Part shown: positions 1 to 48,205 of the stretch, one piece after another | Position numbering within the stretch: position 1 is the first letter of the stretch | How the letters are laid out: every line of letters begins with the position of its first letter | DNA from: Flavobacteriaceae bacterium | GTDB taxonomy: Bacteria > Bacteroidota > Bacteroidia > Flavobacteriales > Flavobacteriaceae | Reading direction: 5' to 3' | Assembly: GCA_002697255.1 (NCBI GenBank) | Contig: NZUH01000027.1 | Span: forward strand, 8,283-56,487 | DNA: 48,205 bases | Program-made: the position numbers and the translations under genes | The notes under the pieces: model-generated | What the model was told of the DNA's origin: nothing | The model's input: the letters and a program-made list of their open reading frames with translations, nothing else | Databases searched by the model: none

Positions 1-768
1 GAGATTAATAAGAATATTGAAGTTGATATTGCTGTACTTGGTGATGCGAAACACACTCTTTCTAAAATAAAACCATTCATCACTAAAAAATCTCACAAAA
101 ATTGGCTTGATAAATTTAAAAAGCTTTACGAAATTGAATATGATAAAGTGATTTATGACGAATTAAATCCATCTAAAAAAGGCTTGACTATGGGTGAAGT
201 GATCAAAGAAATTAACCTTCAAACAAATGGTGATGCAGCAATAGTCTCTGATGTAGGTCAGCATCAGATGGTTACATGCAGATATGCAAATTTTAATAAA
301 TCAAAAAGTAATATTACTTCTGGTGGATTAGGAACAATGGGGTTTGCTTTACCCGCAGCAATTGGCGCTAAAATGGCTTCTCCAGACAGAGAAGTTATTG
401 CTGTTATCGGAGATGGTGGTTACCAAATGACTATTCAAGAACTTGGTACTGTTTTTCAGACAAAAGCTGCTGTAAAAATTGTTGTATTAAATAATGATTT
501 TTTAGGAATGGTAAGACAATGGCAACAAATGTTTTTTGATAAAAGATACGCATCAACGGAAATGGTAAATCCAGATTTTGTAAAAATAGCTGAAGGATAT
601 TATCTCAAGGCAAAAAGAGTTTCGGAACGTAAATATTTAGCACAGGCAGTTGAAGAAATGATTAAATCTGAGGAGCCTTATTTTTTAGAAGTTGTAGTTG
701 AAAAAGAAGGCAATGTATTTCCAATGATACCTACGGGGTGTTCAGTTTCAGAAATCAGATTAAGTTAA
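1..768 (+). CDS. ilvB: Acetolactate synthase large subunit, C-terminal part (5' truncated by window edge)
   Basis: Frame 1 is open from base 1 (EINKNIEVDIAVLGDAKHTL...) into the listed ORF; TPP-binding motif GDGGYQMTIQELGT...LNNDFLGMVRQWQ. Confidence 0.93.
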   Translation, partial: EINKNIEVDIAVLGDAKHTLSKIKPFITKKSHKNWLDKFKKLYEIEYDKVIYDELNPSKKGLTMGEVIKEINLQTNGDAAIVSDVGQHQMVTCRYANFNKSKSNITSGGLGTMGFALPAAIGAKMASPDREVIAVIGDGGYQMTIQELGTVFQTKAAVKIVVLNNDFLGMVRQWQQMFFDKRYASTEMVNPDFVKIAEGYYLKAKRVSERKYLAQAVEEMIKSEEPYFLEVVVEKEGNVFPMIPTGCSVSEIRLS

Positions 769-775
769 AAATATA

Positions 776-1315
776 ATGAAAAAAGAAAATAAATACACAG
801 TTTCAATATACACTGAAAATAGCGTTGGATTATTGAACAGAATTTCTGCAATTTTTCAAAGAAGACATATTAACATCGAAAGTTTTAATTCGTCTATGAC
901 AGAAATTGAAAGTGTTCAGAGGTGGACAATTTTGGTTATTACCGATGAAACTCAGATTAAGAAAATTGTTGGTCAGATTAATAGACAGGTTGAAGTAATA
1001 AAATCATATTATCACACTGATGAGGAAACGATTTATCAAGAATCTTGTCTTTTTAAAATAAAATCATCTTTACTTTTTGATGACAGACAAATTCAAAATA
1101 TCATCAAGGAAAGTAATGCAGTAATCGTTACTGTAAACCCTGAGTTTTTTGTAATAGAAAAGTCTGGAAGGACTTATGAGTTAGACGAGCTTTATAATCA
1201 ACTAAGTGAATATGGAATTTTGCAATTCGTAAGATCTGCTCGAATAGCAGTTACTAAGTCTCCGCTGATGATTTCTGAAATATTAACCAATTTTAAAAAA
1301 AATAAAAATGAATAA
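776..1315 (+). CDS. ilvN: Acetolactate synthase small (regulatory) subunit with ACT domain
   Basis: N-terminal ACT-like [34 protein letters not shown]; sits between ilvB and ilvC. Confidence 0.93.
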
Positions 1316-2777
1316 TTATTTTAATTCATTGACTGAATCAGAGAAAACCGATCAGTTATCTATGTGCCGATTTATGAATTTAGATGAGTTTAGTGATAAA
1401 AACTCTATTCTCTTGAATAAAAAAATTGTAATAATTGGTTGTGGAGCTCAAGGTTTAAATCAAGGATTAAATATGAGGGATTCAGACTTAGATATTTCAT
1501 ATGCATTACGAGAGTCATCTATTGCATCCAAAAGGCAGTCTTATATTAATGCTAGCTCTAACGGATTTAATGTTGGTACATTTGAAGATTTAATTCCTTC
1601 TGCAGACGTAGTCATTAATCTAACACCAGATAAGAACCACACTCATGTAGTAAAAGCAGTTATGCCGTTGATGAAACAAAATTCAGTTTTGTCATATTCT
1701 CATGGGTTTAATATTGTTGAGGAGGGAGTAAAGATAAGAGAAGATATAACCGTTATTATGGTGGCTCCAAAATGTCCTGGAACAGAGGTCAGAGAAGAAT
1801 TTAAAAGAGGATTTGGAGTCCCGACATTAATTGCAGTCCACAGTGCAAATGATACTCACGGGATCGGATTAGAATTAGCAAAGGCTTACGCTTTTTCTTT
1901 GGGTTCACACAGAGCAGGTGTTTTAGAATCTTCTTTTGTAGCTGAGGTTAAAAGTGATTTAATGGGTGAACAAACTATTTTATGTGGTGTTCTTCAAACG
2001 GCTTCAATTTTATTATTTGATAAGATGGTTTTAGCCGGTATTGATAAAAATTATACCTCAAAGATTCTTCAAAATGGTTGGGAAGTGATAACCGAATCCC
2101 TAAAACATGGAGGAATAACAAAAATGATGGATCAATTATCTGATCCATCAAAAATTAAAGCTTGTGAACTTTCTGATAAACTAAAATCAATTATGATGCC
2201 TTTGTTTGAAAAACATATGGACGATATAATTTCTGGTGAGTTCTCTACTGGAATGATGAAGGATTGGAATAATGATGATATCAAGCTATTAAATTGGAGA
2301 GAAGAAACCGGAAACACCAATTTTGAAAAAACATCTTCATCTTCTCATGAAATTTCTACATCAGAATATTTTGAAAATGGAATTGTTATGATAGCTTTCA
2401 TAAAGTCAGGTGTTGAATTAGCATTTGAAACTATGGTTTCAGCAGGGATAAAAGACGAATCTGCCTATTACGAATCTTTGCATGAACTTCCTCTTATTGC
2501 TAATCTAGTTGCCAGAAAAAAACTTTACGAGATGAATAGTATAATTTCTGATACTGCAGAGTATGGATGTTATTTATTTGCCAACAAAGCAAAACCATTA
2601 TTATATGATTTTATCGAATATTTGGATTGTTCATTATTAGCAAAGGGAAGTAATAATTCTCATCAAATTGACCATGACTTGCTTAAAAAAATTAACTTTG
2701 AGATAAATAATCATCCAGTGGAAAAGATTGGCTTAGAATTAAGAAAATCTATGACTGCGATGAAAAATTTATTTTAG
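1308..2777 (+). CDS. ilvC: Ketol-acid reductoisomerase (class II, long form)
   Basis: [53 protein letters not shown]; 489 aa. Confidence 0.95.
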
Positions 2778-3784
2778 TGAATAAACTTATTGGGTTAGAA
2801 AAAATACAAAATGCAAGCCAAAATCTTTCGGGTGTTGTAATTAATTCAGCTTTTGAAAAAGCAGAGAGTTATTCAGCAATATATCATTCTAATATTTTTT
2901 TTAAAAGAGAAGATTTACAGAAAGTAAGGTCATTTAAAATAAGAGGTGCTTACAATAAAATAATAAGTTTACGAGCAGATGAGGTTAAGAATGGAATTGT
3001 CTGTGCTAGTGCAGGTAACCACGCCCAAGGATTTGCAGTAAGTTGTGAGATGTTAGGATATAAAGGAAAGGTTTTTATGCCAGTCACGACTCCAAATCAA
3101 AAGATTAATCAGGTAAAAAAGTTTGGAAAGAAAAATATAGAGGTTGTATTAATTGGGGAGAATTTTTCACAAGCTTATCATGAAGCAAAAAAAGATTGTA
3201 AAATTAATAACAAGACCTTTATTCATCCTTTTGATGATTTAAAGGTAATCGAAGGCCAAGCAACTGTTTTCTTGGAAATATTAAATCATCATGATAAAAT
3301 GATTGATTATCTTTTTGTGCCAATCGGTGGAGGCGGATTGATTTCTGGGGCAATTAATGTGTTTAAACAGCTTAGCCCTCAAACCAAAATAATTGGAATT
3401 GAACCTTTGGGTGCCCCCTCAATGTTAAAATCAATTCAACAAAATCAATTGGTAACTTTAGAAAAAATTAATGCTTTTGTTGACGGTGCTGCAGTGAAAA
3501 AAGTTGGCACTTATAGTTTTAATTTTTGCAAAAACTATTTAGATGAAGTTATATTAGTTGATGAAGGTGAAATTTGTAAATCTATTTTAGACTTAAAAAA
3601 AATCGAGGGAATTACCGCTGAACCAGCAGGAGCAATGTCGACAGCTGCTTTGAGGCAATTCAAAAATGAGATTTTCAATAAGAATGTCGTTTGTTTAATT
3701 TGTGGTGGAAATAATGACGAGTTAAGAATGCCTGAAATCAGAATGCGAGCCAAAGAGTGGATGACTAATAATCCAGATCTTTAA
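2777..3784 (+). CDS. ilvA: Threonine dehydratase, catalytic domain only
   Basis: PLP fold: FFKREDLQKVRSFKIRGAYNKI, ASAGNHAQGFA, IGGGGLISG; GTG start overlapping the ilvC stop; ends at ~335 aa without an ACT-like C-terminal domain. Confidence 0.9.
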   Translation: MNKLIGLEKIQNASQNLSGVVINSAFEKAESYSAIYHSNIFFKREDLQKVRSFKIRGAYNKIISLRADEVKNGIVCASAGNHAQGFAVSCEMLGYKGKVFMPVTTPNQKINQVKKFGKKNIEVVLIGENFSQAYHEAKKDCKINNKTFIHPFDDLKVIEGQATVFLEILNHHDKMIDYLFVPIGGGGLISGAINVFKQLSPQTKIIGIEPLGAPSMLKSIQQNQLVTLEKINAFVDGAAVKKVGTYSFNFCKNYLDEVILVDEGEICKSILDLKKIEGITAEPAGAMSTAALRQFKNEIFNKNVVCLICGGNNDELRMPEIRMRAKEWMTNNPDL

Positions 3785-4745
3785 ATTCATTAATCTGATT
3801 AGTATAATAAAAGTATTTCTTAAGTACCAAAAGAGAGATAATATCTTCTCTTTTTTTATGCTTAAATTGAGAAACATATTCATTTGCATTTTTAATAATT
3901 TCTAGACATTTTTCAGTATCCTTCAAATAATATTTTAATTTCTCTTCTAAGTCTGAATAATCTTTTTTTATTTCAATATAATGAAATCCTGCAATCAGTT
4001 TTTTTTCCATGAACCAGGATTCAATTTCTGGTTTGGGCATCACGGCAATTGAGTTTGAAGACATCACCCATTTTAAATTTGTTGCCACATCGACCCCTTC
4101 AACACACATAATGAATTTATATTTTAAATGATCCTCAATTGAAATTTTAGGTTTTAACCATTCATTATAAATTTCATTATTATTTATCTTTCCAAGATCA
4201 CATAGTTTGTGATCGAAGTATTTTTCAAAAAATTTTATTCTTTTTTTATGTTTTTTAGTTATTGCGGATCTGCCAATTAATAAATTATTTTTTTCTTTAA
4301 AATTATTTTTATCATTGGTATATGTAAAATGTCTAATCTTATTTAATTTAAATAAAATGGAATTATTATTTTGATCTAAAATCGGTCTGCTTTTAACAAT
4401 TGATGGTGTATTGGGAACGTGAACTATATCACCAAAAAGCATATTTAATTTAAATTGGTTTTTAAAAAACCTAGAATACTCATGCGTGTCAAAAAAATAG
4501 GTCCTGTGAAAGTTTTTAATTTTAAATGATTTTAATTTCGGGGTTTCATCAGGTAAATACACTTTTTTATCAAGTTTATTATAATAATTTACTCTTGATT
4601 TTATATAATCAAAATCAGATTTTGCGATCTTTTTTAATTTATGATTTAGCCTTAATCTGAAATAAAAGTCTGGTATTAATAAACTTAAATAGTTAATCAA
4701 ATAGTATTTCTGTTTATTGTTTCTGTGCATTATACTATTCATCAT
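3765..4745 (-). CDS. CAP10 / glycosyltransferase family 90-like (LPS glycosyltransferase)
   Basis: LLIGRSAITKKHKKRIKFFEKYFDHKLCD, EGVDVATNLKWVMSSNSIAVMPKPEIESWFMEKKLIAGFHYIEIKKDYSDLEEKL are typical of this family. Confidence 0.8.
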   Translation of the reverse strand: MMNSIMHRNNKQKYYLINYLSLLIPDFYFRLRLNHKLKKIAKSDFDYIKSRVNYYNKLDKKVYLPDETPKLKSFKIKNFHRTYFFDTHEYSRFFKNQFKLNMLFGDIVHVPNTPSIVKSRPILDQNNNSILFKLNKIRHFTYTNDKNNFKEKNNLLIGRSAITKKHKKRIKFFEKYFDHKLCDLGKINNNEIYNEWLKPKISIEDHLKYKFIMCVEGVDVATNLKWVMSSNSIAVMPKPEIESWFMEKKLIAGFHYIEIKKDYSDLEEKLKYYLKDTEKCLEIIKNANEYVSQFKHKKREDIISLLVLKKYFYYTNQINEFKDLDY

Positions 4746-4824
4746 CTAAATAAAATTTGTATATATAAACTTAATAATTTATTTTTTCGGAATAGAAATT
4801 GATAGTATATAATTTTTTATAAAT

Positions 4825-6417
4825 ATGAAATATAACTTTAGTCCAATTCCGGAACCTTTCAAAATCAAGCAGAGCATAAAACAAGATAACTTTTTGGTTA
4901 ACGGTAAGCTACATAAATGGGACGGAGAATTTTCACCTGTATATTCAACAATTTCCTCAGAAGAAAATTACAAACCAACGTTGCTTGGTGAAATTCCTAG
5001 TCTTGGAAAAGATCAAGCTATTCAAGCTCTTGACTCGGCATGCCAAGCATTTGATAATGGTAAGGGACTTTGGCCAACAATGAAAGTTGTCGATAGAATA
5101 AAGGCTTTGGAAAATTTTGTCGAGGAAATGAAAGGTAAGCGAGATACTGTTGTTAATTTATTAATGTGGGAAATTGGAAAAAATCACAATGATTCTAAAA
5201 AAGAATTTGACAGAACTGTAGATTATATTTATGATACAATTGAGGCATACAAGAAAATTGATAGAGATTCTGCGAAATTTCAAAAAAATAGTGGAATAAA
5301 TGCACACATAAGAAGAGGTCCTTTGGGTGTAGTTCTTTGCTTAGGACCTTATAATTATCCGCTTAATGAAACTTTTTGCTTATTAATTCCTGCCCTTATC
5401 ATGGGTAACACGGTTATATTCAAGCCTGCAAAACATGGAGTTTTGTTAATTTCTCCTTTGATGGAGGCTTTTCAAAAACATTTTCCTCCAGGTGTTGTAA
5501 ATATCTTATTCGGAAGAGGTAGAGTTTTAGCTACCCCTATCATGGAATCTGGAAAAATAAATGTCTTAGCTCTTATCGGTCATAGTTCATCGGCAAATGC
5601 TCTTCAGGAATCTCATCCCAAAAAAAATAGATTGAGATTAGTACTAGGTTTAGAAGCAAAAAATCCTGCCATCATTATGCCGGATGCAGACTTAGATTTA
5701 ACTATTAAAGAGTGTATTAATGGTTCATTATCATTTAATGGACAAAGATGTACTGCTCTTAAAATAATTTATGTACATGAAGATATTAAGGAAAGTTTTA
5801 TCTCAAGATTTTCTCAAGAGGTAGATAAGTTAAAATATGGTAATCCTTGGGATCAGAATGTTAATCTCACTCCGTTGCCTGAACCTAATAAACCAGACTA
5901 TATTAAAAAATTAATTATTGATGCTCAATCAAAAGGCGCAAAAATTATCAATAATAACGGTGGTATTAGCTGTGAGAATTATGTATTTCCAGCTGTTTTG
6001 TATCCCGTTACAAAAGATATGGATGTTTATAAAGATGAACAATTTGGACCTGTAGTACCGATTATTTCTTTTAGCAATATTAATAAACCTTTAGAGGATA
6101 TGGCCGAATCAAATTACGGACAACAGGTTAGTGTATTTGGCAAAAACACTTCAACGTTAGGACCATTAATTGACACATTGGTAAATCTAGTTTGTAGAGT
6201 AAACATAAATAGTTCGTGTCAAAGAGGACCAGACATTTATCCATTTACGGGTAGAAAAGATTCAGCTTTTAGTACTTTAAGTGTACATGATGCTTTGAGG
6301 TCATTCTCTATAAGAACTTTTGTCGCATCAAAAGATAATGATGTTAATAATAAAATAATTAAGGATTTATTAGGGTCAAATGACTCAAACTTTGTTTCAA
6401 CTGATTATATTCTTTAG
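4825..6417 (+). CDS. gapN: NADP-dependent glyceraldehyde-3-phosphate dehydrogenase (non-phosphorylating, ALDH superfamily)
   Basis: ALDH signature [18 protein letters not shown], catalytic Cys motif [36 protein letters not shown]. Confidence 0.87.
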
Positions 6418-6474
6418 TTAAACTTTCTTTTTTTAATTAAAAATATTATTTACATTAGTCCCAGATATATTTAT

Positions 6475-6534
6475 ATGAAATTATATAACAATTATTTAGG
6501 CTTTTATCTTTTCTTTTATTTCAAAAGGAATTAG
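6475..6534 (+). CDS. Putative aromatic leader peptide MKLYNNYLGFYLFFYFKRN
   Basis: Short ORF (19 codons, TAG stop) with 4 Phe and 4 Tyr codons, between gapN and a terminator directly abutting pheA. Confidence 0.6.
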   Translation: MKLYNNYLGFYLFFYFKRN

Positions 6535-6568
6535 GGGCTATTTAATAGATATATATTAATTAAACATG

Positions 6569-6597
6569 GTCTCGAATTTTTCGAGACTTTTTTTTTT
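6569..6597 (+). terminator. Intrinsic terminator / attenuator directly before pheA
   Basis: gtctcgaa-ttt-ttcgagac perfect 8-bp stem followed by T10; the next base is the A of pheA ATG. Confidence 0.85.
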
Positions 6598-7425
6598 ATG
6601 AAAAAGAAAATTGGAATACAAGGTATCAAAGGTTCATTTCATCACATTGCTGCCGCTGAATACTTTGGAGAAGATATTGTTTTAAATGAATTTCTTTCTT
6701 TTGAAGATATGATTTTGTGTCTTTCTGAAGATAAAATTGACTATGCCTTAATGGCTATTGAAAATTCTACTGCTGGATCAATAATTCCAAATTATGCCTT
6801 AATTGACGAATATAATATGAATATTGTTGGGGAGCATTATTTAGAAATATCTCATAATTTTATGGCTTTGAAAGGGCAGATTTTAAATGATATTAACGAG
6901 GTACATTCTCACCCAATGGCACTTTTACAATGTAGAGAATTCTTAAAAGAAAACCCTTCAATTAAACTAATCGAAGAAAAAGATACGGCTAGTGTTGCAA
7001 AAAAAATTAGCGAGAAAAAAATTTTAGGAGTAGCAGCGATTGCTAGTAAATTAGCTGCTGAGACTTATGATTTAGATTTAATTTCTGCTAATATTCAAAC
7101 CATAAAGAAAAATCAAACCCGCTTTGTTGTTTTAAATAAAAAAAGTGTAAAAGATAAGTTAAAAACTAATAAGGCATCCTTAAAATTCGAGCTCGATCAT
7201 AAAAGAGGAAGTTTAGCAGTTATTCTAAATGTTTTAAGTGACTGTAAATTAAATCTTACTAAAATCCAATCTATGCCAAAAGTTGAAACGCCTTGGCGTT
7301 ATTCTTTTTTTGTAGACGTTACTTTTGAAAAGTTTGCTAATTATACCAAAGCTAAATCTATAATTAAAATTATGGCTAAAGAATTTAAAGTTTTAGGAGA
7401 ATTTAAAAATTCAAAAAATGATTAA
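6598..7425 (+). CDS. pheA: Prephenate dehydratase
   Basis: GIQGIKGSFHHIAAAEYFG, IENSTAGSI, TRFVVL, C-terminal ACT region RGSLAVILNVLSDCKLNLTKIQSMP. Confidence 0.93.
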   Translation: MKKKIGIQGIKGSFHHIAAAEYFGEDIVLNEFLSFEDMILCLSEDKIDYALMAIENSTAGSIIPNYALIDEYNMNIVGEHYLEISHNFMALKGQILNDINEVHSHPMALLQCREFLKENPSIKLIEEKDTASVAKKISEKKILGVAAIASKLAAETYDLDLISANIQTIKKNQTRFVVLNKKSVKDKLKTNKASLKFELDHKRGSLAVILNVLSDCKLNLTKIQSMPKVETPWRYSFFVDVTFEKFANYTKAKSIIKIMAKEFKVLGEFKNSKND

Positions 7426-8560
7426 ACCTTCAAATAGATTAAATCGTATTTCAGAGTACTATTTTTCAAAAAAATTGAGAGAGGTTAGAGAATTAATTGA
7501 TCAGGGAAAGGATGTTATAAACCTTGGAATAGGTAGTCCAGACTTAAAGCCTCCAAAGTTATCAATCAAAAATTTAATTTATGCATTGGATGAAAAAAAT
7601 GCACATAAATATCAGAGCTATAACGGGATTAAATCATTTAGGGAAGAAATTTCAGGCTTTTATAAATCATATTTTGATGTAAACCTAAATCCTGAAAATG
7701 AAATACTTCCTCTTATGGGTAGCAAGGAGGGTATTTTTCATGTCTCAATGTCTTTTTTGGATAAAAATGATAAAGTTCTTGTTCCTAACCCTGGTTATCC
7801 AACTTATTCTGCAATTGCAAATTTACTGGGTAATGATATCATTTATTACAACCTAAGAGAGAAAAATAATTGGCTGCCTAATATTGATGAGTTAAGTAAA
7901 TTAGATTTATCAAATGTAAAAATAATGTGGATAAATTACCCCCATATGCCAACTGGAGCAAATGCTTCGATTTCATTTTTTGAGGAGCTTATTAGTTTTG
8001 CTAAAACAAATAATATATTATTAATTAATGACAACCCTTACAGTTTTATTCTAAATGATGACCCAATAAGTTTATTAAATATTAAGGGTGCCAAAGAAAC
8101 TTGTATTGAATTAAACTCTCTTAGTAAAAGTTTTAATATGGCCGGTTGGAGAATTGGTTTTGCAATTTCTAACAAAAGTTTTATATCAAATCTACTAAAG
8201 GTTAAAAGCAATATGGATTCAGGAATGTTTTACCCTCTTCAGGTTGGTGCTATTTCTGCTTTAAACCAATCTAATGATTGGCTTTTATCACTAAATAATA
8301 TTTATACTTTACGAAGGAAGCTTGTCTGGAAGTTAGCTGATAAGCTAGGTTGTTCATATTCTAAAAATTCGTCTGGATTATTTGTTTGGGCTAAAATAAA
8401 TCAGAACATAAATTCTATTGACTTTATAAATAATTTGTTAGAAAAACATCAAATATTTGTAACTCCAGGCAGTATTTTTGGATCAAATGGCGAAGGTTAT
8501 ATTAGACTTTCACTTTGTAGTAATGAGCAAGAAATAATAAAGGCAATTGAAAGACTATGA
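7418..8560 (+). CDS. PLP-dependent aminotransferase class I (aromatic/aspartate type)
   Basis: INLGIGSPDLKPP, NYPHMPTGANAS, SLSKSFNMAGWRIGFA. Confidence 0.9.
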   Translation: MIKPSNRLNRISEYYFSKKLREVRELIDQGKDVINLGIGSPDLKPPKLSIKNLIYALDEKNAHKYQSYNGIKSFREEISGFYKSYFDVNLNPENEILPLMGSKEGIFHVSMSFLDKNDKVLVPNPGYPTYSAIANLLGNDIIYYNLREKNNWLPNIDELSKLDLSNVKIMWINYPHMPTGANASISFFEELISFAKTNNILLINDNPYSFILNDDPISLLNIKGAKETCIELNSLSKSFNMAGWRIGFAISNKSFISNLLKVKSNMDSGMFYPLQVGAISALNQSNDWLLSLNNIYTLRRKLVWKLADKLGCSYSKNSSGLFVWAKINQNINSIDFINNLLEKHQIFVTPGSIFGSNGEGYIRLSLCSNEQEIIKAIERL

Positions 8561-9420
8561 GTAAAAATATTTACATAATTGGTGTAGGATTAATTGGTGG
8601 TAGTTTTGCTATAGAGTTAAAAAAGCTTTTTCCAGATTCAAATTTAATCGGAATTGATAATTCTAAACAAAATTTAATAAGCGCCAAAAGATTAAAAATT
8701 ATTGACACCACAGCATCTGTCGATAATATTATCAACCCTTTCATTATACTGTTAGCCATTCCCGTAAAATCTATAATTGAGATTCTTCCAAATGTTTTAA
8801 ATAAAGTAAATACTAATACTATAGTTTTGGATTTTGGCTCTACAAAAAATTCGATTTGTAAATCGGTAATAAAACACAAAAATAGATCAAATTTTATTGC
8901 TGCTCACCCGATCGCTGGTACAGAATTTTCAGGTCCTTCTGCGGCTCATCATGGACTTTTTCAGAACAAGAATATTATTATTTGTGATCGTGAAAAAACA
9001 AATGATGAGGTTATTGATAAGGCAATTAAAATCTTTTCAAAAATGAAAATGAAAGTTACCTATATGAATTCCATTTCTCATGACAAGCACATAGCTTATG
9101 TTTCTCATCTTTCACACCTCAGCTCATTTATGCTAGGCAAAACTGTCATGGATGAAGAAGAAAATGAAAAAAATATTTTTGATATGGCGGGAAGTGGTTT
9201 TGAATCTACTGTAAGATTGGCTAAAAGTTCACCTAAAATGTGGGCTGATATTTTTGATGATAATAAGGTTAATGTTTTAAAATCACTTTCTGATTATATA
9301 TATAATCTTGAGCTTATTAAAAATTTAATTGAGAAATCTGAATTTAAAGAGTTAGAGTTACAGCTAAAAAAAACTAATTATATTAAAACGATATTAAAAG
9401 GAATAAATTATGAAGAATAG
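8557..9420 (+). CDS. tyrA: Prephenate dehydrogenase
   Basis: IIGVGLIGGSFAIELKK, HPIAGTEFSGPSAAHHGLF, SHLSHLSSFML. Confidence 0.92.
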   Translation: MSKNIYIIGVGLIGGSFAIELKKLFPDSNLIGIDNSKQNLISAKRLKIIDTTASVDNIINPFIILLAIPVKSIIEILPNVLNKVNTNTIVLDFGSTKNSICKSVIKHKNRSNFIAAHPIAGTEFSGPSAAHHGLFQNKNIIICDREKTNDEVIDKAIKIFSKMKMKVTYMNSISHDKHIAYVSHLSHLSSFMLGKTVMDEEENEKNIFDMAGSGFESTVRLAKSSPKMWADIFDDNKVNVLKSLSDYIYNLELIKNLIEKSEFKELELQLKKTNYIKTILKGINYEE

Positions 9421-10495
9421 CAAAAGCTTAAGAAAATGGTTAGATGACATGAATCTTTCACATCCTCTTTTAATAGCCGGACCATGTAGTGCAGAAACGG
9501 AAAATCAGGTGCTAGATATCGCAAACCAGCTTAAAAATTCTGATGCTACAATATATAGAGCAGGTATATGGAAACCTAGAACTAGGCCTGGAAATTTTGA
9601 AGGAGTTGGTGCATTGGCATTAGAATGGCTAAAAAAAGTAAAAAAAGATACAGGAATTTTAACCACTACTGAAGTTGCTAATGCAAATCATGTTGACCTA
9701 GCTATAAAAAATGATATTGATATTTTATGGATTGGTGCTAGAACTACGGTGAGTCCTTTTATCGTTCAAGAGATAGCTGAGGCACTTAAGGGAACTAAAA
9801 AAATAGTTTTGGTAAAAAATCCTGTTAATCCTGATTTGTCTTTGTGGATGGGTGCTCTTGAAAGATTTTATTCTTCAGATATTAAAAATATTGGAGCTAT
9901 ACATAGAGGCTTTTCAACATATGAAAAAACTAAATACAGAAATAATCCAGAATGGCAAATTGCTATAGATTTACAAAGAAGACTTCCTGACTTACCGTTA
10001 ATATTAGACCCTTCGCATATTGCGGGTAGAAGAGATTTAATTTTTGATTTATGTCAAACAGCTCTTGATTTAAACTATGACGGTTTAATGATCGAAACAC
10101 ATAACGATCCTGATAATGCGTGGAGTGATGCAAAGCAGCAGATTACACCGGATGATTTAAAAATTTTAACTAAGAATTTAATTTTAAGAGGTATTACAAC
10201 TGACAATGAAGACTATATTGATAGCCTTAAGAATTTAAGGACACAAATTAATTTATATGATAATCAATTAATTAATATCTTAGGAAATAGAATGACTGTA
10301 GCTCAAAAAATCGGATTGTTAAAAAAGAAAAATAATGTTGCGGTTTTACAATCTAAGAGATGGAATGAAATATTGGGAAAAATGATTCTTGAAGGTGATG
10401 AAAAGAATTTGAGTGAGGAATTTATTTTAAAGGTTTTTAAGGCTATCCATCAAGAATCTATTAATCATCAAGAAACAATATTAAAAAATAATTAA
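9410..10495 (+). CDS. Bifunctional DAHP synthase / chorismate mutase (AroQ type)
   Basis: DAHPS: AGPCSAETENQVLDIA, YRAGIWKPRTRPGNFEG, DPSHIAGRRDLI, GLMIETHNDPDNAWSDAKQQI; CM: LKNLRTQINLYDNQLINILGNRMTVAQKIG. Confidence 0.94.
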   Translation: MKNSKSLRKWLDDMNLSHPLLIAGPCSAETENQVLDIANQLKNSDATIYRAGIWKPRTRPGNFEGVGALALEWLKKVKKDTGILTTTEVANANHVDLAIKNDIDILWIGARTTVSPFIVQEIAEALKGTKKIVLVKNPVNPDLSLWMGALERFYSSDIKNIGAIHRGFSTYEKTKYRNNPEWQIAIDLQRRLPDLPLILDPSHIAGRRDLIFDLCQTALDLNYDGLMIETHNDPDNAWSDAKQQITPDDLKILTKNLILRGITTDNEDYIDSLKNLRTQINLYDNQLINILGNRMTVAQKIGLLKKKNNVAVLQSKRWNEILGKMILEGDEKNLSEEFILKVFKAIHQESINHQETILKNN

Positions 10496-10498
10496 TAA

Positions 10499-11428
10499 TT
10501 GACCGGAACAGTTTACAAATCTACAGGCTCATGGTACTCAGTGAAAACTGAACAAGGTATTTTCTATGACTGTAAAATTAAGGGCAAACTAAGACTTGAA
10601 AATTTTAAGAGTACCAACCCTATAGCGGTAGGTGACAAGGTTGACTTTCTGGTAGAAAGTAAAGGAGAAGAAAATATAGGTATTATCCAAAATATTCATC
10701 AAAGAAAAAACTACGTTGTAAGAAAGTCTGTTAATTTATCCAAACAATCACATATTTTAGCTTCTAATATAGATTTACTAGTAATGGTGATTACGTTAAA
10801 AGACCCCATTACAACCACTAGTTTTATTGATAGATTTTTGGTTAATTCGGAAGCATATTCTATTCCAACCTTATTGGTTTTTAACAAATATGATATCTAT
10901 AATAAGCAGGAAACTAATGCTGTAAATAACCTCATTAAAATTTACTCTGATATTGGATATAAGTATTTAAAAACTTCAACAATTAATAATCATAATATTG
11001 CAGAATTAAAAAAAATCATTTCTCATAAGACAATTATGTTTGGAGGACATTCAGGGGTAGGTAAAAGTTCCTTGATAAATTCGATTGATTCTTCTTTAGA
11101 CTTAAAAGTTGGCGATATTTCATTACAACATCTTCAAGGAAAACATACAACAACATACGCTGAGCTATTTGATTTAAATAACAGTACAAAGCTTATAGAT
11201 ACACCAGGTATTAAAGGTTTTGGTCTTATTAATTTTGAAAAAGAAGAAATTACAGATTTTTTCCCTGAGTTTTTAAAGCAAAAAACTAAATGCAAGTTTA
11301 GTAATTGCTTACATATTAATGAGCCAAAATGTCAAATTAAAGAAATGGTTGAGAAAAATTTAATTTCGTTAACCAGATATGAAAGTTATATACAGATTTT
11401 GAAAGATGATAATTTAAAGCATAGATAA
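10499..11428 (+). CDS. rsgA: Ribosome small subunit-dependent GTPase A
   Basis: TGTVYKSTGSWYSV, permuted GTPase motifs FNKYD / GGHSGVGKSSLINS / DTPGIKGFG; TTG start. Confidence 0.94.
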   Translation: MTGTVYKSTGSWYSVKTEQGIFYDCKIKGKLRLENFKSTNPIAVGDKVDFLVESKGEENIGIIQNIHQRKNYVVRKSVNLSKQSHILASNIDLLVMVITLKDPITTTSFIDRFLVNSEAYSIPTLLVFNKYDIYNKQETNAVNNLIKIYSDIGYKYLKTSTINNHNIAELKKIISHKTIMFGGHSGVGKSSLINSIDSSLDLKVGDISLQHLQGKHTTTYAELFDLNNSTKLIDTPGIKGFGLINFEKEEITDFFPEFLKQKTKCKFSNCLHINEPKCQIKEMVEKNLISLTRYESYIQILKDDNLKHR

Positions 11429-11869
11429 TTGAAATTAATAATCCAAAGAGTCAAAGAATCAAGTTTAGAAATTGAAAATAAAATATTTTCTTCTATTGGA
11501 TTTGGTATGGTTGTGCTTATTGGAATTTCAAAAACCGATAATAGAGATATTGCTAAAAATTTGGCAGATAAAATTTCAAAACTTAGGATTTTTAACGGCG
11601 ATAACGGAAAAATGGATAAAAATATTCAGGAAATTAACGGAGAAGTATTAGTTGTAAGTCAATTCACATTATATGCAGATACAAAAAAGGGTAATAGACC
11701 CAGTTTTATAAGTGCTGCTAAACCAGAGATGGCTGTCAATTTATATTCTTATTTTATTGAACAATTACAAAAATTAGTCAAATCAAAAATTAAAACAGGA
11801 AAATTTGGTGCTGACATGAAAGTTAAACTTATTAATGACGGTCCTGTGACTATAATATTAGAAAAATAA
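11429..11869 (+). CDS. dtd: D-aminoacyl-tRNA deacylase
   Basis: VVSQFTLYADTKKGNRPSF and C-terminal FGADMKVKLINDGPVTIILE. Confidence 0.95.
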   Translation: MKLIIQRVKESSLEIENKIFSSIGFGMVVLIGISKTDNRDIAKNLADKISKLRIFNGDNGKMDKNIQEINGEVLVVSQFTLYADTKKGNRPSFISAAKPEMAVNLYSYFIEQLQKLVKSKIKTGKFGADMKVKLINDGPVTIILEK

Positions 11870-11879
11870 ATTTTAAACT

Positions 11880-12206
11880 ATGGAAATTAAAAATTTACAG
11901 TTAAGAGTGGATAATTGGATTAAAAATCATGGGGTTAGGTATTTTAATGAGTTAACGAATATGGCTCAATTAACAGAAGAGGTCGGAGAGGTAGCCAGAA
12001 TAATATCTAGAAAGTATGGAGAGCAGAGTTTTAAAGATTCAGATGAAAAGATTGATTTAGCAGGAGAATTATCAGACGTTTTATTTGTTTTATTGTGTTT
12101 AGCAAATCAAACTGGAGTTGATCTTCAAAAATCATTTGATGATAGACTTAAAATGAAAGCCGACAGGGATCATGAAAGACATCACTCAAATAAAAAGTTA
12201 AGCTAA
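11880..12206 (+). CDS. MazG-like nucleotide pyrophosphohydrolase
   Basis: LTEEVGEVARIISRKYGEQ...DLAGELSDVLFVLLCLANQTGVDL. Confidence 0.87.
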   Translation: MEIKNLQLRVDNWIKNHGVRYFNELTNMAQLTEEVGEVARIISRKYGEQSFKDSDEKIDLAGELSDVLFVLLCLANQTGVDLQKSFDDRLKMKADRDHERHHSNKKLS

Positions 12207-13421
12207 ATGAATTGTTTGTTAGTAAAAGCTAATTTAAAATTTAACAATATTTCAATTCCTGGATCAAAAAGTGAGTCAAATCGATTATTGATCTTAAAAA
12301 GTCTTTATAATAATATTTCAATTATAAATATTTCGGATTGTGATGACACGAGGTTTTTAAATAGCGCCCTAATCGAGAGTAAAAATTATGTTGACATTGG
12401 TCATGCTGGAACAGCAATGCGGTTTTTAACAGCTCTTTTTTCGATTAATACTTCATCTACTATAAAGCTTTCAGGATCATTGAGAATGAAACAAAGACCT
12501 ATTAAAATTTTAGTAGATGCATTGAGGGATATTGGAGCTAATATTGATTATCTGGAGAATGATGGATACCCTCCTTTGATAATAAAGCCTTCAATTATTA
12601 AAGGAGGAAAAATATATATTGATTCTTCTGTCAGTAGCCAATACATTTCATCATTATTATTAATCGCTCCTAAAATAAATGGCGGTTTAAAAATTAATTT
12701 AACAGGGAAAGAAACATCAATTCCCTATATTAAAATGACAATTAATTTATTAGAGCAAATTGGTGTAGAGATAGTCTCAAAAAAAAATTATATTCGTGTT
12801 AAAGAGTTAAAAAGTGCTAGACCAAAAGAAATTATTGTCGAATCAGATTGGTCATCTGCATCTTATTTTTATTCTATTGTTGCAATGGCCTCAATTGGTT
12901 ATAAGCTTAGCTTAAATAGTTTTAAGAAGGATAGTATTCAAGGTGATAGTCATGTAAAAACTATTTATGAAAGCTTTGGAGTAAAAACAACCTTTTTAAA
13001 TAATCATATTGAATTGGAAAAAGTATCAAATATTCAACAACCCATATCTTTAGATTTATCTTCTAATCCAGATTTAGCTCAAACTATATGTGTTACATGC
13101 CTTGGATTAAAGGTTTCTTGTAAACTTACGGGTATACACACATTAAAAATTAAAGAGACTGACAGGATAGAAGCTTTACAAAATGAATTAAGTAAGTTCG
13201 GTTTAGTGGTTGATACAACTGCTGACTCAATTAGGTTTAATTATGTAACAACTTTGAGTTCTTGTATAAAAATAAGAACATATGATGATCATAGAATGGC
13301 CATGGCTTTTGCTTGTTTGGGTGTTAAAACCAATATTGAAATTTTAAATTCTGAAGTAGTTTCAAAATCATATCCTTCTTTTTGGTCAGATCTATATAAA
13401 ATAGGAATTACTTCAAAATAA
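12207..13421 (+). CDS. aroA: 3-phosphoshikimate 1-carboxyvinyltransferase (EPSP synthase)
   Basis: IPGSKSESNRLLIL, GHAGTAMRFLTALF, LRMKQRPIKILVDAL, KIKETDRIEALQNEL, YDDHRMAMAFA. Confidence 0.94.
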   Translation: MNCLLVKANLKFNNISIPGSKSESNRLLILKSLYNNISIINISDCDDTRFLNSALIESKNYVDIGHAGTAMRFLTALFSINTSSTIKLSGSLRMKQRPIKILVDALRDIGANIDYLENDGYPPLIIKPSIIKGGKIYIDSSVSSQYISSLLLIAPKINGGLKINLTGKETSIPYIKMTINLLEQIGVEIVSKKNYIRVKELKSARPKEIIVESDWSSASYFYSIVAMASIGYKLSLNSFKKDSIQGDSHVKTIYESFGVKTTFLNNHIELEKVSNIQQPISLDLSSNPDLAQTICVTCLGLKVSCKLTGIHTLKIKETDRIEALQNELSKFGLVVDTTADSIRFNYVTTLSSCIKIRTYDDHRMAMAFACLGVKTNIEILNSEVVSKSYPSFWSDLYKIGITSK

Positions 13422-13436
13422 AATAATCCTATTTAC

Positions 13437-13468
13437 TTGACAACCCCTATATCGAGATTGTATATTTG
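13437..13468 (+). promoter_or_regulatory. Bacteroidota-type promoter for queA
   Basis: TTG (13437-13439) - 21 nt - TATATTTG (13461-13468), matching the TAnnTTTG -7 consensus. Confidence 0.65.
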
Positions 13469-13488
13469 CAACTTCTAAAATATTTGCT

Positions 13489-14544
13489 ATGAGAATGAAA
13501 CTTTCAGATTTTAATTATGAGTTACCTCAAGAATTACTTTCAGAATACCCAAGTGTAAACAGAGATGAATCCCGTTTAATGGTAGTTAACAGAGAAGATC
13601 AATCTATTCATCACAGACAATTTAAGGATATGATAGATTATTTTGACGAGAATGATATAATTGTATTAAATAATACTAAAGTTTTTCCCGCTAGACTGTA
13701 TGGAAACAAGGAAAAAACTGGAGCTAGAATTGAGGTTTTTCTTTTAAGGGAATTAAATGCAGAACAAAGATTATGGGATGTTTTAGTCGATCCAGCTAGA
13801 AAAATTAGAATAGGAAATAAACTATATTTTGGTAACGATGAGAGTTTAGTTGCTGAGGTAATCGATAATACGACATCTAGAGGCAGAACATTAAGATTCT
13901 TATGTGATGTCGGTTATGAAGACTTTAGAAAGTTATTAATTAATCTTGGTCAAACTCCTCTACCTAAATATATTAATAGAGAAGTCGAGCCTGAGGATAA
14001 GGTTAGATATCAAACTATTTATGCTAAACATGAAGGAGCTGTAGCTGCACCGACAGCTGGTTTACATTTCTCAAAGCATCTAATGAAAAGACTTGAAATA
14101 AAAGGAATAAATTTTTCAGAAATAACATTACATATAGGATTAGGATCGTTTAATCCTGTTGAAGTTGAAGATTTATCCAAGCACAAAATGGATAGTGAAA
14201 GGGTAATAATCGAAAAAGACTCTGCAAATCTTATAAATAATGGATTATTTGAAAAAAGAAAAATTTGTGCAGTCGGTACTACGGTAATGAGAGCTATAGA
14301 AAGTTCAGTTTCTTCAAAGGGTATGATTAATGAATTTAACGGGTGGACAAATAAATTTATTTTCCCCCCTTATAATTTTAATATAGCCAATTCTATGATT
14401 ACTAATTTTCATATGCCAAAATCAACCCTATTAATGATGACATCTGCTTTTATGGGTAATGATTTCATGAACAAGGCATATGAAGAAGCAATTAAGGAAA
14501 AATATAATTTTCTTAGTTATGGAGATTCAATGTTAATTATTTAA
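13489..14544 (+). CDS. queA: S-adenosylmethionine:tRNA ribosyltransferase-isomerase
   Basis: [54 protein letters not shown]. Confidence 0.95.
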
Positions 14545-14550
14545 ATCATT

Positions 14551-15588
14551 TTGATTTCAAAAAAAGATATAAGATCTCTTAACGAACAGGAATTTAAAGA
14601 TATTTTAATATTAAATTCATTTAAACCTTTTAGAGCTAATCAGATTTTTCACTGGTTATGGAAAAAGTCTGTATATAGTTTTTATGAAATGACCAATTTG
14701 CCAGATAGGCTAATTGAATTTCTTGATAAGAACTTTATTATAAATAATATTAAGATTCATAAAACACAAAAGAGTACTGACGGAACGATTAAATATGCAA
14801 TTGAATTACATGATGGATTTATCGTTGAATGTGTGCTAATTCCAACTAAAAATAGAATAACTGCATGTGTTTCATCTCAAGTTGGATGTAGTTTAAATTG
14901 TAAGTTTTGTGCTACTGCTAGACTTAAAAGGATGAGAAATTTAAAAGCTGATGAGATTTATGATCAAGTAGTTTTGATCAGTAAACAAGCTAGAGAATTC
15001 TTTAATAAACCACTTACTAATATTGTCTTTATGGGTATGGGTGAGCCGCTAATGAATTATAAAAATGTTGTAAAGTCAATTGATAAAATTTCATCAAAAT
15101 CAGGTTTAGGTATGTCTCCAAAAAGAATAGTTGTATCAACCTCTGGAGTTCCTAAAATGATCAGGAAAATTGCGGATGATAATGTAAAATTTAAACTAGC
15201 TGTTTCTTTACATTCTGCGGTAAACGAAGTCAGAACTTCAATCATGCCATTTAACGAAAAAATGAATTTAGATGAACTATCTGAATCTTTACAGTATTGG
15301 TATACTAAAACCAAGAATATTATAACCTTTGAATATGTAGTATGGAAAGGAGTTAATGATAAAATAGAGGATATTAAGGCTTTAGTAAAATTTTGTAAAA
15401 AAGTCCCAAGTAAGGTAAATTTAATTCAATATAATAGCATAGATGACCCTAATTTTGTACAAGCACCCAAAAGTATTTTAGATAATTATATTCAATTATT
15501 AGAGTCTAATAAAATAAAGGCTACAATTCGTAAATCTAGAGGTCAAGATATTGACGCTGCTTGTGGTCAGCTTGCAAATAAAAGTTAA
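14551..15588 (+). CDS. rlmN: 23S rRNA (adenine2503-C2)-methyltransferase
   Basis: Radical SAM CSLNCKFCATA, FMGMGEPLMNYKNV, RIVVSTSGVP; TTG start. Confidence 0.95.
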   Translation: MISKKDIRSLNEQEFKDILILNSFKPFRANQIFHWLWKKSVYSFYEMTNLPDRLIEFLDKNFIINNIKIHKTQKSTDGTIKYAIELHDGFIVECVLIPTKNRITACVSSQVGCSLNCKFCATARLKRMRNLKADEIYDQVVLISKQAREFFNKPLTNIVFMGMGEPLMNYKNVVKSIDKISSKSGLGMSPKRIVVSTSGVPKMIRKIADDNVKFKLAVSLHSAVNEVRTSIMPFNEKMNLDELSESLQYWYTKTKNIITFEYVVWKGVNDKIEDIKALVKFCKKVPSKVNLIQYNSIDDPNFVQAPKSILDNYIQLLESNKIKATIRKSRGQDIDAACGQLANKS

Positions 15589-15687
15589 AAAATTTCAAAA
15601 GATAAATATCTTATATATTTTGAATTTAAAATAGAGGTTTTATCATTATTAATTTATTAAATTACATAGCTAAATAATTTAAAACAT

Positions 15688-17631
15688 TTGATTTCTAAAA
15701 ATACCATACAGAAAGTTTTTGAAACTGCACTCGTTGAGGAGGTTATTGGTGATTTTGTACAGTTGAAAAAATCAGGATCAAATTTTAAAGGATTAAGTCC
15801 TTTTAGTGAAGAAAGAACACCAAGTTTTATGGTTTCTCCTGCCAAACAAATTTGGAAAGATTTCTCAAGTGGAAAGGGTGGTACTGTTATAACTTTTTTA
15901 ATGGAGCATGAGCAATACACCTATCCAGAAGCGATTAAATACATTGCTAATAAATATAATATTGAAGTTGAAGAAACTCAGAAAACAGCTGATCAAATAA
16001 TCGAGGAAAATGAAAAGGAAAGTCTTTTTTTAATTTCTAATTATGCTAAAAATTATTTTAAGAAAAATCTATTTTTAGAGGAAGGTAAGACGATTGCTTT
16101 ATCTTATTTAAAAGAAAGAGGATTTGATGACTTATCAATTGAAAAATTTGAAATCGGATATTCGATAAAAAAAAATGATGATTTTTCTTCTACATCAATT
16201 AAAGCTGGTTATAAGTCAAATTATTTAGAGAAAACCGGTCTTATAATAGTAAAAGAATCTAGTAATATAGACAGGTTTAGAGGTAGAATTATTTTTCCGA
16301 TAAGAAGTATGTCTGGAAGAGTTCTTGGGTTTGGTGGAAGAATATTGGGGGTTTCAAAAAATATTGCAAAATATATTAATTCTCCAGAATCTTTAATCTA
16401 TCAAAAAAGTAAAGTTTTATATGGAATTTATGAAAGCAAACAATCAATTGTCAAAGAAGATAATTGTTATTTGGTGGAAGGCTATACAGATGTTATAAAA
16501 ATGCATCAAAGTGGAATATCAAATGTAGTTTCCTCATCTGGAACTGCTCTTACAGAAAATCAAATTAGACTGATCAGTAGACTTACTAAAAATATCACTG
16601 TTGTCTTTGATGGTGATGATGCTGGTTCAAGAGCGACCTTGAGAGGTATAGATTTAATATTAGAGCAAGGGGTAAATGTTAAGATATGTAATTTACCTAA
16701 AAATGAAGACCCTGACTCGTTTGTTAGTGGGAAAAATATAGAAGAGATCAAATCATACTTTAATGATAACTCTAAAGATTTTATCGTTTATAAAGCATCT
16801 TTATTAAATAAATCTGATAATGACCCCGTCAAAAAAGCAGCTGCTATTAGAGACATGGTTGAAAGTATTTCAAAAATATCTGATCAGATTAAACGTGAAA
16901 TATATGTTAAGGAATGTTCTTTAATAATGGATATAAGCGAACAAGTACTATATAGTACTTTAGCTCAGATTAGGAAGAAAGATTTTAATTCTCAAAATAA
17001 GAAACCAAAAAGAAAATTTGAATCTATTTCACTGGTAAAGGGTGATAAAAATAACATAGAAATAAACGCACTTTATGAATTAGAAAAAAAAATTATAGAA
17101 ATTTTATTATTGTATGGTAACGAATTAATTGATTTTGAGGAAGAGGTTTTTTCTCAAAATGAACAAGGTTTAACAGAAACTAATTTATCTAAAAGATCGT
17201 TAAAAGTTTTTGAAAAAGTATACATGGATTTGCACATTGATGAAATGGAATTTTCAAATGATAATTTCAAAAAAATATATTTCAATATTATTGAGTGTTT
17301 TAATGAAAACAAAGAGATTAATATAGATAAATTTATTAATAAATTATCAGAAACTCAACAGCTTGAAGTGACTAATATAATTATGGATAATGAAAAGTAT
17401 TTTCTGCATAACTGGGAGAAAAACAACATATATCCCAAGTCAAAAAAGAATTCACTGGCCCAGTTTACGATTGAAACAATTTTAAATTTAAGATGTTTTT
17501 TAATTGATAAAAAGGTGAATGGGTTCAAAGATAAAGATTTAAATAAAAATCCAGATTCTATTTTGGAAGAGGTGGTGAATTACTCAAATTTAAAAAAACT
17601 ACTTTCTGAAAAATTAAACAGAGTATTATGA
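15688..17631 (+). CDS. dnaG: DNA primase
   Basis: VEEVIGDFVQLKKSGSNFKGLSPFSEERTPSFMVSP, TOPRIM VEGYTDVIKMHQSGISNVVSSSGTALT, VFDGDDAGSRA; TTG start. Confidence 0.95.
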   Translation: MISKNTIQKVFETALVEEVIGDFVQLKKSGSNFKGLSPFSEERTPSFMVSPAKQIWKDFSSGKGGTVITFLMEHEQYTYPEAIKYIANKYNIEVEETQKTADQIIEENEKESLFLISNYAKNYFKKNLFLEEGKTIALSYLKERGFDDLSIEKFEIGYSIKKNDDFSSTSIKAGYKSNYLEKTGLIIVKESSNIDRFRGRIIFPIRSMSGRVLGFGGRILGVSKNIAKYINSPESLIYQKSKVLYGIYESKQSIVKEDNCYLVEGYTDVIKMHQSGISNVVSSSGTALTENQIRLISRLTKNITVVFDGDDAGSRATLRGIDLILEQGVNVKICNLPKNEDPDSFVSGKNIEEIKSYFNDNSKDFIVYKASLLNKSDNDPVKKAAAIRDMVESISKISDQIKREIYVKECSLIMDISEQVLYSTLAQIRKKDFNSQNKKPKRKFESISLVKGDKNNIEINALYELEKKIIEILLLYGNELIDFEEEVFSQNEQGLTETNLSKRSLKVFEKVYMDLHIDEMEFSNDNFKKIYFNIIECFNENKEINIDKFINKLSETQQLEVTNIIMDNEKYFLHNWEKNNIYPKSKKNSLAQFTIETILNLRCFLIDKKVNGFKDKDLNKNPDSILEEVVNYSNLKKLLSEKLNRVL

Positions 17632-18411
17632 TTTTAATTCAGGAGGAATTTTACACACTGGAATTTCTATCATTTTATGTTTATTTGATTCGTTAAATTT
17701 TTTATAAATCTTGTAAATCTTTTTAGACTTTCCTTTAAATTTTAGAGGATCTTCGCCTTTATTTAGTTTCCTCATAATAACTTCTATATCCTCATAAGTA
17801 GCACCAATCTGATCTTCATCTGATCTTTCATCATCCCATAGTCCATCAGTAGGTTCTGCTAAAATAATTTCTTTGTTAATGTTTAATTGTTCTGCAAGTT
17901 TAAAGACTTCACTTTTCATAAGATCAGCTATTGGGCTTATATCTACTCCTCCATCACCATATTTTGTATAAAAACCTATTCCAAAATCTTCAACTTTATT
18001 TCCAGTCCCAATCACTATATAATTATTAATGGTTGCATAATAATATAATGTCATCATTCTTAATCTAGATCTAGAGTTCGCTAAAGCTAATTCATTTTTA
18101 TTTGATTTTTCGCTAATAGAATTATCAAATTCTGTATATATATTTGTTAAATCTACATCAATATAATTTATGTTCTTATATTTTTTTTTCAGCCAAGTTA
18201 TATGATTTATCGCTCTATTGTATTGTTCTTTTTTTTGTTTGATAGGCATACTTATACATATAGTCTGAAGACCTGTTAAAGCACATAGTGTTGATGTTAA
18301 TGCTGAATCTATACCACCAGAAACACCCACAATTAATCCCTCAATGGGATTTCTATTATAATAATCTTTTATCCAGTTTACTATGAAATTAATTGTTTCT
18401 GATTTTTTCAT
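17626..18411 (-). CDS. nadE: NH3-dependent NAD+ synthetase
   Basis: GLIVGVSGGIDSALTSTL, GTGNKVEDFGIGFYTKYGDGGVDISPIADLMKSEV. Confidence 0.93.
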   Translation of the reverse strand: MKKSETINFIVNWIKDYYNRNPIEGLIVGVSGGIDSALTSTLCALTGLQTICISMPIKQKKEQYNRAINHITWLKKKYKNINYIDVDLTNIYTEFDNSISEKSNKNELALANSRSRLRMMTLYYYATINNYIVIGTGNKVEDFGIGFYTKYGDGGVDISPIADLMKSEVFKLAEQLNINKEIILAEPTDGLWDDERSDEDQIGATYEDIEVIMRKLNKGEDPLKFKGKSKKIYKIYKKFNESNKHKMIEIPVCKIPPELKS

Positions 18412-18461
18412 TTAATAATTATAATTGAAGTATATTATATTTGTTATGCTAAAATAAACTA

Positions 18462-19427
18462 ATGTCTATCCTTTTGCCAAAATACTTTAAAAAAAAATAC
18501 AACATACTTATTCTTTTAATTACTGTTTCCTGTGCTGAGAATAATATTAAAGATTTTAAAACTATTAATATTGAAAGATTTGAAAGAATCTTTTATAATT
18601 CTGATTCTGCAAGTTTAGAAAATGTGATTGATAAATATCCGTATTTTTTTCCAAAAAAATATACTAATGAAGTATGGATTAACAGATTAAATGACCCTAT
18701 TCAGAAAGAGATTTTTAGTGAAATAGATAAAGAGTTTAATAATCTTGTTTTATTAGAAGATCAAATTTCATCTTTTTTTGAAAAGAATAAATATTTTTTT
18801 CCCAAACAAAATCATCCAAAAATTATTACTATAAATACTGATATTAATTATTTTAACAAAATAATTCTAACAGATTCAATTTTGTTAATCGGATTAGATA
18901 ATTATTTAGGATCTGATCATAGATTTTATGAAAATATACCTGAATATATTAGAGAAGATTTAAATAAAAATAAAATCATTTCTGATATTGCAGAAGAGTA
19001 TGCCCTAAAATTAATTCCAAAAACGAATTTCTATACATTTTTAGATAAAATTATATTTTACGGAAAAATATTATATTACAAAGACGTAACCATAGAAAAT
19101 TATTCTGATAGACTTAAAATAGGATATTCTGATAAAAAAATGAAATGGGCATTAAAAAATGAGTACAATACATGGGTTTATTTTATTGAAAATGAGATTT
19201 TATATGACCCTGACAATAAATTAAACTCTAGGTTTATTGATGATGCTCCTTTCTCAAGATTTTATCTTGATTTTGATAATGAGTCATCTGAAATGATAGG
19301 TAAGTTTATTGGTTGGAGAATTATTAAATCTTATATGAAATATAATAAGTCATCTCTTCAAGAAATGTTAGATACAAATCCAGTTGATATTATTAATAAA
19401 TCAAAATATAAGCCTAAAAAATTATGA
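18462..19427 (+). CDS. gldB: Gliding motility lipoprotein GldB
   Basis: Lipobox ITVSCAEN; IERFERIFYNSD, GLDNYLG; followed directly by gldC. Confidence 0.85.
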   Translation: MSILLPKYFKKKYNILILLITVSCAENNIKDFKTINIERFERIFYNSDSASLENVIDKYPYFFPKKYTNEVWINRLNDPIQKEIFSEIDKEFNNLVLLEDQISSFFEKNKYFFPKQNHPKIITINTDINYFNKIILTDSILLIGLDNYLGSDHRFYENIPEYIREDLNKNKIISDIAEEYALKLIPKTNFYTFLDKIIFYGKILYYKDVTIENYSDRLKIGYSDKKMKWALKNEYNTWVYFIENEILYDPDNKLNSRFIDDAPFSRFYLDFDNESSEMIGKFIGWRIIKSYMKYNKSSLQEMLDTNPVDIINKSKYKPKKL

Positions 19428-19756
19428 AAAATAAAAAATCAAAAATTGAAATTAATATAGAATTAGACGAAAATAAAATTCCAGAAAAAATTTTATGGAC
19501 TGCTAATGATGGAGGAGTTTTTAATAAAGAAGCTAAAGCCTCTTTTTTATCAATTTGGGATTCTAAAGCAAAGGAAAGTTTAAGAATAGACCTTTGGACT
19601 AAAGATATGCCGTTAGATGAAATGAAAGTGTTTTTTTTTCAAATTTTATCTAGTCTAGCTAAGACATATGAAAAAGCTACACAAGATGAAAAGATGACTA
19701 AGACTATGTTAGATTTTTGTGATTATTTTGCTGAAAAACTAGAGATTAAAAAATAA
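19424..19756 (+). CDS. gldC: Gliding motility protein GldC
   Basis: IEINIELDENKIPEKILWTANDGG... typical GldC; follows gldB. Confidence 0.87.
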   Translation: MKNKKSKIEINIELDENKIPEKILWTANDGGVFNKEAKASFLSIWDSKAKESLRIDLWTKDMPLDEMKVFFFQILSSLAKTYEKATQDEKMTKTMLDFCDYFAEKLEIKK

Positions 19757-19758
19757 AC

Positions 19759-21039
19759 TCACCATTCATTAATTTTATTTCCGTCAAGTCTTATAAAAAT
19801 TGATAGAAGAATTGTAAAAGCTATAAGGCTAGACCCTCCGTAACTTATAAAGGGTAATGGAATTCCGATTGTGGGTGTTAAACCTAATACCATTCCAATA
19901 TTAATAAAAAAATGGATAAATAATATTGCTGCTGCTGAATATCCGTATACCCTACTGAATTTGTTTTTTTGAATTTCTGATAAATATAATATTCTAAGAA
20001 TTAATGAAGTATATAATAATATTATAAAAACACTACCGATAAATCCCCATTCTTCTCCTATGGTGCTAAAAATATAATCACTATGTTGTGCAGGAACAAA
20101 ATTTCCCATTGTTCTTGTCCCTTTTAAATAACCTTTACCTGTTAATCCTCCTGAGCTAATTGCCTTTTTTGACTCATTTAAATTATACAAAATGGTTTTT
20201 TCCATTTTTTTAATTTTTAATGGATCTTTTTCTAGATTGAGCCATACTTTTATATAATTTTTTTGATGATTTTTTAAAATATTATTGAATGTAAAAAGTG
20301 TGCCTAAACTAGTCATTAGACATAACAAGGAAACAGCAAAAAACTTAAGTATTTTATTTCTACTCTTTCTTTTTAGTAAATAATATAATGCTGTTGTAAA
20401 AACACTAATTATTAATGATGTTATAACTGAAAATTTTAATGTTAAAATTGAAAGGATAATGATTCCAAAAATTGAGTTTATATAATTTTGAGAGATACCT
20501 TCTCTGTACAAAACTAAAAAAAGTGATAAAAATACAATTGAGCTACCAGTATCATTTTGTAAAATGATTATTATAATCGGAATTAATACTATTAAAAATA
20601 ATTTTCCCTGATCAATTTTACTTTTTAGGTCGGTTTGATAATCACTTATATATTTTGAAACAGCCAATGCTACAGTGATTTTAACAAATTCACTTGGCTG
20701 TAGATTAAAACTTCCTATCGGAAACCAAGATAGGGCACCGTTAACTCTTTTACCAAAAAAAAAGAGACTTAATAAAATTATTATAGATAAAAAATAAAAA
20801 ATACTGGAAAATTTTTCATAAAATTTCACATCGATATAAATCGTAATAAATGCAATCATTATAGAAATAACACTAAATAAAAATTGTTTACCATAAAGAG
20901 TATTTAAATCCAAAATAGAAACTTCTTCCCCTGAAATACTAGATGATAAAATATTACCGATACCAAAACCAACAAGTAGAATATAAATTGATATGATAAT
21001 CCAATCTAGCCTTAAGAAGTTTTTTCTTTGAATAATCAT
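19759..21039 (-). CDS. rodA: Rod shape-determining protein RodA (SEDS glycosyltransferase)
   Basis: NLQPSEFVKITVALAVSKY, PAQHSDYIFSTIGEEWGFIGS, GIPLPFISYGGSSLI; in mre cluster. Confidence 0.95.
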   Translation of the reverse strand: MIIQRKNFLRLDWIIISIYILLVGFGIGNILSSSISGEEVSILDLNTLYGKQFLFSVISIMIAFITIYIDVKFYEKFSSIFYFLSIIILLSLFFFGKRVNGALSWFPIGSFNLQPSEFVKITVALAVSKYISDYQTDLKSKIDQGKLFLIVLIPIIIIILQNDTGSSIVFLSLFLVLYREGISQNYINSIFGIIILSILTLKFSVITSLIISVFTTALYYLLKRKSRNKILKFFAVSLLCLMTSLGTLFTFNNILKNHQKNYIKVWLNLEKDPLKIKKMEKTILYNLNESKKAISSGGLTGKGYLKGTRTMGNFVPAQHSDYIFSTIGEEWGFIGSVFIILLYTSLILRILYLSEIQKNKFSRVYGYSAAAILFIHFFINIGMVLGLTPTIGIPLPFISYGGSSLIAFTILLSIFIRLDGNKINEW

Positions 21040-22900
21040 AATGTATTTATGGAAAATGGTTTGTTAGAAAACGGTTTTACATACTCAGATTTTAAATTTT
21101 TATTTATCACTTTTATTTCAGTGTCTTTAGATGTAATTTTTTTATTCAAATATTTCTCTATCATTAAGCTTGAAATCCTTCCAGCCCAAGTTGCTCCATA
21201 ATGACCATTTTCTACTAAAACTGCTATTGCTATTTTTGGATTTTTTTTGGAGCATACGCAACAAAAATTGAATGATCAGTCAATTGAGTCTTTTTTCCTT
21301 TTATTTTGGTAAAATTTTCGGCTGTTCCAGATTTACCACATATTTCAATTCCTGGAATATTTAAAAGTTTTCCAGTACCGCTTTTAAAAACCCTTGAAAG
21401 ACCAATTTCAATATTTTCAAAATTCTGTTCACTGATATTAATAATATTTTTATTTCTAAATCTGTAATCTATAGAATCGCCTGCAATTTCTTTTATGATA
21501 TGAGGTGTGTAATAATAACCTTTATTTGCAACTGCTGACATCATATTTGCCAATTGAATCGGAGTAACTAAAATTTCACCTTGACCAATAGAATTTGATA
21601 ATGTTGTTAAAGCTCCCCATTTAAAATCAGGGTACCATTTATCGTAAAAATCAGAATCTGGAATCATTCCTTTTTTACCTATCGGAAAATCATTATTTAG
21701 AAATTTACCAAGCCCAAAACTTTTCACTGTTTTGCTCCATTTATCATAATTTTCGGAAATATTACCATTTTTATTTATAGTTTTTCTGTAAACTTCAGCA
21801 AAAAATGAATTACAAGAATTTGAAATAGCAGAGTATATATTATGATTTCCACCACCACAATGACACTTCATTGATTTTTTATTTTTCCCATAAATATATG
21901 ATCCGTTACAGGAAATTATACTGTTCTTATTTATTATTTTTTCTTCGAGAGCTATTAGGCCAACGATAATTTTAAAAGGGGATCCTGCAGGAAATGTAGA
22001 AAGTAATCCTTTATCAATAAGAGGACTAAATATACTATCTTTGATAAGATTAGAATAATTTTTTGATTTGTCTCTTCCAACCAATAAGTTAGGGTCATAC
22101 GATATTCCAGAAACTAGAGATAATATTTCTCCAGATTCGGGTTCAATTGCAACTATTGCACCCTTTTTATTTGACATAAGTAATTCCCCATACTCTTGAA
22201 GTTCAGAATCAATGGTTATTGTTAAATCACTACCAGCTAAAGAATTTACATCATTATTTCCATTGTTATAACTTCCAATATCTCTGTTAAATCTATCTTT
22301 TTGAATAAACTTTATTCCTTTATTTCCTCTTAAATATTTTTCATAGGATAATTCAACTCCTTGTTTACCAATAATATCTCCTGTTGAATAATAGCTATCT
22401 TTTTCAATATTTGATCTACTAACCTCAGCTACATACCCCAGCACATTAGCGCCTACTTTTGTATTGTATTTTCTTAAATTTCTTTTCTGAATATAAAATC
22501 CTTTATATTTTCTAATTTTTTCTGCTAAAATTCCAAAATCACTTTTTGATAAATGGGCTAGGAAAACAGATGGAATTTTTAACGAATAATTTGATGTCTT
22601 TTGAATTTTCTTATTAAACTCTTTTTTCGTTATTTTTAATAAATTACAAAATTCATTTGTGTCAATTTTTTTAACTAAACCAGGAATAATCATAATGTCA
22701 TACGATGGCTGATTTGAAACTAGTAATTTATTGTTTCTGTCAAAAATATATCCTCTTTTAGGATAGGTAAAAACCTTTCTAATCGCATTATCTTCATATA
22801 TTGAATACGGTTTTGAAGCATAAACTTGCAAGTAAAAAAGTCTAAAAATGAATAAAATTGAAGATACTGATACTATAATGAAAAAAAAATTTCTTCTCAT
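21036..22900 (-). CDS. mrdA: Penicillin-binding protein 2, interrupted by an apparent frameshift at an A8 tract
   Basis: Track ORF 21230..22900 has PBP2 motifs (YPKRGYIFDRNNKLLVSNQPSYDIM, KSGTAEN, VAYAPKK) and stops early; the other frame continues PKIAIAVLVENGHYGATWAGRISSLMIEKYLNKK... and ends in a TGA overlapping the rodA ATG. One extra A gives 1866 nt = 622 codons. Confidence 0.88.
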
Positions 22901-23406
22901 GATCTTTTATTATTGTTTAGCAGAAATTCATATAGTACATATATTGAAAAAAAAGTAAAAATTGAATTTGATAAAGTATTACTTAAAATTAGTGAGATTT
23001 TTGTAAGATCAAATATTTCTAAACAAAATAACGTTAGATGATGAATAAATATAATATTAAACAGGTAAAATATATTTTGTTTTATTTCAAGGGAATTAAA
23101 TTTAACAACCTGATGCTCGTATGCCATTCCGAAATATAATTTAAGAAAATATGGTCTTGAATAAGCTATGATTAAGCAAGCAGCAGAATGTATAGCATGC
23201 ATATCAGAAAAAAAATCTATCATAAGTCCATATAAAAATGAAATTGTAATATATAATGTTCTATTACTTTTTAGTGGGAAATATATTATGAAGTATAAAT
23301 AAATGTATGGATTTAACCATTCAAGAAAATTAACGTTATTAAGAAATAAACCTTGAATAATAATAAGGAAAATCGCAATTATTATATTTGAAAAAATATT
23401 ACTCAT
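22897..23406 (-). CDS. mreD: Rod shape-determining protein MreD
   Basis: Hydrophobic ~169 aa protein between mreC and mrdA; NPYIYLYFIIYFPL. Confidence 0.85.
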   Translation of the reverse strand: MSNIFSNIIIAIFLIIIQGLFLNNVNFLEWLNPYIYLYFIIYFPLKSNRTLYITISFLYGLMIDFFSDMHAIHSAACLIIAYSRPYFLKLYFGMAYEHQVVKFNSLEIKQNIFYLFNIIFIHHLTLFCLEIFDLTKISLILSNTLSNSIFTFFSIYVLYEFLLNNNKRS

Positions 23407-24199
23407 TTAGTTTATTTATTTCTGAAATATTATTGTTGTCTATTATATATAAATTTTCAATATTAGTCATATCAACAGACAACTTAATATCAAGTTCAAG
23501 ATAATTTTCAGAACCATCGAGTTTAAACGAATCAACGTAGCCAATTAATATATCTTTTGGAAAGATTAAAGAATTACCACCTGTAACAACTGTATCTCCA
23601 ATTTTGACCTTTGCTTGCTTTGGAACATCTTTTAATTGAACGATATTTATATTTAAGCCATCCCAAGATAAAACTCCGAAATGATTTGAATTTTTAAATT
23701 TAGCATTAAGCAATAAATTTGTATTCAAAATTGAGATAATTCTAGAAAAATTTGAGGTAGTTTTATCAATAACACCTACAACTCCATTGGAAGATACAAC
23801 TCCATTATCTAACTTTATACTATCTCTGAAGCCTTTATTAATAGTTATAAAATTATTAGACTTAGAATAACTGTTTTTTATAACTGAGCTAGCAGTCACA
23901 CCAAAACCTATATTTTTAAATTTTTCTGGGATCGAATCTTTTCTTAAGTGATTATAAACTATTTCTTTTAGTTCAGTATTTTCAGCAACTAATAATTTAT
24001 TTTGATATTCTAAATTAAAATATTTTGAGATTGTATATTGAGTTTCATAAAGTGATGAAAAGATAAAATTACTTGAATTAATAAATTTACTTTTATTGTA
24101 TTCATTGTAATTTATATTTAATGATATAGAGAATATTAGCAACGATAGAAATAAAATAAAATTCTTATTTCTAATTAAGAAATAAATAATTCGCTGCAT
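23399..24199 (-). CDS. mreC: Rod shape-determining protein MreC
   Basis: ASSVIKNSYSKSNNFITINKGFRDSIKLDNGVVSSNGVVGVI, GDTVVTGG; after mreB. Confidence 0.93.
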   Translation of the reverse strand: MQRIIYFLIRNKNFILFLSLLIFSISLNINYNEYNKSKFINSSNFIFSSLYETQYTISKYFNLEYQNKLLVAENTELKEIVYNHLRKDSIPEKFKNIGFGVTASSVIKNSYSKSNNFITINKGFRDSIKLDNGVVSSNGVVGVIDKTTSNFSRIISILNTNLLLNAKFKNSNHFGVLSWDGLNINIVQLKDVPKQAKVKIGDTVVTGGNSLIFPKDILIGYVDSFKLDGSENYLELDIKLSVDMTNIENLYIIDNNNISEINKLNE

Positions 24200-24209
24200 C
24201 TTAATTTAT

Positions 24210-25238
24210 CTATTTAATCAATACACTTTTATATTTGGGGATATTTTTTAAAACAATTCCGGTTCCTCTAACCACTGCTCTTAACGGATCTTCAGCAATA
24301 TAAACTGGTAAATCTGTTTTTGTTGATAACCTTTTGTCTAGACCTCTTAACATTGACCCTCCGCCAGCTAAGTACATACCAGTATTATATATATCTGCAG
24401 CTAATTCAGGCGGTGTCTTAGATAATGTTTCCATTACGGAATCCTCAACTCTTAAAATAGACTTTTCAAGTGCTTTAACAATTTCTCTATACGAAACATC
24501 TATTTGTTTAGGCTTACCTGTTAATAAATCACGTCCTTGAACACTCATATCGTCAGGGGGATTATCTAAATCCTCAGTGGCAGCACCTATTTGAATTTTT
24601 ATTTTTTCTGCTGTTCTATCACCAACATATAAATTATGTTCTGTTCTCATGTAATATATTATATCATTTGTAAATACGTCACCAGCTACTTTTAGTGATT
24701 GATCACAAACGATTCCTCCAAGAGCAATTACAGCTATTTCTGTAGTACCCCCACCGATATCAATAATCATATTTCCTTTTGGCTGCATTATGTCAACTCC
24801 AATACCTATAGCAGCAGCCATAGGCTCATGAATTAGATATACCTCTTTGCCATTTACTCTTTCAGCAGATTCTTTAACAGCTCTCATTTCAACCTCGGTA
24901 ATTCCCGATGGAATACAAATAACCATAATCAAGGATGGAGAAAAAATCCTATTTTTTAGGGTTGGAATACTCTTAATGAATAAATTGATCATTTGTTCAG
25001 ATGCGTCAAAATCAGCAATAACACCATCTTTTAAGGGTCTGATAGTTTTTATATTTTCATGAGTCTTTCCTTGCATTAGATTAGCTTCATTTCCCACAGC
25101 AATAATTTTACTTGAAATTCTATCTTTCGCAACAATAGAAGGACTGTCAACAACAACTTTATCATTGTGAATAATTAGAGTGTTAGCTGTTCCAAGGTCG
25201 ATAGCTATTTCTTCAGTCAAAAAATCAAAAAATCCCAT
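24210..25238 (-). CDS. mreB: Rod shape-determining protein MreB
   Basis: EIAIDLGTANTLI, MIIDIGGGTTEIAVIALGGIV, MYLAGGGSMLRGLD. Confidence 0.97.
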   Translation of the reverse strand: MGFFDFLTEEIAIDLGTANTLIIHNDKVVVDSPSIVAKDRISSKIIAVGNEANLMQGKTHENIKTIRPLKDGVIADFDASEQMINLFIKSIPTLKNRIFSPSLIMVICIPSGITEVEMRAVKESAERVNGKEVYLIHEPMAAAIGIGVDIMQPKGNMIIDIGGGTTEIAVIALGGIVCDQSLKVAGDVFTNDIIYYMRTEHNLYVGDRTAEKIKIQIGAATEDLDNPPDDMSVQGRDLLTGKPKQIDVSYREIVKALEKSILRVEDSVMETLSKTPPELAADIYNTGMYLAGGGSMLRGLDKRLSTKTDLPVYIAEDPLRAVVRGTGIVLKNIPKYKSVLIK

Positions 25239-25329
25239 ACGTGATTAGTAAAAATATAAAATCTTAAAAATTAGGTCCAGTTTGTAAAACTAAGAATAAA
25301 AATTTAATAAAAAAACTATAAATGCAACA

Positions 25330-26826
25330 TCAATGTTTAAAATGTCTAACTCCCGTAAAAACCATTGTAATATTATTTTTATTACAATATTCAATACTTA
25401 AATTGTCTTTTATTGATCCACCAGGTTGAATTATAGAATTAATTCCATTTTTATGAGCGATTTCTACACAGTCTGGAAAAGGAAAAAAGGCATCACTCGC
25501 CATAGAAGCATTCTTAAGGTCAAAACCAAAATTTTTAGCTTTTTCAATCGCCTGATTTAATGCATCAATTCTACTAGTCTGTCCCGTTCCACTTGCTAGT
25601 AATTGCTTATTTTTCACTAGAACAATGGTATTTGATTTAGTATTTTTTGATATTTTAGAAGCAAATAATAAATCTTCTATTTGATCTTTATTTGGTTTTA
25701 ATTCTGTTGGGTATTTTAACATTTCAGCACTATCACTAATGTTATCTGGAGATTGTTTTAGTATTCCATTTAAACATGTTCTTAACAATTCTTCTTTTTC
25801 AGGATAATGATTTAAAAGTAATATTATTCTATTCTTTTTTTCTTTTAATTTATTTAAAGCTTCTGAATCAAATTCAGGAGAGATAACAACTTCACAAAAA
25901 AGAGAATTAATAGTATTAGCTGTTTCCAAATTAATTTTTTTGTTTGAAATTAATATACCTCCAAATGCAGAAATAGGATCAGCGGCTAGAGCACAATCAT
26001 AAGCTTCTTTAATATTATCCCTAATTGATATTCCACATGCATTATTGTGTTTTAATATTGCAAATGTTGGTTTTTCATTTTTAAATTCCTTCATCAAATC
26101 CATAGCTGCATCAATATCTAACAAGTTGTTATAGCTAAGTTCTTTTCCATGCAATTTTGAAAAAACTTGATCAATTTTTCCTGAAAAAATTCCTTTTTGA
26201 TGTGGGTTTTCTCCGTATCTTAAGATTGATTCTTTTACCCCTTTAAAGTAGTTATTAATAGCAGTATCATAGGATGATGAAGTTTTAAATGATTTTGTTG
26301 CAAATAATTTTCTATCCTCTATGTTTAAAATTCCTTTTTTATGCTTATATATTTCTAGGAAAAATGTATAATCATTTACTGATGAAATACAAGTTACATT
26401 TTTAAAATTTTTTGCTGCGGCTCTAATCAGTGCGATACCTCCAATATCAATTTTTTCAATTATTTCGGCTTCACTCAAATCATTTTTGACAGTTTTCTCA
26501 AAAGGATATAAATCAACAATAACTAAGTCTATAGAGGGTATTTTAAATTTTTCTTTTTCTTCAATATCATTATCATTATTTCGTCTATATAATATTCCAC
26601 CAAAAATTTTTGGATGTAGCGTTTTTACCCTTCCTCCGAATATTGAAGGGTAATCAGTAATATTTTCAACATCAGTAACATCATAACCTAGACCTGAGAT
26701 GTGGTTATATGTTCCGCCAGTTGAGTATATTTTTACATTATTTTTTACAAGTTCTTCAACGATTGGATCAATCCCATTCTTTGAATAAACAGAAATTAAA
26801 GCAGACTGTATTTTTATCTCATTCAT
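25330..26826 (-). CDS. purH: Bifunctional AICAR formyltransferase / IMP cyclohydrolase
   Basis: ALISVYSKNGIDPIVEEL, STGGTYNHI, RYGENPHQKG, LKHNNACG, ASDAFFPFPD; start moved from 26850 to the ATG at MNEIKIQSALISVYSK. Confidence 0.95.
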   Translation of the reverse strand: MNEIKIQSALISVYSKNGIDPIVEELVKNNVKIYSTGGTYNHISGLGYDVTDVENITDYPSIFGGRVKTLHPKIFGGILYRRNNDNDIEEKEKFKIPSIDLVIVDLYPFEKTVKNDLSEAEIIEKIDIGGIALIRAAAKNFKNVTCISSVNDYTFFLEIYKHKKGILNIEDRKLFATKSFKTSSSYDTAINNYFKGVKESILRYGENPHQKGIFSGKIDQVFSKLHGKELSYNNLLDIDAAMDLMKEFKNEKPTFAILKHNNACGISIRDNIKEAYDCALAADPISAFGGILISNKKINLETANTINSLFCEVVISPEFDSEALNKLKEKKNRIILLLNHYPEKEELLRTCLNGILKQSPDNISDSAEMLKYPTELKPNKDQIEDLLFASKISKNTKSNTIVLVKNKQLLASGTGQTSRIDALNQAIEKAKNFGFDLKNASMASDAFFPFPDCVEIAHKNGINSIIQPGGSIKDNLSIEYCNKNNITMVFTGVRHFKH

Positions 26827-26919
26827 AATTTCAAAAATAAATAAATTCAAACTTGAATTATCTCAATTAAACGCCAAAGAATCCAATTTTGTTAACACAT
26901 TATATTAATAAGTTAATAT

Positions 26920-26951
26920 TTGGCACTTTAGCATAAGTATTTTTATTTTTG
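26920..26951 (+). promoter_or_regulatory. Bacteroidota-type promoter for the TonB-receptor gene
   Basis: TTG (26920-26922) - 21 nt - TATTTTTG (26944-26951), ATG at 26968. Confidence 0.5.
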
Positions 26952-26967
26952 TAGTATTAATTAATAT

Positions 26968-29244
26968 ATGCGTTTTATAATTTTTATAATTTATTTTTTT
27001 TACTCAACTTTTTCTTTTTCTCAAAATATAGAGGGAAGAGTTTTAGAACTAGTTGACAATATTGAGATTCCTATTGTTGGCGCAAATATATATTTAATAG
27101 ATAATTCAATGGGTGATGTTTCAGATTTTGAAGGTAATTTTATGATTCAAAATCTAAATAATATTAATCAATTTATCGTAAGCCATACAGGATATATTTC
27201 AGATACTTTAAGCCTAAAAGACGATTATGATAAAGTAATTTTATTACCTGATAATAGTTTAGATGAAATTACAATAAATACTAAAAGAAAAACATCATCA
27301 GTTTCTACAATCAGTTCTGCTAATATTTTAAATATTAGTTCAAATGAACTTTTAAAGGCTGCTTGTTGTAATCTTGCTGAAAGTTTTGAAACGACTCCTT
27401 CAATTGATGTAAATTACTCTGATGCTATTTCTGGTAGAAAGCAAATTAACATGTTAGGTTTAGCAAGTCCTAACATTTTGATATCTATTGAAAATATACC
27501 TTCTATAAGAGGAGCTTTAAACGTATATGGCTTAACATTTATACCGGGCACATGGATTGAGAGTATTCAAGTTGCTAAGGGCTCAGGAAGTGTTGTAAGC
27601 GGTTACGAGAGTATTTCGGGTCAGATAAATGCAGAGTTGCGCAAGCCACTTTCAGATAATAAGTTTTTTTTAAATTCCTATTACAATTCCATGGAGAGGT
27701 TTGAATTAAACTCACATTACTCAACAAAATTGAGAGAAAATTTTGATTATGGCTTGTATTTACATGCTGATAAAAAAGATAATAGAGATGATAGAAATAA
27801 TGATAATTTTGGTGATTCTCCCACAGGTCAACAAATTAATATCTTGAATCGATTTCAGTATACTAACCTAGATAAGGGCTTAGTTGGGTTTTTTGATTTT
27901 AATTACATCGCTGATGAAAGGGTCTATGGAGAAATTGATTATTTTGATCCTGCTATTATTCCTGGACCTCCTATTAACGATTCTTGGGGTGGTTCTGCAG
28001 ATTCCAATATAATTAGGAGTACTTTAAAATTTGGATACGTTAATCCAGATATAACTTATAGGTCTTTAGGGTTGCAATTGTCATATAGCAATATTAATCT
28101 GGGGGCTGATTTTGGAAATAGTTTTTATGATACAAGACATACTAGTTTTTATTCCAATCTGGTATATAATTCTATAATTGGAGATACTAGAAGTAAAATT
28201 AAAACAGGTATTTCATTTACGCATGATAATTATGACGAATCTGTTAATAATTTAAATACATCATTTTTTGATTTAGGCAGAGTAGAAAAGTCAATTGGAG
28301 CATATTTTGAATACAATTATGATGATCTTGATAAGTTAAATTTATCTGCAGGATTTAGATATGATAATCATAATGTTATAGGTAATTTTATATCACCAAG
28401 ATTGCATTTAAGATACCAGATGTTTTCAAAAACCACCATAAAAGTTTCTTCTGGTAAGTCAAGTAGAATTGCTAATCTTTTTTCAGAAAATCAAAAATTA
28501 TTCTATAGTTCAAGAAAAGTATTTTTTGGTAACGCTAACGCCTCATCAGAATTCAATTCTTTTGATTATTTTGACATGAATCCAGAAGTTGCATGGAATT
28601 ATGGTGCTTCATTAATTCAGAGTTTTAACCTTTTTGATAGAAATTCTCAGCTAACTTTAGATTACTACATTACAGATTTTGAAAATAAGGTTATTGTTGA
28701 CTGGGAAAGTCCCTCTAGTATTTTATTTTATAATTTAATTGGAAGAAGTTATGCTAAGAGTTTTCAAGCACAACTATCTTATTCATTGTCAAATAGTATT
28801 GATTTATTATTGGCTTATAAAAATACGGATGCTAAAACAGATTATATTTCAGGAAGACTAGACAATCCGTTAACTCCTTCTGACAGATTTTTCGTAAACT
28901 TTTCTTACGTCGGTCCCTTAAATGATAAATTAAGAAAATGGAAATTTGACATTACCTACAATCATTTAGGCAATCAAAGACTTCCTTCAACCGTTAATAA
29001 TCCAGAGTTATACAGATTAGATTCTTACTCATCAAAGCTTGACCTAATCAATTTTCAGATAACAAAGGTTTTCTCAGATTCGTTTGAACTTTATTTAGGA
29101 GTTGAAAACTTGACAAATTATAAGCAAAGTGATGGAATAATCTCTTATGATGATCCTTTTAGTCAATATTTTGATGCGACTATGATCTATGGTCCAGTTT
29201 TTGGAAGAATGTCGTATCTTGGACTTAGATACAATGTAAATTAA
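26968..29244 (+). CDS. TonB-dependent receptor with N-terminal carboxypeptidase-regulatory-like domain, likely metal-related
   Basis: Signal peptide, VGANIYLIDNSMGDVSDFEGNFMI, plug ACCNLAESFETTPSIDVNYSDAISGRKQINMLGL, C-terminal beta-strands; followed by an HMA gene. Confidence 0.88.
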   Translation: MRFIIFIIYFFYSTFSFSQNIEGRVLELVDNIEIPIVGANIYLIDNSMGDVSDFEGNFMIQNLNNINQFIVSHTGYISDTLSLKDDYDKVILLPDNSLDEITINTKRKTSSVSTISSANILNISSNELLKAACCNLAESFETTPSIDVNYSDAISGRKQINMLGLASPNILISIENIPSIRGALNVYGLTFIPGTWIESIQVAKGSGSVVSGYESISGQINAELRKPLSDNKFFLNSYYNSMERFELNSHYSTKLRENFDYGLYLHADKKDNRDDRNNDNFGDSPTGQQINILNRFQYTNLDKGLVGFFDFNYIADERVYGEIDYFDPAIIPGPPINDSWGGSADSNIIRSTLKFGYVNPDITYRSLGLQLSYSNINLGADFGNSFYDTRHTSFYSNLVYNSIIGDTRSKIKTGISFTHDNYDESVNNLNTSFFDLGRVEKSIGAYFEYNYDDLDKLNLSAGFRYDNHNVIGNFISPRLHLRYQMFSKTTIKVSSGKSSRIANLFSENQKLFYSSRKVFFGNANASSEFNSFDYFDMNPEVAWNYGASLIQSFNLFDRNSQLTLDYYITDFENKVIVDWESPSSILFYNLIGRSYAKSFQAQLSYSLSNSIDLLLAYKNTDAKTDYISGRLDNPLTPSDRFFVNFSYVGPLNDKLRKWKFDITYNHLGNQRLPSTVNNPELYRLDSYSSKLDLINFQITKVFSDSFELYLGVENLTNYKQSDGIISYDDPFSQYFDATMIYGPVFGRMSYLGLRYNVN

Positions 29245-29255
29245 ACAAATAATTA

Positions 29256-29648
29256 ATGACAAATTTTTTTTTATTTCAATTAATAGTTTTTTTTATTTCA
29301 ATTAATAGTTTTGCTCAAACTAAATCCACCAAAATCATTGTTGATGGGGTTTGTATGATGTGTGAAGAAAGAATTGAAAAAAATATAATAGGATTAAAAG
29401 GTGTTAAGTTAGCCAATTGGAATCTTGAGAATAGAATATTGAAGTTAGTCTATAATGAAAAGAAAATTTCTCTTGACGAAATTCATAAGTTTCTAGCATC
29501 TATTGGTCATGATACTAATAAAGAAATAGCGTCAAATCAAGCTTATAACTTATTAGATCCTTGTTGTCAATATCGTGACGTTCAAGTTGTGAAAGATCAC
29601 GGTTTAGATAGAAAACCAATCCATGGTTCAAATAAAAAAGAGCAATAA
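29256..29648 (+). CDS. Secreted heavy-metal-associated (HMA) domain protein
   Basis: Signal peptide MTNFFLFQLIVFFISINSFAQ; HMA DGVCMMCEERIEKNIIGLKGV; C-terminal CC motif NLLDPCCQYRD. Confidence 0.85.
   Translation: MTNFFLFQLIVFFISINSFAQTKSTKIIVDGVCMMCEERIEKNIIGLKGVKLANWNLENRILKLVYNEKKISLDEIHKFLASIGHDTNKEIASNQAYNLLDPCCQYRDVQVVKDHGLDRKPIHGSNKKEQ
29265..29308 (+). repeat. Perfect 22-bp tandem direct repeat (2 copies)
   Basis: ttttttttatttcaattaatag at 29265-29286 and 29287-29308, followed by tttt. Confidence 0.95.
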
Positions 29649-29670
29649 AATTAATTATTACTCTTTTTTA
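29634..29670. terminator. Bidirectional terminator between the HMA gene and groEL
   Basis: aaaaaagagcaataa-aattaa-ttattactcttttttA, near-perfect inverted repeat with flanking A/T tracts between convergent genes. Confidence 0.6.
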
Positions 29671-29689
29671 CATCAGATTTATTTTAGAA

Positions 29690-31339
<1,650 letters not shown>

Positions 31340-31615
31340 TTAAACGATAGCCAGAATATCTTTTTCTGACATAATTAAATAATCTTTTCCCGCATACTTA
31401 AGTTCAGTCCCAGAGTATTTGCCATATAATACTGTATGACCAACTTTAACAGTCATAGGATTATCTTTAGTTCCTTTACCAACAGCGACAACTATTGCTT
31501 TCTGTGGTTTTTCTTTTGCGTTATCTGGAATTATTATTCCAGATACTGTTTTAGTTTCTGCCTCTAGCGGTTCTACTAGAACTCTGTCAGCAAGAGGTTG
31601 AATATTTACTTTCAT
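31340..31615 (-). CDS. groES: Co-chaperonin GroES
   Basis: [31 protein letters not shown]; canonical start is the internal ATG at 31615, not 31645. Confidence 0.96.
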
Positions 31616-31688
31616 ATTAATTGAATTTTTATTTAAAATTTTCATAAATCATGCCAAGTAAAAAATACTGACAAAATTACAGATGATA

Positions 31689-32024
31689 CTATTCATTTAT
31701 ATCAGAAGGACTATTTTCTGTTTTAATTGGTAGTGGATCCACAACAGTTTCTTCTGAATTAAGAGCTTTTGATTGTGAAACAGATTCTGATTGAGTAAAG
31801 GTAATGTTTGACATTAAAATTAAAGCAATTAAAGTAGCAGCAAGATACCAAGTACTTTTATCTAAAAAATCTGTAGTTTGTTTAACACCTCCTAGTTGTT
31901 GAGTTCCACCACCACCAAAAGAGGATGATAATCCGCCACCCTTAGGATTTTGTACCATGATTACAACTACTAGTAGGAAAGCAACAATTACAATTAATGT
32001 TAGAAATATAGAATATGAACTCAT
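31689..32024 (-). CDS. secG: Preprotein translocase subunit SecG
   Basis: VVVIMVQNPKGGGLSSSFGGGGTQQLGGVKQTTDFLDKSTW. Confidence 0.95.
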   Translation of the reverse strand: MSSYSIFLTLIVIVAFLLVVVIMVQNPKGGGLSSSFGGGGTQQLGGVKQTTDFLDKSTWYLAATLIALILMSNITFTQSESVSQSKALNSEETVVDPLPIKTENSPSDINE

Positions 32025-32630
32025 TTAATTTTTCTTTTAATTTTTTTAATTTGGTTTGCAAAGTAACTCTTTTTTTCTGGAAATTTCAAAATTAATATAC
32101 TATAAGATTCAATGGCTTTTTCATAATTTTTTTGTTCATAATATAATCTGGCTAACGTTTCTGTGATGTAACCAGATGTCACAACTATTTCTTTACTTTC
32201 TGAATTAGAGTTATTTTCATCTTTAGATGATATATTTAATTTTGGTTTTTTTGAAATAAATTTATTGATTAGATTTTTCTGATTAGATCTGTCAATTGGT
32301 TTTATATTGGTTAATTCAAGCCAATTTACAAAACTATTATATTCTGTTTTTTTTTCTTTTTTAACAGAAATATTTTTTTTTTCTTTTTTTATTTTCTTCT
32401 TTGTCATGCAAAAAATTAAAAAGTATTTCTCTGTCCTTAGTATGAATTGCAGTAGAACTTAAATATTTATTAAATTTTATATCCTTTTTGTTTTTGAGAA
32501 ACTTTAAATAAATTGCTTTTGATGGTTGAAAAAACGGATATTCATTATTTATTTCTTTTATAAACTCAATATCTTTTTTTGAAAGATTTTTTGGATTTTC
32601 TATTATTTTAAAAAATTTCTTTTTATTCAT
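32021..32630 (-). CDS. TPR-like protein, split by an apparent +1 frameshift in an A-rich tract (track ORFs 32361..32630 and 32021..32407)
   Basis: N-half INNEYPFFQPSKAIYLKFLKNKKDIKFNKYLSSTAIHTKDREILFNFL and C-half YNSFVNWLELTNIKPIDR...YITETLARLYYEQKNYEKAIESYSILILKFPEKKSYFANQI look like two halves of one Bacteroidota protein usually found between secG and lptE; removing 1 nt gives 609 nt = 203 codons. Confidence 0.75.
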
Positions 32631-32633
32631 CTG

Positions 32634-33140
32634 TTACCATTTAGCCAATGACGCGTTAAAAACATCTTGAGTTATTCTTTCAAAAATCTCTTCCAAAGCT
32701 GTATCCTTTTGAGTACCGATCAATTGAGCATTTCCAGGGTAATCATAATAAAATGAAAACCTTTTTTCAAAATCTGCTTCTGAATCTTTAACATCAAAAA
32801 ATCTTACATTAACAGCTACGGTTAATCTATTTTGAGCTGCAGTGTTATTTGCAGTTGCAGTAGTCGGTGAAATTCTGTATTCTACAATTTCACCTTCATA
32901 AATCAAATCACCATTTGATTTTACTAGATCCAAACTCGTTTGATTAATTAAAAGATCAATAAGTGTATTTGTAAAATCACGTTCTATTCCAGGCTCAACA
33001 AGCGGAGCATTATTTTGAAAATAATTTACCTGAAATGAATTTGTTTCAGCAGAAATTGACGCCCCAGTTAGGCTATATTTAACGCTACAATTACTTAAAA
33101 TTGTAAACATCAAAATACATAAAATTTTTTTTGATCGCAT
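32634..33140 (-). CDS. lptE: LPS assembly lipoprotein LptE-like
   Basis: Lipobox TILSNCSVKYSLTGASI; NYFQNNAPLVEPGIERDFTNTL; position next to sigma-54 activator and secG. Confidence 0.83.
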   Translation of the reverse strand: MRSKKILCILMFTILSNCSVKYSLTGASISAETNSFQVNYFQNNAPLVEPGIERDFTNTLIDLLINQTSLDLVKSNGDLIYEGEIVEYRISPTTATANNTAAQNRLTVAVNVRFFDVKDSEADFEKRFSFYYDYPGNAQLIGTQKDTALEEIFERITQDVFNASLAKW

Positions 33141-34391
33141 CTATTGTAAATTATATTGTTTAATTTTTCTGTACAATGTTCTCTCACTTATTCCTAATTC
33201 GTTAGCAGCTAATTTTCTTTTACCATCATGCTTATTGAGAGATTTTTTTATCAATTCTAATTCTTGATCCTGGATTGATAGTGATTCGATGGCTTTCACT
33301 TCTTGAATATAGTTAAAATCAGTACTATACCCTTCTTCATTAATATTATTTTTGTTATTTTTTACCTCTAATATTTCAACATTTTTATCATTTGAAACAC
33401 TTTCTTCATTGTAAACTTTATTAATTAATTTTTCATTATTCTTTTTAAATTCACTTAAATTATTAGTTTGCATCAATTCAAGTGTTAATTTTTTCAAATC
33501 ATTAAGATCAGCCTTCATATCAAAAAGAATTTTATATAAAATTTCTCTTTCATTATTAAAATCAGATTCTTCTTTGGTTTTAGAAATTACAGCTGGAAGA
33601 TTAGTGTTTAAGTTTGGTAAATAATCTTTTAAAACACTCTTGCTAATTATTCTATTCTTTTCTAAAACGGATAATTGCTCAGCTATATTTTTTAGCTGCC
33701 TTACATTCCCTCTCCATTGATAAACTTCAATAGTTTTTATTGCCTCTTCTTCTAGTCTTATAGTTGGCATATTATATTTTTTCCCAAAATCTGAGCAAAA
33801 TTTCCTGAATAATAAATGAATATCCTCAGCCCTATTTCTTAGAGGAGGTAAATTTATTTCAACAGTACTGAGTCGATAATACAGATCTTCCCTGAATTTG
33901 TTTTTTTTAATTGCTTCAGTCATGTTAACATTAGTAGCGGCAACAATCCTTACATTAGTTTTTTGGACTTTACTTGAGCCTACTTTTATAAATTCACCAT
34001 TTTCTAAAACTCTCAATAGTCTTACCTGTGTGGTTAAAGGCAGTTCACCTACTTCATCTAAAAAAATTGTTCCTCCGTCAGCAACTTCAAAATAACCAGC
34101 TCTGCTTTGCGTAGCTCCTGTAAATGCTCCTTTTTCATGACCAAATAATTCGCTGTCAATAGTCCCCTCTGGAATTGCTCCACAATTTACTGCTATAAAT
34201 TTTGAATGTTTTCTATGCGAAAGCTGGTGGGCAATTTTAGGAAAAACTTCTTTTCCAACTCCGCTTTCTCCAGTTATTAGAACAGAAATATCGGTTGGAG
34301 CTACTTGAATAGTTTTTTCTAAAGCACGATTTAGGCCAACAGAATTTCCGATAATTTCAAATCTTTGTTTTATTGTCTGTAATGAAATCAT
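33141..34391 (-). CDS. Sigma-54-interacting transcriptional activator without receiver domain
   Basis: GESGVGKEVFPKIAHQLS, GAFTGA loop, GGTIFLDEVGELPL, C-terminal Fis-type HTH KLAANELGISERTLYRKIKQY. Confidence 0.93.
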   Translation of the reverse strand: MISLQTIKQRFEIIGNSVGLNRALEKTIQVAPTDISVLITGESGVGKEVFPKIAHQLSHRKHSKFIAVNCGAIPEGTIDSELFGHEKGAFTGATQSRAGYFEVADGGTIFLDEVGELPLTTQVRLLRVLENGEFIKVGSSKVQKTNVRIVAATNVNMTEAIKKNKFREDLYYRLSTVEINLPPLRNRAEDIHLLFRKFCSDFGKKYNMPTIRLEEEAIKTIEVYQWRGNVRQLKNIAEQLSVLEKNRIISKSVLKDYLPNLNTNLPAVISKTKEESDFNNEREILYKILFDMKADLNDLKKLTLELMQTNNLSEFKKNNEKLINKVYNEESVSNDKNVEILEVKNNKNNINEEGYSTDFNYIQEVKAIESLSIQDQELELIKKSLNKHDGKRKLAANELGISERTLYRKIKQYNLQ

Positions 34392-34393
34392 AA

Positions 34394-35845
34394 TTAATTA
34401 TTTTTTGAAAAACCAGTTGCAAACCCAACAAGTGTTGCGCTTGTACAGTTACTAATTTTTACATTTACAAATTCTCCAATTTTATAATTTTCTTTAGGGA
34501 AGACCACTGTTGTGTTTTGTTGATTTCTTCCTGCCCAGTGTAAATCTGATTTTTTTGATTCTTTTTCTATTAATACTTCTACGGTCTTTCCGATAAACTC
34601 CCTACTTCTGAATAGGCTGTGTTTAAGTTGTAGTTCAACAATTTCACTTAGTCTTCTGCTTTTAATTTTTTCTTCGATATTATCGTGGAGTTTTTTTGCT
34701 GCAGGAGTTCCAGGTCTCTCTGAATATTTAAACATGTATCCAAAAGAATATTTAACCTCATCCATCAGACTTAAAGTATCCATATGATCATTTTCAGTTT
34801 CATTTGGAAATCCAGTAATCATATCATGACTTATACTGCAATCAGGAATAATCTTATATATATTTTTAATTAGTTCTAAATATTCCTTTCTACTGTGTTG
34901 TCTATTCATAGCTTTCAAAATATTATCACTACCACTTTGAACAGGTAAATGAATATAATTACAAATATTTTCATATTTAGACATAACCTTTATAACATCT
35001 AAAGACATATCTTGAGGGTTAGAAGTTGAGAATCTAATTCTTATTTTTGGTTGAGATAGAGCACACATTTCCAATAATTTAGAGAAACTTATAGACGATG
35101 CTTGTTGGATTTCACTTGCTTTTGAAAAATCTTTTTTAAGCCCTCCGCCAAACCATAGATAGCTGTCTACATTTTGGCCAAGTAATGTAACCTCTTTAAA
35201 ACCTTTTTCATTAAGTTCGTTAAGTTCATTAATAATTGATTGGGGATCTCGACTTCTTTCTCTTCCTCTAGTAAATGGTACTACACAAAAAGTACACATA
35301 TTATCACATCCTCTTGTAATCGAAATAAAAGCATTTACACCATTTGAATTGATTCTTGTGGGAGATATATCTCCGTATGTTTCATCCTTGGATAATATTA
35401 CATTAACCGCAGCTTTCCCATCTTCAACATCATTAAGTAAATTGGGAAGGTCTTTATATGCGTCTGGTCCAACTACCATATCCACAATTTTTTCTTCTTC
35501 TAAAAATTTGTGTTTCAATCTCTCAGCCATACACCCTAATACTCCTACTTTTACTTTTGAGTTAGTTCTTTTTACTCTGTTAAACTTTTCCAGTCTTTTT
35601 CTTACAGTTAGTTCTGCCTTTTCTCTAATCGAACAAGTATTTACAAGTATTAAATCAGCTTGATACATGTTTTCAGTTGTCTTATAACCATTCTTTGAAA
35701 GAATTGAAGCTACAATTTCACTATCACTGAAATTCATTGCACATCCGTAGCTTTCCAAATACACGGATTTAGATTTTGAAACTGAGTTATTATCTTCAAT
35801 TACTAATGTATCTCCATTAAATTTATATGGATTTTTTTCGCTCAT
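34394..35845 (-). CDS. miaB: tRNA-2-methylthio-N6-dimethylallyladenosine synthase
   Basis: YLESYGCAMNFSDSEIVASIL, CDNMCTFCVVPFTRGRERSR, TRAM; start moved from 35899 to MSEKNPYKF. Confidence 0.95.
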   Translation of the reverse strand: MSEKNPYKFNGDTLVIEDNNSVSKSKSVYLESYGCAMNFSDSEIVASILSKNGYKTTENMYQADLILVNTCSIREKAELTVRKRLEKFNRVKRTNSKVKVGVLGCMAERLKHKFLEEEKIVDMVVGPDAYKDLPNLLNDVEDGKAAVNVILSKDETYGDISPTRINSNGVNAFISITRGCDNMCTFCVVPFTRGRERSRDPQSIINELNELNEKGFKEVTLLGQNVDSYLWFGGGLKKDFSKASEIQQASSISFSKLLEMCALSQPKIRIRFSTSNPQDMSLDVIKVMSKYENICNYIHLPVQSGSDNILKAMNRQHSRKEYLELIKNIYKIIPDCSISHDMITGFPNETENDHMDTLSLMDEVKYSFGYMFKYSERPGTPAAKKLHDNIEEKIKSRRLSEIVELQLKHSLFRSREFIGKTVEVLIEKESKKSDLHWAGRNQQNTTVVFPKENYKIGEFVNVKISNCTSATLVGFATGFSKNN

Positions 35846-35935
35846 GGTTAAATAATCGATTAAACACGCAAATATATTAAAAATACGACAATTTGTCATG
35901 CTAATAAAATCAACTTTTTTTTTATGGCTTAATTT

Positions 35936-35971
35936 TTGAAACTAACATTATGAAAAAAAAATCTACATTTG
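35936..35971 (+). promoter_or_regulatory. Possible promoter for topA
   Basis: TACATTTG (35964-35971) matches TAnnTTTG; nearest TTG at 35936 gives a long 25-nt spacer. Confidence 0.35.
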
Positions 35972-35989
35972 TACACTTAAAATCTAAAA

Positions 35990-38455
35990 ATGGCAGATAA
36001 TTTAGTTATAGTTGAGTCACCCGCGAAAGCAAAAACAATAGAAAAGTTTCTAGGTAGTAATTTTAAAGTTGCGTCTAGTTTTGGTCATATTTCAGACTTG
36101 CCTTCAAAAAATATTGGTATTGATGTTAATGACAATTTTAAGCCTAGTTATGAAATTTCAACTGACAAAAAATCCATTGTAAAAAAATTACGTGACTTAG
36201 CTAAAAAATCAAAAACCGTTTGGTTGGCCAGTGATGAAGATAGAGAGGGTGAAGCAATTGCCTGGCATTTGTTTAGAACTCTAAAATTAGATGAAAATTC
36301 GACTAAAAGAATTGTTTTTAATGAAATAACTAAATCAGCAATTACACATGCGATCAGTAACCCAAGATCTATCAATTATAATCTTGTTGACGCTCAGCAA
36401 GCTAGAAGAATATTGGATAGGATAGTCGGTTACGAATTATCACCTGTTCTTTGGAGAAAGGTTAAGGGAGGTTTATCAGCTGGGCGAGTTCAATCTGTTG
36501 CTGTTAGACTCTTAGTCGAAAAGGAAAGAGAAATTAGAAATCATGAATCATTATCTAAATTTAGGGTCGAAGGAATTTTTGAAAATAGTAACAACAAAGA
36601 TTTTACAGCTAAATTTTCTAAAGAATTTAATTCTAAAGATGAGGCTGAAAATTTCCTCAAAAGTATGATTGGTACTTCTTTTAATGTTTCAGAAATATCA
36701 AAGAAGCCTTTAACAAAATCTGCTCCAGCTCCTTTTACAACTTCTACACTCCAACAAGAAGCTTCAAGAAAATTATCATTTCCTGTTGGAAAAACTATGA
36801 GTACCGCTCAGAGACTATATGAATCAGGACATATTACTTACATGAGAACGGACAGTGTTAACTTATCATCACTTGCACTGGAAGAGGCAAAGAAAAAAGT
36901 TATTAGTCTCTTTGGTGAGTCTTACTCAAATCCAAAAAATTACAATACAAAATCAAAAAGTGCTCAGCAAGCGCATGAAGCAGTAAGACCAACTAATTTT
37001 TCAATATCCCCAGAGAGTATTTCCGACTATGATCAGAAAAGATTATATAATTTAATTCTAAACAGAACATTGGCTTCTCAGATGATGCCTGCTAAATTAG
37101 AGAAAACAAATATTAAAATTTCTAACTCTAAAAATGATGATTTATTTTATGCAAGTGGTCAGGTTATAAAATTTGATGGTTATTTAAAACTCTATCAGGT
37201 TTCAAAGGATGATTCTGCTAATGAGGAGGACGGTATTTTACCCAACTTTACTGAAAAAGAAGTATTAAATATGAAGAATTTATATTCTTTACAAAAATTT
37301 AGTAGACCTCCTTACAGATATTCAGAAGCTTCACTTGTTAAAAAATTAGAGGAGCTTGGCATTGGTAGACCATCTACATATGCTCCTACAATTTCTACAA
37401 TTCAGAATAGAAAATATGTAGATAAAGGCTCAACTGAGCCCAAGGTAAGAGATTTGATAAAATTATCAATTATAGATAATAAAATAAAGGAAGAAAAATT
37501 GACCGAAAAATTCGGATCAGACAAGGGGAAACTTATACCTACTGATATAGGAATGATAGTTACGGACTTTTTGATTAATCATTTCAAAAATATAATGGAT
37601 TACAATTTTACTGCAAGGGTCGAAGAAGATTTTGATAGCATTGCAGACGGAAAGAAAGAATGGACAGAAATGATGAAAAATTTTTATGATAATTTTCACC
37701 CTATTGTGGAAGATGTTCAAAAAAATGCCACTAGAGAAAGCGGAAAGAGAGTTTTAGGCATGCATCCTGAAAGCGGTAAGGAAATTAGTGTTAGACTTGG
37801 AAAATTTGGTCCCATGGTTCAGATTGGGACTGTTGAAGATGAGGAAAAACCAAAGTTTGCTAGCTTGCCTTTAGATTTACAAATTGAATCAGTTAGTCTA
37901 GATGAGGCATTATTGCTTTTTCAGCTTCCTAGGGATATTGGTAAGGTTAACGGTGAAATGGTTGTCGCTAATAACGGCAGATATGGTCCTTATATAAAAT
38001 TTGGAAAAAAATTCATATCTATTCCTATCGGAAAATCACCAACTTCTATTTCTTTAAATGAAGCAAAAATCTTAATTGATGAAAAGCAAAAAGCTGATGC
38101 TCCAATTCACATATATGAAAATATGGACGTACAGAAAGGAAAAGGGAAATTTGGACCCTACATTAAATGGAATAACATGTTTATTAATGTTGGAAAGAAT
38201 TATGATTGGGATAATTTAAGCAAAGAAGAAATCGAAGAATTAATTGAGGACAAAAAGAGAAAAGAAAGAGAAAAAATTATTCACAATTGGGAAGATGAAG
38301 GTATTAAAATAGAAAAAGGTAGATGGGGTAAATTTTATCTCGTAAAGTCAAATAAACGTATTCTCTTAGATAAAAATTTAGACGTTGAATCACTGGATTT
38401 AACTAAGGCAAAAGAATTATATCAGGCCAATTCGCCAAAAAAAACTAAGAAGTAA
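35990..38455 (+). CDS. topA: DNA topoisomerase I
   Basis: NLVIVESPAKAKTIEKFLG, ASDEDREGEAIAWHL, YMRTDSVNLS, repeated C-terminal GRYGPYIKFGKKFI modules. Confidence 0.96.
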   Translation: MADNLVIVESPAKAKTIEKFLGSNFKVASSFGHISDLPSKNIGIDVNDNFKPSYEISTDKKSIVKKLRDLAKKSKTVWLASDEDREGEAIAWHLFRTLKLDENSTKRIVFNEITKSAITHAISNPRSINYNLVDAQQARRILDRIVGYELSPVLWRKVKGGLSAGRVQSVAVRLLVEKEREIRNHESLSKFRVEGIFENSNNKDFTAKFSKEFNSKDEAENFLKSMIGTSFNVSEISKKPLTKSAPAPFTTSTLQQEASRKLSFPVGKTMSTAQRLYESGHITYMRTDSVNLSSLALEEAKKKVISLFGESYSNPKNYNTKSKSAQQAHEAVRPTNFSISPESISDYDQKRLYNLILNRTLASQMMPAKLEKTNIKISNSKNDDLFYASGQVIKFDGYLKLYQVSKDDSANEEDGILPNFTEKEVLNMKNLYSLQKFSRPPYRYSEASLVKKLEELGIGRPSTYAPTISTIQNRKYVDKGSTEPKVRDLIKLSIIDNKIKEEKLTEKFGSDKGKLIPTDIGMIVTDFLINHFKNIMDYNFTARVEEDFDSIADGKKEWTEMMKNFYDNFHPIVEDVQKNATRESGKRVLGMHPESGKEISVRLGKFGPMVQIGTVEDEEKPKFASLPLDLQIESVSLDEALLLFQLPRDIGKVNGEMVVANNGRYGPYIKFGKKFISIPIGKSPTSISLNEAKILIDEKQKADAPIHIYENMDVQKGKGKFGPYIKWNNMFINVGKNYDWDNLSKEEIEELIEDKKRKEREKIIHNWEDEGIKIEKGRWGKFYLVKSNKRILLDKNLDVESLDLTKAKELYQANSPKKTKK

Positions 38456-38460
38456 ATATC

Positions 38461-39648
38461 ATGGACTCTGATTTTTTGACATCACCATTTGACAATTTAT
38501 TAACGCCAGTTGATGACCATCTTATTGTTCATAACGAGCTGATGTCTTCCTTAATTCTTGGAAATAGAATCAAAATTCATACTGCAAAAAATGGTATTCC
38601 AGATTTAGATAATTTTGATTTGGCTATTATTGGTGTTTCAGAAAATAGAAATTCAGTAGAATATCTTGGTGATAAATTAAATTTAAATGAAATAAGAAAG
38701 TCTTTCTACAATCTTTATCCTGGAAATTGGTCCAAAAACATATTAGATATGGGTAATTTAATCCATGGTAATGAAATAAAGGAGACTTATAGTAGACTAG
38801 TTTCTCTGTTAACAATTCTTTTTGAAAAGAAAATCATCCCAATCATAATAGGAGGGAGCCAAGATTTATTATATGCAAATTATAGAGCTTATGATGAATA
38901 TAAAAACACTGTAAATATTGTTAATGTTGATTCAAATTTTGATCTGGGTGATTCATCAAAACCGATAAATAATTTAAGTTATTTAGGTAAAATCATTTTG
39001 GATAAACCTCATAATTTATTCAACTACTCAAATTTAGGATATCAAACTTATCATAATTCTCAAGAAGAAATAGATTTAATGGAAAGTTTATATTTTGAAG
39101 CATACAGAGTTGGTGAGGTATGTGCAAATATTAGTATTGCCGAGCCAGTCTTAAGAGATGCTGACATAGTTGGTGTAGATTTAAAGTCAATTAAAGCATC
39201 TGAATTAAGTTCAAGGCAAAAATTTTCTCCAAACGGCTTTGACGGTAAAGAAATATGTGCAATCAGCCGGTATGCCGGAATTAGTAATAAGGTCTCTTCT
39301 TTTGGTGTTTACGAATATAAATCATCAAATGAAGATGAAATAACAGAAGCTTTAATTTCTCAAATTATTTGGTATTTTATTGAAGGAGTTAATTGTAGAA
39401 TAAAAGATTCTGATTTTGATAATGAAGATGATTACAATAGGTTTACTGTCATTGTTGACGATTATGAAATGGTATTTTATAAAAATAAAATTACTTCAAG
39501 ATGGTGGATTGAAATTTTATCTGGACAATTAAATACTAAACTTAAGGGAACTGCGTTATTACCGTGTACAAGCAGTGATTATGAGTCTGCTAAAAACGGT
39601 ATTATACCTGATAGATGGTTCAAAGCAGTTAAAAAAAATGTTCTTTAA
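38461..39648 (+). CDS. Arginase/formimidoylglutamase-fold protein with degenerate metal site
   Basis: PIIIGGSQDLLYANYRAY, NIVNVDSNFDLGDS, VGVDLKSIK occupy the arginase GGxH, DxHxD and DxD positions; sits between topA and gldK. Confidence 0.75.
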   Translation: MDSDFLTSPFDNLLTPVDDHLIVHNELMSSLILGNRIKIHTAKNGIPDLDNFDLAIIGVSENRNSVEYLGDKLNLNEIRKSFYNLYPGNWSKNILDMGNLIHGNEIKETYSRLVSLLTILFEKKIIPIIIGGSQDLLYANYRAYDEYKNTVNIVNVDSNFDLGDSSKPINNLSYLGKIILDKPHNLFNYSNLGYQTYHNSQEEIDLMESLYFEAYRVGEVCANISIAEPVLRDADIVGVDLKSIKASELSSRQKFSPNGFDGKEICAISRYAGISNKVSSFGVYEYKSSNEDEITEALISQIIWYFIEGVNCRIKDSDFDNEDDYNRFTVIVDDYEMVFYKNKITSRWWIEILSGQLNTKLKGTALLPCTSSDYESAKNGIIPDRWFKAVKKNVL

Positions 39649-39669
39649 ATTAAAAAATAATTTGGTTAT

Positions 39670-39727
39670 GGTAAATTTACAATTTGTTTATTTAAATTTA
39701 TATGGGTAAGTTTACCGGACTTTTTTT
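39670..39727 (+). promoter_or_regulatory. Inverted repeat plus T-tract in the gldK leader
   Basis: GGTAAATTTAC (39670-39680) pairs with GTAAGTTTACC (39706-39716) with one G:U; followed by ggac and T7. Confidence 0.4.
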
Positions 39728-39742
39728 ACAAGTTAACACGTT

Positions 39743-41410
39743 ATGAAAAAAATATTTTACATTCTTATTTCCATACTTATCACATATAGTTGTGGGTCAA
39801 ATGGTCCTGCAGGCAAATCTAAAGGGGAGCTTGTAGGTATTAAGGGTAAGAAATACTTCACTGAAAAACCTTATGGTATGGTTTTAGTACCTGGAGGATC
39901 TTTTATCATGGGAAAATCAGACGATGATTTACCTTCAATTCAAGATGCCCCAACTAAAACTGTTACTGTAAGATCTTTTTATATGGATGAAACAGAAATT
40001 ACAAATTCAGAGTATAGACAATTTGTTAGATGGGTTAGAGACTCTGTGATTAGAACAAGACTAGCTGAATTTGCTTCTGGAATTGATGACATTGAAGATG
40101 CAATGTATCCTTTTATGTATAAATCAGAAAAAGAATTGCTTGCTAGTGAAGACGATAACAACAGTGATGAGAATGTTTACAATTACAATTTAAATAATAA
40201 CAATAAGACATTAGATTGGGATATTGAACTTGTTGGTATAGGCCCAACTTACAATAATCCAAAAGGAACTTATGATAAAAGTTTATGGCCTCATGAAGAT
40301 TATGCTGCTGTGATGGATGAATTTCTTCTTTCCAAGGACGAGATTTTTAACGAAATGAAATTTGCCTGGAATGTTGAGAAGTTTTTATTCAAAAATAAAT
40401 TTTCTAATATTTCTGGACAAAATGGATATTTAGCTAAAATTGAAGAGGTAAAAAGAAAAGAAATTGAACAAATTTATGAACAAATGCAAACTGATGGTGG
40501 AATTGACGAAGTAACCCAACCAGGTTCTGTTCCGACATTTGTCTATTATGAAAAGAGAGATCCAAACGATCCTAATTCCGGTTTTACTGATGAGATCGAA
40601 AAAACTGTAAGGGTTACAGAAAGTTATTTACATGAAAAGTGGCCAAGCTCTAAAAGAAGTAAATTTATAAAGGAAGTTCCTGTTCCGATTTATCCTGATA
40701 CTACTGTTTGGATGAGGGATTTTAATTATTCCTATAATGAACCAATGCACAATGATTATTTTTGGCATGATGCGTACAACGATTACCCTGTTGTAGGCGT
40801 TACTTGGCATCAAGCCAAAGCTTTTTGTGAATGGAGAACTAAAACCAAAAATGATTATCAAAAAACTAAGAAAAAGAAAAGTTTAGTTCCGGAGTTTAGA
40901 CTTCCAACCGAGGCTGAGTGGGAGTATGCTGCTAGAGGAGGCTTGCAAGGAGCGATGTATCCTTGGGGAGGTCCTTATACTAAGAATGACAGAGGATGTT
41001 TTATGGCTAATTTTAAACCAATGCGAGGAGATTATGCGGTTGATCAGGCATTATACACGGTTGAAGCTAATGCATATGATCCAAATGGTTACAGTTTATA
41101 TAACATGTCAGGAAATGTATCTGAATGGATTGATTCTTCGTATGAAGCTGAAGCTTACGAGTTTTCATCAAGTATAAATCCGAGTGTTAATAATACTGAG
41201 AACAAGTTAAAAGTAGTTAGAGGTGGTTCATGGAAAGACGTAAAGTATTTCTTGCAGGTTAGTTCTAGAGATTATGAGTACGCATCAAGAGCTAGAAGTT
41301 ATATTGGCTTTAGAACTGTTCATGATTATCTCGGCGCTGATATGACCGCAAATGCTATGACAAATTCAACAACAAAAAAAAATAATAATAAAAGAAGTTC
41401 AATAAAATAG
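39743..41410 (+). CDS. gldK: Gliding motility / T9SS lipoprotein GldK (FGE-sulfatase domain)
   Basis: Lipobox ITYSCGSN; GMVLVPGGSFIMG, FRLPTEAEWEYAARGG, YNMSGNVSEW, VVRGGSWKD. Confidence 0.95.
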   Translation: MKKIFYILISILITYSCGSNGPAGKSKGELVGIKGKKYFTEKPYGMVLVPGGSFIMGKSDDDLPSIQDAPTKTVTVRSFYMDETEITNSEYRQFVRWVRDSVIRTRLAEFASGIDDIEDAMYPFMYKSEKELLASEDDNNSDENVYNYNLNNNNKTLDWDIELVGIGPTYNNPKGTYDKSLWPHEDYAAVMDEFLLSKDEIFNEMKFAWNVEKFLFKNKFSNISGQNGYLAKIEEVKRKEIEQIYEQMQTDGGIDEVTQPGSVPTFVYYEKRDPNDPNSGFTDEIEKTVRVTESYLHEKWPSSKRSKFIKEVPVPIYPDTTVWMRDFNYSYNEPMHNDYFWHDAYNDYPVVGVTWHQAKAFCEWRTKTKNDYQKTKKKKSLVPEFRLPTEAEWEYAARGGLQGAMYPWGGPYTKNDRGCFMANFKPMRGDYAVDQALYTVEANAYDPNGYSLYNMSGNVSEWIDSSYEAEAYEFSSSINPSVNNTENKLKVVRGGSWKDVKYFLQVSSRDYEYASRARSYIGFRTVHDYLGADMTANAMTNSTTKKNNNKRSSIK

Positions 41411-41434
41411 ATTTAAAAATATAAAAATTAGATT

Positions 41435-41971
41435 ATGAGATTACTTAATAAAACACAAATGAATTTTGCCTACGGAATGGGTGCTGCTGTTGTAATTATT
41501 GGTGCCTTAATGAAAATTACACATTTTCAGTTTGGATTCTTAACCGGTAATTTAATGTTAACCATTGGACTGGTAACAGAAGCTATTATTTTTGCACTTT
41601 CAGCGTTTGATCCACCAGGTGAAGACTACGACTGGGAGTTAGCATTTCCTGAGTTAAAAGGTGGTAAATCAAAACCAGGTGAAAAAATGCCAGATGTTGA
41701 TGTTGAAGGTATGCTTTCTAAAAAAGTTGATGAAATGCTTCAAAAAGCAAAATTAGATCAAGAAGTTGTCTCAAGTCTTACTAAGAGTATAAAAGATTTT
41801 GAAACTTCTGCTAAATCAGGAGCTGATAATGCAACTGAGTTGGTTAAAATCAATAAAGAGTTTGCTGATAATGCTAGTAAACTTACAGAGCAAATGGAAT
41901 CTTTAGCTTCTAATTTAGAAGCATTAAATAATGTTTATGGTGGTGTTTTAAATGCTATGAATAAAAAATAA
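41435..41971 (+). CDS. gldL: Gliding motility / T9SS motor protein GldL
   Basis: Two N-terminal TM segments NFAYGMGAAVVIIGALMKITHFQFGFLTGNLMLTIGLVTEAIIFALSAFDPP, then coiled-coil. Confidence 0.95.
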   Translation: MRLLNKTQMNFAYGMGAAVVIIGALMKITHFQFGFLTGNLMLTIGLVTEAIIFALSAFDPPGEDYDWELAFPELKGGKSKPGEKMPDVDVEGMLSKKVDEMLQKAKLDQEVVSSLTKSIKDFETSAKSGADNATELVKINKEFADNASKLTEQMESLASNLEALNNVYGGVLNAMNKK

Positions 41972-42005
41972 TATTGTTTTTTTTATAATACTTAAATAAA
42001 AAAAT

Positions 42006-43667
42006 ATGGCAGGAGGAAAAGAAAACGCAAGACAGAAGATGATTAATCTGATGTATCTTGTATTTATTGCAATGTTAGCTTTAAATATGTCCAAAGAGGT
42101 GTTAGCTACTTTTGGTGTTATTCAAAATGAAGTTTCCAAATCATCAAAATTATTAGACGGTAATAATAAAGATCAGATTATCGCTATGAAAAGTAGCGCC
42201 CAAGAATCACCCTTAAAATGGAAGGAGCCGTTTGAAACAGTTAGTTTGGTTTCTGAAGCATCCGAAAATTTATTGGCTTTCATTAATTCTGATTCAATGA
42301 AAAGGCCCATTAAAATGACTTTAAATAAAATTAAAAGAGAAGTTGATGGCTCAATTCCTGACTCAATTCCTGACTATGAAGTAATGGATCAAACTGTTTG
42401 GTTTGACGAGTTATTTTTTAACGGAGCTTATAAAAATTCTGAAAACACAGGATACACGGACAAAGGAAACGAGTTTGTTAGATTAATGAATGAGTTTAAA
42501 GAAATTTCTGTTGAAGCAATTGAGAATTCAAAGATTGGTGAAAATGATTCTGTAGTTAAGAAAAAATGGGATCAAAATAAAGGATCAATAATTACTTTGA
42601 TAAATAATAGTTTTAACACAAATGCTGTTAAGGTTGGAAAAGCTGATGACAAGATAAAAGGTTGGTTGAACTTTAATTATGAAGGATTTCCTGAAATAGC
42701 TTCGATTACAAAACTTGCATTACTTGAAGAAGACATCTTAAATGTGGTAAATAAATTAATTACTGTTTTAAAACAAAGTATTGAAGGTGAAAATCTTAAC
42801 ACTCTAAAAGCTATAGTCGGAGATGTAAACAATTATTACAGAGGGGATAAATTAACGGGAACTATTTCACTTGGGAAATATGACCCCACTTTTATAGCTA
42901 ATAGAATTGTAATTAACGGAAAAGAATATGACCCATCTCAAGTTATGGAAAACGGTCAGATTATTCTTGAAAAATTAAATACCAGAGTTGGAAGTGTTGG
43001 TGAAAGAACATTAACTGGTGAAATCATTTTTGACAGAACTGATCCTGATTCAGGTGAGAAAATTGAAGTCAAGATCCCGATTGAACAAATATACAGAGTA
43101 AACCCGTCTCTAGCAATTGTCAGTAATGATGATATGCAAGTTGTTTTTAGGGACATTGATAATAACCTATCGATTTCTATGATAGGTGTTTCTGATTCAG
43201 ATCTCCAAATTGTTTCACCAAGTGGAGTGAAAAAAAACGGAACAGGAAAATATATTTTATCTGGAGCTAAAGGAGATAAGGTTACAATTAAAACCAGAGA
43301 TAAATCATCTGGAAACACAGCATCTATTGATTTTGCTGTGATTAAACTACCAAAACCAACTGCAATTTTTGGTAATGGGAAGGCTTTGGTAGCTAAAAGT
43401 AAAATTGGAGGTTCTACATTAAAAGCCGTTTATGATGACGATAGACTTAATAATAGTTTATCACCCAGAGTTGTATCATTTAAGATGAGAGTTGGGGTAA
43501 AGTATATTGGTCAGTCTAACAGTAACAGATTGTCTTCTAAAATGAAAGCTGCCATAAAGAAAGCAAAAAAAGGAGAGAGTATAAGTATATATGATATTAG
43601 TGTAAAAAGTAGTAAAATATCTGGATTAATTACACCTAAAACTGACATTGCAGTAACCGTTAAATAA
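42006..43667 (+). CDS. gldM: Gliding motility / T9SS motor protein GldM
   Basis: AGGKENARQKMINLMYLVFIAMLALNMSKEVLATFGVI. Confidence 0.95.
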   Translation: MAGGKENARQKMINLMYLVFIAMLALNMSKEVLATFGVIQNEVSKSSKLLDGNNKDQIIAMKSSAQESPLKWKEPFETVSLVSEASENLLAFINSDSMKRPIKMTLNKIKREVDGSIPDSIPDYEVMDQTVWFDELFFNGAYKNSENTGYTDKGNEFVRLMNEFKEISVEAIENSKIGENDSVVKKKWDQNKGSIITLINNSFNTNAVKVGKADDKIKGWLNFNYEGFPEIASITKLALLEEDILNVVNKLITVLKQSIEGENLNTLKAIVGDVNNYYRGDKLTGTISLGKYDPTFIANRIVINGKEYDPSQVMENGQIILEKLNTRVGSVGERTLTGEIIFDRTDPDSGEKIEVKIPIEQIYRVNPSLAIVSNDDMQVVFRDIDNNLSISMIGVSDSDLQIVSPSGVKKNGTGKYILSGAKGDKVTIKTRDKSSGNTASIDFAVIKLPKPTAIFGNGKALVAKSKIGGSTLKAVYDDDRLNNSLSPRVVSFKMRVGVKYIGQSNSNRLSSKMKAAIKKAKKGESISIYDISVKSSKISGLITPKTDIAVTVK

Positions 43668-43673
43668 TTATTC

Positions 43674-45209
43674 ATGAGGAGATTAGATTTTAAAATATGT
43701 TTACTTTTTTTAATTACATGTAGCTATTCTTTAAATGCTCAGAACCCCGAATATAAATCGGGTTTAAGTAATTTATTAAATGCATCAATTCCTGAAGAAA
43801 TTGGTGTAAGAACAACAGCGCAAATTAATTCTGATTCTGAAGACCCACTTGAATATGGATATGTAGATGATAACGATATATTATGGTCTACCATCGTGTA
43901 TGAAATAATTGATTTAGACGAAAGAGTAAATTTCCCACTTTTATATCCAACACAATTTGGATTGGTAGGTAACGAAAGAAGACCGATGCTTTGGTGGTTA
44001 AGACAAGAAATTGAAAAAGGCTCTATTCCGGTTTATGATCAAGGTGATGCTGGAGGTTATTTTTTAGATAAAGTTGAGCCAGAAGATGTTACTAATATCT
44101 TTAGAAAAAAAAATATTTATGATGTTGGAAATGAAAAAAGAGATAATGGTGCTGAGGAAATTAGATTTAAAATTGAAGAGCAAGAAGAAAAATTTTCTTT
44201 TAACCCATACAATGAAGGTTTAAGCTCAGAGGAAATTGAAGTTCTGCAAAATACCCCTAATTTTATAAAATTATTTCCTTACAAAATTAAAGATGATCAA
44301 TTAGCAGAATCATTTCTTGATGGTATAATTACTTATGATCAATTCAGTCAGTATGAGAATGAGGAGATTTTAGATGATGATTTACTTGTTCAATACGAGT
44401 TAACTTTTAGAGAAATGGTCGAAGAACTACTTTTTGTTTTTGAAATGGATTATGACTGGATTGAAGTTGATTATTCTGACCTAAGACAATGGCTTATTAA
44501 GGGGGTTTGGTATTTTGATAAAAAATATTCTGAGCTTATTTACAGGCCTATTGGAATTGCTCCTGTAATATTACCTCAATCAGCTGATGAAGATGATTTT
44601 TCTAGCGGAAGTGATGAAGATGAAATGGATGAATTACCAACAGCAGAAGAATTGTTGGGTGATGGAGAAGATTCAGATGGAGATGGTATTTCTGATGATA
44701 TTGAAACAGATGAATATGATTTAGATCCTGATGATCCTGACACTGACGGTGACGGTCTGGAAGACGGGGATGAAGTATTAAGAGGATTATATGCTGATGA
44801 CCCGGATTATGATTCTGACGGTATTTCAGATGGTGATGAAATTGCAAATGGAACAAATCCTTTTGTAGACGAGAATAACAGTGGAGATGACGGAGATGAT
44901 TCTGATGACGCAGATGACGTTTCACCAGGAAGTAATTTAACTGTTCTATTTTGGGTATATTACCCTCAGGCAAGGGGAATTCTAAAGAAAGGCCATGCAT
45001 TTAATAGTAGAAATATGACTCAAAGTATTTCTTTTGATGAGATTATTAATTCAAGAAGATTTAATGGTGTTATATATAAAGAAGAAAATGTATATGAAAA
45101 CCGTGAGGTAAAAGATTATATCCCAAATAATTCTTTTATGAGATTACTTGAGTCAGAAAGAATAAAAGAAAAAATAAGAAATTTTGAGCATGATATGTGG
45201 AGTTGGTAA
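43674..45209 (+). CDS. gldN: Gliding motility / T9SS protein GldN with a TSP3-like insertion
   Basis: PEEIGVRTTAQINSDSEDPLEYGYVDDNDILWSTIVYEIIDLDERVNFPLLYP; C-terminal FWVYYPQARGILKKGHAFNSRN...SRRFNGVIYKEENVYENREV...RIKEKIRNFEHDMWSW. Confidence 0.94.
   Translation: MRRLDFKICLLFLITCSYSLNAQNPEYKSGLSNLLNASIPEEIGVRTTAQINSDSEDPLEYGYVDDNDILWSTIVYEIIDLDERVNFPLLYPTQFGLVGNERRPMLWWLRQEIEKGSIPVYDQGDAGGYFLDKVEPEDVTNIFRKKNIYDVGNEKRDNGAEEIRFKIEEQEEKFSFNPYNEGLSSEEIEVLQNTPNFIKLFPYKIKDDQLAESFLDGIITYDQFSQYENEEILDDDLLVQYELTFREMVEELLFVFEMDYDWIEVDYSDLRQWLIKGVWYFDKKYSELIYRPIGIAPVILPQSADEDDFSSGSDEDEMDELPTAEELLGDGEDSDGDGISDDIETDEYDLDPDDPDTDGDGLEDGDEVLRGLYADDPDYDSDGISDGDEIANGTNPFVDENNSGDDGDDSDDADDVSPGSNLTVLFWVYYPQARGILKKGHAFNSRNMTQSISFDEIINSRRFNGVIYKEENVYENREVKDYIPNNSFMRLLESERIKEKIRNFEHDMWSW
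44580..44933 (+). other. Asp-rich thrombospondin-type-3-like Ca-binding repeat insertion within gldN (~118 aa)
   Basis: DSDGDGISDDIETDEYDLDPDDPDTDGDGLEDGDEVLRGLYADDPDYDSDGISDGDEIANGTNPFVDENNSGDDGDDSDDADD. Confidence 0.9.
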
Positions 45210-45230
45210 TATTTCTTAAAACAAAATAAA

Positions 45231-45264
45231 AAAGCGTTTAATAAATCTGTTAAACGCTTTTTTT
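45231..45264 (+). terminator. Intrinsic terminator of the gldKLMN operon
   Basis: aaagcgtttaa-taaatctg-ttaaacgcttt, perfect 11-bp stem followed by a T tract. Confidence 0.9.
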
Positions 45265-45287
45265 ATTCCCAATAATTCAAATTATTA

Positions 45288-45317
45288 TTGTTAATCTTAA
45301 AAAGCATTGTATATTTG
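45288..45317 (+). promoter_or_regulatory. Bacteroidota-type promoter for the initiator tRNA
   Basis: TTG (45288-45290) - 19 nt - TATATTTG (45310-45317), ~10 nt upstream of the tRNA 5' end. Confidence 0.8.
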
Positions 45318-45327
45318 TAGACCAAAT

Positions 45328-45399
<72 letters not shown>

Positions 45400-45406
45400 C
45401 TAATTT

Positions 45407-45436
45407 GAGTCATCAGAAATGATGACTCTTTTTTTT
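45407..45436 (+). terminator. Intrinsic terminator after tRNA-Met
   Basis: gagtcatca-gaaa-tgatgactc, perfect 9-bp stem, GAAA loop, T8. Confidence 0.93.
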
Positions 45437-45511
45437 GTATTTTAGTGAATCAAATAATCTTGTTTATAACAATTAAATAATTTACAATTCGTTTATTAAA
45501 CAACAGTTATT

Positions 45512-48205
45512 ATGTACATGAATTTACGTGGTTTATTTATTGGTATTGTATTATTTTTTTTTGGGATATATAATTTATATTCTCAAGAAACTACTGCAGC
45601 TATACCAGAAATAATCTTTAATAATACTTCTACTTATGCTCCTGGTTCTGGAGTTTCTGTTCATATAGATCCAAAAGGAGTTTATGAGATTGCAGATATC
45701 AATAATGACGAAAAAATTACTATAACCGATTTAGAAGATGATTCTAATAATAGATTTATTTTAGAATTATCTGATTTAGGAGGGATTACTTTTAATAATC
45801 CAACACTTTTATCAACTGTTTATGATTTTTATACACCTTTAATCAACGGAACCCTTCCGGAAAATTTAACCCCTGGTACTTATAGTTTAAGAGTTAGAGC
45901 AACTAAAGGAGTTGTTTTTAACGATGACTTTGAACAAATTGAAAACACATACAATCAACCTGAAATTGTAACTGGAACTTTTAGTGTTTCGGGTAATTCT
46001 ATTAATTCTAATTGGGATCTAGATACTGCATTAACTAATGGTGCCGAATATTTTCAGTGTATAGATGACGATGAACAAAATAACGGTAATTTTTTTAATA
46101 CGATAAACCCAATTTTTGGTAGCGTTACAAGAGATGTTTCATCAGGAGCAACAACCGATACTGGATCTGAATCTTTATTAAGAATAAAGTTTTTGTCATA
46201 TGATAATTCAAATGATTACAATATTAAATTGCGGGATATTAAAAATGAAACTTCACAAGATCTTACTATATCCACAGGGTTTACTGGTGCATTTATACAA
46301 ATTCCGGCGAACACTTCAAATAATCTTGGTATTGGAACATATAATCTTGAAATTGAAGAAGTAAATTCTGATGGAGTCTCTAGCTTTATCTCTACAACTT
46401 TTGTTTGGCACACGCCAGTTACAAATTTAGGAGGAGGAAATGATAATATCTGTGTTGGAAGTACAGTTGACTTTACGATTGATAATTCTGGGATTGAAAC
46501 AAATTATAAGGCTTCTGTCTATAGGATTGATTTTGGAGATAACCAACCTGTTGAATTTTATACTCAGGCTGAACTTTTAATTGATAATTATTATACATCT
46601 GGTCAGTTAGTTCCAGACACACACTCTATTAGTCATCAATTTGACTTGGTTTCTTGTGATATAGATTCCTCCGATCCTACTGCTGATTCTAAATTTTTAG
46701 TCGACTTAGACTTATTTAATAAATTCAAAAATCCAGTCGAAGGTGATTGTTATGACTATATTCAGAACGGTAATGGAGTTAGTAAGTATGTAAATACCAG
46801 TTTACCGCCAGAAGCATCATTTCAAATGAATCTTGATCATTGTATTGGTAACGATATTTTGGTAGATAATACAACTATATTTGGTTCATGGGGAACTGAA
46901 GGTGAATGTGTTGAAGATGCAACTTTTCAATGGTATGTAAAAAAACCAGGATTTTCATCTTGGGAAGCAATAAATACAGATGTTCAGTTTGTCACACCAG
47001 GATTAACAATTAATGATTGGCTAATAGGTGAGAGCTCTGATAATTTTTTAATTCCAGATTCTTCTAACGGATATATTGATTTATTACTACCTGCTGCTTT
47101 TGTAGATACATCAGGCTGTTGGGCAGTAAAGCTTGAAGCTTCAAATATTGCTGTTTGTACTTCGCCAACCTCTTATGAATTCTCTTTCAATGTTGAGACT
47201 AATATCAATTCTGAATTTAATATTTTAAACTCTTCAAACGAAATTGTTACTGAGATTTGCACTGATGAGACAGTCAATTTTGATGACTTATCAACTTATG
47301 AATTTTGTGCTTCAAATTTTACTAGCCCTACTTATCAATGGACAATTGTTTTAACATCTACAGGTGATGATTCAGGGTATTATTATACTACAAATACAAA
47401 CAATGTACAAACATCTAGCAGTTCTGCTGAACCTTTTGTTATTTTCGATGAGCCTGGTACTTATACAATTACACAGCAAATAACCAATTCATGCGGAACT
47501 TTTAATTCAGAAAAATCTTTGTTGGTCGAAGGTGCACCGTCTGTAAATTTTCCAAATGAAACTGAAAATATATGTTTACTTCCGTCAAATCTTCCTTACA
47601 TTATAGACTTTTCTTCAGAACAGATTCCAGTCTATTCTTCGATACCTTATGAACCTTCATCTTATTCTTGGACCATTACTGGAGATAATGTTTCATCTGA
47701 TGATTATGAATTTATTCAGAATACTTCAAATTCTGATTCAACCCCAGTTATTCAATTTAATTCTTTTTTAGATTATAACATTCAAATTCAGGTAGACGGA
47801 GATTGTGATGACTCAAGTAATGATATACTCTTGTTAAGAATTAATGAAATTCCTGTCTTGACTAATTCTGAAGATTCTGAAATAGTATGTTCAAATACTG
47901 AGACAAACGGATTTATTTTCACCTCATCAATGGATACGACACAGTATTCCTGGACTGTTCTTAATGCTTCAGATAATTTATCAAATTATTTTGAGAATGG
48001 TATTGGAAATATTCCTGCTCAGCAAATTAATAACTCTAATAATCAAGTAGGAATTATAACATATGAGGTAACTCCATATGTACCCTCTCCTCCAGAAGAC
48101 TTTTTATGTACAGGTACTTCACAGACTTTTACCATTACGGTAAATCCTGAGCCGGATATTAATAATGTTACAGAGACGATATGTAATGAAGGGACTTTTA
48201 CTACG
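45512..48205 (+). CDS. Large secreted PKD-like repeat protein, 3' truncated by window (probable T9SS substrate/adhesin)
   Basis: Frame open for 898 codons to window end (absent from ORF track because no stop is reached); signal peptide (MY)MNLRGLFIGIVLFFFGIYNLYSQ; PKD-like segments such as PTYQWTIVL...FDEPGTYTITQQITNSCGTF and NPEPDINNVTETICNEGTFTT. Confidence 0.88.
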   Translation, partial: MYMNLRGLFIGIVLFFFGIYNLYSQETTAAIPEIIFNNTSTYAPGSGVSVHIDPKGVYEIADINNDEKITITDLEDDSNNRFILELSDLGGITFNNPTLLSTVYDFYTPLINGTLPENLTPGTYSLRVRATKGVVFNDDFEQIENTYNQPEIVTGTFSVSGNSINSNWDLDTALTNGAEYFQCIDDDEQNNGNFFNTINPIFGSVTRDVSSGATTDTGSESLLRIKFLSYDNSNDYNIKLRDIKNETSQDLTISTGFTGAFIQIPANTSNNLGIGTYNLEIEEVNSDGVSSFISTTFVWHTPVTNLGGGNDNICVGSTVDFTIDNSGIETNYKASVYRIDFGDNQPVEFYTQAELLIDNYYTSGQLVPDTHSISHQFDLVSCDIDSSDPTADSKFLVDLDLFNKFKNPVEGDCYDYIQNGNGVSKYVNTSLPPEASFQMNLDHCIGNDILVDNTTIFGSWGTEGECVEDATFQWYVKKPGFSSWEAINTDVQFVTPGLTINDWLIGESSDNFLIPDSSNGYIDLLLPAAFVDTSGCWAVKLEASNIAVCTSPTSYEFSFNVETNINSEFNILNSSNEIVTEICTDETVNFDDLSTYEFCASNFTSPTYQWTIVLTSTGDDSGYYYTTNTNNVQTSSSSAEPFVIFDEPGTYTITQQITNSCGTFNSEKSLLVEGAPSVNFPNETENICLLPSNLPYIIDFSSEQIPVYSSIPYEPSSYSWTITGDNVSSDDYEFIQNTSNSDSTPVIQFNSFLDYNIQIQVDGDCDDSSNDILLLRINEIPVLTNSEDSEIVCSNTETNGFIFTSSMDTTQYSWTVLNASDNLSNYFENGIGNIPAQQINNSNNQVGIITYEVTPYVPSPPEDFLCTGTSQTFTITVNPEPDINNVTETICNEGTFTT

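Follow-up and report, generated by a model that had tools for sequence, protein, structure and literature searches.

The gldN gene of the window (the whole stretch of DNA that was analysed, 48,205 nucleotides) is an open reading frame with a chain length of 511 amino acids. It is the last gene of a gldK, gldL, gldM, gldN cassette at positions 39743-45209, in which every gene scores above its own curated cut-off. The window belongs to a 1.5-Mb Flavobacteriaceae genome that is 84% complete. The genes and features are the following, in window positions.

35990-38455, + strand: TopA-like gene (named from its sequence), next gene to the left of the arginase-family gene; its tree follows the species tree
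38461-39648, + strand: arginase-family gene (PF00491), flanks the cassette on the left; its tree agrees with the species tree
39743-41410, + strand: gldK, first gene of the cassette, 555 aa (TIGR03525, 528.5 bits), with an RGCF cysteine motif at residues 417-420
41435-41971, + strand: gldL, 178 aa, with a short C-terminus (TIGR03513)
42006-43667, + strand: gldM, 553 aa (TIGR03517 and four GldM Pfam domains)
43674-45209, + strand: gldN, 511 aa (TIGR03523, PF19841; AF2 model similar to solved PorN chains)
44121-44423, + strand: second lineage-specific region of GldN, helical, approximately residues 150-250 (AF2 pLDDT about 85-97)
44514-44534, + strand: hairpin FDKKYSE, GldN residues 281-287, counterpart of the PorK-contacting turn in PorN (9mzu alignment and PMC12421860)
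44580-44933, + strand: acidic TSP3-bearing insert, GldN residues 303-420, delimited by alignment with relatives whose linker here is 12-21 aa
44670-44705, + strand: predicted calcium-loop repeat 1, DSDGDGISDDIE, residues 333-344 (motif scan and shuffles; ligands invariant in 8 inserts)
44739-44774, + strand: predicted calcium-loop repeat 2, DTDGDGLEDGDE, residues 356-367 (motif scan and shuffles)
44805-44840, + strand: predicted calcium-loop repeat 3, DYDSDGISDGDE, residues 378-389 (motif scan), complete only in the window GldN and in L054
44868-44933, + strand: poly-acidic tail of the insert, residues 399-420 (from the sequence)
45105-45107, + strand: Glu478 codon, counterpart of PorN A241, the residue that is cross-linked to PorM D4 (9mzu alignment and PMC12421860)

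The GldN amino acid sequence scores 184.9 bits against the equivalog profile TIGR03523 (curated cut-off 85.9) and 162.2 bits against PF19841, which bears out the original prediction that the gene is GldN. A Foldseek search with the AF2 model gave PorN chains as all of its best five matches (E-value = 6e-5 to 3e-3), and the solved PorN chains matched by the core are 9mzu, 9ots, 9myj and 7pvh. The likeness to GldN/PorN extends over the family profiles, the gldKLMN gene order, the conserved C-terminal part and the fold. The window GldN differs from PorN in having a TSP3-bearing acidic insert of 118 aa where PorN has about 9 residues, and an additional helical insertion near residues 150-250. The aligned length of this second region is 120-142 aa in GldNs with TSP3 repeats, compared with mostly 27 aa in ordinary Flavobacteriaceae.

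Contact sites known from PorN were placed with a numbering offset of 23, derived from the 9mzu alignment and from residue identities compared with the published ones (PMC12421860). The PorN turn F156-D162 hydrogen-bonds PorK (PMC12421860); it corresponds to F281-E287 of the window GldN, where the alignment shows the hairpin to be retained. An engineered disulfide links PorN A241 to PorM S460 (PMC12421860), and in the 9mzu alignment this alanine stands opposite E478.

The T9SS machine around the window GldN looks complete, since gldJ and sprA are found in the genome and the RGCF cysteine of GldK is retained. The GldK chain (555 aa) is longer than that of ordinary Flavobacteriaceae (~455 aa), with the extra sequence lying between about residues 110 and 300 and common to both cassette classes of the genus, described below. 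GldL, at 178 aa, is shorter than in ordinary relatives (~205-216 aa), and the short form is also present in g164 and in species with a short GldN.

The insert lies between residues 290-302 (YRPIGIAPVILPQ) and the sequence from residue 421 on (NLTVLFWVYYPQAR). It is 118 residues long and in frame, and it coincides exactly with the span given in the original prediction, which described it as a TSP3-like insertion. This description is upheld by a motif scan, which shows three strict loops of the form DxDxDGxxDxxE spaced 23 and then 22 residues apart, and by the bacterial TSP3 model PF18884, which gives 26.7 bits against a gathering score of 25. The best PF18884 stretch is at residues 380-397, and the model matches 7 of 43 scanned GldNs at E 0.01. 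The 122-residue junction of the window GldN contains 51 Asp/Glu and a single Lys/Arg. Such a composition does not produce the repeats by chance: among 50,000 shuffled inserts none had three strict repeats and three had two. The GC content of the insert is 40%, compared with 30% in the remainder of gldN, as expected from its Asp and Gly codons.

The loops are conserved. In an alignment of 8 inserts, 35-60% identical to that of the window, none of the ten ligand positions in repeats 1 and 2 varies; in two GldNs (L056 and L060) loop 2 is degenerate, with the glycine lost. The insert is an inherited module with two or three TSP3/EF-hand-like predicted calcium loops in an acidic arm. In spacing, loop form and score it resembles the bacterial TSP3 repeats of PF18884, but the window repeats are located within a ring subunit of a secretion machine. 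A search of six genomes with the TSP3 model gave matches in only the three with a long GldN, and in GldN only; in G000, G004 and G006 gldN was the sole TSP3 gene found.

A clear gldN is present in 14 of 21 genomes of the genus; seven of the frames have the insert (509-526 aa) and seven are without it (373-389 aa). Two more insert-bearing GldNs (L054 and L060) were obtained from GTDB contigs. Of 171 distinct GldN frames, nine have the TSP3 motif; all nine belong to one closely related Flavobacteriaceae group, and in each the two or three repeats lie at this one junction. The GldN of ordinary Flavobacteriaceae is mostly ~300 aa, with a linker of 12-15 residues at the junction, and the linker is 12-21 aa in most other GldNs, so that the original prediction was right in taking this junction to be a short linker elsewhere. 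The 9/171 count also rules out that the insert is an ordinary part of GldN, which would have refuted that prediction; the insert is rare. Assembly chimerism at 44580-44933 is likewise ruled out by eight further distinct GldNs with repeats at the same place. Thus the insert is genuine, occurring in nine distinct GldNs from separate genomes. Some of the eight are on contigs named in single-cell-genome style. The carrier, taken to be marine at the outset, does look so from contig names and small genomes, and the window bacterium is probably marine.

Outside the genus, no TSP3 match spanning the insert was present among the matches listed for 400 genomes of the family and 398 of the phylum, a survey whose figures are to be read as "at least" and in which a very divergent insert could be missed. 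GldN is a known ring subunit; what is new is a variant with a TSP3 acidic arm, in one genus and found in no other lineage sampled. The term "thrombospondin type 3" was absent among the matches listed in a literature search for TSP3 with GldN or T9SS.

The same junction is filled by unrelated Asp/Ser-rich sequence in three other genera. In g164 (G196 and G384; also L063, L065 and L066) there are DDSDPF-type repeats, and in g149 (G181 and G374) and g73 (G105, on the same contig as L062) there are Asp/Glu/Ser-rich stretches. The GldN junction is a length-tolerant hot spot. It has been observed as well that the L182 and L183 GldNs, from other genera, have unrelated acidic inserts at this junction. 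A tree of gldKLMN places g164 as the sister of the TSP3 class (100/100), and therefore the acidic arm probably came first and the TSP3 loops were a later refinement.

The reading preferred here, with a probability of about 0.4, is that the insert forms an acidic arm, permanently loaded with calcium, on the motor-facing side of GldN, and that it is carried in a co-inherited and exchangeable gldKLMN cassette; we infer the calcium loading, the direction of the arm and its partner. The fillers in other genera suggest another possibility, a rather doubtful one, in which the junction tolerates acidic sequence and TSP3 is one filler among several that does little beyond acting as a hydrophilic spacer. 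The invariance of ten out of ten ligand positions in a fast-evolving insert argues against this, as does the retention of repeats in nine of nine sampled members, two of them with a degenerate second loop.

The insert has a solved relative. A profile of the insert searched against the PDB matched only the staphylococcal Bap B and BSP domains (E-value = 1.9e-6 and 3.1e-6; 7c7r/7c7u). Foldseek superposes the model of the insert on Bap over 40 residues at 1.1 A with 45% identity (probability 1.00, E-value = 0.16). By profile and fold together, EF-hands 2-3 of the Bap B domain (7c7r, 7c7u), with paired loops about 23 residues apart, are the best solved match. AF2 of the insert alone gives a mean pLDDT of 72-87 across repeats 1-2 (residues 326-375), and in the full-length model the pLDDT of the insert is below 50. 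Bap is a cell-surface biofilm adhesin, whereas the window GldN is part of a periplasmic machine. The Bap loops sense calcium, mutation of positions 1, 3 and 12 abolishes sensing, and the behaviour of the B domain is changed by calcium (PMC7785521).

By analogy with this switch, and in line with the original prediction, the arm might be a calcium sensor that becomes ordered upon binding and switches the coupling between ring and motor. Bap, the closest solved relative, and its mutations at the loop positions speak for this, but it is unlikely. Calcium in seawater stays close to 10 mM, and permanent loading is for this reason likelier than sensing; the sites should stay filled at that concentration unless their affinity is very low. 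"Calcium-responsive" is therefore the weakest step of the original interpretation. In the preferred reading of a permanently loaded arm, calcium-rich seawater would keep the loops filled, and the loaded loops would make the middle of the arm an ordered and fairly stiff unit within a strongly acidic sleeve.

The direction of the arm is suggested by the geometry of PorN. The insert starts directly after a 13-residue strand (residues 287-299) that leaves the PorK-facing turn. As it is at the far end of this strand from the PorK/GldK-contact hairpin, the arm is expected to extend from the side of GldN that faces the motor. PorKN rings contain 31-35 heterodimers, and in a model for F. johnsoniae GldN provides closely spaced contacts for the motors (PMC12635249). 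Dozens of GldN subunits in one ring or track would then line up their acidic arms densely in front of the basic D4 tip of GldM, and this row may add grip or spacing between motor and ring. The arm is not essential to a GldKLMN machine, since half of the gldN-bearing species of the genus are without it.

The published contact between PorM and PorN is a model backed by an engineered cross-link (PMC12421860); another group reports weak confidence for it (PMC12635249). Charge data bear on whether the arm meets GldM. The mean net charge of GldM D4 is +12.0 in the TSP3 class, +15.3 in g164 and +10.3 in other acidic lineages, compared with +2.7 in those species of the genus that have a short GldN and +5.8 in others. 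Across operons the charge of the junction is correlated with that of D4 (Spearman -0.79, n=95), and also within the non-acidic lineages alone (-0.68). Phylogenetic contrasts give r = -0.38 (p 3e-4) on the GldK tree and r = -0.09 (p 0.39) on the GldN-core tree, and sign tests on the contrasts of junction and D4 charge are not significant. The charge of GldM D3 shifts opposite to that of D4, and the sum of D3 and D4 hardly changes. The coupling is strong in the raw data and weak after phylogenetic correction; it is a lead and not a result. Another partner is conceivable, although improbable: the arm could, with calcium as a bridge, act on a periplasmic or secreted protein or between adjacent GldN subunits. 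Variable regions of PorN touch the neighbouring subunits, and this junction may be one of them, but GldM and GldN diverge together in the cassette far more than GldK does.

In this genus two deeply diverged gldKLMN classes occupy one locus and have been exchanged between species, and the insert is the mark of one of them. A species tree was made from rpoB, gyrB, parE and the arginase-family gene adjoining gldK. In it the window genome groups with species that have a short GldN (96/96), and G011, which likewise has a short GldN, stands beside the TSP3 species G003 (96/95). The gldKLMN tree was made from columns in which at least 90% of the rows have a residue, which leaves out the insert, and it separates a TSP3 class (100/100) from a short class (100/100). 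The species tree rejects a single TSP3 clade (p-AU 1.8e-66), which rules out a simple single gain by descent along it, and the gldKLMN core tree in turn rejects the groupings of the species tree (p-AU 1.5e-48 and 6.3e-28); these p-values are not to be taken literally, as the groups were named after the trees had been seen and long branches are present.

The contrast between species and cassette is plain in raw identity as well. G011 and G003 are 96% identical in RpoB, 98% in ParE and 92% in the arginase-family protein, but 33% in GldM and 43% in GldN. With the more distant G009, G011 shares 89% identity in GldL and 76% in GldM. TopA on the left and the genes to the right pair G011 with G003, as in the species tree. 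The flanks follow the species tree and gldKLMN the opposite grouping, and therefore the exchanged piece extends from about gldK to just past gldN. The SprA tree keeps the species groups wherever it is resolved. The GldJ tree places G011 with the TSP3 species and the window genome without firm placement (the G014 row has no proper GldJ frame). The cassette would move as a unit because GldL, GldM and GldN must presumably fit one another.

An ancient tandem duplication of gldKLMN with differential loss, instead of exchange, is a very unlikely source of the tree conflict: the two classes are indeed old, and in the gldKLMN tree the TSP3 class groups with the cassette of another genus, but every search of the genus gave a single gldN per genome and both classes are at the same locus with the same flanks. 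The exchange of the whole of gldKLMN suggests that motor and ring together form a compatibility unit open to exchange in nature. A broader proposal, to be regarded as tentative, is that the T9SS motor and ring are exchangeable cassettes within the genus, one class of which would couple motor to ring through a calcium-stiffened acidic arm, present on each GldN and docking on a basic GldM tip. A naturally occurring GldN that has a bulky module near the interface and is matched by its own GldM is a direct handle on how GldM pushes the ring or track of GldK and GldN.

Some minor features of the window were also observed. A tRNA-Met (45328-45400) is located about 120 bases past gldN, near the right end of the exchanged segment. 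Positions 45512-48205 encode a large protein with weak PKD-type matches, which runs off the window; relatives of it (~36% identical) follow gldN in G007 and G010, and none was matched downstream in the other genomes examined. A perfect 22-base tandem repeat, TTTTTTTTATTTCAATTAATAG, is present in 2.2 copies at positions 29265-29312.
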